Below the pieces are notes generated by a model, which saw only the letters and a program-made list of their open reading frames with translations, searched no databases and was not told the DNA's origin. Made by a program: the position numbers and the translations under genes. From NCBI RefSeq assembly GCF_007655305.1, contig NZ_VLOG01000026.1, forward strand, positions 62,001-126,000: 64,000 bases of DNA. Reading direction: 5' to 3'. This DNA is from Algoriphagus algorifonticola (lineage in GTDB: Bacteria; Bacteroidota; Bacteroidia; Cytophagales; Cyclobacteriaceae). Of the stretch, positions 1 to 64,000 are shown piece by piece (the first letter of the stretch is position 1; every line of letters starts with the position of its first letter).

Positions 1-51
1 CCCCACCTCACCCAGCTTAAAGAACTCTTTTACTTTATTTTTTTCAGACAT
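1..51 (-). CDS. 5' end of a small conserved gene, cut by the window edge
   Basis: An open frame starts with ATG at 51 on the minus strand and runs off the left edge. The 17 visible residues are MSEKNKVKEFFKLGEVG. It lies 87 bases after the ispG stop and in the same direction, so it may be the last gene of that transcript. The start resembles small uncharacterised Bacteroidota membrane proteins (DUF6728-like), but 17 residues are too few to be sure. No function can be given. Confidence 0.45.
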   Translation of the reverse strand, partial: MSEKNKVKEFFKLGEVG

Positions 52-138
52 AGTCTTGTAATTTTTACTGTAAACACACTGATGGGGAGATAAGTTTGCC
101 CAAAAGCCAGTATCTTTTTTTGCTTTTCTAACAGAAAA

Positions 139-2136
139 TCAGATGGTCTCAGGCTCTATCCATTGCCCATCTTCTCGAATGATTTCTATAAGTTCATCCA
201 CGGCTTTTTCTGAAGGAACAGATCGTTTGACCACTTCTTTTCCTTTATACAAAGTAATCTTCCCTTTTCCGGAACCTACATACCCATAATCTGCATCAGC
301 CATTTCTCCAGGACCATTTACGATACAGCCCATGATTCCGATTTTAACACCTTTGAGATGATCTGTTCGCTTACGAATCATAGCCGTCGTTTCCTGAAGA
401 TCAAATAGCGTTCGTCCGCAGGAAGGACAAGAAATATATTCAGTCTTAGACATTCGGGTTCTGGCAGCTTGTAAGACTCCAAAAGAAACTGAATTATGCA
501 GCTTAATTTGCTCAAGCATTTCATCTCTTTCATGGGCTGCTTCTTTTTCCATGGAAATCATAATCCCATCTCCCAATCCATCTACCAACAAACCTCCTAC
601 ATCTGTGGCGGCGTAAAGCATGGTTTTATCAGCTGATTGATCTGTGTAGCTAACTTTTACCACCACAGGAATAGTACAGCTTACTTTCAAAAGTTTTACA
701 AAGGCAGCTCTCAATGCCGGCATGGCATGAGTGTTATTGGTTTTTAAAATAACCACCCAATTGGTCTGGTTTTGTAAAAATGGAATAGCTTCCTCCACCT
801 CTGTATCCAACAATTCGAGAAAATTCAAAGCTTCATGAAAAACGCTGGCACTCTGAACATTCCCCCAAGTAAATAGCGGAAACTTATTTTTCTGATCAGG
901 AGCCTCGTCCCAGACTTCGAAATTTTGGATTTCCTTCATTCCATTAGGAAGCATGAAAGGAATAGAATTGGAACCGGAATAGACGAAGTCACATCCCTGA
1001 TCATTCATTTTCCACTTATCCAATTCAGGCAGATAAAAGTGACCGACTGCCTTCATTTCCTTTTCAGTAATCTTTTCTATTCTTGAAATATCTGTGATTA
1101 CTCTAGGAACATTATGATCTCCAAAGTTGTAAACCTCAGCACTGCTTCTTTTGGTATACTCGAATGGTTTGATTGGATAATCTTGAATCACATCAATCTC
1201 CTGATGTCTGGATCTATTGGTATAACGATCTATCAAAGCTTTGGCTACCGGAGCTTCAAATTCCGGATCTTCTGTCAATGAAACCCGTACTGTGTCTCCC
1301 AATCCGTCTTCAAGCAAAGTTCCAATTCCAACAGCTGACTTGATTCTTCCATCTTCGGCTTCTCCAGCTTCAGTTACTCCCAGGTGTAAGGGATAAGGCT
1401 TAAATCCACCTTCTTCCAACTTTTGCACCAGAAGACGATATGCCTGCACCATAACCTGAGTATTGGATGATTTCATAGATATGACGATATCATGATAATT
1501 TTCATCCTCACAGATTCTTAAAAATTCCAAGGCTGATTCTACCATACCTAAGGGAGTATCTCCATATCTGCTCATGATCCGGTCAGAGAGAGATCCATGA
1601 TTGGTTCCGATCCTCATCGCAGTTCCATGTTCTTTGCAGATTTTCACCAAAGGCAAAAAGCGTTCACGAATTCTATCCAGCTCTTCCTGGTAACTTTCGT
1701 CAGTATATTCTATGACCTCAAACTTTTTCTTATCGGCATAATTGCCCGGATTGATCCGTACTTTTTCGACAATTTTTGCTGCTATTTCGGCTGCATTGGG
1801 AGTGAAATGAATATCTGCTACCAAGGGTGTCTGGTAACCTCTCTTTCTGAGTTCATTTTTTATCTTTCGAAGATTTTCAGCCTCTTTGATGCTGGGGGCC
1901 GTGATTCTGATCAGTTGGCATCCTGAATCAATCATACGTATGCACTGCTCTACAGAACCTTGAGTGTCCATGGTATCTACCGTGGTCATGGACTGTACGA
2001 CTATTGGGTTGTCCCCACCTATGTATACATCCCCAACTTTGACAGGAATGGTTTTTCTACGTGAATAGGAAGTAAGACTATTACAGTACAATAAATCGTT
2101 AGACTTAATTAATGGCTCCATATGATTAAATATCAC
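139..2136 (-). CDS. ispG: 4-hydroxy-3-methylbut-2-en-1-yl diphosphate synthase, long form
   Basis: IspG (GcpE) converts methylerythritol cyclodiphosphate to HMBPP, the penultimate step of the MEP isoprenoid pathway, in the cytoplasm with a [4Fe-4S] cluster. The N-terminal TIM-barrel part includes VQSMTTVDTMDTQ and VADIHFTPNAA. The C-terminal cluster domain has C570 and C573 (SCPSCGR) and C604 (GCIVNGPGE). At 665 residues it is the long form with a large insert domain in the middle (about residues 280-540), as in other Bacteroidota, chlamydiae and plants; the short bacterial form has about 370 residues. The start at 2136 overlaps the stop of the upstream dehydrogenase by 11 bases. Met6 (2121) is an alternative that would remove the overlap. 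The two genes are likely co-transcribed. Confidence 0.96.
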   Translation of the reverse strand: MIFNHMEPLIKSNDLLYCNSLTSYSRRKTIPVKVGDVYIGGDNPIVVQSMTTVDTMDTQGSVEQCIRMIDSGCQLIRITAPSIKEAENLRKIKNELRKRGYQTPLVADIHFTPNAAEIAAKIVEKVRINPGNYADKKKFEVIEYTDESYQEELDRIRERFLPLVKICKEHGTAMRIGTNHGSLSDRIMSRYGDTPLGMVESALEFLRICEDENYHDIVISMKSSNTQVMVQAYRLLVQKLEEGGFKPYPLHLGVTEAGEAEDGRIKSAVGIGTLLEDGLGDTVRVSLTEDPEFEAPVAKALIDRYTNRSRHQEIDVIQDYPIKPFEYTKRSSAEVYNFGDHNVPRVITDISRIEKITEKEMKAVGHFYLPELDKWKMNDQGCDFVYSGSNSIPFMLPNGMKEIQNFEVWDEAPDQKNKFPLFTWGNVQSASVFHEALNFLELLDTEVEEAIPFLQNQTNWVVILKTNNTHAMPALRAAFVKLLKVSCTIPVVVKVSYTDQSADKTMLYAATDVGGLLVDGLGDGIMISMEKEAAHERDEMLEQIKLHNSVSFGVLQAARTRMSKTEYISCPSCGRTLFDLQETTAMIRKRTDHLKGVKIGIMGCIVNGPGEMADADYGYVGSGKGKITLYKGKEVVKRSVPSEKAVDELIEIIREDGQWIEPETI

Positions 2137-2830
2137 CTAATTGTGGGCGAATCACTATTTCTTCAACAACAGATTGCGGGGAAAGGTTGTAAGCAGCCCA
2201 TACAGACTCCGCTACATCCTCAGGCTTCATAAATCTTTCAATAGGTAAATCTACCCCTTCCCAACTAGCCGTGTAAGTAGCACCAGGTAAAATGGAAGTT
2301 ACCTTCACCTGATGGGGTTTCATTTCTTCTCTTAGGCATTTGGTCATTCCCAGCATGGCCCATTTGGAAATCGCGTAACTACCTCCGTTAGGATAGGCGG
2401 TGGTCCCTGCGATTGAACCAATACTGAAAATATGACCGGATTTTCTTTGGATCATTTCTCCAATAAAAATTCGGGTCAAATAATAAGCCGAAAAAAGATT
2501 GGTATCCATCATCAGTTCAAAATTCCCTTCCGGCTCATCATGAATGGCTCCCGGTAAAAATAAGCCTGTATTATTTACCAAAACGTCTGGCTGAAATTCG
2601 GCTTGGACTTTGGAAGCAAAAGCCTTCACTTGATCTTTTTGAGAAAGATCAGCCACTTCAGCAATGACCTTTATCTTAGAGAATTTAGACTCTAACTCCT
2701 CTTTTAATCTACGTAAATCTTCCTGATTTCGGGAACATGTGGCGATGTCAAAGCCCTCTTTCGCAAAGCGATGAATGATGGCTTTTCCAATTCCTTTTGT
2801 TCCTCCTGTTACCAATATGCTTTTGGGCAT
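2126..2830 (-). CDS. short-chain dehydrogenase/reductase (SDR)
   Basis: Classical SDR of 234 residues with a Rossmann fold. The nucleotide-binding motif TGGTKGIG is at residues 8-15, NNTG at 86-89, and the catalytic Ser (136 or 139) is followed by Y152 and K156 (YAISK). Arginine rather than aspartate after strand 2 (CSRN, residues 32-35) fits NADP(H) preference. The substrate cannot be told from sequence; sepiapterin-reductase-like and 3-oxoacyl reductase-like SDRs look similar. It precedes ispG with an 11-base overlap, which suggests one transcript but not a role in isoprenoid synthesis. A possible -7 promoter element lies 47 bases upstream. Confidence 0.9.
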   Translation of the reverse strand: MPKSILVTGGTKGIGKAIIHRFAKEGFDIATCSRNQEDLRRLKEELESKFSKIKVIAEVADLSQKDQVKAFASKVQAEFQPDVLVNNTGLFLPGAIHDEPEGNFELMMDTNLFSAYYLTRIFIGEMIQRKSGHIFSIGSIAGTTAYPNGGSYAISKWAMLGMTKCLREEMKPHQVKVTSILPGATYTASWEGVDLPIERFMKPEDVAESVWAAYNLSPQSVVEEIVIRPQLGDI

Positions 2831-2876
2831 TTTTGTTAGTGTTTTAATAGTTAGTATGACAACTATCTAGAGCCAG

Positions 2877-2884
2877 CAAAGTTA
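2877..2884 (-). promoter_or_regulatory. possible -7 element for the SDR-ispG transcript
   Basis: TAACTTTG on the minus strand matches the Bacteroidota -7 consensus TAnnTTTG and would give a leader of roughly 40 bases before the SDR start. No TTTG at the right distance (17-21 bases) was found for the -33 box; the nearest one is only 11 bases away. The call rests on the -7 match alone. Confidence 0.35.
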
Positions 2885-2894
2885 CATTTTTTTA

Positions 2895-5800
2895 TCAAAA
2901 CAGTGCCGTCACTTGCACTCTTCCCACATGAACAATGCGATCCAGGCCTTGGGAATTTCTTCCCTCATATACCATGTTTAGCTGTAAACCTTCTCCAATC
3001 TTCTGGAGCCAATTCATGTTCCAGATAATATTGGTTCCCGGAGTCAAAGCCTGCAACATCTCGTACCCCACTGGAGAATTTACCACTCCGTTATAATCTA
3101 TCTGGGTCAACTTCAAATTGAAATTCAAGGTGGTCTTGATGGCTCTTGCAAAGCGCACATCCAATCCTACCTGATGGTTCAGGGCTTTTTCCTCAAACTC
3201 AATATTCGCTTCGTTGACCTTATCTGTAAAAACATAAGAGCCTGTCATTCTCAATTTGACACTGGGCTGCCAAACAAACTCGGGGCCAAGGGATCGCTGC
3301 TGTATCTGATAGTTTCTATTGGATAAAAAGTCTGAGCTGGAAACTCTTTGCCCCGTTGAACCAAGGATTCTAAGGGTAGTTCGGTTTGTAAAATTATATC
3401 GGGTATTCAATTTCCAGTCTTTTTGAATCAAATCTTCAAAGCCACCCGAGAGTAATTGCTTGAGCTGTGAATCAAATAACGATAAATCAAAGCCATATAG
3501 TGCAGATGCCCGGTTAAAAAACAAGGATGTACGGATCACTTGCCTTAATGAAAGAATATCCTCGCGTTGTACTCCTCCGATAAATGGATTGACCCGAACC
3601 AAAAAATCCTCTGAGGTCACCTTCTTTTCAATGCTCAAACTACTGGTATTTGAAAAGCGCTGGAGGAAGGATTTAATTCCTCCACTCTCTTTCCAATCAT
3701 CCGGAAATTTTGCCTGAACCCGATAATTTAATAGTGAAGTATAAGCCTGAATATAGGTATCAGTAGGTACAAAAATTTTAATATACTGTTTCTCCTCTGG
3801 ATTGATTGCTATGTAAAATTCGTTCAACTGCTGAATCCCATCTCCATTATCATCCCTCCAAGTATGGGTTCCATCTCCATTCGGCGCAGGAATAAAAACA
3901 AATTCTCTCTGCAGTTCCCGACCGTTGCCGATAGCATAACTTAATTCATTTCTGATGAGATTTTTTCCAAGAGAACCTATATAATCTAGTTTACCCATGA
4001 CTGTCAGTTCTCTCGGCAAGGCCCTTTGTAAATATTCCAATTCCCTATAGGTAAAAGTACTTGTCAAGCTATGCTGATTCCATTGTTTTTGAAAAGTGAA
4101 ATTTGAAGTAAATGCCTTGGTATCATTTTCCAATACTCCTGAAAAAGGAGCTTTATCTTCTCTCCAAGCGGCATCCAAGCGAAACTTAACTCCGAGCGTA
4201 TCATTGTTTTGAATGAAAATCAAATGCTCTTTAAAATTCATGGCTGTGCTAATTACAGAATCTGTTTCGCTGACTTTAAGGGCATTTTGATCCAATGAAA
4301 ACTGGTAGCCAGGCTTAAAAAGTTTGGACTGGTAAGATATATTTCCGAGATATCTGACCCATTCAGATTGGGTAGTATCCTTATCACTACGAAGGCTGAA
4401 AAATTCATTTCTAATCTTGATCCTCTCTCCTACTTGGAAATACCAATTGGCAGTGTGCTGGGCTCCATTCATTACATTCTGTCGATTTCTAAGGTATACC
4501 AAGTAGTTAAATCTATTGGAATCATCCTTTGTAGCAGAAATCCCGGCCTGAATAAATCTTTCAGCCGCAGCGCTCCTAAGCTCTTCCTGAGTAACCCCCC
4601 AATCCCGGTCAAACTCTATGTAACGAAAGCGATCGATAAAATTAAAATTGCTGGAATTGTATTCAAATTCAGTCTTCCCACTCAACTCATATCCCGGTAA
4701 GAGTTTGCTTTGTCGTTTGGAAGATTCTAAGCCAAGTTTCCAGGCTATACCCTGATTATCCTCATTATCAATAGTTGAAAAAAGATTTTTATCTCTGCTG
4801 GAAAGGGCAAATTCAGTGTAGACTTTTTCATGTTCAGTAATTTTGATTCTGGTACCCGCGGTCAACATGCTTCTTTTATCAGGTGCCGGTAACTGACTGA
4901 CGATAGAATAATTTCCCTGTGGCTGACCATTGAGCCTCGGTACATATTCGAAAACCGTTCCGTTAGATAGCTGATTGGTCCTGATATAATCCCCATTTCC
5001 AAAGCCAACTTGAGAAAAAGAAAGATCAAAAAAAGCCTTTTCTGGATCCTTCGAAAACCTGTAATATACAATGGGGTCTCCCTGTCCGTCCTCTTCCACT
5101 ATTTTTTTATATAAAATTCGGTTAGGGTCAAAAGCCACAGAATCTATCCTTGGAATTCTGGCATTTTCAACCTGATCACCCACACTTGCCAGAAGTACTA
5201 ATTCCTCTTGAGAGAAATCAGTGAATAAGGGACGATTTCTATTATCCTTCTCCTGATAATAGTTCATATAAAAATCTACTGTTCCATTGGTTTGCAAATG
5301 GTTTGCTCCTACTATGGAACGGGAATAATTTCTCTCTGCAAATTCAAAGTCAACACGAACTCTGGAATATTGAGTAATAAGAACTTTTGGAGTAAAAGTG
5401 ATTTCAGCCTGATTATAATCGATTACATAATCTGCATTAAAGCCTCTTTGGAGCAATTTTCCATCTAAAAACACCCGCTCTGAATTAGCCATAATAATAA
5501 CAAAACGCTCATTATTAGGTCCATTTAACCGGTATGGGCCCAATACTCCTTCTAATATTGGAACTTGTATAGAAGCGAACTTTCCTTTAGCTATGGAAGC
5601 AAATCCCTGGGTACTTGCCTCCCAATTCCCCTTCATTTTATATTGGGTAGTGAGCTGAAGGCCTTGCACATTTTTGTAATACCGGAGAAATTCAGACTGC
5701 CTTTGCTGCAAAACCACATCTCCGGCAGCCAAACGAAAATCTTTATTATACAGCTCAATCAAGACATTGTCAAAGTCCTGGATTTGCTGCGTATTTCCTT

Positions 5801-6359
5801 CTGGTTGAAAAGGGACATTTTGATCAGTAATACTGGCTCTGATATTTAGATTTTCGGCGATTTCTCCCTCCAGTTGAAGGTTTAGTGCAGAGTTCACAAA
5901 AACATTCTGTGTATTCCCAACAGAAACACCCCTGGTCAAACTACCCGACTTATACAGATTGGTACTGGGGAAGAGTTCTTCTCTAATATCCAAAACCTCA
6001 TTTTGGATCACTCTATTATCCTTAAACCTAGCCGTAGAATCATAATTTTGGAGTAGGGTTCTTCTGGCAATGGGTTTGTCAAAGCGCACAGAGAATGTGC
6101 GATAACACAGTGTTAAGGAATCAGTAGCTGGAATTACGTCTTCCTTTATGCTAATAAAATTTTTGCTGAGATCGAATACAAAAGGATAGATATCGCCTTT
6201 TTCATCTTTTAAAATGATGGTTTCTTTAATTCCTGAGAGAGAATCCAACTCCATTCCTTTTTGAAGTTGAGCTACAGGAACCTGCCTACAGATTTGCTGG
6301 GCTTTGGAATAAAAATTCCCCAGCAGAAAAAATAGAAGTATAAGCAAGCAACTACGCAT
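2895..6359 (-). CDS. large outer-membrane beta-barrel-like protein, function unknown
   Basis: A 1154-residue protein with a clear signal peptide (residues 1-20, cleavage likely after SKA) and no other hydrophobic segments. The rest is rich in alternating hydrophobic/polar stretches and in Tyr, Asn, Arg and Phe, and ends in ...VQVTALF with C-terminal Phe, as expected of an outer-membrane barrel. Near residue 140 is the stretch LTRGVSVGNTQNVFVNS followed by NLQLEGEIAENLNI. Similar wording occurs in large Bacteroidota surface proteins, including SprA, but this protein is about half the length of SprA and is not that gene. It starts 43 bases after the histidine kinase stop, so it may be read from the same message. 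No enzymatic motif was seen. Confidence 0.75.
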   Translation of the reverse strand: MRSCLLILLFFLLGNFYSKAQQICRQVPVAQLQKGMELDSLSGIKETIILKDEKGDIYPFVFDLSKNFISIKEDVIPATDSLTLCYRTFSVRFDKPIARRTLLQNYDSTARFKDNRVIQNEVLDIREELFPSTNLYKSGSLTRGVSVGNTQNVFVNSALNLQLEGEIAENLNIRASITDQNVPFQPEGNTQQIQDFDNVLIELYNKDFRLAAGDVVLQQRQSEFLRYYKNVQGLQLTTQYKMKGNWEASTQGFASIAKGKFASIQVPILEGVLGPYRLNGPNNERFVIIMANSERVFLDGKLLQRGFNADYVIDYNQAEITFTPKVLITQYSRVRVDFEFAERNYSRSIVGANHLQTNGTVDFYMNYYQEKDNRNRPLFTDFSQEELVLLASVGDQVENARIPRIDSVAFDPNRILYKKIVEEDGQGDPIVYYRFSKDPEKAFFDLSFSQVGFGNGDYIRTNQLSNGTVFEYVPRLNGQPQGNYSIVSQLPAPDKRSMLTAGTRIKITEHEKVYTEFALSSRDKNLFSTIDNEDNQGIAWKLGLESSKRQSKLLPGYELSGKTEFEYNSSNFNFIDRFRYIEFDRDWGVTQEELRSAAAERFIQAGISATKDDSNRFNYLVYLRNRQNVMNGAQHTANWYFQVGERIKIRNEFFSLRSDKDTTQSEWVRYLGNISYQSKLFKPGYQFSLDQNALKVSETDSVISTAMNFKEHLIFIQNNDTLGVKFRLDAAWREDKAPFSGVLENDTKAFTSNFTFQKQWNQHSLTSTFTYRELEYLQRALPRELTVMGKLDYIGSLGKNLIRNELSYAIGNGRELQREFVFIPAPNGDGTHTWRDDNGDGIQQLNEFYIAINPEEKQYIKIFVPTDTYIQAYTSLLNYRVQAKFPDDWKESGGIKSFLQRFSNTSSLSIEKKVTSEDFLVRVNPFIGGVQREDILSLRQVIRTSLFFNRASALYGFDLSLFDSQLKQLLSGGFEDLIQKDWKLNTRYNFTNRTTLRILGSTGQRVSSSDFLSNRNYQIQQRSLGPEFVWQPSVKLRMTGSYVFTDKVNEANIEFEEKALNHQVGLDVRFARAIKTTLNFNLKLTQIDYNGVVNSPVGYEMLQALTPGTNIIWNMNWLQKIGEGLQLNMVYEGRNSQGLDRIVHVGRVQVTALF

Positions 6360-6402
6360 CAGAAAACCAGACCCTTTTACTCACAAGGTACTAAAAGCCA
6401 AC

Positions 6403-9400
6403 TTATGTGGCTATAGGAAAAGTTAGGTAAAATGTAGTTCCTTTTCCAAAATCAGTTTCAAACCATATTTTTCCTCCGGCTGTTTCCACACCAGATTTTG
6501 CTATGGCAAGCCCCAATCCTGAACCGGTGGATTTGGTGCTGAAATTTGGGATAAAGATCTTGTCTCTAAGTTCCTCTGGTATACCTTTTCCATTATCAGA
6601 AATCTCCAGAAATACTGCCTGTTCTGTCATCCAAAGCCATACTTTAATCTGTGGAGTTTTTCCCTCTTCCACAGCCTGAACTCCATTGATAATTAAATTG
6701 GAAACCACCCTGCCAAATAATTTTTCGTCCCCCATGATGGGAATAGTGTCGGTGTAAGAGTCATCCTGGAAAATCAAGTCAACCTTTTCATCATTCTTAA
6801 AAAGATCCAAAACTCTTGTTACCACCGCTTTAAAGTTCATGAGCTCATTTTTTGGCAATGGCATCTTGGCAAAGGTGCTGAATGATGAAGCAATTCCACT
6901 TAAGGCGTCAACTTGATGAATGAGGGTTTCCAGAGACTTTCGGAGTTTTTGCAAATCATCCAATCTTCCAGCCTCTTCCAATCTCAGCAAATGCTGCAAA
7001 GTCAGCTTCATAGGAGTTAAAGGGTTCTTAATTTCATGCGCAACTTGCTTAGCCATTTCCCTCCAGGCAGACTCTTTCTCTGTAGAGGCCAACACCTTTT
7101 TACTGGCTTCTAGTTTGAAAAGCATGTTGTTATATTCATTGACCAAAAGACCGATTTCATCCTTTGCATCCCAATGCATAGGTTCGTTATTCTCCAGGTT
7201 GGTGGTTTTCAACTTTTGTGTTAATAGTCTAAAAGGGAAGGTCAAGTTTTTAGAAACGAAGAAGGAAACAATCAAAAAGACAATGAAAATAATTACAAAC
7301 GTGTTGAAAATATTACTCAACACATCTGCAATCAGGGTGTTCAGTTCCGCCTCAGACTCAAAAAACGGAACTCCCAAGATTGCAGAAATCCCCTGTCCGG
7401 TTGCTGTCGGAATAGCCAAATAAACAGACTTATATCTTAGCTTCCCTATCTGTTCTTCAGCCAAAAACTGAAGTTGATTTTTTTCAATAATCTCAGAAAT
7501 AGCAACTGGATTAATCTTGGGAGCCAGTAATTTTTTATCAAATATATTAGGCCTATTAGTAGATTCAAGGATCCCCTCTGAATTATACAAATGAATATCA
7601 GCTGCAATAGTATTTGCCAAGGTTACAACCTCCTCATTCAGCAAATCCTGGTTTACCTGACTAAGTGAACGGTCCCCCAGAAAACTGGAAAGATTTCCAC
7701 GAATCAAAGCAGCCTTCTGTATATACTGCCTATCCAAATCCTCCCTGTAACTATTCGCCAAAAGCCCTATCGTAATGATTGAAATGATAATAATTGGAAA
7801 AAAGAAGGCAAAGTTGAGGTAAAGCTGAAGCTTGGTAGAATAATTAAACTCAAAATTCTTTCTACCCTTAATCAGGACATTGGTCAAAATGGTGAAAAAG
7901 GTCAAAAAGATGAATACAACGAAATAGAGAGATATATTACCGAAGAAGTAGGAAAAAGGTCTGTTTTCCGAGGATATCACAATTAACTCTTCCCCATTTG
8001 ACACAGCGAAATGATGGTAGCCATTGGCATGAATCCCCGATCCCATTAACTTGGATACTTCCAATCTCGCTAGCAAATCAGAATTCGAATAGTTAAAAGA
8101 TCCGGCATTTCGGATGATTTCGCCCTCCCTGAAAATTGCATAATCAAATCTGACTGGATCTAATTTTTCACTGTATTTTTTATCTAGAAGTAATTTAGGA
8201 TATACAGAGCCTGGCTGAACCCTCAGTTGCCGCAACTCCAGAAACAAAGTCCCAAGTAAATTTTCTTCGCGTTGAATGGGAATAAAGGCAATAAATTGAT
8301 TTCCCATATTTCCCTCAGAGCCTCTGATAAAGTAGAGTCCTTTGAGACTGGTTACGTAGTCTGATTTGACATATTGATCTCTAAGTCTATTGAGGGATCT
8401 ATTATCCGGCGAATTGATCAAGTCCTGTCCATTGGGAGAAAACAGTCTGACGCGGACGTCAAACTGATCAAAGTAATTATCCAAATAGATACGCCTGATT
8501 TTAGTCTCGATGGGATCTTTGGATAATAAGGGGTCTGCCAGTCGATTTTGAATAAATAAGTCGGATTGAATGCGGCTGAAAATTTCTCCCAAGAAAAATT
8601 CAGTCATCACATCGCTTTCTATTAGGTTTTGATTGGCAAAGCGAACTTTGGATTGAATCAATTGCTCTCTTTCTGTTTGAAAAGTGCTGATACCCGCAAT
8701 TCCGGCAGTTATCAAACAGCCAAAGAAAAACGTCAAAAAGGTATTAAGTCCCAGTCTGAAAATATTTCTGAAAAGCTCAAATTTGATGACCAAAAAAAGG
8801 AAGATCAGGTGTATAAACCAGGCCACTCCCAACCAAGTAGACCAGAATATAGCTAATAATCCTAGGGGAAGCCCTGCAACTAATAGGTATTTGAAATAAA
8901 TTTTCTTGGGTGCATTGAGTTCCAACAACAAACTTCCCAGAGAAAGACAGAATAGAACATAGATAGCCGACCAGAGAAAAACAATCAAAAAGCTCAGTCC
9001 CTCAAAAATCCCGAATGTAGGGATGGCCTCTATATCCAATGGCCATTGAGAATTTAGAATTAGATCTCTTGGTAATTCCCAAACCAGATAAAAACCTAAG
9101 ACTGAAATCAGGAAAACTATCCCAAAGAATATTCTCAGCTCTTGTTTGGTTTGAAGTATGGTAATTTTCTCATGAGTTCGGGGAGATACCAGCTGATATA
9201 AAATCATTCCTGATACAGCCACTCCAAAAACCGTATTGATTAATAAATCTCCTAGGCTGGGATTCAACCATGAAGCAGCATAATAACTGGGGTCAAAAAG
9301 GGCAATATTGAAATACTCTCCGGGAAATCCCAGAATTAGCATAACCAGTCGAAATGCCAAAACTACCAGAATCCCATATCCTACTCCTTGCCATCTTCTT

Positions 9401-10107
9401 CCTTTCCTCCATTTTTTCAAGACAAAATCTGAGCTCAGAAGAAAATAAAGCAAGAAAATAGAAGTAAAAAAGATGAAGACAGCGGGGTTTGAAATCCGCC
9501 CTGCCGATTGATAGCCAATCTGAAAATCAATCCCGAAAATCGGGACACCCGCTAGATTACTGACTTGATGATTTGCCTCCTCTCCTATAGGTTTTAGAAT
9601 AAATTTATCATTCCCGAAAAGCCTGGAATTTGCTCCTGTTACTAAATAGTCATTTTCAATAGATCCCGGCCAAACCAGACGAAACGCATGAACCACCAAG
9701 TAAGACTTCCCATTTCGACTGATCTTTCTATTTTTAAGTAAAAACTTTCCATAAGGATCTTCCAGTAACTGATACTCTTTGTTTTCATCTACCTGATCAA
9801 AGTTTAAAGTAAATGTGAAATCTGACCAGAATAATAGCTGCTTTTCAGGATTGAGAATAAAAAATGGATGATTGTTAGCCGAAGAACTGATCCGGTCAAA
9901 AGTAATTTCCTCGTCAGGTTTGATGACCATTAAGATTTGGACAAAATCCTCATCAAACTCCCTGTCAATTTGTTGAATTTCTTCTTCCAGCACAGTAATG
10001 AAGCTTTCTTCATCACTTTTTTGAAAGAAAAAGAAATTCAGGATTAAAACAGCAAGGAGAGAAAAACTGCTGATCAAAATAATCAGCCTGCGAACGTTTG
10101 AGCTCAT
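6403..10107 (-). CDS. NtrY-like membrane sensor histidine kinase
   Basis: A 1234-residue kinase, very large for the class. The N-terminal membrane anchor is followed by an outer-face domain (about 30-190), a block of about seven membrane helices (about 200-460), a second outer-face domain, paired helices near 730-800, a third sensor region, and a last helix near 930. HAMP-like linker, HisKA and HATPase domains follow: phospho-acceptor H1024 in VAHEIKNPLTP, N-box NLIINGVQAV, G1 ISDNGKGIP and G2 GSGLGLAIAKS. This order resembles NtrY. No response regulator is adjacent. An in-frame ATG at 10131 lies inside a terminator hairpin (10121-10153), so the ATG at 10107 (MSSNVRR) is the better start. The signal sensed is unknown. 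Confidence 0.9.
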   Translation of the reverse strand: MSSNVRRLIILISSFSLLAVLILNFFFFQKSDEESFITVLEEEIQQIDREFDEDFVQILMVIKPDEEITFDRISSSANNHPFFILNPEKQLLFWSDFTFTLNFDQVDENKEYQLLEDPYGKFLLKNRKISRNGKSYLVVHAFRLVWPGSIENDYLVTGANSRLFGNDKFILKPIGEEANHQVSNLAGVPIFGIDFQIGYQSAGRISNPAVFIFFTSIFLLYFLLSSDFVLKKWRKGRRWQGVGYGILVVLAFRLVMLILGFPGEYFNIALFDPSYYAASWLNPSLGDLLINTVFGVAVSGMILYQLVSPRTHEKITILQTKQELRIFFGIVFLISVLGFYLVWELPRDLILNSQWPLDIEAIPTFGIFEGLSFLIVFLWSAIYVLFCLSLGSLLLELNAPKKIYFKYLLVAGLPLGLLAIFWSTWLGVAWFIHLIFLFLVIKFELFRNIFRLGLNTFLTFFFGCLITAGIAGISTFQTEREQLIQSKVRFANQNLIESDVMTEFFLGEIFSRIQSDLFIQNRLADPLLSKDPIETKIRRIYLDNYFDQFDVRVRLFSPNGQDLINSPDNRSLNRLRDQYVKSDYVTSLKGLYFIRGSEGNMGNQFIAFIPIQREENLLGTLFLELRQLRVQPGSVYPKLLLDKKYSEKLDPVRFDYAIFREGEIIRNAGSFNYSNSDLLARLEVSKLMGSGIHANGYHHFAVSNGEELIVISSENRPFSYFFGNISLYFVVFIFLTFFTILTNVLIKGRKNFEFNYSTKLQLYLNFAFFFPIIIISIITIGLLANSYREDLDRQYIQKAALIRGNLSSFLGDRSLSQVNQDLLNEEVVTLANTIAADIHLYNSEGILESTNRPNIFDKKLLAPKINPVAISEIIEKNQLQFLAEEQIGKLRYKSVYLAIPTATGQGISAILGVPFFESEAELNTLIADVLSNIFNTFVIIFIVFLIVSFFVSKNLTFPFRLLTQKLKTTNLENNEPMHWDAKDEIGLLVNEYNNMLFKLEASKKVLASTEKESAWREMAKQVAHEIKNPLTPMKLTLQHLLRLEEAGRLDDLQKLRKSLETLIHQVDALSGIASSFSTFAKMPLPKNELMNFKAVVTRVLDLFKNDEKVDLIFQDDSYTDTIPIMGDEKLFGRVVSNLIINGVQAVEEGKTPQIKVWLWMTEQAVFLEISDNGKGIPEELRDKIFIPNFSTKSTGSGLGLAIAKSGVETAGGKIWFETDFGKGTTFYLTFPIAT

Positions 10108-10120
10108 TTGGTCTAAAAAT

Positions 10121-10153
10121 AAAAAAAGCAAAGTCCCTGATCAAACTTTGCTT
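10121..10153 (-). terminator. rho-independent terminator after the respiratory block
   Basis: On the minus strand the 9-base stem AAGCAAAGT / ACTTTGCTT (10145-10153 with 10126-10134) closes a 10-base loop and is followed by a T-rich run. It lies 10 bases after the stop of the small membrane protein gene. It ends the oxidase-assembly transcript and decides the start of the kinase gene, whose longer ATG would be inside the stem. Confidence 0.8.
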
Positions 10154-10163
10154 CTTTAAATGC

Positions 10164-10415
10164 TTATCTAAGTGCGAGTTTTGACTTTCTTTTTTTGGCG
10201 GCTCTATACCAAAGAATACCTATGACGGTAGCAATGAGATAAGGCATGACAAAAAGATATAAAATCCCGGTATTCAAACCAGAACCAATACTCGTGTCAC
10301 CATTACTTACGTTATTCTCTACAGAGGCTCTACACATAGCACATTGCGCAAAAGAATTGACTTGCACTAGTAAGAATGCCAATACTGTAAATAATAAAGT
10401 TTTCAACTTCTTCAT
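10164..10415 (-). CDS. small membrane protein at the end of the oxidase cluster
   Basis: An 83-residue protein with a signal-like segment (MKKLKTLLFTVLAFLL...FAQ), a CAMC pair right after it, then one membrane helix near residues 45-68 and a basic tail (KKRKSK). It is unrecognised by name but looks conserved in its place after SCO1 and DUF420 in Bacteroidota oxidase clusters. The CxxC pair facing the periplasm suggests metal or thiol chemistry in oxidase assembly; this is an inference. An AAAGGAG sequence 5 bases before the ATG at 10415 is a real Shine-Dalgarno match, unusual in this phylum, and favours that start over the ATG 15 bases upstream. Confidence 0.75.
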   Translation of the reverse strand: MKKLKTLLFTVLAFLLVQVNSFAQCAMCRASVENNVSNGDTSIGSGLNTGILYLFVMPYLIATVIGILWYRAAKKRKSKLALR

Positions 10416-10420
10416 CTTAA

Positions 10421-10427
10421 CTCCTTT
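10421..10427 (-). promoter_or_regulatory. Shine-Dalgarno sequence deciding a start
   Basis: AAAGGAG on the minus strand, 5 bases before ATG 10415. Bacteroidota genes mostly lack such sequences. The upstream ATG (10430) would put it inside the coding sequence. Confidence 0.6.
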
Positions 10428-10442
10428 CAATTTTCAATAGAA

Positions 10443-10994
10443 TCAGCGAATATAATAAGGGCTTATCATTAAATAGACGATTACTCCTGTCACTGAAACG
10501 TACAACCAAATCGGATAGGCAAATTTAACCACTTTTCTGTGCTTTTCCCTTTGGTTGGTATATCCATAGTAATAAGCGAAAAGAATTGGAAAAAGTGCCA
10601 CTGCAGCCAGAATAATATGGGTTATGAGTAAGAAATAATAGACAGGTCTAACCCATCCTTCTCCTCCAAAAGAGGTGCTTTCGGCAGCTCCGTGATAAAT
10701 CACATAAGAAACCAGGAAAATTGCTCCCAATCCAAAAGCTACGCTCATGGTCGCTCCATGGTAGGAATACATTTTTTTCTTGACAAATATAAGCCCTAAA
10801 ATCAAGGCCAAACTTGCGGCGGAATTCATTACTGCATTCAAATGGGGTAGAAAATAAACCCATTCTGCGCCAATATCTACCTTACTAGGCATAAATAGCA
10901 AAACAGCTACCGCTACAGGGATCAGAACGGAAATAACAATGATCCAATTTTTGACTTTAGCTTCATTTTGAAGCAGGGAATTACTTGTTGCCAT
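10443..10994 (-). CDS. DUF420 family protein, CtaM-like oxidase maturation factor
   Basis: A 183-residue integral membrane protein with five hydrophobic segments. The pattern HLNAVMNSAA, YHGATM, YHGAAES and LLITHIILA places four histidines at helix ends, typical of the DUF420 family. The characterised Gram-positive members (CtaM/YozB) are needed for an active aa3 oxidase, so a role in heme a3/CuB site assembly is likely. It overlaps the SCO1 gene stop by 14 bases, which points to translational coupling, and is followed by the small CxxC membrane protein. Confidence 0.85.
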   Translation of the reverse strand: MATSNSLLQNEAKVKNWIIVISVLIPVAVAVLLFMPSKVDIGAEWVYFLPHLNAVMNSAASLALILGLIFVKKKMYSYHGATMSVAFGLGAIFLVSYVIYHGAAESTSFGGEGWVRPVYYFLLITHIILAAVALFPILFAYYYGYTNQREKHRKVVKFAYPIWLYVSVTGVIVYLMISPYYIR

Positions 10995-11649
10995 GCAATA
11001 AGACTTTGGTTTCTAACATTAACAAATCTACGTCCTCTCTGTTCGTGCCACTATAATATCCTCTGATTCTTCCCAGCTCATCAACGAGTACAAATTTATC
11101 ACTATGCACGAAATCATCCGGAACACCCATGCCATCTAGAGCAGGTAAAATAAAACCACATCTTGCAAGCTGATAGGTCTCATCCACCGGACCGGAAAGA
11201 AATTGCCATTTATCGGAAGTAGCGTTGTGCTTTTGAGCATATTCTTGTAGGATTTCGGGAGTATCATACTCAGGGTCAATACTAATTGACATGATCTGAA
11301 CTCGAGGTTCTTCCCGAAACATATCATTGACACGTTCCATTTCCTTAGACATCACTGGGCAAATACTTGGACAAGAAGTAAAGAAAAAATCAACAATAGT
11401 TATTTTCCCTTCCATGTCTTTCCTTCCTACATTCTCCCCATCCTGATTTACAAAAGTAAATTCGGGAATATAGTGCTGAGTGCTATCCTCAAAGGTGCAT
11501 TCTCGGAAGGGATTCTCTACCCCATTTTGGTAAAAGATTGGCAAATCATACTCGTTGTTTCCAAACCCTCTCAAAAACATGATGATCAGCACGGGTATCA
11601 ATAAGATACATACCAATACCAAGCCTTGTAATATTCTTAATCCTCTCAT
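10981..11649 (-). CDS. SCO1/SenC copper chaperone for cytochrome oxidase
   Basis: SCO proteins deliver copper to the CuA centre of oxidase subunit II and act as thiol reductases. This 222-residue protein has an N-terminal membrane anchor (about residues 8-27) and a periplasmic thioredoxin-like domain with the CxxxC motif C93/C97 (SCPSICP) and the metal-ligand H182 (DFVHSDKF). All three copper ligands are present. It lies downstream of the oxidase structural genes, across a terminator at 11664-11705, so its supply may be set apart from that of the subunits. Confidence 0.93.
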   Translation of the reverse strand: MRGLRILQGLVLVCILLIPVLIIMFLRGFGNNEYDLPIFYQNGVENPFRECTFEDSTQHYIPEFTFVNQDGENVGRKDMEGKITIVDFFFTSCPSICPVMSKEMERVNDMFREEPRVQIMSISIDPEYDTPEILQEYAQKHNATSDKWQFLSGPVDETYQLARCGFILPALDGMGVPDDFVHSDKFVLVDELGRIRGYYSGTNREDVDLLMLETKVLLHGNK

Positions 11650-11663
11650 GATATGCTTTTAAC

Positions 11664-11705
11664 AAAAAAGTAGGTTGAAGTGTCACACCCCAACCTACTT
11701 TTTTT
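11664..11705 (-). terminator. terminator between oxidase subunit IV and SCO1 genes
   Basis: The 13-base inverted repeat AAAAAGTAGGTTG / CAACCTACTTTTT encloses a loop of about 13 bases and has flanking A and T runs, so it can work on the minus strand after subunit IV. It separates the 13-gene act-cox transcript from the SCO1-DUF420-small protein group; those would depend on read-through or on a promoter not seen. Confidence 0.85.
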
Positions 11706-11723
11706 AATTATTTTAATAGAATT

Positions 11724-12053
11724 CTACCAACGCATCATAAAGATGTCTGATCCTTCTTTTGCCAAGGCAATTAATAACCAAACTAGGAAGATCAAAGGCA
11801 CAATTATAGAGTAAAACAAAGGCTTCGCTTCATCACCCAAGTGCATAAATTCCATCATGATATACTTGGCTTTCCAGATTGTCAGGATGATGAATAAAGC
11901 ATAAAGCAAAATTCCTCTATCCATAGTAAAAGCCATGATAAACTCAGCTACAGTGATAGCCAAAAGGATACCTGCAGTTTTCCAGATCTTTTTTATTTTT
12001 TCGTCATTTCTTGGGGTTACTTCCAAAGTTGACTTGTTATCCTGAATTTCCAT
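11724..12053 (-). CDS. cytochrome c oxidase subunit IV
   Basis: A 109-residue protein with a polar N-terminus and three membrane helices (about residues 27-45, 48-65 and 80-100), including KAKYIMMEFMHLGDEAKP, a stretch typical of the prokaryotic subunit IV (CtaF/CyoD-like) family. It is an accessory membrane subunit of the aa3 oxidase. It is the last gene before the terminator at 11664-11705 and lies 19 bases after the subunit III gene. Confidence 0.88.
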   Translation of the reverse strand: MEIQDNKSTLEVTPRNDEKIKKIWKTAGILLAITVAEFIMAFTMDRGILLYALFIILTIWKAKYIMMEFMHLGDEAKPLFYSIIVPLIFLVWLLIALAKEGSDIFMMRW

Positions 12054-12072
12054 ATTACAAGAATTTAGATGC

Positions 12073-12849
12073 TTAGATTAGATAGAACAAGGTAAACACG
12101 AAGACCCAGACTAAGTCTACAAAGTGCCAGTAAAGTCCGATTTTTTCAACCATTTCATAGTGACCTCTTCTGTCATATACTCCCACTGCTGCTTGGTAAA
12201 AGCAAAGGAACAGAAGTACAACTCCTATAGTTACGTGAAAACCATGGAAACCGGTTATAAAGAAAAACAATTGTGCAAAAGAAGCAGGTCCGTATTCATT
12301 CACCACCAAATTCGCTCCAAATACTGTTTCTGTTACTTGTCTATTTAAAGAATTGACATAGGTAAGGACAGTTCCTCCATCTGTACCATGGATAAAGTGA
12401 TTCCACTCCCAAGCTTGACAGGCCAAGAAAGTAATACCACCCAACATAGTCCAAAGCATCCATTTTACTACATCATTTCTATCATTTCTGTGTCCTGCTT
12501 CTACAGCCAATACCATGGTAACTGAGCTGGAAATCAAAATGAAAGTCATGATACCTACGAAAACCAATGGAGCATGAATTCCATGTAGAAATGGAACAGC
12601 TTCGAAAACCAATTCAGGAACTGGCCAGTATTCGTTAGATCCTACAAAGGTGTCAGCAGGACCTGTATAAGCTGGATAACTTACACGGATTGCTAAATAG
12701 CTGATCAAAAAAGCAGCAAAGGTAAAGATGTCGGAGAGCAAGAAAAACCACATCATCAGTTTTCCATAGCTGGCTTTAAGAGGTTCGTTTCCACCTCCCC
12801 AAACGCCTCTTTTAGAGCTTACTCCAATTGCAGTAGAATGCGCAGACAT
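12073..12849 (-). CDS. cytochrome c oxidase subunit III (first copy type, 258 residues)
   Basis: Subunit III stabilises the catalytic subunit I. The protein has seven hydrophobic segments and the family end motif GLYWHFVDLVWVFVFTLFYLI, plus FFFITGFHGFHV. It is the longer of two subunit III-type proteins encoded side by side, a pattern seen in other Bacteroidota aa3 clusters. It starts 27 bases after the shorter copy. Confidence 0.93.
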   Translation of the reverse strand: MSAHSTAIGVSSKRGVWGGGNEPLKASYGKLMMWFFLLSDIFTFAAFLISYLAIRVSYPAYTGPADTFVGSNEYWPVPELVFEAVPFLHGIHAPLVFVGIMTFILISSSVTMVLAVEAGHRNDRNDVVKWMLWTMLGGITFLACQAWEWNHFIHGTDGGTVLTYVNSLNRQVTETVFGANLVVNEYGPASFAQLFFFITGFHGFHVTIGVVLLFLCFYQAAVGVYDRRGHYEMVEKIGLYWHFVDLVWVFVFTLFYLI

Positions 12850-12876
12850 AATTAATTTATTTGTACCAGGTTAATT

Positions 12877-13461
12877 TTAATGATTCAATAGCAAAAACAT
12901 AAAGAGATAAATCCACAAGCCTCCGAGGAAATGCCAATAGGTAGTGGCCATCTCCATTGTATTCATAGCTTGTGAATGAACTTTATATCTAAAGGTCGAA
13001 ATTAATACAATAATCAGAAATATCACACCGCTAATAAGGTGTAAGGCGTGTAATCCGGTAAATACATATAGAAAGGAGCCTGCAGGATTACCTACAAAAA
13101 ACACTTCTCTATCTACCAGAGCAACCCAGCTATACCATTGACCTACCAAAAAGGCTAGCCCTAGGACAACTGCAACCACCATACCTGTACGAAGCTGAGA
13201 AATATTATCCTTCTTAGCTGAGACATAAGCAAAATGAAGGAAAACTGAGCTTAAAACTACAATTCCAGAAGTAACCCAAAATATATTAGGCAATTCATAA
13301 TCCAGCCAATTTCCTTCTGCTTGACGTACGATGTAGGCACTGGTCAAGGCAGCAAAAATCATCACCACAGTAACCATAAACAGCCACAATGCAAACTTCT
13401 TTGGATGCATTGAGATAGGCTGTTCCACCATATCTACATATTTCAATTCTTTTTCCATCAT
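12877..13461 (-). CDS. cytochrome c oxidase subunit III-like protein (second type, 194 residues)
   Basis: A heme-copper oxidase subunit III family protein with five hydrophobic segments. It has FTGLHALHLISG and the terminal YWHFLGGLWIYLFMFLL, a variant of the subunit III signature. It is shorter than its neighbour by about two helices at the N-terminus. Its ATG overlaps the stop of the heme O synthase gene by one base (TAATG), which favours coupled translation. Whether both subunit III proteins sit in the same oxidase complex cannot be told from sequence. Confidence 0.9.
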   Translation of the reverse strand: MMEKELKYVDMVEQPISMHPKKFALWLFMVTVVMIFAALTSAYIVRQAEGNWLDYELPNIFWVTSGIVVLSSVFLHFAYVSAKKDNISQLRTGMVVAVVLGLAFLVGQWYSWVALVDREVFFVGNPAGSFLYVFTGLHALHLISGVIFLIIVLISTFRYKVHSQAMNTMEMATTYWHFLGGLWIYLFMFLLLNH

Positions 13462-14372
13462 TAAGGTAGTTTATCCAATAGATACGCAATCTGAACAATT
13501 GGCAAATAAAGGAATGACCCAAACATGATCTTCAAAGCAGACTTTCTAGAACAGTCCCTCATTAATGAAAAGGTCTGAGCTAAGAACAATACGCCACAGA
13601 TAGTTGCCACAATCCCGGAATTCAAACCAGTCAAGCCAAAATAGCTTGGCAGCAAACCGAGAGGAAGCAAAAACAAGGTGTATATCATAATTTGAATAGC
13701 TGTATTCAAATCCTGTCCTCCACCGCTTGGCAACAACTTAAAGCCTGCTTTCTTATAATCTTCATCACTTACCCAAGCAATTGCCCAAAAATGAGGAAAC
13801 TGCCAGATAAATTGAATACCGAAAATAATTAACGCCTCATAAGTAATTTGTCCTGTAGCGGCAGTCCATCCTAATAAAGGGGGCATGGCTCCAGGAATAG
13901 CTCCTACGAATACAGCTATAGGACCAACTTTTTTCAAAGGAGTATAAGCAAATACATAAAGCACCATGCTTAATATACCCAACCAAGTGGTCAATGGATT
14001 TGTGAAAATCCAAAGTAAAGAAACACCTATTATTGCCACCATTGTGGTAAACCAATAGGCTTCTTTCAAAGAAATAATCTGTAAGGGTAAAGGTCGATTT
14101 TGGGTTCGTTTCATTAACTTATCCAAATCCCGCTCCATGATTTCATTGGCAGCGCCTGAGGCACCTGAAATCAGGAATCCACCCAATGCTAATCCCAAAA
14201 AGCCAGACCAGCCAAAGCTTGCTCCTCTATCGCCTAAGATATAACCAAAGACTGCAGAGAAAGTCACCAAAGCTGATAATCTGAATTTCAGTAGATCAGA
14301 GTAGGCTTTCAGACGTCCAATTAGGACATCCATTATCGAATGGTCAGTTACACCAACTGTCCTCATTTTCAA
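13461..14372 (-). CDS. ctaB: protoheme IX farnesyltransferase (heme O synthase)
   Basis: CtaB/CyoE transfers a farnesyl group to heme B to make heme O, the precursor of heme A of the neighbouring oxidase. The 303-residue protein is a UbiA-family prenyltransferase with about nine membrane helices. The prenyl diphosphate-binding motif is seen as NEIMERDLDKLMKRTQNRPL near residues 96-115, and a second conserved region is WAIAWVSDEDYKKAGFKLLP. It overlaps the heme A synthase stop by 4 bases (ATGA). The genome evidently keeps heme A synthesis inside the oxidase operon. Confidence 0.95.
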   Translation of the reverse strand: MKMRTVGVTDHSIMDVLIGRLKAYSDLLKFRLSALVTFSAVFGYILGDRGASFGWSGFLGLALGGFLISGASGAANEIMERDLDKLMKRTQNRPLPLQIISLKEAYWFTTMVAIIGVSLLWIFTNPLTTWLGILSMVLYVFAYTPLKKVGPIAVFVGAIPGAMPPLLGWTAATGQITYEALIIFGIQFIWQFPHFWAIAWVSDEDYKKAGFKLLPSGGGQDLNTAIQIMIYTLFLLPLGLLPSYFGLTGLNSGIVATICGVLFLAQTFSLMRDCSRKSALKIMFGSFLYLPIVQIAYLLDKLP

Positions 14373-15451
14373 TTTGTATTTAACTTAAGTTGAACATGGT
14401 CTCTCAACTGCAAAATCAGAATAAACTGAACTCCTACAATCAGAGATCCAAGTAATAAGTGTATAGGCTGAAGAAAGGCGGGAATACCGAAATATGCCAT
14501 ACCAATCCCGGAAGCAATTTCAAGTAAAATCAATAGGATAAGCACCTGAGACCATATGTTTACCTGGGATTCTCTAAGGGTGTATTTAAAAGCCCAAAAG
14601 AAATAAAGTAAATGAACTCCCAATAGTACAAGTGAGAAAGATCTGTGAATCAAGAATACCATTCCTGATCTTCCAATCCACTCCTCTCTCAACATATTTC
14701 CCAGACTGGCGGCAACCTGATCAATTTGTTCTCGCACCTGAGTTCCCAAAATAACTTGAGCAAACATCAGGATAATTCCAAGAATCAAAATCCATCTGAG
14801 TTTAGATGGAACTTGAAACAGATCGGCTTTTGTCCTAATCAAATCAACTGCTCTATGATTAATGTACAGAAGTAAACCAACCAAAAGCAAAGCCAAGATC
14901 ATATGAAAGGTTATCATCCATGTCAGCAGATTGGTAGAAACCACTAACGAACCTATCCATCCCTGAAATAAAACCAGTACCAAAGATGCAATAGAGAGTA
15001 TCGGAATCCACTTATCTACCGACCACAATCTGAAGGATTTCCAAACTGTGAAAATGATTAAGAAACCAATCAATACTCCAATCAGACGATTGATGTATTC
15101 AATCCAAGTTTTAGTAGCGTTGAACTCCTCTTCTACTAAAATGGATTTATCATTGGCCACTTGATAAGCTGCTTTTTCAAAGCCTAATTTTTCAAGGGTT
15201 GCTACAAACCGTTCGTTTTTAGCTAATCTTTTTTCAAGATAAATCTCTTGATAATTTTTTGGGAGCTGATCTACCGATGTTGGTGGTATCACGCTCCCAA
15301 AACATTTTGGCCAATCAGGACATCCCATTCCGGAGCCTGTGCTCCGAACTATGCCCCCGACCAATATCAGGAAATAAACAGCTATCACCGTAATTAAACT
15401 AGTCCGGCGAAAGCTGTTTATTTTATTTTTAGTGTTTAGATTCATTGGCAA
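14369..15451 (-). CDS. ctaA: heme A synthase (COX15/CtaA family)
   Basis: Heme A synthase oxidises the C8 methyl group of heme O to a formyl group. The 360-residue membrane protein has eight helices in two four-helix halves. It has the N-terminal GGIVRSTGSGMGCPDWPKCFG motif, the EYINRLIGVLIG glutamate motif, and ligand histidines near TFHMILALL, FLIHRSFSLVLLGVH and IHLLLG. The start at 15451 (or Met3 at 15445) lies inside the end of the subunit I gene, overlapping it by 17-23 bases. The downstream heme O synthase gene overlaps it by 4 bases, so heme O and heme A synthesis are tightly coupled. Confidence 0.95.
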   Translation of the reverse strand: MPMNLNTKNKINSFRRTSLITVIAVYFLILVGGIVRSTGSGMGCPDWPKCFGSVIPPTSVDQLPKNYQEIYLEKRLAKNERFVATLEKLGFEKAAYQVANDKSILVEEEFNATKTWIEYINRLIGVLIGFLIIFTVWKSFRLWSVDKWIPILSIASLVLVLFQGWIGSLVVSTNLLTWMITFHMILALLLVGLLLYINHRAVDLIRTKADLFQVPSKLRWILILGIILMFAQVILGTQVREQIDQVAASLGNMLREEWIGRSGMVFLIHRSFSLVLLGVHLLYFFWAFKYTLRESQVNIWSQVLILLILLEIASGIGMAYFGIPAFLQPIHLLLGSLIVGVQFILILQLRDHVQLKLNTN

Positions 15452-17312
15452 CCAAGACCTCAGATTCCTCTTTCATAATTTCCATTTCAAGCTTTACTTG
15501 CTCTTGCTCATGAGGCAAGTTGGACTCAGGAGTCGCAGAAAGAGGTACAGTCTGAGGGATGAAATCCTCAGGTGCTCCTGGCTTAGAATAATCATAAGGC
15601 CATCTGTATACCGTAGGAATTTCACCTGGCCAGTTTCCGTGACCTGGATTAATTGGAGTGGTCCACTCAAGTGTATTAGATCTCCATGGGTTAAGCGTCG
15701 CTTTTCTACCTCTGTACATGCTGTAGAAGAAGTTAAAGAGGAAAATAAACTGCGCTGAGAAGGTAATAATAGCTGCTACTGATACAAACATGTTCAAATC
15801 AGTATACATGTTGGTAAACTCAAAGTTAGTCCAGCTATAGTATCTTCTTGGGAATCCAGCAATACCGATGTAGTGCATTGGGAAGAACACCATGTAAACA
15901 CCCACAAATGTCAACCAGAAGTGGATATAACCCAATCTTGCATCCATCATTCTTCCAAACATCTTAGGGAACCAGTGGTAAACACCCGCTAGCAATCCAA
16001 AGAAGGAAGCAGATCCCATTACTAAGTGGAAGTGAGCAACTACGAAATATGTATCATGCAACTGAATGTCAATAGCTGAGTTTCCTAAGAAAATACCAGT
16101 CAAACCACCGGAAATAAAGAAGGAAACCAAACCGATAGAGAACAACATAGCTGGAGTGAAGATCAAATTACCTCTCCATAATGTTGTCAAGTAATTAAAT
16201 ACTTTTACCGCAGATGGAACTGCAATAATCAAAGTCAAGAACATGAAGATCGAACCCAAGAATGGATTCATACCTGATACGAACATGTGGTGAGCCCAAA
16301 CTATAAATGATAGAATGGTAATCCCTAACATGGATATAATCATTGCCTTATAACCGAAGATTGGCTTTCTGGAGTTAGTTGCTATAACTTCAGAAGTAAT
16401 ACCCAATGCAGGTAACAATACGATATATACCTCAGGGTGACCTAAGAACCAGAACAAGTGCTGATACAATACCGGGCTACCACCTGTGTTTGGTAGCGCT
16501 TCACCACCGATATAAATGTCAGATAGGTAGAAGGATGTTCCAAAGCTTCTGTCAAATACTAGCAATAGAGCCGCTGCAAATAATACAGGGAAAGATAGTA
16601 ATCCGATAACTGCTGTTAAGAAGAAAGCCCAGATAGTCAAAGGAAGTCTTGAGAAAGACATACCTTTTGTTCTTAGGTTAATCACAGTTGTGATATAGTT
16701 GATACCTCCTAGAAGAGACGATGCAATAAAGAATGTCATTGCAATCAACCATAGAGTCATACCCAATCCAGAACCAGGGATCGCCTGTTCTAATGCTGAC
16801 AAAGGTGGATATACTACCCAACCACCACCTGCTGGACCGGTTTTAATGAATAGGGAAATAAACATGATAACACTGGACATGAAGAAGAACCAGTAAGAAA
16901 GCATGTTCATAAATCCTGAAGCCATATCTCTAGCTCCAATTTGAAGAGGAATCAGAAAATTGGAGAATGTACCGCTCAATCCTGCAGTCAATACGAAGAA
17001 TACCATGATGGTACCGTGCATTGTCACTAAAGCAAGGTAGAAGGTAGGGTCCAAAGCACCCGATTCATCAATCCAACCACCCAAAAGAGGGCGAAGGAAC
17101 TCTAAATTCATTTCAGGAAATCCTAGCTGCAATCTGAATAGGATGGAAAGGAATCCACCAATAATTGCCCAGAAAATACCTGTTACCAAGAACTGCTTAC
17201 CGATCATTTTATGATCAGTAGAGAAAATGTATTTGGTTACAAAATTATCATGATGCTCGTGATCGTGATGATCATGGGCTGTGTCATGAGTTGCAACTGA
17301 CGCTGTAGCCAT
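15429..17312 (-). CDS. cytochrome c oxidase subunit I
   Basis: Catalytic subunit of an aa3-type oxidase: reduces oxygen at the heme a3-CuB centre and pumps protons. The 627-residue protein has twelve or more helices with the expected ligands: VTMHGTIMVFF (heme a), GHPEVYIVLLP (CuB histidine and crosslinked tyrosine), AHHMFVSG (two CuB histidines) and HFHLVMG (hemes a3 and a). The N-terminal tail (about residues 9-22) is rich in histidine and aspartate, an extra not part of the family core. It lies between subunit II (27 bases upstream) and ctaA. Confidence 0.97.
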   Translation of the reverse strand: MATASVATHDTAHDHHDHEHHDNFVTKYIFSTDHKMIGKQFLVTGIFWAIIGGFLSILFRLQLGFPEMNLEFLRPLLGGWIDESGALDPTFYLALVTMHGTIMVFFVLTAGLSGTFSNFLIPLQIGARDMASGFMNMLSYWFFFMSSVIMFISLFIKTGPAGGGWVVYPPLSALEQAIPGSGLGMTLWLIAMTFFIASSLLGGINYITTVINLRTKGMSFSRLPLTIWAFFLTAVIGLLSFPVLFAAALLLVFDRSFGTSFYLSDIYIGGEALPNTGGSPVLYQHLFWFLGHPEVYIVLLPALGITSEVIATNSRKPIFGYKAMIISMLGITILSFIVWAHHMFVSGMNPFLGSIFMFLTLIIAVPSAVKVFNYLTTLWRGNLIFTPAMLFSIGLVSFFISGGLTGIFLGNSAIDIQLHDTYFVVAHFHLVMGSASFFGLLAGVYHWFPKMFGRMMDARLGYIHFWLTFVGVYMVFFPMHYIGIAGFPRRYYSWTNFEFTNMYTDLNMFVSVAAIITFSAQFIFLFNFFYSMYRGRKATLNPWRSNTLEWTTPINPGHGNWPGEIPTVYRWPYDYSKPGAPEDFIPQTVPLSATPESNLPHEQEQVKLEMEIMKEESEVLVANESKH

Positions 17313-17339
17313 AGTTTATAATTTTGTGTTTTTGTTCGC

Positions 17340-18359
17340 TTATTGAATTTCTGCCAGTTCTTTCACATCAGACTCTAATCCTTTTGCTAAAGCAGGATTA
17401 TTTTGAATGAAAGATTTCTGTTCCGATAACCACTTCTGGTAGGCCGCTGGCTCTACCACCTCTATCACTTTCCTCATCCCATTGTGACCTCGACCGCAGA
17501 TTTCTGTACAAGCGATCTCATAGTTAAACTCAGGATTACCTAATTCTTCCCTCATCTCAGCAGTTGTTTTGGTTGGCACAAACCAGAATCTGGTTGGCAT
17601 ACCCGGCACTGCATCCATTTTCAATCTCATATGGGGAGCGAAAACTGAGTGAAGCACATCTCTTGCTCTGATTTTGAACAATACTGGTTCCCCCTTTGGA
17701 ATTACTACTACCGGAGAAGGAAAATCATCGATTGAATTTTTATCAGAGAAATCAACACCATGAGAGTTTTGAGCACTAGTTAGTCTGTAATCATAATCTC
17801 CCAAAACATTATCCTTTCCAGCATATCTTACGTCCCAAGCAAACTGATAACCCATGATTTCAATTACATGAGCTTTTTCAGGCGCAGGAGCAGTAATGTC
17901 AGACCAAGCCATCCATCCCGAAATAACCAAACCAGCCAAAACTACACCAGGAACAACAGTCCAAATGATTTCAAGCTTGTTGTTGTCAGGATAGAAAGTA
18001 GCTTTTCTGCTCTCCTTGTACTGATACTTGTAAGGAAAGATAAACAGAAGAACGTGCGTAATCAGAAAAACAACTCCGGTTACCGCCATGGTAATCCAGA
18101 ATAATTGATCTGTAATCACCCCATGCTCAGAAGCAACTGGAAGCTGATAATTATCAAATTCTTTTATAGAATACCAGAACATCAAAATTCCTGTTCCAAG
18201 CAGAAACAAAACGAATAAGATCGCATTGATTTTATTACTGCCTGTCGCAATTTTTTTGTCTGATCCTTTTACTACTGAAACCAAGGTTTGGATTCTATAT
18301 ACCATCCAGATGATGGATAGTAGCAAAAGAACCCCAACTGCAATAAGAAATCCGTACAT
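17340..18359 (-). CDS. cytochrome c oxidase subunit II
   Basis: Carries the CuA centre that receives electrons. The protein has 339 residues, with an extra N-terminal helix (1-20), two further hydrophobic segments in the first 115 residues, another near 140, and a cupredoxin domain. CuA ligands are in APHMRLKMD (His) and at C284, C288, H292 and M295 (CTEICGRGHNGM); the bridging Glu is present. No cytochrome c domain is fused at the C-terminus, so this is an aa3 and not a caa3 oxidase; electrons probably come from heme domains of alternative complex III. It lies 22 bases after actF. Confidence 0.95.
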   Translation of the reverse strand: MYGFLIAVGVLLLLSIIWMVYRIQTLVSVVKGSDKKIATGSNKINAILFVLFLLGTGILMFWYSIKEFDNYQLPVASEHGVITDQLFWITMAVTGVVFLITHVLLFIFPYKYQYKESRKATFYPDNNKLEIIWTVVPGVVLAGLVISGWMAWSDITAPAPEKAHVIEIMGYQFAWDVRYAGKDNVLGDYDYRLTSAQNSHGVDFSDKNSIDDFPSPVVVIPKGEPVLFKIRARDVLHSVFAPHMRLKMDAVPGMPTRFWFVPTKTTAEMREELGNPEFNYEIACTEICGRGHNGMRKVIEVVEPAAYQKWLSEQKSFIQNNPALAKGLESDVKELAEIQ

Positions 18360-18381
18360 ATTTAAATCTTTTCGGCTTTAA

Positions 18382-19677
18382 TTAAATGTGATGATGATAG
18401 CTCTCCTCAAGCATTGGGTGATTTTTAGGAAGAAGATTTCCTTTGGCCAAGCCTCCTAACACAACCAACGCCACCGCTGAACCATATACGAGAAGCATTC
18501 CTATTTCCATGAAACCAATTCCTCCGTTATGACCTAGGGTACCCGGCTGAACCATCAGGAAGAAATCTACCCAGTGACCAACCAATAATAACGTACAAAC
18601 TAACTTAAGGAAGACTCCATGACGTTTTGCATCTCTTGTCATTAAAACTAAGAATGGAAGGACAAAGTTCATCCCGATGTTTACGAAAATGAACGGTCCA
18701 TACACGTCACTTGACAGTCTCTCAACAAAGTAAACTGTTTCTTCAGGTATATTGGCATAATAGATCAAAAGGAACTGAGAAAACCACAAATAAGTCCAGA
18801 AAATGGAGAAGCCAAAAACAAACTTTCCAAGATCATGGATATGGTTTTCATTGACCATCTCCAGATAACCTTTTCCTTTCAAGAAAATAGTCAAAAGCGT
18901 GATTGCAGAAAGCCCTGCAACAAACCAAGATGCAAACACATACCAGCCGAAAAGAGTAGAGAACCAGTGAGTATCAATTGACATTACCCAGTCCCATGCG
19001 GAAACAGATGATGAAACCGCAAAGAAAACCAAGAAATAAGCAGACCAGCTTCTCATTTTAAACCAATGAGAATCTCCGCCTAATTGATCTTCCGCTGCAG
19101 CTATTTTCTTAAACTTGTTAAAGAAGAACACCCAGAATCCGAAGAAGATAACCATTCTTGCAATGTAAAAAATTGGGAAAGTCCCTTTTTCCATTGGCCA
19201 GAAAAAGAAGGCTCCTTTTCCATCGATAATTGAATCATATTCCGGAGAATTAGGATCGAACAACTCTGCATGCCACCAATGGAACAAGTTATGCCCCATA
19301 AGGAAGAAACTAGCGATCATAATCAAAGCAGCATATGGCAACCAGTTACCAAAAGATAGCATTACCCTAGTGATAGGAGCTGACCAACCTGCTTGAGCTG
19401 CATATTGAATAGCAAAGAAGAAAACACCAACGATGGCAATACCTGTGAAATACACATTATTGATCCACACGTTTGCGAACAACCTTTCATACCAGTGAAA
19501 TGCATGGCCTGTTGCCTCTGCTCCTTCTTCAGCATGACCACCACCGGCCATTGCTATCACAATACCAATTACAAGTAAAGCAGCACCAATACCCAAAATA
19601 GTCAACAAAGACTTTTTGATGCCCGCGTTGAAATCAAATTTTTGATCCAAATTATAGTTCTGTACGTCGTGAGCCAT
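18382..19677 (-). CDS. actF: alternative complex III subunit ActF
   Basis: ActF is an integral membrane subunit of alternative complex III (quinol:cytochrome c oxidoreductase), similar to ActC/NrfD in fold. The 431-residue protein has about ten membrane helices, with recognisable stretches FHWYERLFANVWINNVYF and FPIFYIARMVIFFGFW. It is separated from ActE by two bases and is the last act gene, directly followed by oxidase subunit II. In the known Flavobacterium complex ActF contacts the aa3 oxidase, which fits this order. Confidence 0.93.
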   Translation of the reverse strand: MAHDVQNYNLDQKFDFNAGIKKSLLTILGIGAALLVIGIVIAMAGGGHAEEGAEATGHAFHWYERLFANVWINNVYFTGIAIVGVFFFAIQYAAQAGWSAPITRVMLSFGNWLPYAALIMIASFFLMGHNLFHWWHAELFDPNSPEYDSIIDGKGAFFFWPMEKGTFPIFYIARMVIFFGFWVFFFNKFKKIAAAEDQLGGDSHWFKMRSWSAYFLVFFAVSSSVSAWDWVMSIDTHWFSTLFGWYVFASWFVAGLSAITLLTIFLKGKGYLEMVNENHIHDLGKFVFGFSIFWTYLWFSQFLLIYYANIPEETVYFVERLSSDVYGPFIFVNIGMNFVLPFLVLMTRDAKRHGVFLKLVCTLLLVGHWVDFFLMVQPGTLGHNGGIGFMEIGMLLVYGSAVALVVLGGLAKGNLLPKNHPMLEESYHHHI

Positions 19678-19679
19678 GA

Positions 19680-20300
19680 TTACTGCTTCTGAATTACTTG
19701 TTTAACATAGTGAACGATCTTCCATCGGTTTTCAGTAGTAATCTGAGAACCGTGGGCTCCCATTCTACCTTTACCTTTGGTAATAACGTGGAAAATATGG
19801 CCTTCTGGAAGATCGATGTAAGCACCACCTTTAAGGTTAGCCACACCACCGATAATCTCACCAACTTTTCCGTCACCTTCTCCGCCTTTACCATGGCAGG
19901 AAGAACAATATTGCTGAAATAGAACTTCTCCTTCTTTCAAAATTGGATCAGAAAGCTCAATTGGATTTTCAATTAGAGCTGCTTCTTCCAATTCAAACTG
20001 CTTCAATCTGTGAGGAAGAAATCCATTCTTATTTCTTGGAACAGTACCTTCTACTGGCTCTCTCATATTCATGTTATGAGGATTATAGACATTACTGTTA
20101 AAGAATTCACCCTTTTCATCTTCACGGGTAGATAACCATTTACCCTGCTCTTCATCAGTGATCTGAGTAAGAGGCTCATATGCTACAGAGTGATACATTT
20201 GAGGGGCATATTCCAATCCCTGATTGTCTCCTCCGGCTCTACAGCCAAAGAAAGCAAGGGCAGATACTCCCAAAATACTTAGTGTTTTAGCAATCTTCAT
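19680..20300 (-). CDS. actE: alternative complex III subunit ActE, monoheme cytochrome c
   Basis: A membrane-anchored cytochrome c subunit. From Met8 of the longest frame (start 20300) the protein has 206 residues with a lipoprotein signal MKIAKTLSILGVSALAFFGC. One heme c site, CSSCH, is at residues 132-136, with a likely distal Met at 180 (GRMGAHG). The longest frame starts at 20321 and would overlap actD by 8 bases; Met8 gives a standard lipobox and was preferred. It passes electrons from ActA/ActB towards an acceptor, probably the adjacent oxidase. Confidence 0.92.
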   Translation of the reverse strand: MKIAKTLSILGVSALAFFGCRAGGDNQGLEYAPQMYHSVAYEPLTQITDEEQGKWLSTREDEKGEFFNSNVYNPHNMNMREPVEGTVPRNKNGFLPHRLKQFELEEAALIENPIELSDPILKEGEVLFQQYCSSCHGKGGEGDGKVGEIIGGVANLKGGAYIDLPEGHIFHVITKGKGRMGAHGSQITTENRWKIVHYVKQVIQKQ

Positions 20301-20313
20301 ATTTCCAGAATTA

Positions 20314-20844
20314 CTATTCAAAACTTTTATTATTTACCTCTGTAGCACCGGAAGACTTCAGAATTTCTTTAATCTTCTCTACTTCCATGCTACTGTTATT
20401 GGCGATGTCAATAGCCATCACATGCTTATCATCGGTGATTCTCACATCGAAAATCCTAGGCTGAGCCCAAGGCTTCAAGTTTGAGCTTACCATAAATACT
20501 CCTACCATACCAAAAGCAGCAAGTAATACTGTCATTTCGAAGGAAACAGGAATAAAATCAGGGAAAGCTGCAAAGTCTTTACCACCAATAATCATAGGCC
20601 AATCAAACTTCATCATGTAAAACTGCATAGTTAAAGCCAAGCTAGTTCCCAACATTCCAAATAGGAAAGCTGCTATCGGAAGTCTGCTTCTTTTGTAGCC
20701 TAATACATGCTCTAATCCGTGAACAGGATAAGGAGAGTAAACTTCATGGATTTTTACTCCAGTGGATCTTACTTCTTTAACAGCATGGAGAAGGACATCT
20801 TCGTCCTCGTACACTCCAAGAATAAAATGTGTATCTCTTTCCAT
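20314..20844 (-). CDS. actD: alternative complex III subunit ActD (DUF3341)
   Basis: A 176-residue subunit with a soluble N-terminal part (residues 1-50), two membrane helices (about 56-78 and 99-120) and a soluble C-terminal part. The wording HFILGVYEDEDVLLHAV, VHEVYSPYPVHGLEHVLG-like start and PIIGGKDFAAFPDFIPVSFEMTVL-like middle are standard for DUF3341/ActD. It is a structural subunit with no cofactor. Its start is 2 bases after the actC stop. Confidence 0.92.
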   Translation of the reverse strand: MERDTHFILGVYEDEDVLLHAVKEVRSTGVKIHEVYSPYPVHGLEHVLGYKRSRLPIAAFLFGMLGTSLALTMQFYMMKFDWPMIIGGKDFAAFPDFIPVSFEMTVLLAAFGMVGVFMVSSNLKPWAQPRIFDVRITDDKHVMAIDIANNSSMEVEKIKEILKSSGATEVNNKSFE

Positions 20845-20846
20845 GA

Positions 20847-22211
20847 TTATTTAGCAGCTTTTTCAGATGATGATTTCAATACTGACTTAACCTCAGCCAT
20901 GTTGATTACCGGGAAGAACTTCGCAAATAGGAAGAATAGGGTAAAGAACAATCCGAAGGTGAACATATAAACTCCCACATCAGCCCAAGTTGGGTAGAAC
21001 ATAGCCCAAGAGGATGGGAGATAATCTCTGTGTAGGGAAGTAACGATAATTACAAATCGCTCAAACCACATACCGATGTTTACTACCAAAGAAAGAAGGA
21101 AGGTAGCGACAATGGAAGTTCTGATTTTTTTAAACCAGAAAAGTTGAGGAGAGATCACGTTACAAGTCATCATAGACCAGTAAGCCCACCAGTAAGGTCC
21201 GGTAGCTCTGTTGATAAATGCATATTGCTCAGCCTCAACTCCAGAATACCAAGCGATAAAGAATTCTGTGATATAGGCAATACCCACGATGGAACCTGTA
21301 ATGATGATTACAATATTCATCAATTCAATGTGTCCCATGGTGATATAATCTTCCAGTTTGAAAACCTTTCTGGTAATAATCATCAAGGTCAATACCATCG
21401 CAAAACCAGAGAAAATCGCACCGGCAACGAAGTATGGAGGGAAGATGGTAGTATGCCATCCAGGAATTACTGAAGTAGCAAAGTCAAAGGATACGATAGT
21501 ATGTACAGAAAGTACCAAAGGAGTAGCCAAACCTGCCAAAATCAAGGAAACAGATTCGTATCTCATCCAAGTCTTTGCAGCACCATCCCATCCAAATGAA
21601 AGCGCACCATAAATAGTTTTTCTCAATCCAGTAGCTCTGTCACGAATTGTTGCGAAATCAGGAATCAAGCCAATGTACCAGAATACTAAGGATACAGAGA
21701 AATAAGTCGAAATCGCAAACACGTCCCAAAGCAGTGGGGAGTTGAAGTTTACCCAAAGTGAACCAAATGTGTTAGGCAATGGAAGTGCCCAATAAGCACC
21801 CAACCAAGGTCTACCCATGTGAATCACCGGGAACATCGCAGCACAGATAACTGCGAAAATTGTCATTGCTTCAGCAGCTCTGTTGATGGATGTTCTCCAC
21901 TTCTGTCTGAAAAGTAACAATACGGCTGAAATCAAAGTACCGGCGTGACCGATACCAACCCACCACACGAAGTTGGTGATATCCCAAGCCCAACCGATGG
22001 TTTTGTTCAAACCCCACATTCCAATACCCTCCCAGAGGGTGGCAATAAGGGCAATTGATCCTAAAGCCAACACGCCTGCAGCTGTAAGGAAGGCCAAGAA
22101 CCAAGCTAAAGATGGTTTGCCCTCCACCTGACGTGACACATCATGTGTAACATCATGGTAGGTTTTGCCTCCGGTAACTAACGGCTGACGTACGGATGAA
22201 GTAACCTGCAT
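20847..22211 (-). CDS. actC: alternative complex III subunit ActC (NrfD/PsrC family)
   Basis: The quinol-binding membrane subunit. The 454-residue protein has about ten helices and the NrfD/PsrC pattern, for example [33 protein letters not shown] and [14 protein letters not shown]. Quinol is oxidised at its periplasmic-side pocket and electrons go to the iron-sulfur clusters of ActB. It follows actB by 17 bases. Confidence 0.95.
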
Positions 22212-22228
22212 AGTTTATAAAATTATGA

Positions 22229-25200
22229 TTACGCTTCGTTTTTCTCTTTATTTCTGATTTTGGTGAAGTACCAAACGTTTGGACTTACGTTGATCTCCTC
22301 CAATACATGGTAAGCTCTTTCTTCATTCACTTCCTTCAACGCAGAAGTAGTGTTTTCTTCGATTTTCAAGAGCTTAGAAACTCGGCTGTTTGGATCATTC
22401 ATATCACCAAATACCAAAGCATCAGTAGGACAAGCTGTAGCACAAGCCACATTGATTTCTCCATCCTGAATTTTACGCTTCTCACGCTTAGCTGCCAATT
22501 TACCAGCCTGGATACGCTGCACACACATGGAGCATTTTTCCATTACACCACGTACACGAACAGTCACGTCCGGATTCAATACCATCTTACCCAAATCATC
22601 GTTTTGAGCAACATTGACTCCTGCGAAGTCTTTATTATCATGATATTTGAACCAGTTGAATCGACGTACTTTATATGGACAGTTGTTGGCACAATATCTT
22701 GTACCGATACATCTGTTGTAAGTCATTTGATTCAATCCTTCAGAGGAGTGAGTGGTTGCAGCTACAGGACATACAGTCTCACAAGGAGCATTGTTACACT
22801 GCTGACACATCATAGGCTGGAAGGTTACCTCAGGATTTTCTGAAGCTTTCTCCATTCCATCCAAATCATCAGCCGGAGCATCAGAAGAATAATAGCGGTC
22901 AATTCTGATCCAAGCCATTTCTCTTCGGTTCAATACTTCTTGCTTTCCTACCACTGCCACGTTGTTTTCAACCTGACAAGCTACAGAACATGCAGAACAT
23001 CCAATACAGGAGTTCATGTCAATAGCAAGACCCCAGTGATGCTGACTATATTTATGACCACTCCAAAGAGAGATCTTTGATGGCTTTACAAATTCACCGT
23101 CTTTATAAATTTCAGGCTTATATCTACCGGCGGAGGCATCCTTCTTATATTCTGACAATACGGATTCTTGGATTACGTTTTCACGACCCATGAAAGTCTG
23201 ATGTGTCTGGGTTCTCGCGATCTTATAAGAATCACCAGTTACAGCTACTTCTACACCTGAAGTAATATCAAAATTCACAAAGCCTGCAGAAGCATCCAAA
23301 AGTTCGTAAGCATTCACACCTACTCCATTGGCAACTCTACCTGCTTTTGTTCTACCATATCCTAAAGCCAATCCGAAGGTACCTTCAGCTTGACCTGGTT
23401 GGATCAAGATTGGAAGAATCAATGATTTACCGTTGACTGTGATAGAAGCTTTCTTAGTGTTTTCTTCCACCATGGTCACTCCGTTTTCGGATGCCCATTT
23501 CTGAGAAACAGTCAAATAGTTATCCCAAGTAGCTTTTGTGATTGGATCTGGAGTTTCCTGCAACCATGGGTTGTTAGCGAAAGTACCGTTACCAATAGCA
23601 ACTTTAGAATAAACCACCAATTCAGCACCTGCATTATCTGCTTTATAATTTTTGGCTACAGCCGCAGCTGCACTTGCAGCATCTCCAACAGGAGCTAAAG
23701 CAGTACCAGCCTTTTCTACAGCATATACACCATTGAAAAGAGCTCTGTCCCAGAATTCCTGGAAAGAACCTGTATTTTCAGCAGTGGCATACATTTCTGA
23801 CTGCCAGTTTTGCTGTAAGAAATCGTAGTAATTGGTGCTAGAACCAGCCCAAGTCAAGAAAGAATCCTGAGCCTGACGCGTGTCAAACAAAGGAGAAATT
23901 GTAGGCTGAGATAGTGAGTAATGACCCAACTTAGGTTGGAAGTCATTCCAAGACTCCAAATAATGATGATCAGGAGCAATGTACTGTACTAAGGAAGCTG
24001 TTTCATCCATAGTGCCGTTGGTAGCCAAGCTAACTCTTGCTTTAGCAATACCTTCAGCGATTTCGGTACCTCTTGCATGATCGTAAACCGGGTTACAGTT
24101 GTAGAAAATAACTCCACCAACCTGTCCGGCTTTCAATTCATTTACAAACTGGTTCATTCTAGCATCGTCTCCCTTTCTAAAATAAACAGGCGAAGAGAAG
24201 TCTACTGTTGAACCATTATTTCCAAGCAATTCATTGATTGCGTTGATTACTATTTGAAGGTTTGGATCATTGGATCCGGAAACTACCAAAGAAGCACCTC
24301 TGCTAGCCCAAAGGTCATTAGCAGCTTTGTCCAAGTGAGCCACTTCAACTGCAGGAGCAGAGACAGAAGCTACACCAGCTTTCTTTGCAATGGCATTATA
24401 TAATGCCAAAACAGCCAATCCACTTTGAGAAGCTTTAATTGGAGTTCTGTAATCCGCATTCGCACCAGTAAGAGACAAATTAGACTCAAACTGATAATGA
24501 CGGGACATTTCCGGCTTCTCTTTGCTGATTTTTCTGGTTTTAGCATACTGTCCAGCAAATTCGATTGGGGAAATCCATGTACCTAGGAAGTCGGCTCCGA
24601 AGGAAACGATGGTTTTAGCCTTATCAAAAGAATAAGATGGAAGAACTGCAGCACCGTAGAAAGTTTCAGCAGCTTTAGTAATACCATAATTAGAAAGTGG
24701 ATCATACATGATCACTTCTGCACCTCCGAATGCATCAGCAAATTGCTGCATTGCTTTCATGGTGGAAGGAGAAAGAATGGTATTGGAAACAATTTTAACC
24801 GAGCCTGCAGCAGCAAGTTTGCTTTTTACTTCAGCATCAAGTGCAGTCCAGTCAGTTTTTTGACCATTGGCATAAGGTCCTGCCAGTCGCTCTTTATCAT
24901 AAAGAGAAAGTACAGAAGCTTCTACAATGGCATTTACCTTACCTTTATTAATAGGAGAAAGCTCGTTACCATCAATTTTGATAGGACGACCCTCTCTTGT
25001 TTTTACTACTACAGAAGCATAATCACCTCCGGAAGCAAAAGTAGATGCGTAATAATTTGGAATGGAAGGGTTAACGTCAACCGGCTTATTCACATAAGGA
25101 ATAGCTTTTCGAACAGGAGCTTCACAGGCAGCCAAAGAAGCTGCTGCCAAGCTGAATCCCATCAATTTTAGAAAATCCCTTCTGGAAGCACTGCCATCCT

Positions 25201-25312
25201 CGCCCAATGCGGAAGGAAGCTCGGGAAATTCCCGGTCGGCATGCTTTACAAACTCTGGATCGTTGTTGAGCTGCTCAAGCCCTTTCCAGTATGTTTTTTT
25301 AGTTTCCTTCAT
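22229..25312 (-). CDS. actB: alternative complex III subunit ActB, iron-sulfur protein
   Basis: A 1027-residue fusion of a molybdopterin-oxidoreductase-like domain (about 60-720) and a ferredoxin-like domain (about 740-1010). The molybdopterin-like half is known to carry no cofactor in this complex. The cluster-binding cysteines are in CIGCSACSVACQ, CQQCNNAPCETVC, CIGTRYCANNCPY and CSMCVQR...CATAC, enough for four clusters. A twin-arginine motif (R44 R45, SRRDFLKLMGF) is followed by a lipobox ending in C63, so the protein is probably folded, exported by Tat and lipid-anchored. It passes electrons from ActC to the c hemes. Confidence 0.96.
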   Translation of the reverse strand: MKETKKTYWKGLEQLNNDPEFVKHADREFPELPSALGEDGSASRRDFLKLMGFSLAAASLAACEAPVRKAIPYVNKPVDVNPSIPNYYASTFASGGDYASVVVKTREGRPIKIDGNELSPINKGKVNAIVEASVLSLYDKERLAGPYANGQKTDWTALDAEVKSKLAAAGSVKIVSNTILSPSTMKAMQQFADAFGGAEVIMYDPLSNYGITKAAETFYGAAVLPSYSFDKAKTIVSFGADFLGTWISPIEFAGQYAKTRKISKEKPEMSRHYQFESNLSLTGANADYRTPIKASQSGLAVLALYNAIAKKAGVASVSAPAVEVAHLDKAANDLWASRGASLVVSGSNDPNLQIVINAINELLGNNGSTVDFSSPVYFRKGDDARMNQFVNELKAGQVGGVIFYNCNPVYDHARGTEIAEGIAKARVSLATNGTMDETASLVQYIAPDHHYLESWNDFQPKLGHYSLSQPTISPLFDTRQAQDSFLTWAGSSTNYYDFLQQNWQSEMYATAENTGSFQEFWDRALFNGVYAVEKAGTALAPVGDAASAAAAVAKNYKADNAGAELVVYSKVAIGNGTFANNPWLQETPDPITKATWDNYLTVSQKWASENGVTMVEENTKKASITVNGKSLILPILIQPGQAEGTFGLALGYGRTKAGRVANGVGVNAYELLDASAGFVNFDITSGVEVAVTGDSYKIARTQTHQTFMGRENVIQESVLSEYKKDASAGRYKPEIYKDGEFVKPSKISLWSGHKYSQHHWGLAIDMNSCIGCSACSVACQVENNVAVVGKQEVLNRREMAWIRIDRYYSSDAPADDLDGMEKASENPEVTFQPMMCQQCNNAPCETVCPVAATTHSSEGLNQMTYNRCIGTRYCANNCPYKVRRFNWFKYHDNKDFAGVNVAQNDDLGKMVLNPDVTVRVRGVMEKCSMCVQRIQAGKLAAKREKRKIQDGEINVACATACPTDALVFGDMNDPNSRVSKLLKIEENTTSALKEVNEERAYHVLEEINVSPNVWYFTKIRNKEKNEA

Positions 25313-25348
25313 TTTATGATCTAGGAATGAATTTGCGAAATGAATGAA

Positions 25349-26614
25349 TTAATAGTGGCACTTAGCACATTCTAAACCTCCGATGTCTTTCACTTTCAAA
25401 GCATCTTTGGAATCAGAGTGCAACTGAACCAATTTGTCATAGTACTCATTGCCTGCGGAAGCAATCTCAGTTTGTCTGTGGCAGTCAATACACCATCCCA
25501 TAGTTAGAGAAGAGTGCTGATAAACCACTTCCATTTCTTCGATTGGACCGTGACAAGTCTGGCATTCAATACCCCCTACCTTCACGTGCTGTGAGTGGTT
25601 GAAGTAAGCCAGATCAGGCAAGTTGTGTACACGAACCCATTCTATTGGTTTATTATTATCTACCGCATCGTAGATTTTTTGAATTTCCGGAGAGATTCCC
25701 TCTTTGCCTTGCACGTTCTGCACATGGGTGTGACAGTTCATACAAATGTTGGGTGAAGGAATATTGGCAGATTTACCAATCTCTACCCCGGTATGGCAAT
25801 ACTGACAAGCAATCTCTAATTGTCCTGCATGTAGCGCGTGAGAGTAGGCAATTGGCTGGGTAGGAGCATATCCTTGCTGAACACCCACTGAATAAAGTCC
25901 ATCGATTGCGGTTTTAGCTACCAAAGCAACCACCAAGGCAGTTACAATAATGATAAAACCATCACTCTTTAATACTTTACCGAAATTAAATTTTTGAGAA
26001 ACGAATTCTTTGTCATCCTCATCTAAGTCCTGCTTATCAATGTATTTGGTCAAAACAGAGATGATCAACCCTAATACAATCAGGATCAAAAGAAGAACAA
26101 TGACCAATACCACTACAATAATGGTCAAATACTCGCTTGGCACTCCTCCACCTGCAACTACTTCACCATCAGCACCAACTGCACCTGCAGCTGCCTGAGC
26201 GGCTGGATCGACCTTATCGCCATATTCTATATATGACAACAAATTGTCCAGATCACCATCTGATAAGAATTCATGAGCAGGCATGTTGGTGTTGTTGTAC
26301 TCAGCGTACAAAGCCACCGCGTATTCATCACCTGAGGCAATTACAGCCTGAGAATTTTTGATGAATCGTTTTGCCCAGTCGATGGACCTTCTTTCGGTGA
26401 TTCCTCTTAGAGCCGGACCAATTGCTTTTTGATCAAGCTTGTGACACGTTTTACAGTTCGCATTGAAGAGAGATTTCCCAGCAGCAACGGCTTCATCACT
26501 ATCTGACACCGCCGGATCAGCAGCAAATGCCTGCGTTCCGATCAGTAAGAAAAACAGCATTGCCAGCGTGTGGAAATTCAGTCGAACCCCTACTAACGAG
26601 CGTTTGGATAACAT
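25349..26614 (-). CDS. actA: alternative complex III subunit ActA, hexaheme cytochrome c
   Basis: First gene of the act operon. The 421-residue protein has a signal peptide (residues 1-31), an N-terminal cytochrome c domain (CKTCH), a glycine-rich linker with a membrane helix near 165-188, another helix near 213-235, and a multiheme domain with CQYCH, CMNCH, CQTCH, CIDCH and CAKCH. That is six CxxCH sites; the classical ActA is pentaheme, and the added N-terminal monoheme domain is the Bacteroidota form. It transfers electrons out of the complex. A strong promoter lies 45-75 bases upstream. Confidence 0.94.
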   Translation of the reverse strand: MLSKRSLVGVRLNFHTLAMLFFLLIGTQAFAADPAVSDSDEAVAAGKSLFNANCKTCHKLDQKAIGPALRGITERRSIDWAKRFIKNSQAVIASGDEYAVALYAEYNNTNMPAHEFLSDGDLDNLLSYIEYGDKVDPAAQAAAGAVGADGEVVAGGGVPSEYLTIIVVVLVIVLLLILIVLGLIISVLTKYIDKQDLDEDDKEFVSQKFNFGKVLKSDGFIIIVTALVVALVAKTAIDGLYSVGVQQGYAPTQPIAYSHALHAGQLEIACQYCHTGVEIGKSANIPSPNICMNCHTHVQNVQGKEGISPEIQKIYDAVDNNKPIEWVRVHNLPDLAYFNHSQHVKVGGIECQTCHGPIEEMEVVYQHSSLTMGWCIDCHRQTEIASAGNEYYDKLVQLHSDSKDALKVKDIGGLECAKCHY

Positions 26615-26658
26615 ATTATAGCTAATTAAATAGTTTAATCGGTTTTCAATAACCCCTG

Positions 26659-26689
26659 CAAAGGTAGTATCCGGGCGTTATTTTTCAAA
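26659..26689 (-). promoter_or_regulatory. actA: promoter of the act-cox operon
   Basis: Minus strand: TTTG at 26686-26689, 19 bases, then TACCTTTG at 26659-26666. Both boxes match the Bacteroidota consensus (TTTG, 19-base spacer, TAnnTTTG). Transcription should start near 26652, giving a leader of about 40 bases before actA. No operator was recognised. Confidence 0.85.
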
Positions 26690-26932
26690 CAAGAGTTGAT
26701 GGACTGCGAAAAATCAACAATCAATCCAAAATATTATATAATAATCTGATTTTCAATTATTTAAAATGCCTAAGTATGGCTTTAATTTATTTAGAATCTT
26801 TATAAATAAATACCTTAAATATCAATTTTAGAGGAGTTCAAAAAACCAAGAAAAACCGTAAATATTTTAATCCTAATAAGAATTGAATTTTTTGAAGAAC
26901 CTGCTCTTTTTCCAAAAAATTATGGTACTGCT
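26690..26932. other. AT-rich spacer between divergent act-cox and tRNA-Cys promoters
   Basis: About 240 bases between the two promoters. It is strongly AT-rich. No open frame with coding character, no strong hairpin and no repeat was seen. Confidence 0.6.
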
Positions 26933-26963
26933 TTTGCACTAGAATCATTAATTCCTACATTTG
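26933..26963 (+). promoter_or_regulatory. promoter of tRNA-Cys
   Basis: TTTG at 26933-26936, a 19-base spacer, and TACATTTG at 26956-26963. This is a full match to the Bacteroidota consensus. The expected start is near 26970, ten bases before the mature tRNA. Confidence 0.85.
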
Positions 26964-26979
26964 CATTCCGATTTCAAAT

Positions 26980-27050
26980 GGTCGCGTGGCCGAGTGGCTA
27001 GGCAGAGGTCTGCAAAACCTTGTACAGCGGTTCGAATCCGCTCGCGACCT
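26980..27050 (+). tRNA. tRNA-Cys (anticodon GCA)
   Basis: Seven-base acceptor stem GGTCGCG / CGCGACC (26980-26986 with 27043-27049), anticodon GCA at 27012-27014 with loop CTGCAAA, T-arm GGTTCGAATCC, and discriminator T at 27050 as expected for Cys. The CCA end is not encoded. A terminator follows directly. Confidence 0.97.
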
Positions 27051-27054
27051 CACT

Positions 27055-27086
27055 AAAAAAAGCATCCGAATTTGGGATGCTTTTTT
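27055..27086. terminator. bidirectional terminator between tRNA-Cys and the beta-propeller gene
   Basis: Stem AAAAAAGCATCC / GGATGCTTTTTT with a 7-base loop. The A run on one side and T run on the other let it serve tRNA-Cys on the plus strand and the lipoprotein gene (ending at 27151) on the minus strand. Confidence 0.85.
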
Positions 27087-27150
27087 CTTTTAAATCTACT
27101 CTAAATTTCTAGAGCCAATTCTTAATAAGGGAGCTTATTCAGTTATCATT

Positions 27151-28290
27151 TTATCTTTTAAGCCTAACTCGAACCAAATAATAATCATCATCCAGTGAAA
27201 TTTTACCTGATTGCTCAAAAATATCACTCATAATAGTGCTTGCCTTCTCGCCGTCATAATTCTGAAAACTTTCAGGGTCAATCGGAAAAATTAATTCATC
27301 ATTTGAATTTAAGGATAGTGGGTTTCTAACAAATCTAAAAAACTCATTGTCTACTCGACGACTCAGTGTAAATAAATTTGACGGATCCTTGAGGCTCATT
27401 AGGATAAATTGAACTTTCGCATCAAAGGTCATATCCATAACCAACCAATTATCATTAATCAAAAAAGTACTTCCAGGAAATCTAACTCGATTTTGGGGAT
27501 CCAAACTGTAACTACCTGTGTATTTCTCAAAATTCTCTCGATCTGATCTTATATCTTGGGAAACAAAATCCAATTCAAATATGGGATCAAAATCCTTAGT
27601 AGTTGAATTAAATGTATATACTCTATCCCCAAACGGCTCACAATAATAACTTCCTTCATCTGATGCTAAAAAACCAGTATATGATACTATGGAATTTGAT
27701 CTTTTAGGGTCAAACGGAAAATATTTTGCCAACAAATTCCCTTCTAAATCGAAGCGATAGACATTAAAGTTGAAGTCGGTGGGATTATTAGAAACATACA
27801 CCAAGATCTCCCCATCAGAAATTGGTACTATCTTTTGAGCAAAAGCTTTAAGAGGATTCTTCGATATAAATTTTCCAGTATTAATTTCATAAGAATACAA
27901 AGAAAGATCACTTGGGGAAAAGAGATAAACCAATTCTCCGACTATAAAAAAATCATTTATCACCCCATATTCTCCTGGACCACTTCCCGTTTGGCCAAAA
28001 TATCGGATATACTTTCCATTTTTATCAAATAATGAAAGCCTGCTCGATACTTTGTCTAAAACAAAAATCCCAATTTCATTTTCAATCAATTTATTCAAGC
28101 TTAATAAAGGTGCTGGTGAATTTTTTAGAATCAATAAATCTTCAAATACAAGAAGGGAATCTGAGCTTACTAAAGGTGCTGGGATTTCCCCTAATATTTT
28201 GAATGGGACTTTCTCTTGTTTTAAACTATCTCCAACAGAACAAGCAGTAAACAGAAGAGCAAGAGATAGATAATTCCTAAATAATTTCAT
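27151..28290 (-). CDS. six-bladed beta-propeller lipoprotein
   Basis: A 379-residue lipoprotein with lipobox LLFTAC (C17). The body repeats propeller-type strands; the stretch FVLDKVSSRLSLFDKNGKY followed by YFGQTGSGPGEYG is typical of the Bacteroidota six-bladed beta-propeller family (NHL-like, PF17170 type). These proteins have no established function. They are often encoded next to small secreted peptides, and here the preceding gene (28407-28661) encodes a four-cysteine secreted peptide, with a terminator-like hairpin between. The region is more AT-rich than its neighbours. Binding of the peptide or of another ligand at the cell surface is an inference only. Confidence 0.8.
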   Translation of the reverse strand: MKLFRNYLSLALLFTACSVGDSLKQEKVPFKILGEIPAPLVSSDSLLVFEDLLILKNSPAPLLSLNKLIENEIGIFVLDKVSSRLSLFDKNGKYIRYFGQTGSGPGEYGVINDFFIVGELVYLFSPSDLSLYSYEINTGKFISKNPLKAFAQKIVPISDGEILVYVSNNPTDFNFNVYRFDLEGNLLAKYFPFDPKRSNSIVSYTGFLASDEGSYYCEPFGDRVYTFNSTTKDFDPIFELDFVSQDIRSDRENFEKYTGSYSLDPQNRVRFPGSTFLINDNWLVMDMTFDAKVQFILMSLKDPSNLFTLSRRVDNEFFRFVRNPLSLNSNDELIFPIDPESFQNYDGEKASTIMSDIFEQSGKISLDDDYYLVRVRLKR

Positions 28291-28373
28291 GCTTTCAATG
28301 AAGAAAATACTATTTTTCGATAAATAATTACAAGGTTAACCTAAACGATGTTTGAATATTAACAAATTTCTAT

Positions 28374-28400
28374 AAAAGAGATCCAGTTTCCTGGATCTCT
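28374..28400 (-). terminator. hairpin between peptide gene and beta-propeller gene
   Basis: Perfect 10-base stem AGAGATCCAG / CTGGATCTCT with a 4-base loop, followed on the minus strand by TTTATA. It begins 7 bases after the peptide gene stop. Partial termination here would give more peptide message than propeller message. Confidence 0.75.
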
Positions 28401-28406
28401 ATTTAA

Positions 28407-28661
28407 TTAATCACTCATTGAAGGGGTTTCGTATTCAACTCTAGTCCCATCGGGAGAAGGACAAGGGTTAGAAAGACACTCACTCCAACCAAAATCACAG
28501 CGATTACCGTTTGCAAGAACATTGTCATATCTATCCAAAGTCCTACACTCAACTTTTTTCCTAGCCCCAGTTGCATTAGAATGAATAGCGTTAAAAAAAA
28601 CGCCAAGGATAGCGAGAAACAAGATTTTAGCCACTTGGCTAAGGTTGATTTTGTTTGTCAC
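28407..28661 (-). CDS. small secreted four-cysteine peptide
   Basis: An 84-residue protein read from GTG at 28661; no in-frame ATG is available upstream. Residues 10-30 form a signal peptide (KILFLAILGVFFNAIHSNA). The mature part of about 54 residues has four cysteines (39, 55, 62, 67), enough for two disulfides, in a polar, charged context with CPSPDG near the end. No known family is recognised with certainty. The setting (peptide gene, hairpin, six-bladed propeller lipoprotein) resembles the NVEALA-type peptide/propeller pairs of other Bacteroidota, but the NVEALA motif itself is absent. An (AAAG)7 repeat lies 66 bases upstream of the start. Confidence 0.65.
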   Translation of the reverse strand: MTNKINLSQVAKILFLAILGVFFNAIHSNATGARKKVECRTLDRYDNVLANGNRCDFGWSECLSNPCPSPDGTRVEYETPSMSD

Positions 28662-28726
28662 AAAACTTTTTGTTTAGTGTACAATAATTAAAACACTTAA
28701 ATACAAATTGCATTTAAAGTTGAACT

Positions 28727-28757
28727 AAAGAAAGAAAGAAAGAAAGAAAGAAAGAAA
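28727..28757. repeat. (AAAG)7 tetranucleotide repeat
   Basis: Seven uninterrupted AAAG units (28727-28754) plus three bases. It is about 66 bases upstream of the peptide gene start, in a region where its promoter should lie. Such repeats change length by slipped-strand mispairing and can tune promoter spacing. Confidence 0.95.
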
Positions 28758-28835
28758 TATCAAAATTTTCCTCAAAAAAAATAATCTCCGATTTTTTAAT
28801 TTGAGATTTAAAAAAGTTTTCCCAGGCAAATAGCA

Positions 28836-28866
28836 AAAAAAACGCCGACTTTGCAGCCGGCGTTTT
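28836..28866 (-). terminator. rpsA terminator
   Basis: Stem AAAACGCCG / CGGCGTTTT (28839-28847 with 28858-28866) with a 10-base loop, followed on the minus strand by a T run. It is 23 bases after the rpsA stop. Confidence 0.88.
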
Positions 28867-28888
28867 CTGTTTTATAAGAGGTCAAGAA

Positions 28889-30652
28889 TTACTTCTTGCC
28901 GCCTTCCATTTTCTCTTTCAATTCTGCCAAAGCATCCAAATCACCTAGAGTAGATTTTTCAGCTGGAGTCTTGTCAGCAGCATCTTCCTTCTTCTTAGAA
29001 GAAGCAGCTTTCTTAGCTGGTTTAGCTTCTTCACGGAACATTGCTGTATGAGACATTACGATACGCTTGTCATCCTTAGAGAATTCAGTCACTTTGAAGT
29101 CCAGAGACTCACCAACCTCAACCTGAGATCCGTCTTCTTTCTCCAAGTTTTTAGAAGTAGCAAAGCCTTCCAAACCGTAAGGAAGCTCTAGCACAGCACC
29201 TTTGTCGTTTTTAGAAACAACAGTACACTTATGCACAGATCCTACAGGGAATACAGTTTCGAAAGTATCCCATGGATTCTCTTCCAACTGCTTGTGACCT
29301 AGCGCCAATCTTCTGTTTTCTACATCCAATTCCAATACAGCTACATCTAGCTCATCTCCTACTTTTACGAATTCAGACGGATGCTTGATTTTCTTAGTCC
29401 AAGAAAGGTCAGATACGTGAACCAAACCGTCGATTCCTTCTTCCATTTCCAAGAATAGACCGAAGTTAGTCAAGTTACGAACCACACCTTTGTGCTTAGT
29501 ACCTACTGCATACTTGGTAGACATATCTTCCTTAGTCCAAGGATCTTCAGTCAATTGCTTAATGCCTAGGGACATCTTTCTTTCGTCCTTGTCCAAAGTC
29601 AATACAACTGCTTCGATTTCGTCTCCAACTTTCACGAAATCAGCAGGGTTTCTCAAGTGCTGAGACCAGCTCATTTCAGATACGTGAATCAAACCTTCAA
29701 CTCCTGGAGCCAATTCCAAGAATGCACCGTAGTCAGCTACGTTTACAATCTTACCTTGTACTTTTGAACCAACTTCCAAGTTGCCTGCCAAAGAATCCCA
29801 AGGATGAGAAGTCAACTGCTTCATACCCAAAGAAATTCTCTTCTTGTCATCATCAAAGTCAAGCACAACGATCTGTACTTTCTGATCCAACTGTAATACT
29901 TCTTCCGGATGGTTGATACGTCCCCAAGAAATATCTGTAATGTGAAGTAGACCATCTACACCACCCAAGTCGATGAATACACCGAAGTTGGTCATGTTCT
30001 TGATCACACCTTCCAACACCTGACCTTTTTCCAGGTTGTTGAGGATTTCTGCTTTTTGCTTCTCGAGATCTTTCTCGATCAAGACTTTGTGAGAAACGAC
30101 TACGTTATCGTTAGCGTGGTTGATTTTCACCACTTTCACTTCCATTTTCTTACCTACATAGATATCGAAATCTCTGATAGGCTTCACATCGATCTGAGAA
30201 CCTGGCAAGAAGGCTTCTACACCGTAGATATCTACGATCAAACCACCTTTGGTTCTTCTCTTTACAAGACCTTCGATTACGCTATCATTTTCAAATGCGC
30301 TCTCGATATCCTGCCAAGCACGAACGATTTTTGCTTTTTTACGGGAAAGGATCAACTGACCCAAAGCATTCTCCTGCTCTTCGATGAATACTTCTACTTC
30401 GTCACCAGGCTTGATGGACTCCAAGTCACGGAATTCGTTCAATGGAACCAAACCGTCGGATTTGAAACCAATGTTGATGATCACGTCTTTGTCGTTCACA
30501 CCTACTACGGTTCCTTTGATCACTTCTTTCTCAGTGATCTCGTTCAATGTACCTTCGTACATTGCAGCCATTTCCTCACGCTGTGCTTTGGAATAGCCTT
30601 CTCCGAATCCTTTGGTTTCGAAGTTTTCCCAGTTAAAATCTTGTTTAGACAT
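28889..30652 (-). CDS. rpsA: 30S ribosomal protein S1
   Basis: S1 binds mRNA on the small subunit and helps start translation. The 587-residue protein has six S1/OB repeats (about residues 42-108, 126-192, 212-280, 297-367, 382-453, 468-535), with repeated wording such as VDGLLHITDISW, VEGLIHVSEMSW and IDGLVHVSDLSW. The C-terminal tail (about 545-587) is rich in Lys, Ala and Glu. The length is normal for the phylum. The leader is structured (30676-30704 and 30747-30762), and the gene is monocistronic between its own promoter and terminator. Confidence 0.97.
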   Translation of the reverse strand: MSKQDFNWENFETKGFGEGYSKAQREEMAAMYEGTLNEITEKEVIKGTVVGVNDKDVIINIGFKSDGLVPLNEFRDLESIKPGDEVEVFIEEQENALGQLILSRKKAKIVRAWQDIESAFENDSVIEGLVKRRTKGGLIVDIYGVEAFLPGSQIDVKPIRDFDIYVGKKMEVKVVKINHANDNVVVSHKVLIEKDLEKQKAEILNNLEKGQVLEGVIKNMTNFGVFIDLGGVDGLLHITDISWGRINHPEEVLQLDQKVQIVVLDFDDDKKRISLGMKQLTSHPWDSLAGNLEVGSKVQGKIVNVADYGAFLELAPGVEGLIHVSEMSWSQHLRNPADFVKVGDEIEAVVLTLDKDERKMSLGIKQLTEDPWTKEDMSTKYAVGTKHKGVVRNLTNFGLFLEMEEGIDGLVHVSDLSWTKKIKHPSEFVKVGDELDVAVLELDVENRRLALGHKQLEENPWDTFETVFPVGSVHKCTVVSKNDKGAVLELPYGLEGFATSKNLEKEDGSQVEVGESLDFKVTEFSKDDKRIVMSHTAMFREEAKPAKKAASSKKKEDAADKTPAEKSTLGDLDALAELKEKMEGGKK

Positions 30653-30675
30653 AATAAATAATGACCCTAAAAATG

Positions 30676-30704
30676 CCGACAGTTACCGGGCCGATTAACT
30701 GCGG
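30676..30704 (-). promoter_or_regulatory. rpsA: second hairpin in the rpsA leader
   Basis: On the minus strand CCG-CAGTTA pairs with TAACTG-(T)-CGG around a 10-base loop (one bulged base). It sits 24-52 bases before the rpsA start. The run TTTTTAG after it is weakly terminator-like. It is a candidate for autoregulation by S1. Confidence 0.5.
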
Positions 30705-30746
30705 TTTTTGGTTATGAATCAGCGATTTAGCACTTGCCAAACCACC

Positions 30747-30762
30747 CCGTTCACCCGAACGG
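30747..30762 (-). promoter_or_regulatory. rpsA: hairpin at the 5' end of the rpsA message
   Basis: Perfect stem CCGTTC / GAACGG with loop GGGT, starting within a few bases of the predicted transcription start. It could protect the 5' end of the message. Confidence 0.55.
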
Positions 30763-30766
30763 ACTG

Positions 30767-30795
30767 CAAAGGTACTGATTTTCTGTAATTTCAAG
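30767..30795 (-). promoter_or_regulatory. rpsA: rpsA promoter
   Basis: TACCTTTG at 30767-30774 matches the -7 consensus fully. The -33 box is CTTG at 30792-30795 with a 17-base spacer, one mismatch from TTTG. The predicted leader is about 105 bases long. Confidence 0.7.
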
Positions 30796-30881
30796 AAAAG
30801 GGAGTCAAAAAATCACTTGAAATGTGCTTCATCTGCTCAAAAAATCTTTGAATTGGATTTTTTTCACAAAATTGGATCAAG

Positions 30882-30907
30882 AAAAAAGCCCTGAAACGCT
30901 TCAGGGC
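30882..30907 (-). terminator. minus-strand terminator upstream of plsC
   Basis: Perfect stem GCCCTGAA / TTCAGGGC with a 4-base loop (30888-30907), followed on the minus strand by TTTTTTC. It can only work on minus-strand transcripts. The nearest minus-strand gene feeding it is the membrane protein gene ending at 31672, on the far side of plsC. It also shields the rpsA promoter. Confidence 0.8.
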
Positions 30908-30965
30908 CTGTGCAAGCAAAGAGTTAAAGGATTATTTTCGAACCCAAATTTAAGGATAATTTCTG

Positions 30966-31694
30966 ATGATCAAGTTCTTTCAGACAATTTATACCATTTA
31001 CGCCGCAATCCTTTTTATAGGACTCATGCTGGTTTTGGGTCTTTTCATAGTCCTCCCAGTTATGATTTCCGAAAAAGGAGATAGAATTTCTTTCTTTTTT
31101 ATTCGAAGCTGGGCCGGAATCTGGTCCTTTCTTTCAGGGATCAGCTATCAGGTAGAAGGATTAGAGCATATTGACCGCAGGCAACCCTATATTTTCATTT
31201 TTAATCACCGCTCATTCATAGATGCTCCAGTCATACCTATGGCAATCCCACAAACTTTGAAAGCATTGGGGAAAAAAGAGCTTTCCAAAATCCCTGTTTT
31301 TGGCTGGATAGTAGGGAGGTTTGCGATTTGGGTAGATAGAACCTCCACCGAGTCCAGAAGAAAAAGCGTCAAAAAACTGGTAGAACTTTTATCCAAAGGG
31401 AAATCGGTCGTCGTAGCTCCTGAGGGCACCAGAAATGATACCGACCAAACTTTACTGCCTTTTCAAAAAGGGGCATTTCGACTTTCTATTGAAACTGGTA
31501 TTCCGATTCTCCCCATGGCTGTTATAGGTGCAGATGAGATCATGAAAAGAGGCTCATTGCTTTTGAAGCCAGGAAAAGTCAGAATCTATTTTTCTGAAGC
31601 CATATCCCCTCCCCAGCCTTCTGAAACTGCCATTCTGGAATTAAGTCAAAAATGTAGAAATAGATTAGAGGCTATGCTTCTGACTCATGAGTGA
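30966..31694 (+). CDS. plsC: 1-acyl-sn-glycerol-3-phosphate acyltransferase
   Basis: PlsC acylates lysophosphatidic acid to phosphatidic acid in membrane lipid synthesis. The 242-residue protein has an N-terminal membrane helix (about 9-33), the catalytic HX4D motif (NHRSFID, H81 and D86), the PEGTRN motif near residue 153, and PVFGWIVG-type motif II between. It is a lone plus-strand gene between two minus-strand transcripts. Its last 23 bases overlap the end of the convergent membrane protein gene. Confidence 0.93.
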   Translation: MIKFFQTIYTIYAAILFIGLMLVLGLFIVLPVMISEKGDRISFFFIRSWAGIWSFLSGISYQVEGLEHIDRRQPYIFIFNHRSFIDAPVIPMAIPQTLKALGKKELSKIPVFGWIVGRFAIWVDRTSTESRRKSVKKLVELLSKGKSVVVAPEGTRNDTDQTLLPFQKGAFRLSIETGIPILPMAVIGADEIMKRGSLLLKPGKVRIYFSEAISPPQPSETAILELSQKCRNRLEAMLLTHE

Positions 31695-32343
31695 TGGTTG
31701 GACCTGCATCATCCTCCACTAATAAATCCCCTGTCAACTCCTCAAATGCCGCATAAATAGCCATGTAAGAAAAAGGACCTGATACCAAAAAGCCTACTCC
31801 CAAGCATAAAATTCCAACCATATTAATCAAGAAAATCAGGATTAAAAAAGCGAAAAATCGCCACCAAATTTTGGTGATCAATTTCCTGCTTAATTCCATA
31901 GAAGTCCAAAAATCAGTACCCGCAAACAAAACAAATGGCATCGCAAAGGTATATGCCACCCCCAAATAAATACCGGGAATGATAAGCGCTATAACTCCCA
32001 AGACTGTGATAATCCCAGTGATAATATTGACTCCTACCACAGGCAGCCAAAATTTAAATCCATCAAAGCAGTCTTTGAATTCTACCTGTTCTCCCCTACT
32101 GATCTTATTCGCCAACAGATAAAAACCAGCGGTCAAAGGTGGGCCTATCAATAAGCTAATGATGGTAGAGAAATCCTCCAGATAAAACGCAGGACCAACG
32201 GAAACTACCATGATCAATAAAAAATACATGATCAAAATCAGAGGTTGGGCTTTAAATAGCTCCCAACCTCTTTTTAATGCTTGATCAATATCAAAATGTA
32301 CTGGCGAATTGAGCAGACGCTCTGCTTTTCTTGGATCAATCAA
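31672..32343 (-). CDS. multi-pass membrane protein, function unknown
   Basis: A 223-residue protein with five or six hydrophobic segments and the pattern DIDQALKRGWELFKAQP at the N-terminus, then GVIALIIPGIYLGVAYTFAMPFVLF-like sequence. This is the layout of the DUF975/YciC-like uncharacterised membrane family. The start codon is TTG at 32343, 8 bases after the stop of the cystathionine beta-synthase-like gene, with no ATG nearby. It overlaps the 3' end of plsC by 23 bases in convergent orientation, and no terminator was seen directly after it. Confidence 0.75.
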   Translation of the reverse strand: MIDPRKAERLLNSPVHFDIDQALKRGWELFKAQPLILIMYFLLIMVVSVGPAFYLEDFSTIISLLIGPPLTAGFYLLANKISRGEQVEFKDCFDGFKFWLPVVGVNIITGIITVLGVIALIIPGIYLGVAYTFAMPFVLFAGTDFWTSMELSRKLITKIWWRFFAFLILIFLINMVGILCLGVGFLVSGPFSYMAIYAAFEELTGDLLVEDDAGPTITHESEA

Positions 32344-32350
32344 TGTAAAC

Positions 32351-33718
32351 TTAATTAGTAAACGCTTCTAAAATATCGTGTTTGGTAATGATGTGAATTT
32401 GATCATTTCCATCTCTTACCAACACTGCCTTTTCTTTTTCAATCATGGAAGATAACACGTCCAGTGTACTATCTCCAGCCACAAAAGTCATAGAAGACTC
32501 CATTACATCCTCCACTTTTCCATCTTTCAAGGATGGGTTATCAATTATTTTGGAAAGCAACTTGGTATCTGTCAAACTCCCTACTACTTCCTCTCCATCC
32601 AATACAGGGATTTGGGATACACTTGTTTTATTCATCATCCCGATTGCATCTTTGATAGAATCTGATTTTTTGACAGATACCAAAGAATAGCTAGCCGGTC
32701 TTTTGGAAATAATATCTCTGGCCGTGGAGTAAGTTTTGTCTTCCAAAAAACCGTGATTTCTCATCCAATCATCATTATAGACCTTACCCAAATAGCGGGT
32801 TCCATGATCCGGTAGAATAATCACCATTTGATCTCCTTCTTTCAGATTTTCCTTAGCCCATTCCAAAGCTCCATGAACCGCAGATCCACAAGACCATCCG
32901 ACAAAAAGTCCTTCTTCCCTGGCCAATCTTCTGGTCATGACCGCTGCATCTTTATCAGTTACTTTCACAAAGTGATCAATCATATCGAAGTTGACATTCT
33001 TCGGCAAAATATCCTCTCCAATTCCCTCAGTCAAATAAGGATAAACTTCCTTCTCATCAAAAACTCCTGTTTCCTTATATTTTTTGAACACAGAACCATA
33101 AGTATCAATCCCCACGGTAACAATATTCGAATTCTGCTCTTTCAAATATTTAGCTGTACCACACATGGAACCTCCGGTCCCTACCCCAGCCGCATAATGC
33201 GTGATTTTCCCGTCTGTATCATTCCAGATCTCTGGACCGGTAGTCTCGTAGTGAGCAGCGGTATTGGATAAGTTATCGTATTGGTTTGGATAAAAAGAGT
33301 TGGGAATATCCGCATTCAGCTTTCTCGCTACTGAATAATAAGAGCGTGGGTCCTCTGGAGAAACATTGGTAGGGCATACGATTACCTCAGCCCCTACAGC
33401 CTTAAGAATATCGATTTTTTCTTTGGACTGCTTATCAGCCATGGTGAAAATACACTTGTAACCTTTGGCAACAGCAGCCAAAGCCAAGCCCATTCCCGTA
33501 TTTCCGGAAGTTCCTTCTATGATTGTACCTCCTGGCTTTAAAATACCAGCCTTTTCGGCGTCCTCCACCATTTTGATTGCCATTCTATCTTTCATGGAAT
33601 TGCCCGGGTTGAAATATTCAACCTTCACCAGCACTTCACCTTTGATATCTTTGGCAAGTTTGTTTAATCGGATCATCGGGGTATTACCGATGGTTTCAAT
33701 GATGGAATTGTAAATCAT
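32351..33718 (-). CDS. PLP-dependent cystathionine beta-synthase-like enzyme with CBS domains
   Basis: A beta-family PLP enzyme that condenses serine (or O-acetylserine) with homocysteine or sulfide. The catalytic domain (about 1-320) has PLP lysine K43 (NSMKDRMA), the phosphate loop SGNTGMG (71-77) and GVGTGGS. Two CBS repeats (about 335-455) follow and may bind an adenosyl ligand. The length of 455 is that of bacterial cystathionine beta-synthases; a cysteine synthase normally lacks the CBS repeats. It is followed by the TTG-started membrane protein after 8 bases, and the two probably form an operon. Confidence 0.92.
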   Translation of the reverse strand: MIYNSIIETIGNTPMIRLNKLAKDIKGEVLVKVEYFNPGNSMKDRMAIKMVEDAEKAGILKPGGTIIEGTSGNTGMGLALAAVAKGYKCIFTMADKQSKEKIDILKAVGAEVIVCPTNVSPEDPRSYYSVARKLNADIPNSFYPNQYDNLSNTAAHYETTGPEIWNDTDGKITHYAAGVGTGGSMCGTAKYLKEQNSNIVTVGIDTYGSVFKKYKETGVFDEKEVYPYLTEGIGEDILPKNVNFDMIDHFVKVTDKDAAVMTRRLAREEGLFVGWSCGSAVHGALEWAKENLKEGDQMVIILPDHGTRYLGKVYNDDWMRNHGFLEDKTYSTARDIISKRPASYSLVSVKKSDSIKDAIGMMNKTSVSQIPVLDGEEVVGSLTDTKLLSKIIDNPSLKDGKVEDVMESSMTFVAGDSTLDVLSSMIEKEKAVLVRDGNDQIHIITKHDILEAFTN

Positions 33719-33740
33719 AGTTCAGTTACATTTGGAGCTA

Positions 33741-33748
33741 CAAAATTA
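33741..33748 (-). promoter_or_regulatory. possible -7 element of the cystathionine beta-synthase-like gene
   Basis: TAATTTTG matches TAnnTTTG on the minus strand 23 bases before the start. A TTTG at 33775-33778 is 26 bases away, too far for a usual -33 box. The element touches the hairpin at 33749-33765. Confidence 0.35.
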
Positions 33749-33765
33749 AGGGAATTTTCTTCCCT
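33749..33765 (-). terminator. weak terminator after the ABC exporter genes
   Basis: Stem AGGGAA / TTCCCT with a 5-base loop, followed on the minus strand by TAATTTTG. It is short and only moderately T-rich, so termination may be partial. Confidence 0.4.
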
Positions 33766-33823
33766 CTCACGATTCAAACAGTCAAAAACCAAATAAAATT
33801 CGGTGATGATTTTGTTAATTCTC

Positions 33824-35461
33824 CTAAATCTCTTTGAGCTCTAATCTACTGATCACATCCAACAAAACATGGACTAAAATCCCTGCAATGAATGTTTGCC
33901 CTATTGTAAAAGCAAAAAGCATCCAGACAAATTGCCGGGTCCAAGCGAAAATCAAAACAGAGACAACCAAACTCGGTATAATTCCAAAAAGAAAAATCCC
34001 TCCAATCATCAATGGTTTAATGAGCTTTTGATCCCAGCCTTCTTCAAATGCTACTTTGGGAATCATATTGATCGTCAAACCGACTATGTATACCAAAAAT
34101 ACGCATAGAGGATAAAACAAAATCAATTTCCAATCCAAGCCAGCTATCAAAACAGAAGGAATAATCAATACCCAGGAGATCAAGCCCAATTGTACCAAGT
34201 CCAATTTTATGACATTCCAGAGTTTGGAGGACCAGGAAGCCGGAATTAAAAAGAAATAAGGTTTCTTCAGATCACCAACAGAGCCTCTTCCTATTCCAGC
34301 AAAAAAATTGATTCCTACTAGCATCAACAAATAGCCATTCAATACTTTATGAGAAAACCAATCAAAGTTGGAAAGAATGGCAAAAGCAATCCCAAGGGCA
34401 GCTAAAATCACAGACCATAATCCAAACAATGGATGAAAATCCTGTCTGCTTGCATGTACATAATTTCTCCAGTAAAGTGCTTTTGCCCCTACCCCAAAAT
34501 CAGGAAGCACCAACTTCTTTTTGGTATTCAAGCTCATGGAGGACTCTGAAGACTCCTTTTTCCCTCTTACCTTTTCCACCTGCTCTTCATTGGATTTGGT
34601 AGCCTCCAATACATCCTCATAATAATATCCCGCGGTATCCAATACTAAGCGTAAGATCACATAGTAGGCCAAAAGATATAAGCCCAAAAATGCTGAAGCA
34701 GAAATCAGATTTTGGTGAAACACATAGCCCATCATCGCTCTAGACCAACCCACAATAGGAAATAAATCAAACCCAGGCGAGGCTATCCAGGCAAACATCC
34801 CCTGCCAAAACTTTTCAGCCATTAATCCGGGAATCAAAATGGCCAATCCTAAAAATACAGCCAAAATGATGACTCCTGTTTGGATATATTGCATCACACC
34901 ATATTTGGTATGAAGTGTATATACTAAAAAGCGTATAGGTGAGGATAAGAAGAAAAATAGGGCAAATCCCAAAACCAAAAAGGAAATATTCATGAAGGAA
35001 AGCTCAATCTTATCTGCCATTTGGCTAGCGCCGTAAATGATAAAAATGATGCTCCCGCCCAGAGAAGGTATGATGGACCTTCCCATGTAGTAGATCAGTA
35101 TATTTTCAGGTTTTACCGGTGCAGTAAACAATAAATTGACGTCAGCCATTTTGAAAAAACTGACATTCTTTTTGGTTGCTCTGAAAAGCTGAAATATCAG
35201 AAATGCCAATGCTAAAAGGGTAATTCCACCTATTACATTCTGAAGTCCAAAGTCAACTTGAGGCAAACCTTCGACATTAATGTTCTCAATTCCTGTTTGT
35301 CCTTCCTTGGCACCTCTTCTCACTCTCATCGTATAAATGAAGAAAAAATAGGCAATCATCCCTCCGTAGGGGAGCAATCGCAAGGGATTCTTCAGAATCA
35401 GCCAGATATTATTCTTCAGGATTAAAAGGTCCTTTCTCAGGAGCAATTTGATCTCATCCAT
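33824..35461 (-). CDS. ABC-type exporter permease
   Basis: A 545-residue membrane protein with about twelve hydrophobic segments in two halves and a charged cytoplasmic linker near residues 285-315 (KSNEEQVEKVRGKKESSESS). The FXXADVNLLFTAPVKPENIL stretch is common in ABC-2-like exporters of Firmicutes and Bacteroidota. Its start overlaps the end of the ATPase gene by 8 bases, so the pair forms one transporter. The substrate is unknown. Confidence 0.83.
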   Translation of the reverse strand: MDEIKLLLRKDLLILKNNIWLILKNPLRLLPYGGMIAYFFFIYTMRVRRGAKEGQTGIENINVEGLPQVDFGLQNVIGGITLLALAFLIFQLFRATKKNVSFFKMADVNLLFTAPVKPENILIYYMGRSIIPSLGGSIIFIIYGASQMADKIELSFMNISFLVLGFALFFFLSSPIRFLVYTLHTKYGVMQYIQTGVIILAVFLGLAILIPGLMAEKFWQGMFAWIASPGFDLFPIVGWSRAMMGYVFHQNLISASAFLGLYLLAYYVILRLVLDTAGYYYEDVLEATKSNEEQVEKVRGKKESSESSMSLNTKKKLVLPDFGVGAKALYWRNYVHASRQDFHPLFGLWSVILAALGIAFAILSNFDWFSHKVLNGYLLMLVGINFFAGIGRGSVGDLKKPYFFLIPASWSSKLWNVIKLDLVQLGLISWVLIIPSVLIAGLDWKLILFYPLCVFLVYIVGLTINMIPKVAFEEGWDQKLIKPLMIGGIFLFGIIPSLVVSVLIFAWTRQFVWMLFAFTIGQTFIAGILVHVLLDVISRLELKEI

Positions 35462-36170
35462 CTTTTGTCAACTCTAAAAATATATCCTCCAAACTTCCCT
35501 GTTCGTCCTGAACGAACTGTTGCTTCAAATTGCTCAAAGTGTCATTGCCGATGATATCTCCATTCTTCAAAATCATGATTCTATCTGCAATCGTCTCCAC
35601 AGAATCAATCAAATGGGTACTGACCAATATTGTTTTCCCAGCCTCTTTGAGCTCTTTAAATATTTTTTTGGTGTTTTTGATGGCCTTTGGGTCTAAACCT
35701 ATCATAGGTTCATCAAAAAACAACAACTGAGGATCGGGTAAAAGAGCACAGCATATGGATATCTTTTGGCGCATTCCTTTGGATAAATCTCTTCCCAGCT
35801 TATCGGCTTTATCGGTTAAGTCATAGATTTCCATCAGCTCTTCTCCTCTGCTTTTCCAATCCTTGATCTCATAAGCCTGAGCAATAAACTGTAGATGCTC
35901 CCGCACAGTCAATAAATCATACACATAGGGAGTTTCGGGGATATAGCTGAAAAATCGCTTTGCCTCTACAGAAAGATGATCATGTCCACCAATGAAAATT
36001 TCCCCGGAAGTCTTTCTCAATAAGCCCACTATGCATTTCATAGTGGTACTTTTTCCAGCTCCATTAGGCCCTAAAAGACCGACCACTTCACCACCTTCCA
36101 AATGAAAAGAAATATCATTCACTGCGTTTTGTTTCCCGTAACGCTTGATTAAATTCGATACTGTTAGCAT
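35454..36170 (-). CDS. ABC exporter ATP-binding protein
   Basis: A 238-residue ABC ATPase with Walker A GPNGAGKST (residues 34-42), signature LSKGMRQKIS, Walker B LLFFDEP followed by MIGLDP, and switch histidine in VSTHL. It is of the ABC-2 (CcmA/DrrA-like) exporter type. It is the first gene of a two-gene operon with the permease. Confidence 0.95.
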   Translation of the reverse strand: MLTVSNLIKRYGKQNAVNDISFHLEGGEVVGLLGPNGAGKSTTMKCIVGLLRKTSGEIFIGGHDHLSVEAKRFFSYIPETPYVYDLLTVREHLQFIAQAYEIKDWKSRGEELMEIYDLTDKADKLGRDLSKGMRQKISICCALLPDPQLLFFDEPMIGLDPKAIKNTKKIFKELKEAGKTILVSTHLIDSVETIADRIMILKNGDIIGNDTLSNLKQQFVQDEQGSLEDIFLELTKDG

Positions 36171-36398
36171 AAAAATGATTTTAGCTCCTAAACTACATGC
36201 AATACTTTGAAGTTTAGAATATTTGGAACCTTTTTTGATTCCAATAGATCAACTCAAAATTAACCGACAGGAATTCATGAAATCGAGCACGACGAAAGCC
36301 ACACACACTGGGATGCCCAGATGTTTCGGAGAAAATGTGCGACCTACCTGCCGCAGGCAGGGATTTCATCTGAACTCTAAAAAACAAATTATAAACAG
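36171..36398. other. divergent spacer with a palindrome-rich element
   Basis: This 228-base spacer lies between the ABC ATPase (minus) and the outer-membrane barrel gene (plus). Its middle (36277-36369) is bounded by the inverted pair ATGAAATC / GATTTCAT and holds the palindromes CTGGG-atg-CCCAG (36308-36320) and CCTGCCGCAGGCAGG (36347-36361). No consensus promoter was found for either gene. Confidence 0.6.
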
Positions 36399-37007
36399 AT
36401 GAAAAAGCTTTTAATAGTACTAGCAATTCTTTTCAGTGCTCAGGCCTCTTTTGGTCAGCAAGCTGGGAAATTCAGAATGGGATTAGACATGGGACCTGCC
36501 ATCCCTGATGGAGGAGGCTTAGGTTTTTTGGTCAACTTAGAGCCAAAAATCAATATCGCTAACAATATAAATGTGGGCCTTAGATTCGGTGTGGCTGCTC
36601 TGGCCAAAGAGGTTACCACCATCAATGATTTCGAAGAATACCAAGGGGAAGTTTCAGCAAACGCATCTATTTCAGGGACCTTTGATTATTATTTTAACAA
36701 CGGCGGAAGCAACTTTGCCCCTTACATAGGAGTGGGATATGGTTATTTCACACTAAGCGCCGTGGAGTTTGACTCAAGCTCCCCTTCAGCCCCTGATTTT
36801 GATAATTTGGATGCTGATTTTAAATGGGCACCGATCGTAAGAGCGGGTATAGAGCTTGGCAAATTCCGAATGGGAGCTGAGTATAATTTTGTTCCAGTCA
36901 GCAACTTGCAAGACACCAGTGGAAATATAATTGGAGAAGCCTTGAATCAGTATTTTGGCTTTACATTAGGATTCTATGTAGGCGGAGGAAGATGGAGAGG
37001 CCTTTGA
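36399..37007 (+). CDS. outer-membrane beta-barrel protein
   Basis: A 202-residue protein with a signal peptide (residues 1-20, SFG-Q) and an eight-stranded-barrel-like pattern (FRMGLDMGPAIP, NVGLRFGVAAL, FAPYIGVGYGYFTL, PIVRAGIELGKFRMGAEYNFVPVS, FGFTLGFYVGGGRWRG). It belongs to the general OMP_b-brl/OmpW-like group of small porin-like proteins. No function can be assigned. It stands alone on the plus strand and ends before a strong bidirectional terminator. Confidence 0.82.
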   Translation: MKKLLIVLAILFSAQASFGQQAGKFRMGLDMGPAIPDGGGLGFLVNLEPKINIANNINVGLRFGVAALAKEVTTINDFEEYQGEVSANASISGTFDYYFNNGGSNFAPYIGVGYGYFTLSAVEFDSSSPSAPDFDNLDADFKWAPIVRAGIELGKFRMGAEYNFVPVSNLQDTSGNIIGEALNQYFGFTLGFYVGGGRWRGL

Positions 37008-37122
37008 AAGGATGAAGTGAGATTTAGAAAGCTGAAAAATAGGCAGTTGGCAGTAAGAGTAAGGCAGTAGCTAGAAAAAATAAAAGCTGAAGTCAGAAAG
37101 TTTATATCCCATAGGGAGAATG

Positions 37123-37159
37123 AAAAACGGCTGTTGCGGATTTCGCAACAGCCGTTTTT
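37123..37159. terminator. bidirectional terminator between barrel gene and pyrB
   Basis: Perfect 16-base stem AAAAACGGCTGTTGCG / CGCAACAGCCGTTTTT with a 5-base loop. It serves the barrel gene on the plus strand and pyrB on the minus strand. Confidence 0.93.
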
Positions 37160-37173
37160 TTGATTCAGACAGA

Positions 37174-38100
37174 CTAATTTCTGGAACCTGCCAACAAATA
37201 CAAGACAGCCATACGGACTGCTACTCCATTTTGAACCTGCTCCAGGATAATGGAATGCTCGGAATCCGCAACATCAGAGGCTAATTCCACTCCTCTATTA
37301 ATAGGACCTGGATGCATAATGACAATTTCTTTATCCAATTGCTCCAGCAGCTTCTTATTGATTCCATAGTACAGGGAATATTCCCTCAAGCTTGGGAAAT
37401 ATTTGATCTGCTGCCTTTCCAATTGAATTCTTAGCACATTGGCCACATCGCACCATTGCAAAGCTTTTTTCACATCCAACTCCACCTTTACTCCTAGGCT
37501 TTCAATATGCTTGGGAAGCAAAGTAATAGGACCACAAACCATCACCTCGGCTCCTAGTTTTTTCAGGCAGAAAATATTGGAGAGCGCTACTCTTGAATGT
37601 AGGATATCACCGATGATAGCAACTTTTTTACCTGCCAAATCCCCTAATTTCTCTTGGATTGAAAATGAATCCAATAATGCCTGAGTTGGATGCTCATGGG
37701 TTCCGTCCCCCGCATTGACAATATTTGCTTTGACATTTCTAGACAAAAAATGTGGGGCTCCGGGGCTGCTGTGACGCATGACCACCATGTCCACTTTCAT
37801 GGACAAAATATTATTAACCGTATCAACTAATGACTCGCCTTTCTTGACCGAACTATTACTCGAGGAGAAATTAATCACATCAGCAGAGAGCCTTTTTTCA
37901 GCTAATTCAAAGGAAAGGCGGGTTCTTGTAGAGTTTTCAAAAAAGACATTCGCTATGGTGATATCCCGAAGTGAAGGTACTTTTTTGATAGGCCTATTAA
38001 TGACTTCTTTAAAATTTGCGGCAGTTTCCAAGATCAAATGGATATCCTCCGGGGTGAGATTTTTGATTCCTAAGAGGTGACGAGTGCTGAGTTGTGACAT
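37174..38100 (-). CDS. pyrB: aspartate carbamoyltransferase, catalytic chain
   Basis: Joins carbamoyl phosphate and aspartate in the second step of pyrimidine synthesis. Counted from ATG 38100 the protein has 308 residues with the carbamoyl phosphate motif STRTRLSFE, HPTQALLD and the C-terminal HPGPINRG. The ATG at 38130 would overlap pyrR by 28 bases; the ATG at 38100 is two bases after the pyrR stop and gives the usual start MSQLSTRHLLG. No regulatory chain (pyrI) is adjacent. Confidence 0.95.
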   Translation of the reverse strand: MSQLSTRHLLGIKNLTPEDIHLILETAANFKEVINRPIKKVPSLRDITIANVFFENSTRTRLSFELAEKRLSADVINFSSSNSSVKKGESLVDTVNNILSMKVDMVVMRHSSPGAPHFLSRNVKANIVNAGDGTHEHPTQALLDSFSIQEKLGDLAGKKVAIIGDILHSRVALSNIFCLKKLGAEVMVCGPITLLPKHIESLGVKVELDVKKALQWCDVANVLRIQLERQQIKYFPSLREYSLYYGINKKLLEQLDKEIVIMHPGPINRGVELASDVADSEHSIILEQVQNGVAVRMAVLYLLAGSRN

Positions 38101-38102
38101 GC

Positions 38103-38651
38103 CTAGCTTTTTACTTTCTCTGTGATCCAAACTGCATTTTCTGCTTGTCCCTGATTAGCCCATTCTACCACTACATATTGGCTATCAAGTGTATTGACTC
38201 TGATGCCATAGTAATCCGGCATAATAGGATAGTCCCGAGTAAGTTTTCTATCCACCAAGACCATCAGTTCTACTTTCTGTGGTCTTCCAAAGGCGATCAT
38301 AGCATCCATAGCTGCTCTCACAGAACGTCCTTTGTATAATACATCATCTACTAGAATAACTTTTTTACTCTCTACCAGGAAATTAATTTTTGTTTCGTTG
38401 GCTTTGAGGGGAAAATCTCTTCTTCGAAAATCGTCCCTGTGAAAAGTGGCGTCCAAATAACCGAAAGGAACTTTCACTCCTGAGATCTCTTCCAAAATCG
38501 GAGCTAGGTGATCCATGAGGATACTTCCCCTGGGCTGTAATCCCAGCAGGACTGTATTTTCGAAATTATCATGATTTTCAATCAACTGATGGCAAAATCT
38601 GCGGAGAATAATCCCTATTTGCTGTTGATCTAAGACAAGCCGTTTTTGCAT
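38103..38651 (-). CDS. pyrR: PyrR-type pyrimidine regulator/uracil phosphoribosyltransferase
   Basis: A type I phosphoribosyltransferase of 182 residues. The PRPP loop is VILVDDVLYKGRSVRAA, and GLQPRGSILMDHLAPIL and VPFGYLDATFHRDDF match PyrR. In Gram-positive bacteria PyrR binds pyr mRNA and causes attenuation; in Bacteroidota its regulatory role is not established, and no PyrR-binding loop was recognised here. It lies two bases upstream of pyrB and 34 bases after the preceding gene, in one operon. Confidence 0.92.
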   Translation of the reverse strand: MQKRLVLDQQQIGIILRRFCHQLIENHDNFENTVLLGLQPRGSILMDHLAPILEEISGVKVPFGYLDATFHRDDFRRRDFPLKANETKINFLVESKKVILVDDVLYKGRSVRAAMDAMIAFGRPQKVELMVLVDRKLTRDYPIMPDYYGIRVNTLDSQYVVVEWANQGQAENAVWITEKVKS

Positions 38652-38685
38652 GGGTGTGATTTGCGGGTAAATATAAAAAGAAAAT

Positions 38686-40299
38686 CTACTCTTGCCCTTC
38701 TTCAGGCTGATACAAATCCCCAGCGACCATGACTTTGCTTAAAAAAAACACTTCTTTACTGGCACCTGATCCATCTTCTTTCTGATATCGAATCCTCTGA
38801 GTACCAGTCAACAAGTAAAATCTTCCAAACCAGTGGGAAATGCTTAAAGTCTCCATATTATTTTCAGCGATCCGCTGGGTCTCATCCATCAACTCAATTT
38901 CAACCTCAAGATTATCAAAAACCTTCTCCCCATTTTTGAAATAAGCCAAACGGATTTCATCATCCCGAACATAGGCATGGTAAAATTCGTCCCCGACTAC
39001 TGCGATGTCCCCAAATGCCATTCGGATTTCAGTATTCAGGTCATCAAAAGTGGCAGCATTATCCCAAATCACCTTTCCATCTTTGCCTAACTTGACGAAA
39101 TGCGCTGAAATGTAACTGTACTCAGGTTGCAGTTGATTGAACTGGGGAGAACCTAGCCTATTCATATAAATAGGGTCAAAAATATTCTGACCAAATCGAT
39201 TAAAACGATCATATCTATACATTCCCATTGGGGAATAAGGAGTACGAAAATTACCGCGGGAATTTATAATATTATAGTGATCAAAATAAACATAATAGGC
39301 CTCCGGGGTTTCTATAGCCTGTCGGATAGAGTACACGTTACGAATGCTTGGAACTCTATTTTTCTCAATATTGCGCATCACTTCCCGATCTTTTCTGGCT
39401 TTAGACCTTTCATTGAGATAATTGAAAAAATTAGGGAAATCTTCCAAGGTGTATAGCTTGGTTTCAAACTCCCCGAATTCATTGATATCCATCAAATACA
39501 TCCCTTGGTAATAATCTCTTCTCTCCAATCCAAAGGATCCTATCATAGTCTGCTGATATCCTCGCATCGGTAAAAGCAAGGCTTCCATAATTTCCTGATC
39601 GGGATTTCCAAATTGATTGACCTTGATGTCCCTCAGAAGATTTCCTTCCAAATCATAGGTATTGATGATGATTTCCCTTTCTCTGTACTGACCTTTTCGA
39701 CTCAATACCACCTGAAATGATTCGATTTCAGGCATTTTTCGTATTTGCAGAATTTGGGTGTCATTTCCATAAATACCCTGCAGCGTGTGTACACTTTTGT
39801 CATCCAAATCATATACCTGAACAGCAGGCCTGGTATCGGCAACTCCCATTACAATGACGCTATTATTTTGAACCAAAAACTCAGCGAGTTCCATATCCAA
39901 AAGATTGCTCAGCCCGTATTCAAAGCCCTTTCTAGTGGATAAATCTATTTTCAACACATAGCGTTCTCCGGTAGTAGAATAGCCTCTTTGAAACAAAACA
40001 TGGAAAAAATCGCCTTCCAGATCAAACCCTACCATATCAAAACCATCCCTGACAGGCAATTCAATCAGCCCATCTGTATTCAATTCCAAATCGGAAATAA
40101 AATATTGAAAGGTCCTTCTGTTATTGAAAGCCTTTTTAGAAAGAGTCCTGAAAGAAATCAGTCCTTGATCCGTGGGAATGGTTTCAAAAAGAGGATCGAA
40201 AAAATCAGTCTCTATTTCAAATCTCGCCACATACTCCACTTGTGCCAAAGATTTAAATCCTAAAAAAAGAATTAAAACCAATACGAAAAGCTGCTTCAT
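38686..40299 (-). CDS. secreted protein, function unknown
   Basis: A 537-residue protein with a signal peptide (residues 1-19, SLA-Q). The body shows repeated beta-strand pairs such as FFHVLFQRGYSTTGERYVLKI, VQVYDLDDKSVHTLQGI and INTYDLEGNLLRDI, which suggests a beta-propeller-like fold. No catalytic motif was seen. It overlaps the EVE-domain gene by 4 bases (ATGA) and precedes pyrR by 34 bases, so it seems to be in the pyrR-pyrB transcript. It is not recognised by name. Confidence 0.7.
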   Translation of the reverse strand: MKQLFVLVLILFLGFKSLAQVEYVARFEIETDFFDPLFETIPTDQGLISFRTLSKKAFNNRRTFQYFISDLELNTDGLIELPVRDGFDMVGFDLEGDFFHVLFQRGYSTTGERYVLKIDLSTRKGFEYGLSNLLDMELAEFLVQNNSVIVMGVADTRPAVQVYDLDDKSVHTLQGIYGNDTQILQIRKMPEIESFQVVLSRKGQYREREIIINTYDLEGNLLRDIKVNQFGNPDQEIMEALLLPMRGYQQTMIGSFGLERRDYYQGMYLMDINEFGEFETKLYTLEDFPNFFNYLNERSKARKDREVMRNIEKNRVPSIRNVYSIRQAIETPEAYYVYFDHYNIINSRGNFRTPYSPMGMYRYDRFNRFGQNIFDPIYMNRLGSPQFNQLQPEYSYISAHFVKLGKDGKVIWDNAATFDDLNTEIRMAFGDIAVVGDEFYHAYVRDDEIRLAYFKNGEKVFDNLEVEIELMDETQRIAENNMETLSISHWFGRFYLLTGTQRIRYQKEDGSGASKEVFFLSKVMVAGDLYQPEEGQE

Positions 40300-40694
40300 T
40301 TTGACATTTTTAAAATCGTTTCAAACTCTTCCTTACTCATAGGCAAAACAGATAATCGGCTTTGTTTTAAAATGGGCAATTCTGAAAGCGAATCTTCTGA
40401 TTTGATTTGGGAAAGAGTAACAGGCTTATTTAATTTTTGATGAGCCTTTAAGTTAACAGCCACCCAAGCCTCGTCTTTGGGGTCGGGAAATGCAGATACG
40501 GATACTTTAGCTATTCCTACGACTGCCTTCTCCTTTCCACTATGATAGAACATCACTGCATCCCCTACCTCCATTTCTTTAAGGTAATTTCTAGCCTGAT
40601 AGTTTCTGACTCCATCCCAAACATCTTCCCCTTTTCCCTCAAAATCCTCCCAGGAATAGGAGTTTGGTTCGCTTTTCACCATCCAATAGTTCAT
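40296..40694 (-). CDS. EVE (PUA-like) domain protein
   Basis: A 132-residue protein that is one EVE domain: MNYWMVKSEPNSYSWEDF, VWDGVRNYQARNYLKEMEVGD and FYHSGKEKAVVGIAKV. EVE domains recognise modified bases in DNA or RNA; the role of the stand-alone bacterial protein (as in human THYN1) is not known. The canonical start MNYW at 40694 was preferred over the longer frame from 40742. It is the first gene of a four-gene minus-strand operon with the secreted protein, pyrR and pyrB. Confidence 0.9.
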   Translation of the reverse strand: MNYWMVKSEPNSYSWEDFEGKGEDVWDGVRNYQARNYLKEMEVGDAVMFYHSGKEKAVVGIAKVSVSAFPDPKDEAWVAVNLKAHQKLNKPVTLSQIKSEDSLSELPILKQSRLSVLPMSKEEFETILKMSK

Positions 40695-40951
40695 CTTCTT
40701 TCCATTTATATTAGTAATTCTGATTATCCTCAATCTCGCCATTTATCCAATTTTCATTGTTTGACCGATTTGAAGATCGAAGACCGAAGCAAGCTTAAAT
40801 TGAACTCTCATCTTGCATTCATGCCAACTAATTCCCCTTATCGTGAAAAGCATGGATGCATAATTGCCAATTTTCCTAAGCCAGCTACTTATCTCTCCAA
40901 AAGCTTAAGTTACCTGATCAGGCTTTAATTTGAAACATTATTTCTGCACTT

Positions 40952-42682
40952 TTGTCTGATAAGTATCACGAAAAAGAAAAGATTTTGGACCATAAAACTA
41001 TCCTGAAGAAAATTAAGCTCTGTATTCAATTGATGGAGCTACATGATGAAAATCCTTTCAAGATCAGAAGCTATCAATCGGCCCTGAATTCATTGGAAAG
41101 AGGGGATGCCGATATCATGGAAATTTTAGAAAGTGAACTTTCGAAAATCCCTGGTGTGGGAAAAAGTATTTTGGAAGCCATTGTTTCTTTGAAGGAAACA
41201 GAAACTTTCAGTACTCTGGAAGAACTGATAGAAAAAACCCCTGAGGGAATCTTGGAAGTTTTGCAGATCAAAGGCTTAGGTCCTAAGAAAGTTAAAACCC
41301 TATGGGAGGAATTAGGCATCACTTCCACCCATGAACTGATGGAGGCCTGCCAAAGTGGTAAAGTGGCTAAAATCAAAGGATTTGGAGAAAAAACTCAGGA
41401 AACCATTATCCAAAATTTAGAATTCAAGGCATCCAACGCTGGAAAATGGCTCTATGCAGATGTTGAAGAAAGCATAGAATCGTTGACAAGCGAACTACAA
41501 AAAAGCCTGAATTCATCTGAAATCGCAGAAGTTGGAGACTTTGCCCGAAAAATGGAAATCATTGCTACAGCTGAATGGCTGGTTGGTACCCCCGATATTT
41601 CTCAGGCGAAATCTCAATTTAAGGCAATCGGAGCATTTGAATTGGATAAAAGCCTTTCCAGCCCTTTTGTTTGGAGAGGAAAAGTTAAGGACTTGGATCT
41701 AAACTTTGGAATTCATTTCAGTGATCTGAATAAATTCCCGGCAAAAAAATATGCTCTCAGTGCCTCAGCAGAGCACTTGAAGAGTTTGGTAGATGAAAAG
41801 GAAACCATAGCAGAAAAGCTGGCGAAAAATGGCTTTAAAAACGATGAAGAATTTTTCTCTCAAATAAATCTACAGTTTATCCCAGTGGAGATGAGAGAAG
41901 GCTATGATGAAGTGAGCCTGGCAAAAGAACAAAAAATCCCCACTCTTCTGGAGGAGAAAGATCTGAAAGGTATTCTTCATAATCACTCCACCTATAGTGA
42001 CGGAAAGCATAGCCTCAGACAGATGGCCGAATACTGCAAAGAGTTAGGCTATGAATATTTGGGAATTTCTGATCATTCCAGAACAGCTTCTTATGCCGGT
42101 GGACTAGAAATAGAGAAAGTCCAAAAACAGCATGAAGAAATTGACCAACTCAACAAAGAATTGGCGCCTTTTAAGATCTTTAAAGGCATAGAGTCGGATA
42201 TATTAGGAGATGGCAGCTTGGACTACCCTGAGGATGTGCTCAAAAGCTTTGACTTTATTGTATCATCAGTGCATTCTATCCTGAATATGGATATCAAAAG
42301 AGCCACAAAACGATTATTGACAGCCATTGAAAATCCATATACGACCATCCTAGGGCATCCGACTGGGAGATTACTCCTCAGAAGAGAAGGCTATCCAATA
42401 GACCACAAAACCATTATTGATGCCTGTGCAAAAAATAAGGTTGTCATAGAAATCAATGCCAATCCATGGAGATTGGATCTGGACTGGCGCTGGGTTCGCT
42501 ATGCCATGGATCAGGGAGTGATGCTCTCCATTAATCCGGATGCACATGAAATGGACGGCTATGCAGATATGAAATATGGAGTTTTGGTAGGAAGAAAAGG
42601 AGGACTGACCAAAGAGATGACCTTGAATGCGATGGGATTAGACGAAATTCAAGCATATTTTGATCAGAAAAAAAGAGAATAA
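40952..42682 (+). CDS. PolX-like protein with degenerate polymerase centre and intact PHP domain
   Basis: A 576-residue protein of the family X DNA polymerase/PHP type. The helix-hairpin-helix regions (IPGVGKSI, IKGLGPKKV, IKGFGEKTQ) and the start of the polymerase part are present. Where active polymerases have GSxRR...GDxD, this protein reads EVGDFARKMEIIATAEWLVG (193-212), without the metal-binding aspartates. The PHP phosphoesterase domain is complete: HNHSTYSDG (from H343), DHSRTASYAGG, ESDIL, SVHS, GHPTGRLL and NPDAH. It is probably a nuclease or structural repair protein and not a polymerase. No ATG fits; TTG at 40952 is the best start, with ATT codons just upstream as alternatives. 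Confidence 0.85.
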   Translation: MSDKYHEKEKILDHKTILKKIKLCIQLMELHDENPFKIRSYQSALNSLERGDADIMEILESELSKIPGVGKSILEAIVSLKETETFSTLEELIEKTPEGILEVLQIKGLGPKKVKTLWEELGITSTHELMEACQSGKVAKIKGFGEKTQETIIQNLEFKASNAGKWLYADVEESIESLTSELQKSLNSSEIAEVGDFARKMEIIATAEWLVGTPDISQAKSQFKAIGAFELDKSLSSPFVWRGKVKDLDLNFGIHFSDLNKFPAKKYALSASAEHLKSLVDEKETIAEKLAKNGFKNDEEFFSQINLQFIPVEMREGYDEVSLAKEQKIPTLLEEKDLKGILHNHSTYSDGKHSLRQMAEYCKELGYEYLGISDHSRTASYAGGLEIEKVQKQHEEIDQLNKELAPFKIFKGIESDILGDGSLDYPEDVLKSFDFIVSSVHSILNMDIKRATKRLLTAIENPYTTILGHPTGRLLLRREGYPIDHKTIIDACAKNKVVIEINANPWRLDLDWRWVRYAMDQGVMLSINPDAHEMDGYADMKYGVLVGRKGGLTKEMTLNAMGLDEIQAYFDQKKRE

Positions 42683-42761
42683 AATTGTTTGACTTCTACG
42701 GAAAAAGAGAGCTTTCTTTTCCAATGTGTATTCCTAACTTCGCTCAATTAAAAAATTTACT

Positions 42762-43049
42762 ATGAAATGGACTGACCAGCCGGAAGGCGTATTGCTTCAA
42801 CGATCATTTATTTTTGGAATAACAGGAATTGTATTGGGCACTCTATCTATTTTCAATACCAATTTTCAGTTTTTGGAAGCTCCTATTGGGCCTTTAAACG
42901 GAGTGGCTATTCTACTTCAAATGATCGGCTTGAGTTTGGCAGTCTTGGTTTTGAGGAAAAGAAAAGTTCTCAAAGAAAATCTAGAAAAAGCCAAAGTGAT
43001 GACCATGATTTTGAGTGTGGCTTTGTTGTTTTTTATTTTATCTATCTGA
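42762..43049 (+). CDS. small membrane protein
   Basis: A 95-residue protein with three hydrophobic segments (about residues 13-32, 44-64 and 78-95) and a basic loop (RKRKVLKENLEKAK) between the last two. It begins 80 bases after the PolX-like gene in the same direction. No family is recognised. Confidence 0.65.
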   Translation: MKWTDQPEGVLLQRSFIFGITGIVLGTLSIFNTNFQFLEAPIGPLNGVAILLQMIGLSLAVLVLRKRKVLKENLEKAKVMTMILSVALLFFILSI

Positions 43050-43114
43050 TAGTTTTTTCTCGAAAACAATTTTAAAATTACTGGCGTAGAAGTCCTTATC
43101 TAAATAAACCAGTA

Positions 43115-43585
43115 ATGAAAAAAATATTGTTATCAGCCGCTTTAGTAGCGGCCTTCTGCTTGAACTTAAAAGCTCAAGAGGTCTCTAGCCAGGCATCATT
43201 TTCTGAGTTCAAAATTATCACTGTCGTGGAATCCATAGTTCCCATGGGTCTTGGACGTTCCAGAATTATTGACAGTCAGACACAGGTAGATGCATCCATG
43301 TTTACCACAGAAAGAACGGATGGCAAGACCAGTAAACAAAAAGAAATAGACCGGGCAGATATCAAAGTAAATGAGTTGGAGGAAACCAAATTATTAAACT
43401 TCTTCAGTGCTACCGGTATTAATTTTCAAAATATCGCTTCCAATGACGCGGTAATCGCTTCAAAAATCAACAGCATGCTTGCTCAAGGATGGAAGCTCAC
43501 CTAGGTGACTTCAGGAGTGGAAAGCAATGCTGGAGCTGAGGATGGTCAAGGAATTTTTATTACCCGACTCTTCTTTTCCAAATAG
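43115..43585 (+). pseudogene. small secreted protein interrupted by one in-frame stop
   Basis: The frame from ATG 43115 has a signal peptide (residues 1-20, LKA-Q) and stops at TAG 43502-43504 after 129 residues (...AQGWKLT). Read on in the same frame, 26 more sense codons follow, VTSGVESNAGAEDGQGIFIT and six more residues, to TAG at 43583-43585. The terminator follows 8 bases later. The continuation has coding character and looks like the natural end of the protein, with the stop replacing one codon, probably Tyr (TAC or TAT). Options are a recent nonsense mutation, a sequence error, or read-through. Function is unknown. Confidence 0.75.
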
Positions 43586-43592
43586 CAAAAAT

Positions 43593-43622
43593 AAACCCCG
43601 ATCCTGTTTAGAATCGGGGTTT
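43593..43622. terminator. terminator between the interrupted gene and clpC
   Basis: Stem AAACCCCGAT / ATCGGGGTTT with a 10-base loop. It serves both converging genes: the small secreted-protein gene on the plus strand and clpC on the minus strand, whose stop is at 43641. Confidence 0.85.
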
Positions 43623-43640
43623 CATTTATCCAGAGGATTT

Positions 43641-46175
43641 TTACTCCTCAGCTTTTTCTTTCTTTTTAACCGTGATGGTCAACTCAGAACCCTCACCGTC
43701 ATAATCGGCGGTGATGATATCTCCTTCTGACAAATCACCTTTCAGGATTTCTTCAGCCACAGCATCTTCCAGATATTTCTGAATAGCTCTGTTCAATGGT
43801 CTTGCACCATATTGTTGATCGTATCCTTTATCAGACAAGAATTCTTTGGCCTTCTCGGTCAATTCAATCTTGTATCCCAAATCAGTGATTCTGTGGAAGA
43901 GTTTGCCCAAAGAGATGTCGATTATTTTGAAGATATGCTCTTTGTTCAAGGAGTTGAATACTACCACATCATCTAATCTATTCAGGAATTCTGGACTGAA
44001 GGCCTTTTTCAAAGCAGACTGAATGGTAGACTTCATAATCTCGTCCATATTGTCCTGCTTCGCCTTGTTGGCAAAACCAATTCCAGCTCCAAAATCCTTC
44101 AAGTCTCTGACACCAATATTGGATGTCATAATGATGATGGTATTTCTGAAGTCAACTCTTCTTCCTAATCCGTCGGTCAGGATACCGTCATCCAATACTT
44201 GCAATAAGATATTGAATACATCTGGGTGAGCTTTTTCAATCTCATCCAAAAGGACTACTGAATAAGGCTTTCTTCTGACTTTCTCAGTCAATTGTCCACC
44301 TTCTTCATATCCAACGTATCCTGGAGGCGCTCCTACCAATCTGGATACGGAGAACTTCTCCATATACTCAGACATATCAATTCGAATCAAGGAATCTTCC
44401 TTGTCAAAAAGGTAGGTTGCCAACATCTTAGCCAACTCAGTTTTACCAACACCGGTAGGACCTAGGAAAATGAAGGAACCGATTGGCTTTTTAGGATCTT
44501 TCAGACCAACTCTCGTTCTCTGAATAGCTTTCGTAAGCTTCTTGATAGCTTCATCCTGCCCGATAACTTTTCCGGCAAGCTCGTCATTCATATTGAGTAA
44601 TTTCGCTCCTTCATTCTGAGCAATTCGCTTCGCAGGAATTCCAGTCATCATGGCTATTACCTCAGCCACATTATCCTCGTCCACGGTGAATCTCTTGGAC
44701 TTACTTTCTTCTTCCCATCTTACTTTAGCGACTTCGAGTTGCTCAAGAAGCTTTTTCTCTTTATCTCTCAATTGAGCGGCTTCCTCATACTTTTGAGATT
44801 TCACCACTCGATTTTTCTCATTTTTGATATCTTCTACCTCAGCCTCGAGTTTTAGAATATCTTCCGGCACATGAATGTTGTTGATATGCACTCTTGCCCC
44901 GGCTTCATCTAAAATATCAATTGCCTTATCCGGTAAGAATCTGTCAGAGATGTATCTGTCAGATAATTTTACGCATGCCTCGATAGCCTCCTCTGTGTAA
45001 TTGACATTATGATGATCTTCATACTTGTCTTTGATATTATGTAGAATCTGCACAGTCTCCTCAGGAGAAGTAGCATCTACCATGACCATCTGGAACCTTC
45101 TCGCCAAAGCGCCATCTTTTTCGATGTACTGACGATATTCATCCAAGGTAGTAGCTCCTATACATTGAATTTCTCCCCTGGCTAATGCCGGCTTGAACAT
45201 GTTGGATGCATCCAAAGAGCCTGATGCTCCTCCTGCCCCAACGATAGTATGGAGCTCATCGATAAACAAGATCACATTGGGAGACTTTTCAAGCTCGTTC
45301 ATGACGGCTTTCATTCTCTCCTCAAACTGACCTCTATACTTTGTACCTGCCACTAAAGAGGCCAAATCCAAAGTCACGACACGCTTATTGAATAAGACAC
45401 GAGATACTTTTTTCTGTACAATTCTCAAGGCAAGGCCCTCTGCGATGGCAGTTTTACCTACCCCAGGTTCACCTATTAGGATTGGGTTGTTTTTCTTTCT
45501 TCTGGAAAGAATTTGTGCAACGCGTTCAATTTCTTTTTCCCTTCCTATAATTGGGTCTAGCTTATCATCTTCCGCCATTTTGGTTAAATCACGGCCAAAA
45601 TTATCTAAAACTGGAGTGCGGGATTTTTCCGCACCGGCTTTAGAAGAGCCAGATCCACCGCCCGGAGAACCGAATAATTTAGAGCCATCATCATCTGAAT
45701 CTTCCGCTTCAGCTTTTGATCTCGGACTCATTCCTGGATCAGACTGCATTTCAAGCATTTCTTTGACAGCTTCGTAATTGATGTCAAACTTGTTCAAAAT
45801 CTGTGTGGCAATATTTTCTTCATCCCTCAAAATGGAAAGCAACAAATGCTCTGTACCAATTAATTGGCTCTTAAAGATTTTTGCTTCCAAATAAGTTATT
45901 TTCAATACCTTCTCTGACTGTCTGGTCAGAGGTATATTGGCCATGTTCTTCACATTGTGATTTGCTGTACCTTTGACGGCACGCTCGATCGCTGACCGAA
46001 GTTCGTCCAAGGGTACGCCCAATTTTTTAAGAATGGAAACAGCTACACCTTCCCCCTCACGAATCATCCCTAACAAGAGGTGCTCCGTACCAATATAATC
46101 ATGTCCCAGGCGAAGAGCTTCTTCGCGACTGAGAGAGATCACCTCTTTGACTCTGTTCGAAAATTTTGCTTCCAT
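43641..46175 (-). CDS. clpC: ATP-dependent Clp protease ATP-binding subunit ClpC
   Basis: An 844-residue HSP100 unfoldase that feeds ClpP. It has two Clp-N repeats (about 1-145), AAA1 with Walker A GEPGVGKTA, a UVR-like middle segment (EEAAQLRDKEKKLLEQLE), and AAA2 with GPTGVGKTE and the sensor arginine region GARPLNRAIQ. The acidic, glycine- and serine-rich linker near residues 150-190 is variable in the family. An AAAGGAAT sequence 6 bases before the ATG may help initiation. It follows the wbqC-like gene but is separated from it by a terminator hairpin. Confidence 0.96.
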   Translation of the reverse strand: MEAKFSNRVKEVISLSREEALRLGHDYIGTEHLLLGMIREGEGVAVSILKKLGVPLDELRSAIERAVKGTANHNVKNMANIPLTRQSEKVLKITYLEAKIFKSQLIGTEHLLLSILRDEENIATQILNKFDINYEAVKEMLEMQSDPGMSPRSKAEAEDSDDDGSKLFGSPGGGSGSSKAGAEKSRTPVLDNFGRDLTKMAEDDKLDPIIGREKEIERVAQILSRRKKNNPILIGEPGVGKTAIAEGLALRIVQKKVSRVLFNKRVVTLDLASLVAGTKYRGQFEERMKAVMNELEKSPNVILFIDELHTIVGAGGASGSLDASNMFKPALARGEIQCIGATTLDEYRQYIEKDGALARRFQMVMVDATSPEETVQILHNIKDKYEDHHNVNYTEEAIEACVKLSDRYISDRFLPDKAIDILDEAGARVHINNIHVPEDILKLEAEVEDIKNEKNRVVKSQKYEEAAQLRDKEKKLLEQLEVAKVRWEEESKSKRFTVDEDNVAEVIAMMTGIPAKRIAQNEGAKLLNMNDELAGKVIGQDEAIKKLTKAIQRTRVGLKDPKKPIGSFIFLGPTGVGKTELAKMLATYLFDKEDSLIRIDMSEYMEKFSVSRLVGAPPGYVGYEEGGQLTEKVRRKPYSVVLLDEIEKAHPDVFNILLQVLDDGILTDGLGRRVDFRNTIIIMTSNIGVRDLKDFGAGIGFANKAKQDNMDEIMKSTIQSALKKAFSPEFLNRLDDVVVFNSLNKEHIFKIIDISLGKLFHRITDLGYKIELTEKAKEFLSDKGYDQQYGARPLNRAIQKYLEDAVAEEILKGDLSEGDIITADYDGEGSELTITVKKKEKAEE

Positions 46176-46229
46176 TTAATTCCTTTCTGATTGTTTAATA
46201 ATCCTGTACGTATGTTACCGAATTTGTTT

Positions 46230-46256
46230 TAAAAACACAATCCTTTTAAGGATTGT
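46230..46256 (-). terminator. terminator after the WbqC-like gene
   Basis: The palindrome CAATCCTTTTAAGGATTG (46238-46255) sits directly after the stop codon and is followed on the minus strand by TGTTTTT. Confidence 0.7.
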
Positions 46257-46880
46257 TCATTGTTTTTTTGCAGACTTTAAGAGGAAATTTTTTGCTGCAG
46301 GTCCCTCGCAAAGGAGCAAATCCAGTACGGAGAGGTTAGGCTCAAAGTCTAAGCCAAAAAGTTGGGTGTAAGGCTCCTCCTGATAATAATTTCTCTTGGA
46401 AAAGTGCTCTGAGGGCTTAATTTGACCTCTTATGTCCCAAGCATCCGGCAATTCCTCAGCTCTTTCAAGCACCTGCACTTTGACAGATAGCTGTAAAAGT
46501 TTAAGACAGATTGTCAGGAATTTGTAATTTAAATCCCATAAAGAGCGGATTTCCTGCTCGTAAATACTTTCGATGTATGGAAAAAAAAATTCAAAAAAAG
46601 GTGCCTTCCCGTAGGCACTTTGGATTCCCCGAAGGTGAGTTGCCAGCCATTTTTGATTGTAATCGATCTGAATTTCTCCCAATGATAACCTAGGTCGCCT
46701 TCCCACAATTGGGATCGAGAGTGTCTCTACTTTATTACTGAGAAGAATCTGTGTTCTGTTGAAGTATGATTTTCTTTGATAGATATCAAAGGGAGAGATG
46801 TAAAGCGTCTCGCATTGAGAAATAGCTGAAAAAAACTCCAGGTTGGGCAAGTAAAAAAGGTCAGCAATAATTTGGCGCAT
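46257..46880 (-). CDS. WbqC-like family protein
   Basis: A 207-residue protein matching the WbqC family: DLFYLPNLEFFSAISQCETLYISPFDIYQRKSYF-type start, then RTQILLSNKVETLSIPIVG and FFFPYIESIYE. The Bacteroidota members are often encoded by genes near signal peptidase or cell-envelope genes; some others belong to O-antigen loci. The biochemical role is not known. It is monocistronic here, between the tsaC-like gene (upstream, 63 bases) and clpC. Confidence 0.85.
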   Translation of the reverse strand: MRQIIADLFYLPNLEFFSAISQCETLYISPFDIYQRKSYFNRTQILLSNKVETLSIPIVGRRPRLSLGEIQIDYNQKWLATHLRGIQSAYGKAPFFEFFFPYIESIYEQEIRSLWDLNYKFLTICLKLLQLSVKVQVLERAEELPDAWDIRGQIKPSEHFSKRNYYQEEPYTQLFGLDFEPNLSVLDLLLCEGPAAKNFLLKSAKKQ

Positions 46881-46943
46881 GATTTTCTTAGGATGAGAAA
46901 GCGAAATTGAAGTCTTTTTCCGATTTAAAAAAAGGAAAGATTT

Positions 46944-47573
46944 CTAAAATAGGTCCTCAACATTTCCCAGACCTTCCCTGATTACTTCCACTTCATCTCC
47001 GGTACAGTTCAAAATAGTGGAAGCCACATTTTGTCCGTAGCCACCGTCAATAACCACATCTACCAAGTGCTGATATTTCTCGAAAATCAATTCAGGGTCC
47101 GTGCTATATTCTACCACCTCATCTTCATCATGAATGGATGTGGTAAGAATGGGTTGGCCGAGCTCCTGAACCAAGGTTCTCGGAATATTATGATTGGGAA
47201 CACGAATACCCACCGTTTTTTTATTGGAATGAAGGATCTTTGGAACTGTTGAATTTGCTTCCAAAATAAATGTGAAAGGTCCAGGAAATGCCTTTTTCAT
47301 CATTTTGAAAACTGGCTTAGTAATCACTCTTGTATATTGAGCAATATCGCTCAAATCAGCGCAAATGAAAGAGAAGTTATGCTTTTTCGGGTTAATTCCC
47401 TTAATCTTAGCGATGCGTTCAATGGCCCTTTGATTGGTAATATCACAGCCCATACCATAGACTGTATCCGTAGGGTAGATTACTACTCCCCCATCTCTTA
47501 GGATATCTACTATTTCCTTGACCTTTCTAGGTTCAGGGTTTTCTTCGTACAGTCGTATAAATTCAGCAGGCAT
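46944..47573 (-). CDS. L-threonylcarbamoyladenylate synthase family protein (Sua5/YciO/YrdC)
   Basis: The family makes threonylcarbamoyl-AMP for the t6A modification of tRNA. From ATG 47573 the protein has 209 residues with the YrdC-domain motifs GGVVIYPTDTVYGMGCD, KKHNFSFICADL, PGPFTFILEA, VGIRVPNH and STILNCTGDEVEVIREG. KKHNFSF in place of KxRxxxxP suggests the YciO branch, whose activity is less certain. The 12-residue N-terminal extension from 47609 overlaps the Nudix gene and was not used. It starts 8 bases after the Nudix stop. Confidence 0.88.
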   Translation of the reverse strand: MPAEFIRLYEENPEPRKVKEIVDILRDGGVVIYPTDTVYGMGCDITNQRAIERIAKIKGINPKKHNFSFICADLSDIAQYTRVITKPVFKMMKKAFPGPFTFILEANSTVPKILHSNKKTVGIRVPNHNIPRTLVQELGQPILTTSIHDEDEVVEYSTDPELIFEKYQHLVDVVIDGGYGQNVASTILNCTGDEVEVIREGLGNVEDLF

Positions 47574-47581
47574 AAATAAAA

Positions 47582-47992
47582 TTAATAGTTCTTTTGAATT
47601 GATCCCCACTTTCTACTCAGTTCCTGCACAATGGGAATATCAGCTTGTGCCCAATTTACTTCAAAAAGTTCACTTAGTCCCAGCCAGCGGTATGCAGTAT
47701 GCTCTGAAAGTATCAATTCTCCTCCTTTGAAAGAGACCAAAAATGGGATCAACTGAATAATTTTCCCTGGCTGGTAGGAGTGTTCGAAAGAATTCCAGCG
47801 GTCTAATAAATCAATTTCTATGTTCAGTTCTTCTTTGATTTCTCTATGCAGGCAGTCCTCAGGACTTTCCCCTGATTCTACTTTTCCGCCTGGAAACTCC
47901 CAAAATCCGGGTAGATTCATGGATTCAGATCGCTGTGTAGCCAACACCTTGCGTTCTAATAAAATTATTGCACAGGTAACGGGGATGATCAT
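47582..47992 (-). CDS. Nudix hydrolase (MutT/NudG-like)
   Basis: A 136-residue Nudix hydrolase. The Nudix box is GGKVESGESPEDCLHREIKEEL, matching Gx5Ex7REUxEE, and the protein starts VTCAIILLERKVLATQRS like MutT and CTP pyrophosphohydrolases. It likely hydrolyses oxidised or other nucleoside triphosphates. Its ATG overlaps the thioredoxin-like gene stop by one base, and the tsaC-like gene follows after 8 bases, so three genes form an operon. Confidence 0.9.
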   Translation of the reverse strand: MIIPVTCAIILLERKVLATQRSESMNLPGFWEFPGGKVESGESPEDCLHREIKEELNIEIDLLDRWNSFEHSYQPGKIIQLIPFLVSFKGGELILSEHTAYRWLGLSELFEVNWAQADIPIVQELSRKWGSIQKNY

Positions 47993-49116
47993 CAGGATTT
48001 CTCTTTCCTATTCAGTTGATCAATAAAGTTATCACTAAACCCTACTTGAACAAATTCAATTTTCCCGTTTTCATCTATAATATAAAAGGTAGGATAACCG
48101 GAGACTTTATAGGATTTGCCCAATTCACTAGCTCCCACTAGGACAGGAAAAGGAATAGAATTGGTTCGAAGGTATTTTTCCATCAGTTCTTTGCTATCGA
48201 CCGGATTGATGTATAGCGGAACCAAATTTGAGTCAAAGACAAAATCTTCATCCTTGAATTTGTTGATTGCAATTTTACACCAACCACAATTAATCATAGA
48301 GAAGTCCAATAGCACCCTTTTTCCTTTGAGCTCAGATAATCTTACCGGATTTCCCTCCATATCAGTCAATTCAAAATCAGGAGCTATTTCCCCCACCTCC
48401 AAAGGCAATAGAGGTTCAGATTCCTGCTCCGTCTTGCTTACATAGAAACTCGGTATTTCTAAAGTCAACTCTGCAGTATCTTCGGAAAATATATAATCAG
48501 AAAAATAAATCTCTATCAATTGATTTCTTTTCCCGTGATGGTATAAACGCCTGCTATACCAAACCGGAATAGCATTGGAAGGGTTGATAAAAAGATGGTT
48601 TTCAAGCAAAACTTTGGTTTTATCAATCGTGGTATCCATTTCGATATGTAAGTAATCAAAATAGATTTTATTGTTGACAATAGTATCTTTTACAAAGGAC
48701 CAGCCTTCTTTTTTCATCAAGCCTAATGGAGAAAAAGAAAGAAAGCTATTATTGTGAAGTGTCTTGATAAAGTTGAGAGAATCTTGCTCAATGGAGGTGA
48801 TTTTCACGGTTTTCTTTTCATGATCAATAGACTGCAGCACTCCTCCCAAATACGCGAAAGTATAATTATCTCTCTTTCCTCTATAGGCATAGTCAAAATA
48901 TTCATCCTTTATTTTTCTAGCCTCAAAACTTCTGAAAGTAGTATCAAATTCATGGAAATTGGGGTTTTCCCAAACCATTTTGGATTGAAAAGATAATCCT
49001 TGAGGATTGAATATTTGAGTTTTTGATTCTTCCCAGATCTGATCGGGAGTTTTTGGAGTTTCGCAGGAAAAAACTGCAACCCAGGGAAACAAAAGGAAAT
49101 ACAAACGCTTAATCAT
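47992..49116 (-). CDS. thioredoxin-like lipoprotein (TlpA family)
   Basis: From ATG 49116 the protein has 374 residues with lipobox VAVFSC. An N-terminal domain of about 220 residues has beta-strand character and no recognised motif. The C-terminal domain is TlpA/AhpC-like: GEIAPDFELTDMEGNPVRLSELKGK, active-site CGWC (MINCGWCKIAIN) and a cis-proline region GYPTFYIIDENG. It is a likely periplasmic thiol reductase. The longer frame to 49206 adds a hydrophobic leader that does not look like part of the protein. It is the first gene of the operon with the Nudix and tsaC-like genes. Confidence 0.87.
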   Translation of the reverse strand: MIKRLYFLLFPWVAVFSCETPKTPDQIWEESKTQIFNPQGLSFQSKMVWENPNFHEFDTTFRSFEARKIKDEYFDYAYRGKRDNYTFAYLGGVLQSIDHEKKTVKITSIEQDSLNFIKTLHNNSFLSFSPLGLMKKEGWSFVKDTIVNNKIYFDYLHIEMDTTIDKTKVLLENHLFINPSNAIPVWYSRRLYHHGKRNQLIEIYFSDYIFSEDTAELTLEIPSFYVSKTEQESEPLLPLEVGEIAPDFELTDMEGNPVRLSELKGKRVLLDFSMINCGWCKIAINKFKDEDFVFDSNLVPLYINPVDSKELMEKYLRTNSIPFPVLVGASELGKSYKVSGYPTFYIIDENGKIEFVQVGFSDNFIDQLNRKEKS

Positions 49117-49241
49117 AATATAAAAATATGTTTTAACAAGATAGTTAGGAATTTCAAATTCTATGAGCTTTATCAGTATTTTGTTCAATAGAAAAAATAG
49201 ACCCATTAAAAGTTTCTACTTAGCGTTTTAAAGCTATTTCC

Positions 49242-49249
49242 TATTTTTG
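49242..49249 (+). promoter_or_regulatory. mltG: -7-like element just before mltG
   Basis: TATTTTTG matches TAnnTTTG and ends 5 bases before the ATG at 49255. If used, the message would be almost leaderless. No TTTG at the proper -33 distance was found, so support is weak. Confidence 0.3.
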
Positions 49250-49254
49250 CCCAT

Positions 49255-50298
49255 ATGATCGCCGACAAAAAGAAAAAATTACTGCTCATTCTGATCATCA
49301 CCTTCTCTGTATTGGGAATTTCGATGACTTTTTATTTCTATCAGGTATTCTTCAGTCCCAATACTTTTTCAGAGCCTGATCAACCCATTGCTCTAAGAAT
49401 ACCCAGCAATGCCAATTATAAGTATGTGGCTAATAAGCTTTATGATGATCAAATTATCAATGATGCAGTCAGCTTCGCCTTTGTGGCCAAAGTATTGGGA
49501 TATCAGGAACTTGTTAAACCGGGTCTCTACACGATCAAACCTAGGATGACGAATCTGGAATTGGTAAGACTGTTGAGGTCAGGAAGACAAACTCCGGTTC
49601 GGATTACTTTCAATAATGTCCGGACCAAAGAGGATTTGGCGGAAAAAATTTCCGATAATTTAGAAATGGAGGAGGAGCAGTTTCTTGCTTTACTTCAAGA
49701 CTCTGTTTACATCAGAAAATTCGATTTTAACGAGGAAACCATTATGAGCATGTTTATCCCCAATACTTATGAAGTTTGGTGGAATACATCTCCGGAAGCC
49801 CTTTTCGATAGAATGTATAAAGAGTATAATGACTTCTGGACGGATGTAAGAAAAAAGAAAGCAGCAGAATTGGGTTTGAATCCGAAGGAAGTTTCAACCT
49901 TAGCAAGTATTGTTCAGGCAGAAAGTCAGAAAAAGGATGAAAGAGCAAAAATTGCCGGGGTTTATCTCAATCGCCTGAAGTTGAATATGCCTTTGCAGGC
50001 TGATCCAACGCTGGTTTTTGCCTTAGGAGACTTCTCTCTCAAGAGAATCCTCAATATTCACAAAGAAACTGAAAGCCCTTACAACACCTATAAATACGCA
50101 GGTCTTCCTCCTGGACCAATCAATCTTCCGGACATCAACTCTTTAGATGCTGTCCTGAATTTTGAAGACCATGATTATTTATACTTCTGCGCTAAGGAGG
50201 ATTTCTCAGGCTATCATGCTTTTGCAAAAACCTTATCAGAGCATAATGCGAATGCCAGACGATATCAGGCCGCATTGAATGCAGCAAAAATATTTTAA
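49255..50298 (+). CDS. mltG: endolytic murein transglycosylase MltG
   Basis: MltG cuts nascent glycan strands in the periplasm and limits their length. The 347-residue protein has an N-terminal membrane anchor (about 8-30), a LysM-like part, and the YceG domain with catalytic E223 in LASIVQAESQ, followed by IAGVYLNRLKLNMPLQADPT and YAGLPPGPINLP. All these are family signatures. It heads a plus-strand operon of three genes; the next gene starts 1 base after its stop. Confidence 0.95.
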   Translation: MIADKKKKLLLILIITFSVLGISMTFYFYQVFFSPNTFSEPDQPIALRIPSNANYKYVANKLYDDQIINDAVSFAFVAKVLGYQELVKPGLYTIKPRMTNLELVRLLRSGRQTPVRITFNNVRTKEDLAEKISDNLEMEEEQFLALLQDSVYIRKFDFNEETIMSMFIPNTYEVWWNTSPEALFDRMYKEYNDFWTDVRKKKAAELGLNPKEVSTLASIVQAESQKKDERAKIAGVYLNRLKLNMPLQADPTLVFALGDFSLKRILNIHKETESPYNTYKYAGLPPGPINLPDINSLDAVLNFEDHDYLYFCAKEDFSGYHAFAKTLSEHNANARRYQAALNAAKIF

Positions 50299-50299
50299 G

Positions 50300-50704
50300 A
50301 TGTATCAAGCCGAAACACAAATCCGGGTAAGATATGCCGAAACAGATCAAATGAGCTATGTTTACTATGGCAATTATGCCATGTATTTTGAGGTAGCACG
50401 AGTGGAAGCTATGAGAAGTGTGGGTTTCTCTTACCGACAAATGGAGGAGGAAGGAATCATGATGCCGGTATTAGAAAGCCATTTTCGCTATCTAAGGCCG
50501 GGTAAATACGATGAGCTTTTGACCATCAAAACCCAGATCCCTCAACTACCGGGAGTGAAAATAAGATTTGAGTATCAGGTTTTTAATGAGGCAGATGAGC
50601 TGATCACAGAGGGCTGGACCACCTTGGCTTTTTTAAAAAAAGAAAGTCATCAACCCACTAGACCTCCTCAAAATTTATTAGCTTTATTGAAACCCTATTT
50701 TTAG
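50300..50704 (+). CDS. acyl-CoA thioesterase (4HBT, YbgC/FadM-like)
   Basis: A 134-residue hotdog-fold thioesterase. The catalytic aspartate is D16 in YAETDQMSYVYYGNY, with the helix MYFEVARVEAMRSVG after it. The true start is ATG 50300, one base after the mltG stop; a frame from 50279 would overlap mltG by 20 bases. The natural substrate is unknown. Confidence 0.92.
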   Translation: MYQAETQIRVRYAETDQMSYVYYGNYAMYFEVARVEAMRSVGFSYRQMEEEGIMMPVLESHFRYLRPGKYDELLTIKTQIPQLPGVKIRFEYQVFNEADELITEGWTTLAFLKKESHQPTRPPQNLLALLKPYF

Positions 50705-50716
50705 AATTCCCCATCT

Positions 50717-51691
50717 GTGGTAAAAGAAAGGATAAAAAAAGCACGTAAACGAATCGATGATTGGCTGTTAAGCTTAAAAAATGTCCATCTAGGAGATCCG
50801 TATAAAAATGTCTATGATCTGGGGAACATTTTCATTCAACAGCTTCAAAAAGACGACATCAACGAAAGGGCGGGTTCAATGGCTTTCAGTTTCACGATTG
50901 CTTTATTCCCCACCGTGCTTTTTTTATTAAATCTCGTTCCTTATCTGCAGGATTTTGTCCCTTACGTCACCACAGAAAATATTTTACTTTTTGTACAGGA
51001 GAGTTTACCAGGGGAAATTTACAGTCAGTTGGAAACCACGATTATGGATATTGTATCCAAACCCCGGCAAAGCTTATTATCCATCGGTTTCTTTTTCGCG
51101 CTTTTCGCTAGTACTCAAGGAGTGATGTCCATGATGATGTCTTTCAACTCTGTGTACCAAACCAAAGAGAGTAGAGGTTTTTTCAAAAGCCGTGTAATTG
51201 CAATCAGTATAGTAGTTGCTTTAGTCTTGGCGATTTTCGCAGCCAGTACAATTATGATTTTGGGATCAATTGTCATCACCAGAATTGAAGAAATGCAGTT
51301 ATTCAATTCTGACTTCTTGATTTTCTTATTCAATAGCTTAAAGTTTTTGGTTCTTTTGGCTGTTTTTTACTTCACAACAGCATTTGTATTCAGGCATGCT
51401 CCTGCAATCCATGATAAATGGCATTTCTTCTCAATTGGGGCTAATATTGCAGGCCTCTTGATTACTTTAGCCTTTTATGGATTCACTTTTTACTTGAATA
51501 ATTTTGCCAGCTATAACAAGCTTTATGGTTCTATAGGGACCTTAATAGGTTTGATGCTTTGGCTGTATATCACTTCACTGATTATCCTTATTTCCTTCGA
51601 AATCAATGTTACTCTTGACCTGATAGAAGAGGATAAAAAGAGGATGGAAGATAAACTTCTTCGGGAAGCTGGACCTGAGAATGTTGATTAG
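50717..51691 (+). CDS. YihY/BrkB family membrane protein
   Basis: A 324-residue membrane protein with six helices. The family pattern is clear: INERAGSMAFSFTIALFPTVLFLL, SLLSIGFFFALFASTQGVMSMM, and YGSIGTLIGLMLWLYITSLIILISFEIN. These proteins were once annotated as ribonuclease BN, which is not correct; the function is unknown. The start is GTG at 50717, 12 bases after the thioesterase stop. It ends the mltG operon. Confidence 0.92.
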   Translation: MVKERIKKARKRIDDWLLSLKNVHLGDPYKNVYDLGNIFIQQLQKDDINERAGSMAFSFTIALFPTVLFLLNLVPYLQDFVPYVTTENILLFVQESLPGEIYSQLETTIMDIVSKPRQSLLSIGFFFALFASTQGVMSMMMSFNSVYQTKESRGFFKSRVIAISIVVALVLAIFAASTIMILGSIVITRIEEMQLFNSDFLIFLFNSLKFLVLLAVFYFTTAFVFRHAPAIHDKWHFFSIGANIAGLLITLAFYGFTFYLNNFASYNKLYGSIGTLIGLMLWLYITSLIILISFEINVTLDLIEEDKKRMEDKLLREAGPENVD

Positions 51692-52005
51692 AAGAGTTTT
51701 TTGAGTAACTGAGTAATTGGGTGAAAACTTGTTTTTCAGGGTCCCCTCCGTCGGCAGGCCGGCAAGGTTCAATGTTCATCGTTCCCCTAGCACAAAAGGC
51801 ATGGGATAGAGATTGAGGTCCTTCTGCCCATCGTAAATCGTACTTCGTAAATCTCAATTAACCTAATCCGCTTTTCCACCGATAGGTTGAGTAACACTTT
51901 CTAAATCATTTGACCTATTTCACCCAGAACCTGACGGAATAGCCCAAAGCGCTGGAAACCAAAGAAGATAACTTCGGGAATAGTAAATCAATAAACCCGA
52001 TTATC
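51692..52005. other. spacer with degenerate short repeats
   Basis: About 310 bases without a credible gene. It holds GAGTAACTGAGTAATTGGGT (51701-51721), a GC-rich palindromic patch CGGCAGGCCGGC (about 51752-51763) related to the palindrome at 36347, and the direct repeat CGTAAATC (51831 and 51847). These look like decayed dispersed intergenic sequences. No clear promoter for the glycoside hydrolase gene was seen. Confidence 0.5.
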
Positions 52006-55000
52006 ATGAAAAAAATCTACCTGATTGGGTTGAGTGTTCTAATACTTTGTTCCATAATATCAAAACAAAGTAATGCTCAATCCTGTGGACAGACGTCCAA
52101 ATATCTGGTTTGGACCGGTGAAGAAAACAATGATTTTTTCAACGAGGCAAACTGGAGAGAAGTAAATCAAAAACCCTCTGAACCAACTCCTCCCGGCCAA
52201 ACAGAAAGCAAGGCTTCCGGAAGTGCAAAGCCTTTTTGTTTACCTGGTTCCAATAAATCTCCTCATCAGATTTGTCAAGGAGAGCTTGATCTAAACAAGG
52301 ATAAAAATCCAAAAGCAGGAACCTTGGAACCCGGAAAACCTATTGCTTATAATCTCCTGATTTCAGATGCAGATCTTTTAATTCCCCAGAACATCAGCTT
52401 TGTCTGCAGAGAGATTGGGATTACACTTGTCAATTCCCAACTGGAAGTAAATGCTACCCTTGGAAGCAGCATTATCAGCATGGACCAAGAATCAACCTTA
52501 CTCATCAAGGAAGGGGGAAATGTGGGAATGCAAACCCATTTCAACTTCTTGGATTTGAAATCATGGGTAATTCTGGAAAACATAGAACCAAATAAGTTTT
52601 TGAGCGATATGACTTCTCAGGTTTGGGTGAATCATGGTCAAGCTCAAATGAATTCCAACTATCGTATCAATCAATTCTATCAGAAAGGCACCTTGATCAG
52701 GCCTTTTTCTGAGACCTATCCCGCCTTGACTATATATTCAGGATCCAATCAAACTGGAAACAGTGCCAGCATTTATGAGAAACAAATTTATTCAGGAGCA
52801 GGAATTCCAAATGGCATGAATGATCAAACTGCCTCATTTGTTTTGAAAAGAGGCTATATGGCTACTTTTTCAGTTGCAAATAATGGAACTAGTAAAAGTA
52901 AAGTTTATGTAGCCTCCACAGAGGATTTGGTCATTGATGAATTGCCTGCTGCTTTACAAAATAATGTTAGTTTCATACGGGTATTACCTTGGAACTGGGT
53001 GGTAAAAAAAGGAACCGGTGGCTTTACACCTGAAGTCAATGCTGGCTGGTATTACCAGTGGAATAACACAAATAACAGCAGACCTAATTATGAATATGTC
53101 CCTATGGCTTGGGGAGCGGGGGCAACTAATCCTGCAGGCTTGCAGCGAGTGATCGAAAAAGATCAAGTCAACCACCTATTGGGATTCAATGAATCTGACA
53201 ATTGCAATGATCAATCCGGTCAGTTTAACAATTTATGTAAGCCTGAAGTGGCAGTAGGGTACTACGAAAACCTAATGAAAACCGGGATGCGTTTAGGTAC
53301 TCCGGCACCAAGGGAAAACGGACCTACTACTTGGCTATTGGAATTTGCAGAACTTGCAAAAGCCAGAGATGTACGTTTCGATTTTGTAGCGGTACACTGG
53401 TATGACTGGGGAAGCAATCCTGCCAATACTCCCAATGCAGATCCCCAAGCTATTTTTAACCGCTTCAAAATTTATCTTGAAAACGTCTATAGAATTTACG
53501 GGCTTCCAATTTGGATCACTGAATTCAATGCTAATCCCAATAGAACGAACTCCATACAGGCGGAATTTCTCAAATTGGCATTACCATATTTGGAATCTTT
53601 AGACTATGTGGAACGCTACGCTTATTTTGAACCCATGGCGGCTAATTCATCTAATCCAGTAGAGCCAGCCGATCTGACTGATGAAAACGGTAACCTGACT
53701 AATATTGGAGAGATATATTTCTCACATCCTTCTACTCCTTCAATCCCTGAAGCAACTTGGGAATCCGATGGTAATCTTCAGGGATTGAATGAGCCATTTA
53801 CCCCAAGTAATCCTGAGATCTTGAGTTTTGAAGCGGAATGCGCACTTTATTTAGGAAATAAATGGGAGGTAAAAGAGGATGTAAACGCTTCCAATGGCAA
53901 ATTCATCCAAGGAAATAATTCCCTTGAAGGAGAATCTCCGCTTGCAAATCAACTCCATTATGAATTGGATTTAGAACAGGCCAAAACCTATAAAATCTGG
54001 ATAAAAGCAGCTACCAATGGAGGAACTGGAATCGCAGTAAAAATCAATGATGGAGAATTCGAAACTATTGGAGGTTTGAATTCGAGTGAGTACTCTTGGA
54101 TTCAATTACCTAGATTCTATTCCTTTAATACAGGAAAGCATAGAATCAGTTTCCAATTTACTAATCAAGCATTAAAACTGGATCAGATAGCGCTTATCAC
54201 CACTAGTGATGAGGTCGATTTAGAGCCCAACCCAGAAGAGTCTTGCCAAGTCGACCCGAATCCTTGGGGTTTGAAAAGCACGGATGTAATTTACTATTTA
54301 GAGGCTGAATCAGGAGTATTTGGAAACGCTTGGAATGTTGAAAACAATGCTGATGCTGTATCAGGAGAGTATTTGGAATCAAAAGCCACAAAGTCCTCTT
54401 TAACCTCTCCACCGGATACAAATGGTCAGGTAGTGTTCAATTTTGATGTAGAAGAACAGGATCATTATCGAATCTGGGCTAAGATTCAGTCTTTGAACAC
54501 AGATGAAAATTCTTTATGGATCAAAGTAGATGATGACCGCTTCCGTAAATGGGATAATTTGGAAAACGACGCTTTTGAATGGTACTGGAAGCCTTTCCAT
54601 TTTTCAGAAGGAGGAGAGGACAAAACACTTCCATTCTTCCTTACAGCGGGTACCCATACAATTACACTAGCTTATTCTACACAGAAATTTAAAATAGATC
54701 GACTGGCAATTGCTTCTGAAAGCAGAATTCCATCTGAAGAAGATCCAGATGTGATTCGGTCTTTTGGTGTAATGGATTACGAAGCTGAGAATGCAGAGCT
54801 TGTAGGAAATGCCATCGTTGTAAATTGCGCTCAATCCTCTAATGGTCAGCAAGTAAATTTCAGAGCAGGCTTTGATTCAGGGATCAAGTTTAATCAAGTT
54901 ATCGCTCCCGCAAATGGTGAATACCTATTGACCGTTCATTACATGAGTGCAGTAGACAGAAGGTTCAGAATCTTCATTAATGGTGAAGCATTGGGATATA

Positions 55001-55875
55001 AACCAGTTACTAGATCCGGAGAATGGTGTTTCAATAATGGAAGCCCTAGTACTTATGAGCTTAATGTAAACCTGAAAAAAGGAGTTAATACTGTAGAAAT
55101 TTACAGAACTGAAACCGAAGCTCCTTTTATTGACAAAATCAGCTTTAAGCGAAACCCAATTTCCTTAGAAGCTGAAGAAGCTAGACTTGAAGGATCTCCA
55201 GCAATTCCTGCCTGTCCTACTGCCTCCAATGGAGCATTGGTAAATATGGGTTTCTCCTATAGTAGAGCAATAATATTCGAAAATATAGAGGTGGGAATTG
55301 CCGGAACCTACATTTTGGATATTGATTATATCTCTGCCGTAAATCGATCTGCAAGGGTAATTATCAATGGAGAAACCAAATTTGTAAGCTTTGCCAGCTC
55401 TGGAGCTTGGTGCGGAGCTGGTGGAACCCCTGCAACAAAATCTCTAGAGGTCGAATTGAAAGCCGGTTCCAACCAAATCGTATTAAGACCTCAAACCAAT
55501 GATGCTCCTCTTTTCGATAAGATTACTATTTCTGAAAAACTTGTTGAAGATGAAACATTAGGGGCCAGAATACTGAATTCAGAATCTGAGTTGGATATAC
55601 CTATAGCGAGCCTACTTAATCCTTCAGATTTCAAAGTGTATCCAAATCCTGTAAAAAGCTATGAGCCAGTTACCATACAGCTTCCCAATCTTCAGGAAGA
55701 GGGTACGTTCAACTTGAGCATTTCCGATATGTATGGAAGGGTTTGGGTTTCTGAAAATAGAATTGAGGCAAATGGTCAGGGGATTCAGGTGCAAGGGAAT
55801 CTCAAACCAGGTCTATACCTGATTTCCATTCAATATGGGCATCAGTTAATTCAACACAGATTACTAGTACAGTAG
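52006..55875 (+). CDS. secreted GH128-like glycoside hydrolase with CBM-like modules and T9SS tail
   Basis: A 1289-residue modular enzyme. Signal peptide 1-24; an N-terminal region of about 300 residues with beta-strand character and no clear family; a catalytic domain (about 325-590) of the GH128 type with acid/base E396 (GFNESDN), nucleophile E506 (IWITEFN) and FVAVHWYDWG; four carbohydrate-binding-like modules (about 602-740, 760-905, 920-1050, 1052-1175), each starting with an FEAE/YEAE/LEAE pattern as in CBM6/35; and a C-terminal type IX secretion sorting domain (1205-1289, FKVYPNPVKS...GLYLISIQ). Known GH128 enzymes cut beta-1,3-glucan. It is monocistronic with a strong terminator. Confidence 0.87.
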   Translation: MKKIYLIGLSVLILCSIISKQSNAQSCGQTSKYLVWTGEENNDFFNEANWREVNQKPSEPTPPGQTESKASGSAKPFCLPGSNKSPHQICQGELDLNKDKNPKAGTLEPGKPIAYNLLISDADLLIPQNISFVCREIGITLVNSQLEVNATLGSSIISMDQESTLLIKEGGNVGMQTHFNFLDLKSWVILENIEPNKFLSDMTSQVWVNHGQAQMNSNYRINQFYQKGTLIRPFSETYPALTIYSGSNQTGNSASIYEKQIYSGAGIPNGMNDQTASFVLKRGYMATFSVANNGTSKSKVYVASTEDLVIDELPAALQNNVSFIRVLPWNWVVKKGTGGFTPEVNAGWYYQWNNTNNSRPNYEYVPMAWGAGATNPAGLQRVIEKDQVNHLLGFNESDNCNDQSGQFNNLCKPEVAVGYYENLMKTGMRLGTPAPRENGPTTWLLEFAELAKARDVRFDFVAVHWYDWGSNPANTPNADPQAIFNRFKIYLENVYRIYGLPIWITEFNANPNRTNSIQAEFLKLALPYLESLDYVERYAYFEPMAANSSNPVEPADLTDENGNLTNIGEIYFSHPSTPSIPEATWESDGNLQGLNEPFTPSNPEILSFEAECALYLGNKWEVKEDVNASNGKFIQGNNSLEGESPLANQLHYELDLEQAKTYKIWIKAATNGGTGIAVKINDGEFETIGGLNSSEYSWIQLPRFYSFNTGKHRISFQFTNQALKLDQIALITTSDEVDLEPNPEESCQVDPNPWGLKSTDVIYYLEAESGVFGNAWNVENNADAVSGEYLESKATKSSLTSPPDTNGQVVFNFDVEEQDHYRIWAKIQSLNTDENSLWIKVDDDRFRKWDNLENDAFEWYWKPFHFSEGGEDKTLPFFLTAGTHTITLAYSTQKFKIDRLAIASESRIPSEEDPDVIRSFGVMDYEAENAELVGNAIVVNCAQSSNGQQVNFRAGFDSGIKFNQVIAPANGEYLLTVHYMSAVDRRFRIFINGEALGYKPVTRSGEWCFNNGSPSTYELNVNLKKGVNTVEIYRTETEAPFIDKISFKRNPISLEAEEARLEGSPAIPACPTASNGALVNMGFSYSRAIIFENIEVGIAGTYILDIDYISAVNRSARVIINGETKFVSFASSGAWCGAGGTPATKSLEVELKAGSNQIVLRPQTNDAPLFDKITISEKLVEDETLGARILNSESELDIPIASLLNPSDFKVYPNPVKSYEPVTIQLPNLQEEGTFNLSISDMYGRVWVSENRIEANGQGIQVQGNLKPGLYLISIQYGHQLIQHRLLVQ

Positions 55876-55898
55876 CGTTTATTTAGGGTTTTTATTAG

Positions 55899-55931
55899 AA
55901 AATGCGGATCAGGTTGGTCCGCATTTTTTTT
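55899..55931 (+). terminator. terminator of the GH128-like gene
   Basis: Stem AAAATGCGGA / TCCGCATTTT with a 7-9 base loop followed by a T run, 23 bases after the stop. Confidence 0.9.
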
Positions 55932-55936
55932 GTTCA

Positions 55937-56164
55937 AATTTGGCTAAAGCCGGATATAGCTAGAATTAAAAAACTTTATCTACCAGCTAAAGCAGGTGGA
56001 AATTTTGGAACAATTGATTTGAATGTCACTGCTTTTAAAAAAAGGAAAGGCGCTTTAACCTCTTAAATAAAGTGAGATTAATACTGGCCGGGCTTTAGCC
56101 CAATTTATTCCAGTTTGGCTAAAGCCAAAAAGGGTTCAATTCACCGGTTTCCACCAGCTAAACC
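55937..56164. repeat. REP-like palindromic repeats
   Basis: The spacer has two copies of TTTGGCTAAAGCC (55939-55951 and 56114-56126), a related GGGCTTTAGCCC (56090-56101), and two copies of CCAGCTAAA (55983 and 56153), the first within ACCAGCTAAAGCAGGTGG. All are variants of a palindromic core GGCTAAAGCC. This resembles dispersed palindromic repeat families of Bacteroidota. No transposase is present. The remainder of the spacer (to 56366) shows no gene. Confidence 0.7.
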
Positions 56165-56322
56165 AAGAGAAAATTTGAGTTGGATTCAACGCTAAATTCA
56201 GCAGCAGTAGCTGATGTAAATTCCAGATTGCACTCGACCGAATTCACAATCCCTGAAAAATAGGAACTGCGCTTAAGGCTATTCAATCAATGAACGCCAA
56301 GATCAGTTGAGCACTAGCAAAT

Positions 56323-56344
56323 AAAAAAGCCCGGTTGCCCGGGC
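56323..56344 (-). terminator. terminator of the sulfatase operon
   Basis: Stem GCCCGG / CCGGGC with a 4-base loop, followed on the minus strand by six T. It is 22 bases after the stop of the last sulfatase gene. Confidence 0.9.
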
Positions 56345-56366
56345 CATTCATCGATTGGTGATCAAA

Positions 56367-57932
56367 CTACTTTAACTCTAATTGTTGAATTTGACTATTC
56401 GAGCCTCTAATTTCCTCATACTTTCGAACCATTTCCTGTAGTTTTTCAGGGTTACGGGATGCCAAATTATGTCGTTGTTCAAGATCCTCTTTCAAATTGT
56501 ACAATTGATAATCACTCGAGTTTCCCAATTCAATATTAACCTGATTTTGAACTGCCGGTCCAGGATAGGGCGGGATCATAATCCAATCTCCTTGTCTTAA
56601 TGCCGTTTTGGTTGTAGCCTCCAATACAAAAGCATCTCTTCCTTTTTCACTCTTTCCAAGAAAGGTGTTCAGTAAATTCTGGCTGTCAGAAGAGCTTTGC
56701 TCACTACCCACCAAGGCGGAAATAGATGCTAACAAATCAATTTGAGTGACTAAGGCATCTGAGACTCCCGGTTGGATTTTTCCTTTCCAATAGGTTACAA
56801 AAGGAACTCTTGTACCTGCCTCGAATAAAGAATATTTGCCCCCTCTCAATGGTCCTGCTGGAGTATGATCGCCTAATTTTTCTACCGCATCATCATAATA
56901 TCCATCGTTGAGTACAGGCCCATTATCACTAGTGAAAACAATCAATGTATTTTCTAAAATTCCCGCTTCTTCCAAGGTCTTGATAAATTCTCCAATCACC
57001 CAATCAGCTTCAAGAATCACATCGCCTCTCGGCCCCATGCCTGATTTTCCTTCAAACCTGGGATGAGGAGTCCTTGGTACGTGTGGCTGCTGCAATCCAT
57101 AATACAAGAAAAAAGGACTGTCTGACTGAGCTTTCTCATTGACATATGCCTGAGCTTTAGCCAAAAAATGATCAGCCATATCCACGTCACTCCACTTGGC
57201 ACTATCCCCACCTTTCATAAATCCAATTCTAGGCACTCCATTCACTATGCTGTTATTATGACCATGATGCCATTTCATAGTCATAAGTTCTGGATGAGAG
57301 ATTGCAGTAGGTTCTCCTTCAAAGTTTTGATCATAATCCACCAGAATAGGGTCATTAGGATCTAAATTAACCACTTGCCCATTTTCAATGTATACTGTGG
57401 GTACGCGGTCCTGGGTAGCAGCCATGATATGGGAAAAATCAAATCCTACTTCATTAGGACCCGGCTTGATTTGCTGATTCCAGTCTACGTTTCCATGCCC
57501 CAGGCCCAAATGCCATTTGCCGATTACCGCTGTATGGTAACCTTGATTTTGTAAAATTTTCGGTAGTGTCAATTGAGCCGTGTCAATCAAAAGAGGAGCT
57601 GTTCCAGGAAGAATTTTTGCATCTTGATTTCTCCAAGGATAGGTACCTGTCAAAATCGCATACCGGCTTGGGGTACAAGTAGCAGAAGAGGCATATCCAT
57701 TGGTAAATCTTACTCCTCCATTAGCTAATTTATCCATATTCGGGGTTTGAAGCGTCCCCGCTTCATAGGCACTAACATCTCCATATCCCAAATCATCCAT
57801 GTATATAAAAACGATATTGGGTTTTTTAGATGGAGCTTCTTCATCCATCTTTTTATCTTGACATGCCAGAAAAAAAATCATTACCAGCAGGATTGCTATA
57901 AAGCTTTGAGACCTGTTCTTCATAAATTTCAT
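56367..57932 (-). CDS. sulfatase (S1 family), lipoprotein
   Basis: A formylglycine-dependent sulfatase of 521 residues with lipobox FFLAC (C24). Metal-binding D46/D47 are in YMDDLGYGD. The C86-T-P-S-R sequence (CTPSRYAILTG) carries the cysteine that must be converted to formylglycine. TAVIGKWHLGLGH, FTSDNGP and LRGGKYSLFEAGTRVP are further signatures. The lipid anchor places it at the cell surface or periplasm. It is the last gene of the operon, 36 bases after the beta-helix gene. The exact sulfate ester is unknown. Confidence 0.94.
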   Translation of the reverse strand: MKFMKNRSQSFIAILLVMIFFLACQDKKMDEEAPSKKPNIVFIYMDDLGYGDVSAYEAGTLQTPNMDKLANGGVRFTNGYASSATCTPSRYAILTGTYPWRNQDAKILPGTAPLLIDTAQLTLPKILQNQGYHTAVIGKWHLGLGHGNVDWNQQIKPGPNEVGFDFSHIMAATQDRVPTVYIENGQVVNLDPNDPILVDYDQNFEGEPTAISHPELMTMKWHHGHNNSIVNGVPRIGFMKGGDSAKWSDVDMADHFLAKAQAYVNEKAQSDSPFFLYYGLQQPHVPRTPHPRFEGKSGMGPRGDVILEADWVIGEFIKTLEEAGILENTLIVFTSDNGPVLNDGYYDDAVEKLGDHTPAGPLRGGKYSLFEAGTRVPFVTYWKGKIQPGVSDALVTQIDLLASISALVGSEQSSSDSQNLLNTFLGKSEKGRDAFVLEATTKTALRQGDWIMIPPYPGPAVQNQVNIELGNSSDYQLYNLKEDLEQRHNLASRNPEKLQEMVRKYEEIRGSNSQIQQLELK

Positions 57933-57968
57933 TTTGGGTATTCGGTATAATTGAAGCTTAAATTCTTT

Positions 57969-59642
57969 TTAATCATTTTTCTTTTCAGCCATTTGAGGAA
58001 AAACCTGAATGGCGCCAATTCCGGGATTATCTAAAATTGGATTTCCTAATATGTCCTTACTCAATTGAAGCCCATCAATCAACCCAAACTCATCCCCTGT
58101 AAGGAATGGCACTTTTACTCCACTCTGAACCAAAGCATCATTTTGGGGAATGTAGTCTTCTACATTTAACCCCCCTGGCACTCTAAATTGAGCATCTCCC
58201 ACAATTCCATCTTCTGACTGTATCAGCGCATTTTCCGGCCAAAGACCATTTTTGACAAATAGATTATTCTTGAAAAAAACGTCTTCCAACTCCCTATTCG
58301 ACTCATCATCAGGCTTGTATTGATCTCCCGCCACTAGCTCTGTCTTTCCAGGAATATGAAAAATATTATTGGCAATTAGCACCCCTTTAGACCGATTGTC
58401 TATCGCAATTTTTGCAACTATTTCCTCACTGACATATATCGTATTATTATAAAAATAAGAATTAACCGGTCCCTTTCTCTCCTTGTTACCTCCTTGATAG
58501 CCACTCAACCAGAATATTTTCCCCTCTTGAAAAGCCCCATTCTGACCTTTAACTCTGTGGCCGTCATTTACAGAAATATTGTAGCGATAAGCACAATTGT
58601 AATTATTCCCCAAAATCTCAGCAAAACCTCCGGCATTATAGGCTGAAAAGTTGTACTGCATCACAATGTTGTCACAGTTGAAATCTATGTGTGCACCAGC
58701 AGAGTCTCCCGGGCCATTAGCGTACATAAATTTATTTTTCTCAATCAGTACCATGGACGAACTCCAAGTCCATAATCCGCTTCCTCTTCCCCATTTTCTC
58801 CCATCATCATTGCTACCGGAATACATTACCTCATTATCTGCCACATAAACAAATTTCACTCCGGACATCTGAATTCCAGGTCCTCCCGTTCTGTGTACAG
58901 TATTCCCTCTTATCGTAATTCTGCGGATATTTTGATCAGTATTCCCTGTTAATTTGATCCCGGTATGACTGAGGTCTGAGATCTGGGAATTTAAAATCTC
59001 AATATCCTCTATCATCTCAGAATCTGATTGATTCATAACCCGAATGCCCCAACCGTATTTTTGAGTTCCATTGGCTGACTTGACTTCTTCAACACTTCTC
59101 TGAATACCTTTTTCCTCGAAAAAAACTCTGGAAATTATCAAGCTATCTAAAGTCACTCCTTTTACTCCTCCTTTTTTATTGGCAAGGATTAGTACTCCAA
59201 CCCGCATTTGACCAATGGGTGACATTTCACCATATCCCTCAGCGGTTATTTCCAAATGCTGAACCCTGACAAAAGAGGAGTTTTCTATTAAGACTCCATT
59301 CAAATATCCCTTGGCATCAATTTTTGCTGGTTTGAGAACCGAAGTATTCTGATCACTAAAGCTGGAAATCACCAAGGGCTTATTTTTTTCTCCTTTAAAC
59401 CCTATAATTTCCAAGCTTCCATAGAAAGTTTGTCCCCCGGCCAACAAAATCCTATCCCCGGCCTGAAGATTCAGAGATTTCACTCTATCAAGGCTTTGAA
59501 AAGCCTGATTCTTACTAAGTCCGGAATTAGCATCATTTCCCAACTTTGGATGGAAATAGTAATCTGTTGCCAAGGCTGCATTCCCAGCAAAAAATAGAAA
59601 TAAGAGGCCCAAAATAGACTTTATTCTAGTTTGTATATTCAT
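57969..59642 (-). CDS. secreted right-handed parallel beta-helix protein
   Basis: From ATG 59642 the protein has 557 residues, with a signal peptide (LGLLFLFFAGNAALA). The start YYFHPKLGNDANSGLSKNQAFQSLDRVKSL is common in beta-helix polysaccharide enzymes. Repeated strand units follow (for example SDLSHTGIKLTGNTDQNIRRI, VHRTGGPGIQMSGVKFVYV, NDDGRKWGRGSGLWTWSSSM). The fold suggests a lyase or glycoside hydrolase acting on the same sulfated glycan as the flanking sulfatases, but no family-specific catalytic motif could be identified. The longer frame to 59723 overlaps the sulfatase gene and was not used. Confidence 0.8.
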   Translation of the reverse strand: MNIQTRIKSILGLLFLFFAGNAALATDYYFHPKLGNDANSGLSKNQAFQSLDRVKSLNLQAGDRILLAGGQTFYGSLEIIGFKGEKNKPLVISSFSDQNTSVLKPAKIDAKGYLNGVLIENSSFVRVQHLEITAEGYGEMSPIGQMRVGVLILANKKGGVKGVTLDSLIISRVFFEEKGIQRSVEEVKSANGTQKYGWGIRVMNQSDSEMIEDIEILNSQISDLSHTGIKLTGNTDQNIRRITIRGNTVHRTGGPGIQMSGVKFVYVADNEVMYSGSNDDGRKWGRGSGLWTWSSSMVLIEKNKFMYANGPGDSAGAHIDFNCDNIVMQYNFSAYNAGGFAEILGNNYNCAYRYNISVNDGHRVKGQNGAFQEGKIFWLSGYQGGNKERKGPVNSYFYNNTIYVSEEIVAKIAIDNRSKGVLIANNIFHIPGKTELVAGDQYKPDDESNRELEDVFFKNNLFVKNGLWPENALIQSEDGIVGDAQFRVPGGLNVEDYIPQNDALVQSGVKVPFLTGDEFGLIDGLQLSKDILGNPILDNPGIGAIQVFPQMAEKKND

Positions 59643-59661
59643 TGTAAATAGTTTAAAAGGT

Positions 59662-61074
59662 TTAGTTTTCAATTTTCTTATCCGGTGTATATCTATCTGG
59701 ATGCAAGCGGCTATACTCCTCATCTTCCAAAAGACCTAAGAAAACAGGATCCATCAGTTGCTTTTTCCATGCTTCTAATTTTTCCGATAGCTTTTTAGCC
59801 AAAGCCTCTTGTATTGAAAATTGATTTTTGGATTCAGACAAATCCTTGGAAAGATCAAACAGGAAATTTTGATTGGGCTGCATAATCATCTTAGAGTCAC
59901 CGGATCGAATGGCAAATCGATTGGCATTGTAATTTCTCCAATACAGTTCCTCATGTGGATTCCCATTCTTTTTTCCTGTCAAATAAGGAATCAAGTCAAC
60001 TCCGTCTAGCTCATTTTTAGGCTTAACATTCGCCAAAGAAGCCGCCGTCGCGAAGATGTCCAAGGAGATGATGGGAGGATCATATCTTTGACCTGAGGGA
60101 ACCTGGCCTTTCCACTGCAATGCAAAAGGAACCCTGATTCCACCTTCAAAGAAATCACCTTTAAAACCTCTCAGAGGCTTATTATTTGAACCATTATCCT
60201 TGGTAGGCCCGCCATTGTCAGAAAGGAAAAAAACTAGCGTGTTCTCTTCTATATTAAGGGTTTTTAGCAAATCCAATAAGGCACCTACTCCATCATCCAC
60301 AGCACTGACCATGGCAGCATAAGTTTTCCTTTTTTCATCCTTTATTTCAGGGAACCTGCTTAAATACTTTTCAGTAGCCTGCATGGGCGCATGAGGTGCA
60401 TTGTAGGCTAAATACAAGAAAAAGGGTTGCTCAGCATTATTATTGACAAAATTCAAAGCTTCTCTTGAAAGCGCATCTGTCAGGTATTCTTGCTCATTGA
60501 TCCTTTCATTGTTTTTTAAAAGCTTGGTTCTATAACCATCCCATTGATCTCTGGCTTCTGAGAGGTCATTGAGCACCCACTTTTCAGGAAAATATTGATG
60601 CCCGCCTGAAAGAAACCCGTAGAATTCATCGAATCCTCTTTTATTAGGTACTAGGCTTGGATGTGCTCCCAAATGCCATTTTCCAATAGCGCCAGTTCTA
60701 TATCCTGCCCTTTTCAGCAAATCCGCCATAGTTTCCTCAGTCAATGGTAAGCCCATGGTGCTATCCTTGGGAGCCAAAAGAGGATTTCTAGCAAAGCCAA
60801 ATCTATCTTGATACCTACCTGTGATTAAGCCTGCTCTACTTGGACCACATACAGCAAATGATACGTAACCAGAACTGAAAACCACGCCATTGCTGGCAAT
60901 CCTATCGATTCCTGGAGTAGGTATATCCGTACTGCCATTGAATCCTACATCTGCATATCCTTGGTCATCCGTCAAAATGACTATGATATTTGGTCTATCT
61001 TCAGGTGATCTACTCTGTGACCAGCAGGTCAAAGAAAAGAGCAATAGGCTTACTAAGAGCTGTAATTTTTTCAT
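59662..61074 (-). CDS. sulfatase (S1 family), secreted
   Basis: A 470-residue sulfatase with a signal peptide (MKKLQLLVSLLLFSLTCWSQ). Metal ligands are in TDDQGYADV (D36, D37); the formylglycine site is C76-G-P-S-R (CGPSRAGLITG). TGAIGKWHLGAHP, FLSDNGGP and GFKGDFFEGGIRVPF follow. The signature differs from that of the other sulfatase (CTPSR), and the sequences are clearly diverged, so the two probably remove different sulfate groups. ATG 61074 was chosen over 61104 because it starts a normal signal peptide. Confidence 0.94.
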   Translation of the reverse strand: MKKLQLLVSLLLFSLTCWSQSRSPEDRPNIIVILTDDQGYADVGFNGSTDIPTPGIDRIASNGVVFSSGYVSFAVCGPSRAGLITGRYQDRFGFARNPLLAPKDSTMGLPLTEETMADLLKRAGYRTGAIGKWHLGAHPSLVPNKRGFDEFYGFLSGGHQYFPEKWVLNDLSEARDQWDGYRTKLLKNNERINEQEYLTDALSREALNFVNNNAEQPFFLYLAYNAPHAPMQATEKYLSRFPEIKDEKRKTYAAMVSAVDDGVGALLDLLKTLNIEENTLVFFLSDNGGPTKDNGSNNKPLRGFKGDFFEGGIRVPFALQWKGQVPSGQRYDPPIISLDIFATAASLANVKPKNELDGVDLIPYLTGKKNGNPHEELYWRNYNANRFAIRSGDSKMIMQPNQNFLFDLSKDLSESKNQFSIQEALAKKLSEKLEAWKKQLMDPVFLGLLEDEEYSRLHPDRYTPDKKIEN

Positions 61075-61158
61075 GTATTTGGATGAACGAGAAAACACCC
61101 CCACCCTAAATCAGGCGGGAGTGATTGACCAATCTATCTACGAATTGATTATTACTTT

Positions 61159-62694
61159 TTAATTCCAAACTGGATTTTGAACCAAATTTGGATTGGCGTC
61201 TATCTCAGACTGAGGGATAGCAAAAACTTCAGAAAGTCTGCCTCGATACTGCGGATTATATGGACCTACCGGATCAGCTTTGGCGCGAGCATAAGCCGCC
61301 TCCACTTCACCCAATCTCTTCACATCCATAAATCTTAATCCTTCAAATGCCAATTCTACTCTTCTTTCCAATCGGACCAAATTCAATAATTCAGATTGAC
61401 TAAGACCAGTACCATTTACATCCGTAACGGTAGGCATTCCGGCACGGGTTCTGATTTGATCCAGCAGCGGATATACTTCACTTAACTGGCCAGATTCTGC
61501 CAAAGCTTCGGCACGCATTAGGAGCACATCAGCATAGCGAATTACATAAAAATCCTGACCTCCCGGACTGAATGGTGCAATGCCATCTGCAGATTGATCA
61601 TCTCTTACATACTTTTTTAATCCAAACTTGGTGGCTGTATTCCCTCTAAAAGGTCTATCCAAGTATTTCACGAAAATATCCCCCTCAAAATAGATGGAAG
61701 CACTTAATCTTGGATCTCTATTTTCTTTACGTTTTTGTGGATTATAAAGTGGAGAAGATGAAATCGGCAAACCATCTATGCACAAATAGGAATTGACCAA
61801 GTTTGGCATGGGCTGCACATTTACCTTAGGAATACCCAAGAAAGTTGAAGAGAAAGTTTCTCCATTATTCGACTGATCCTGAATAAATCTCACTGAGAAG
61901 ATAATCTCCTTTGACTGTTCGCCTGCCTCTGTAAACAATTGCTCATAGCTTGGATGCAATTGGTATCCCAAGGACATAATTTCAGAAGTTAGTCGGATTA
62001 CTTCACCATAATTTTGATTATACAATTCAAAACGGGCTAATAGAGATAGCGCTGCACCTTTGGTAGCATAGCCGAACTGAGAGGGAGGATAAGACACTGG
62101 CAACGCATCAGCTGCTGCTCTTAATTCTGAAATAACAAAAGCCCTAAGTTCTTCATAACTATTTTTAGGAACATAAGCTTCTTCCAAGGTCTGAGTCGAA
62201 GTAATCAGAGGAGCATCTTCAAAATACACAGCTAAGTTGAAATAGAACAAAGCTCGTAAGAATTTTGCCTGAGCTACCAATGCATCTCTTGAAGAAGCAC
62301 TAATATTACTATCCGGAATTCGGGCAATGTTTTCAATAGCCACATTTGCTCTGGCTATACCTCTATAAAGAGAAGTCCAAAAGGAAAGAAAGAATCCATA
62401 AGCAGGATCAGCTCTGCCTTCTACGAAATTCCCGGGCCCTTCAAACTTGTAATTATTGAATGTATTATCAGCGAAACTATCATGTTGTGGAATTCCTGCT
62501 ACTCCATTTAAATTTCCACTATACATCACTCTATCTTGGAGGACTTCATACACTCCATTGATGCCTAGCAAGGCATCTTTTTCATTTTGCCAGAAATTAC
62601 CTTCTGCCAACTGGGTCAAGGAACCTCTTTCGAGATAATCCTCAGAACAAGAGGCCAAGAAAAGGATACTGATTAGATATATGAGCTTTTTCAT
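61159..62694 (-). CDS. susD: SusD/RagB family glycan-binding lipoprotein
   Basis: SusD-like proteins sit as lids on SusC transporters and bind glycans at the cell surface. From ATG 62694 the protein has 511 residues with lipobox LFLASC (C16) and the standard layout: TPR-like region RDALVAQAKFLRALFYFNLAVYFED, GAALSLLARFELY, and the C-terminal FYVIRYADVLLMRAEAL, LLDQIRTRAGMP and ERRVELAFEGLRFMDVKRLG. It follows susC by 98 bases. The upstream 31 residues of the longest frame lack a signal and are not used. Confidence 0.95.
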   Translation of the reverse strand: MKKLIYLISILFLASCSEDYLERGSLTQLAEGNFWQNEKDALLGINGVYEVLQDRVMYSGNLNGVAGIPQHDSFADNTFNNYKFEGPGNFVEGRADPAYGFFLSFWTSLYRGIARANVAIENIARIPDSNISASSRDALVAQAKFLRALFYFNLAVYFEDAPLITSTQTLEEAYVPKNSYEELRAFVISELRAAADALPVSYPPSQFGYATKGAALSLLARFELYNQNYGEVIRLTSEIMSLGYQLHPSYEQLFTEAGEQSKEIIFSVRFIQDQSNNGETFSSTFLGIPKVNVQPMPNLVNSYLCIDGLPISSSPLYNPQKRKENRDPRLSASIYFEGDIFVKYLDRPFRGNTATKFGLKKYVRDDQSADGIAPFSPGGQDFYVIRYADVLLMRAEALAESGQLSEVYPLLDQIRTRAGMPTVTDVNGTGLSQSELLNLVRLERRVELAFEGLRFMDVKRLGEVEAAYARAKADPVGPYNPQYRGRLSEVFAIPQSEIDANPNLVQNPVWN

Positions 62695-62792
62695 GTGTTT
62701 ATAATTTGTTTTTCGAAGGTCACATGGAATCTCGCACCACTTGTAATCATGCCTGTGAGTGAGGTTTTCCCTCGTGCTTGATTTCATCTGAA

Positions 62793-64000
62793 TTAAAATT
62801 TAAAGTTGACACCTGCGGAAACTACTTTGTAAAGCGGGGTGGTTTGATCTGTGTTACCACCTCTTTGTCTTTCCGGATCAAAGTTTTTGACTTTGGTGAA
62901 AGTCAACAGGTTCTGACCACTCACGAAGATTCTCGCTTTTTGTAAAAGCGCAATTTTCGAAAAATCAGCAGGTAAAGTATATCCCAATTCTATATTTCGA
63001 AGTCTCAAATAAGACATGTCCTGCACGTAGAAAGAGGAAGTCACGGCATTATTCACCCCTCCTAATCTTGGAAGAGTTTCGGAAGGATTTTCAGGCGTCC
63101 ATCTATCTATCCAATAGGCTAATGCATTGTTTCTGTCTCCCTCCATTGGGGTTTGACCATTGCCGTCCAAATATCTATCGATTCTTCCTACTCCTTGGAA
63201 TACTAAGTTCAAGTCAAAACCAGACATTTGAAATCCGGCATTGAAACCATAGATCCATTTCGGGAACGGATTTCCAATGATAGTTCTGTCAAATGCATTG
63301 ACAACACCATCTGGTTCTCCATCAGGCCCGGAGATATCTGCGTACTTCAAGTCGCCCGGTCTTGTCAGGTTACTACCAAATTGTTGTGGTGCATTATCAA
63401 CCTCCTCTTGTGTTTGGAAAACTCCAAGCACTTGATATCCAAAGTAAGAATTGAAAGGAGCTCCGATACGGATAATCGTATTACCACTGATGGTCTCTTC
63501 TCCTCCAGGTCCCAGGTCGGTTACTTTATTATCTGCCATCTTGGTAACGTTGGCAGAGATATTCATTTTTAATTTCCCAATTGTCTCTCTATAATTTATA
63601 CCTAATTCAATTCCGCTGTTTTCCATACCTGCTGCATTTTGAGCAGCCAAATTGGTTACTCCAATCGTATTTGGAATTGGGAAATTGGTATAGAGAATGT
63701 CAGAGCTTATTCTTTTAAAATAATCTGCTGTCACATTCAATTTATTGGCAAAAAGAGCTGCATCCACACCTATATCAAATTGCTCGATGGTCTCCCAGGT
63801 AATAAATGGGTTGGCCAATGAGGTTAAAGCAACCGCTGGCACAATGCCATCTACACCCAAATGATAATCTAATCCAGTGTTGTAGGTTTGCTCATAGATG
63901 TAATTCCCAATTCGGTCATTACCACTGATTCCCCAGCTAGCTCTCAATTTCAAATCAGCCAAAACTTCAGATCCTGCTAAGAAACCTTCTCTCCCAATAT
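62793..64000 (-). CDS. susC: SusC-type TonB-dependent transporter, C-terminal part
   Basis: The frame runs past the right edge with no stop, so the 5' part (signal, carboxypeptidase-like domain, plug, first barrel strands) is missing. The visible 402 residues cover the C-terminal barrel: LKLRASWGISGNDRIGNY, LNPFITWETIEQFDIG-type strand, FDLNLVFQGVGRIDRY, and the terminal LRLRNIELGYTLPADF, IFVSGQNLLTFTKVKNFDPE and AGVNFKF with C-terminal Phe. These are classic SusC wording. It imports glycan fragments with SusD. It is the first visible gene of a five-gene operon. Confidence 0.95.
   Translation of the reverse strand, partial: IGREGFLAGSEVLADLKLRASWGISGNDRIGNYIYEQTYNTGLDYHLGVDGIVPAVALTSLANPFITWETIEQFDIGVDAALFANKLNVTADYFKRISSDILYTNFPIPNTIGVTNLAAQNAAGMENSGIELGINYRETIGKLKMNISANVTKMADNKVTDLGPGGEETISGNTIIRIGAPFNSYFGYQVLGVFQTQEEVDNAPQQFGSNLTRPGDLKYADISGPDGEPDGVVNAFDRTIIGNPFPKWIYGFNAGFQMSGFDLNLVFQGVGRIDRYLDGNGQTPMEGDRNNALAYWIDRWTPENPSETLPRLGGVNNAVTSSFYVQDMSYLRLRNIELGYTLPADFSKIALLQKARIFVSGQNLLTFTKVKNFDPERQRGGNTDQTTPLYKVVSAGVNFKF

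What the first reader, a model, noticed from the sequence alone, without database searches (positions are those of the whole stretch)
28374..28661. Small secreted four-cysteine peptide paired with a six-bladed beta-propeller lipoprotein
An 84-residue secreted protein with four cysteines (39, 55, 62, 67) is encoded just before a propeller lipoprotein of the six-bladed family. Both lack an assigned function. Propeller/peptide pairs of this kind recur in Bacteroidota, but this peptide lacks the NVEALA motif and may be a new branch. A surface receptor-ligand or peptide-maturation pair is possible; that is inference.
Basis: partly seen in the sequence, partly recalled or inferred. Interest (0 to 1): 0.6.

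Follow-up and report, generated by a model that had tools for sequence, protein, structure and literature searches.

The report
Switchable secreted peptide and propeller pair
An Algoriphagus-type bacterium carries many two-gene cassettes, each encoding a small exported cysteine-rich peptide and a propeller-shaped lipoprotein, and short DNA repeats in front of many of the peptide genes suggest that cells may switch single cassettes on and off.

Summary
In detail: an 84-aa exported four-Cys peptide (28407-28661, minus) precedes a PF17170 propeller lipoprotein (27151-28290). The genus is Algoriphagus, inferred. Relatives with this Cys pattern were found at 11 other loci: 10 are followed by a propeller, one by a short remnant. 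NVEALA is absent (0 of 41 family genomes). The pair belongs to a class of portable cassettes: in 11 genomes 39 of 114 PF17170 propellers have an exported peptide with at least 4 Cys upstream, and peptide core and propeller stay together while flanking genes change. Cys numbers are mostly even (33 of 38 families).

A terminator-like hairpin with a T-run follows the peptide gene (36 of 55, controls 48 of 471). Short repeats lie upstream of 30 of 55 peptide genes (controls 10 of 387); the window has (AAAG)7.8. Alike promoters in one genome differ in tract length. I infer cassettes switched by repeat slippage, making peptide in excess over a cognate binding lipoprotein. Bacteriocin with immunity, signal with receptor, or variable surface structure remain open; peptide maturation is unlikely. 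Binding, switching and function were not tested.

The parts
28407..28661 (-). 84-aa exported peptide gene (GTG start), Cys 39/55/62/67
   Evidence: homologues; purifying selection
28569..28661 (-). predicted Sec signal peptide, residues 1-31
   Evidence: hydrophobic helix 7-30 in the AF2 model; cleavage site is my reading
28410..28568 (-). predicted mature peptide, residues 32-84
   Evidence: AF2 strands 37-42, 48-54, 74-77; C55, G58, C62, C67 invariant in 14 aligned relatives
28377..28400 (-). 10-bp hairpin with GAAA loop directly after the peptide stop, before the propeller gene; terminator-like, with a weak T-run on this strand
   Evidence: the pattern scan lists it on the + strand
27151..28290 (-). 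PF17170 six-bladed propeller lipoprotein, 379 aa, lipobox Cys17
   Evidence: E 8.8e-25; AF2 pTM 0.76; closest fold 4raa
28727..28757 (.). (AAAG)7.8 microsatellite about 65 nt upstream of the peptide start
   Evidence: highest-scoring tandem repeat in the window
28837..28868 (-). terminator-like hairpin after the upstream rpsA-type gene; would insulate the cassette

Best explanation
This is one member of a large class of portable two-gene cassettes: exported disulfide-type peptide, hairpin, propeller lipoprotein. Step 1 (shown by sequence): peptide and propeller are mostly co-inherited as a unit. Step 2 (inferred, strong): the peptide leaves by Sec, loses its signal peptide and forms two disulfides. 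Step 3 (inferred): the hairpin stops part of the transcription after the peptide gene, so that peptide is made in excess over propeller. Step 4 (inferred): a short repeat in the promoter region changes length by slippage and switches or tunes each cassette independently of the others. Step 5 (inferred): the propeller, anchored in the envelope by its lipid, binds its own peptide. Step 6 (inferred, weakest): the pair serves self/non-self dealings between cells. A bacteriocin-like peptide with a propeller that captures it as immunity is slightly my favourite over a peptide signal with its receptor.
For: Pairing: 39 of 114 PF17170 propellers have an exported >=4-Cys ORF upstream, against 13 of 727 other genes in the same stretches. 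Ten of the 17 control positives (at >=3 Cys) were given to Pfam: six match PF15869 or PF13970 over the cut-off, that is, propellers or a propeller-size family. In 842 kb of the own genome 12 of 14 such ORFs precede a 345-418 aa lipoprotein. Co-inheritance: Mantel r 0.79 for peptide core with propeller, 0 of 2000 permutations reach it. Of 32 cross-genome pairs of related propellers, 21 keep a related peptide, 3 the upstream gene and 4 the downstream gene. Disulfides: 33 of 38 peptide families have 4 or 6 Cys. Some GG-leader cassettes carry a C39 ABC exporter and a C39/VKOR/thioredoxin protein. Hairpin: 36 of 55 against 34 of 471; with a T-run 36 of 55 against 48 of 471, and 24 of 137 convergent gene ends. 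Repeats: 30 of 55 against 10 of 387, and 2 of 73 propellers without such a peptide. Alike paralogous promoters differ in tract length, e.g. (ATA)9/(ATA)8/(AAT)6, A13/A12, A13/A9.
Against: No direct evidence of binding, secretion, switching or killing. 75 of 114 propellers have no such peptide next to them; four genomes of the genus have a 30-33% identical relative of this propeller with none. In G135 a peptide of this very family is followed only by a 70-aa remnant. In G284 a 6-Cys exported peptide of another pattern precedes a 206-aa non-propeller ORF. 25 of 55 peptide genes have no repeat by my rule. Hairpins are uneven: below -9 in 8 of the 12 own-genome cassettes but in 0 of 5 in the G135 stretch. 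In the window the repeat fits the -33/-7 spacer model poorly (spacing 33, -7 score 3 of 6). The A. winogradskyi orthologue has a T13 tract at another position and only a weak structure after the peptide (-6.3). If immunity switched off together with toxin, sister cells would be killed, which speaks against the bacteriocin reading. Six transducer- or transport-like neighbour clusters that I looked at do not lie directly beside peptide-bearing propellers, which speaks against signalling.
Confidence: 0.5

Rival explanations
1. Peptide signal and receptor: the exported peptide is sensed by the envelope propeller, which passes the signal on; switching makes sub-populations of senders and listeners.
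For: Cognate pairing and co-inheritance; excess of peptide suggested by the hairpin; propellers without peptide could be listeners only. An ECF-sigma-like gene (by eye) lies three genes upstream of a cassette array at one conserved place in the own genome, G122 and G148, and four upstream in G135.
Against: That gene is separated from the cassettes by other genes and found at one place only. Histidine-kinase-like and TonB-receptor-like neighbours adjoin only propellers without peptide (names by eye, from the 40 largest neighbour clusters, not a full annotation).
Confidence: 0.25
2. Variable surface structure: the peptide stays bound to the lipoprotein and the pair is a phase-variable surface coat, useful against phages or grazers.
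For: Repeat-driven switching is typical of surface structures (recalled; abstracts in the listing); many diverse copies in one genome.
Against: A hairpin that favours peptide over propeller does not suit a 1:1 complex; no enrichment of the acidic surface-export signal (11 of 77 propellers against 17 of 86 other lipoproteins).
Confidence: 0.2
3. Peptide maturation: the propeller is an enzyme that processes the peptide, like the NHL-type lyase domain of PAM.
For: The propeller profile is related by sequence to the PAM lyase domain 3fvz (E 1.3e-8).
Against: No His in this propeller; in 38 propellers no alignment column has His in more than 21%, and the conserved columns look structural.
Confidence: 0.04
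4. Coincidence: the peptide is an unrelated small gene, and repeats and hairpins are ordinary features of AT-rich spacers.
For: AT-rich intergenic DNA; the repeat rule was widened during the work.
Against: Controls from the same stretches are far lower for pairing, hairpin and repeats; 7 of 12 intergenic repeats in 842 kb lie upstream of candidate peptide ORFs.
Confidence: 0.03

Closest known systems
NVEALA peptides (PF14055) with TolB_like / DUF5128 / DUF4221 lipoproteins
   Same: Small exported peptide with 3-5 Cys, immediately followed by a 347-393 aa lipoprotein of PF15869, PF17170 or PF13970: 6 of 6 in G731; hairpin after the peptide in 4 of 6.
   Different: No NVEALA profile match here; no upstream repeat in the 5 NVEALA genes checked.
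GG-leader Cys peptides with C39 ABC exporter and C39/VKOR/thioredoxin protein (TIGR04149-like leaders, below that model's cut-off)
   Same: Cys-rich exported peptide followed by a propeller-type lipoprotein (PF17170 or PF13970) in several loci, tandem units with conserved leader and variable core.
   Different: Export by leader cleavage instead of Sec; no such exporter or oxidase next to the window pair (by eye); no upstream repeat in the 8 checked.
BF0058 of Bacteroides fragilis (PDB 4raa), solved propeller titled 'putative exported protein'
   Same: Best fold match of the propeller (E 1.4e-15) and a match to the propeller profile.
   Different: 16% identity; whether it has a peptide partner was not checked.
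BtuG surface propeller lipoproteins (B12 capture)
   Same: Propeller lipoprotein that binds a ligand at the cell surface in Bacteroidetes (fold list; passages of PMC8941943).
   Different: Ligand is B12; the gene lies in transport loci; no peptide.
NadA-type repeat-controlled promoter of Neisseria
   Same: Short tandem repeat upstream of a gene changes the spacing of promoter elements (title and start of abstract of PMC2791445 in the listing).
   Different: Other phylum, other sigma factor; switching not tested here.

Membership tests
PF17170 (DUF5128, 6-bladed beta-propeller) | profile match above the curated cut-off | tested here: met
   P0002: 88 bits against 22.9, E 8.8e-25
PF17170 (DUF5128, 6-bladed beta-propeller) | propeller fold | tested here: met
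   AF2 pTM 0.76, mean pLDDT 72.6, weak e.g. in residues 197-212 and 257-274; best match 4raa
NVEALA (PF14055) | profile match / NVEALA motif | tested here: not met
   no match at E<=1; 0 of 41 family genomes
NVEALA (PF14055) | exported Cys peptide next to a propeller lipoprotein (found here, not part of the Pfam definition) | tested here: met
   NVEALA itself 6 of 6 in G731
Bacteriocin with immunity protein | peptide gene followed by a cognate partner gene | tested here: met
   exception G135
Bacteriocin with immunity protein | dedicated exporter beside the pair | tested here: not met
   none next to the window pair (by eye), which has a Sec-type signal; present only in some GG-leader loci
Bacteriocin with immunity protein | killing activity and protection by the partner | not testable with these tools
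   -
Repeat-controlled (phase-variable) promoter | short tandem repeat upstream of the gene | tested here: met
   (AAAG)7.8 at 28727-28757; class-wide 30 of 55 against 10 of 387
Repeat-controlled (phase-variable) promoter | repeat lies between -33 and -7 elements | tested here: inconclusive
   TTG within 16 nt before the repeat in 23 of 30 (background 36%), -7 score >=5 in 15 of 30 (background 25%); the window fits poorly
Repeat-controlled (phase-variable) promoter | tract length varies between otherwise alike promoters | tested here: met
   paralogous promoters in the own genome, G122, G135, G053 and G148; not testable for the window promoter, which has no alike copy
Repeat-controlled (phase-variable) promoter | expression switches with tract length | not testable with these tools
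   -

The most novel reading that the evidence does not exclude
Bacteria of the Algoriphagus type carry a switchable repertoire of secreted disulfide peptides, each with its own propeller receptor or immunity lipoprotein. Promoter repeats choose at random which cassettes each cell expresses, so that a clone presents many peptide identities: a recognition or antagonism system of a kind that none of my paper searches listed.
Probability: 0.33. Interest if true: 0.9.

Novelty: new variant of a known kind. Interest (0 to 1): 0.7.

Why it matters
PF17170 propellers are numerous here (17 matches over the cut-off in this 4.45 Mb genome, three of them identical copies) and I know of no assigned role for them (recalled; no paper listed). 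Tying them to exported cysteine peptides, with a common hairpin and upstream repeats, gives a testable role for two unknown kinds of protein at once. It also points to repeat-driven switching in a phylum better known for switching by DNA inversion (recalled).

Tried and rejected
NVEALA membership was tested and rejected. Peptide maturation by a PAM-like lyase was tested through conserved residues and found unlikely. Surface-export signal: no enrichment (11 of 77 against 17 of 86). Standard Bacteroidota promoter pattern TTTG-N16-24-TAnn(n)TTTG: 1 of 55 peptides, 15 of 727 controls, so no use. Peptide fold search: no match at E<=0.001; peptide profile against PDB sequences: only E 0.81-4.9. Paralogue of this peptide in the own genome: none found. 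PADLOC and PHROGs: none. Strain-level repeat variation could not be tested because one genome per species is held. A paired fold of peptide and propeller could not be run, because the tool takes single proteins.

Rows dropped: of 14 genomes matching P0001 at E<=0.1, only the own genome, G096, G057 and G053 gave an exported 4-Cys ORF; the other 11 match rows (L032-L042) were judged by eye to show none at the match and were not counted. Of 10 genomes with the A1 profile, G261 and G406 were judged spurious from the table and not examined further. Of 6 genomes with a PF14055 match at E<=0.01 only G731, the one over the cut-off, was examined. The 55-peptide set has 43 PF17170 partners and 12 others (lipoprotein-like genes of 300-520 aa, plus two partners named by hand, L117:914 and L064:6384); ORFs with four name prefixes were removed by hand as spurious. 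The homopolymer part of the repeat rule was added after a first scan (11 of 55 against 9 of 727) showed a T-run in an orthologue; the widened rule gave 30 of 55 against 12 of 727. Of the 10 repeat-bearing controls, three (L047, L066, L096) look to share a spacer with a divergent peptide gene and one (L117) is a peptide partner. Related peptides are not independent: 55 peptides fall in 38 families, of which 22 have a repeat and 27 a hairpin in at least one member. The propeller profile used was built from A2, which holds several own-genome propellers, so those match by construction; the scan missed the known C62 cassette, whose ORFs overlap.

I had also written that no transducer gene recurs near the cassettes; one search replaced that by what is stated above.

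Full report
OBSERVATION. The window carries, on the minus strand, an 84-aa ORF at 28407-28661 (GTG start) with Cys at 39, 55, 62 and 67, and then, about 117 bp on, a 379-aa lipoprotein gene at 27151-28290. The lipoprotein matches PF17170 at E 8.8e-25; the peptide matches nothing in Pfam or NCBIfam at E<=1. Upstream on the same strand lies an rpsA-type gene (28889-30652; my reading of its repeated domains), followed by a terminator-like hairpin at 28837-28868, so the pair looks like a transcription unit of its own. The peptide looks like a real gene: against the A. winogradskyi orthologue dN is 0.31 and dS 1.0 for the whole peptide, and 0.13 and 0.98 for the mature part.

RELATIVES. The window lies in G000, 4.45 Mb in 68 contigs. 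The three named relatives found by the propeller alignment are Algoriphagus; G148 and G122, of the window's genus, are A. winogradskyi and A. marinus, judged by equal contig lengths, so the genus is inferred to be Algoriphagus. Relatives of the peptide with the same Cys pattern (C55, G58, C62, C67 invariant in 14 aligned peptides) were found in G148, G135, G096, G122 (two in tandem), G057 and G053, in A. pacificus and, in another family of the order, in G258 (three in tandem), G205 (two loci) and G284. Without the window that is 11 loci. In 10 a propeller follows: PF17170 in G148, G096, G122, G057 and G053, in L152, L153, L159 and L154, and by similarity to the window propeller in A. pacificus. 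In the eleventh, G135, the peptide is followed by a lipoprotein ORF of only 70 aa, whose start resembles the window propeller by eye: a remnant. In G148 and G135 the peptide follows the same rpsA gene; next to the G096, G122 and G053 pairs the flanking genes differ. The family is patchy: 4 of 59 genus genomes, own included, and 10 of 390 order genomes, of which two look spurious.

CLASS. In the own genome 19 PF17170 matches exist, 17 over the cut-off, three of them identical copies. I fetched the surroundings of 15 of these 19 and of the 103 matches in ten other genomes (searched twelve; two had none). By a scripted rule 39 of 114 propellers have directly upstream an exported ORF with at least 4 Cys, against 13 of 727 other genes of the same stretches. 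At >=3 Cys there are 17 such control genes (listed); of ten given to Pfam, six match PF15869 or PF13970 over the cut-off. In 842 kb of the own genome 14 such ORFs were found: 12 precede a 345-418 aa lipoprotein on the same strand, of which 8 match a propeller profile built from A2 (partly from these very genes), 1 is PF13970 and 3 have no Pfam match; the other two look spurious. These contigs were chosen because they hold propellers, and the scan missed the C62 cassette, whose ORFs overlap. In 400 kb of G135, 5 of 6 candidates precede a 341-397 aa lipoprotein on the same strand, 3 of them matching the profile. NVEALA peptides have the same layout: 6 of 6 in G731, the only genome of 247 over the cut-off, are followed by PF15869, PF13970 or PF17170 lipoproteins. 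Some propellers instead follow GG-leader Cys peptides, in loci that can hold a C39 ABC exporter (PF03412, E 4.7e-35) and a C39/VKOR/thioredoxin protein (PF03412 4.3e-12, PF07884 2.1e-6). The common theme is a small exported Cys peptide next to a propeller lipoprotein, whatever the export route. A counter-example: in G284 a second exported peptide, with 6 Cys, precedes a 206-aa ORF that is no propeller-size gene.

CO-INHERITANCE. Over 53 pairs the similarity of peptide cores follows that of propellers (Mantel r 0.79, 0 of 2000 permutations), while that of signal peptides follows it only weakly (r 0.13, also 0 of 2000). Of 32 cross-genome pairs of related propellers, 21 keep a related peptide but only 3 the upstream and 4 the downstream gene; where both flanks differ, 16 of 27 keep the peptide, against 3 of 382 for unrelated propellers. 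Shared descent of the pair explains part of this; the point is that the two genes travel together. Against strict pairing, 75 of 114 propellers have no such peptide, and four genomes of the genus have a relative of the window propeller (30-33% identity, near folD and a tRNA-like sequence by eye) without one.

CYSTEINES AND STRUCTURE. The 55 peptides form 38 families; 33 have 4 or 6 Cys as the commonest number, 5 an odd number (binomial p 2e-6 against equal odds of odd and even). AF2 puts a helix at 7-30 and strands at 37-42, 48-54 and 74-77 (mean pLDDT 71.7, pTM 0.42, 5 sequences), with no fold match at E<=0.001. The propeller model has pTM 0.76 from 4 sequences; its best match is 4raa, BF0058 of B. 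fragilis, then NHL domains, with BtuG proteins lower. Conserved positions in 38 propellers look structural; no catalytic set and no conserved His were found.

NEIGHBOURS. Of the 40 largest neighbour clusters (read by eye) I looked at six that could transduce or transport. None lies directly beside a peptide-bearing propeller. An ECF-sigma-like gene lies three genes upstream of a cassette array in the own genome, G122 and G148 and four upstream in G135, at what seems one conserved place. Histidine-kinase-like and TonB-receptor-like genes adjoin propellers without peptide.

HAIRPIN. Right after the window peptide's stop codon is a 10-bp hairpin with a GAAA loop (28377-28400). Across the class a structure of less than -9 kcal/mol within 45 nt of the peptide stop occurs in 36 of 55, against 34 of 471 same-strand control gene pairs. 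With a T-run the count is 36 of 55 against 48 of 471, and 24 of 137 convergent gene ends. The hairpin sequences differ. It is uneven between genomes: 8 of the 12 own-genome cassettes but 0 of 5 in the G135 stretch. In a 60-nt window without control it is below -9 in 4 of 6 NVEALA, 8 of 10 GG-leader and 3 of 4 other-family cases. I infer partial termination, hence more peptide than propeller; the propeller may also have its own promoter.

REPEATS. The window's strongest tandem repeat is (AAAG)7.8 at 28727-28757, about 65 nt before the peptide start. Within 250 nt upstream of the start, a short repeat or homopolymer lies before 30 of 55 peptide genes: poly-G 8, poly-A 6, poly-T 5, TTCT or TTTC 5, AAT or ATA 6. 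Controls: 12 of 727 genes, 10 of 387 with at least 120 nt of free upstream DNA, and 2 of 73 propellers without such a peptide. A first, narrower rule gave 11 of 55 against 9 of 727. In 842 kb of the own genome there are 23 such repeats, 12 intergenic, 7 of these upstream of candidate peptide ORFs; in 400 kb of G135 the figures are 11, 5 and 2, with a third at a peptide whose start was probably called too early. Two other-family relatives have heptamers, (ATAATTC)9 and (CATAATT)7; 5 NVEALA and 8 GG-leader genes checked have none. Paralogous promoters within one genome are alike apart from tract length: (ATA)9, (ATA)8 and twice (AAT)6 in the own genome, and A15 and A9 there; A13 and A12; A13 and A9 twice; T12 and T9; G11 and G8 (local alignment scores 66-139 of 150, three of them 132 or more). 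This is what slippage would leave behind. The repeat often follows a TTG (23 of 30 within 16 nt; background 36%) and precedes a TAnnTTTG-like box (15 of 30; background 25%), the elements of the Bacteroidetes primary sigma factor (passages of PMC7366714), with spacings of 17-26 nt in 15 of the 23 promoters where both could be placed. So a spacer-length switch is plausible for many promoters; the window itself fits poorly (33 nt, 3 of 6).

MECHANISM. My commitment: a peptide exported by Sec, oxidised to two disulfides, made in excess over its cognate envelope propeller, with repeat-driven switching of the cassette. Whether the pair acts as bacteriocin and immunity, as signal and receptor, or as a variable surface structure is open. 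I lean slightly to the first because of the pairing, diversity, tandem arrays, partner-only genes and the exporter-bearing relatives, but co-switching of toxin and immunity is a real difficulty for it.

LITERATURE. Searches of the held library for NVEALA, 6-bladed beta-propeller with peptide, VKOR/C39/double glycine, bacteroidetocin, the Pfam names, GG-Bacteroidetes or TIGR04149 (76), propeller with small protein, bacteriocin operons and repeat phase variation in Bacteroidetes or Flavobacterium listed no paper that appears, from title and abstract start, to describe such cassettes. Long lists were cut to the first 10-20 rows. I saw listings only, plus passages of PMC10434189, PMC8941943 and PMC7366714. 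Most subscription papers are not in that library, so this is not proof of absence.

Noticed in passing
L145:3053-8515, L050:1601-11963, L082:2644-11499, L142, L143, L128: Loci with GG-leader Cys peptides, several in tandem with one shared leader (MKKLSLEMLRL...ITGG) and variable cores, most followed by a propeller-size lipoprotein; some with a C39/VKOR/thioredoxin protein and a C39 ABC exporter.
   Followed up: partly
L144:4819-4843 (own genome C60) and G135 C10:5416-5440 (L220): A five-fold pentamer repeat precedes a roughly 476-490 aa lipoprotein gene in two species: possibly another repeat-controlled surface protein.
   Followed up: no
L188:1516-5735 (own genome C54): A second tandem array of three exported 6-8 Cys peptides, each followed by a 360-375 aa lipoprotein without any Pfam match; no strong hairpin between. 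One partner gene has a masked stretch.
   Followed up: partly
L175, L176, L178, L179: Relatives of the window propeller without a peptide, after folD and a tRNA-like sequence (by eye), in four genomes of the genus.
   Followed up: partly
L044:1763-1975 (G135): After a peptide of the window's family, a 70-aa lipoprotein ORF that looks like a remnant of the propeller gene.
   Followed up: partly
upstream of L066, L097, L104, L105, L110, L120 peptide genes: A shared motif AACTA-N1-6-(C/T)TTG(C/T), often just before the repeat, in 11 of 55 peptide genes against 4 of 387 controls: possibly an extended -33 element or a regulator site.
   Followed up: partly
L172:5579-9132: Beside the A. pacificus pair, on the other strand, genes that look by eye like part of a peptide-modification cluster (one LanC-like).
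   Followed up: no
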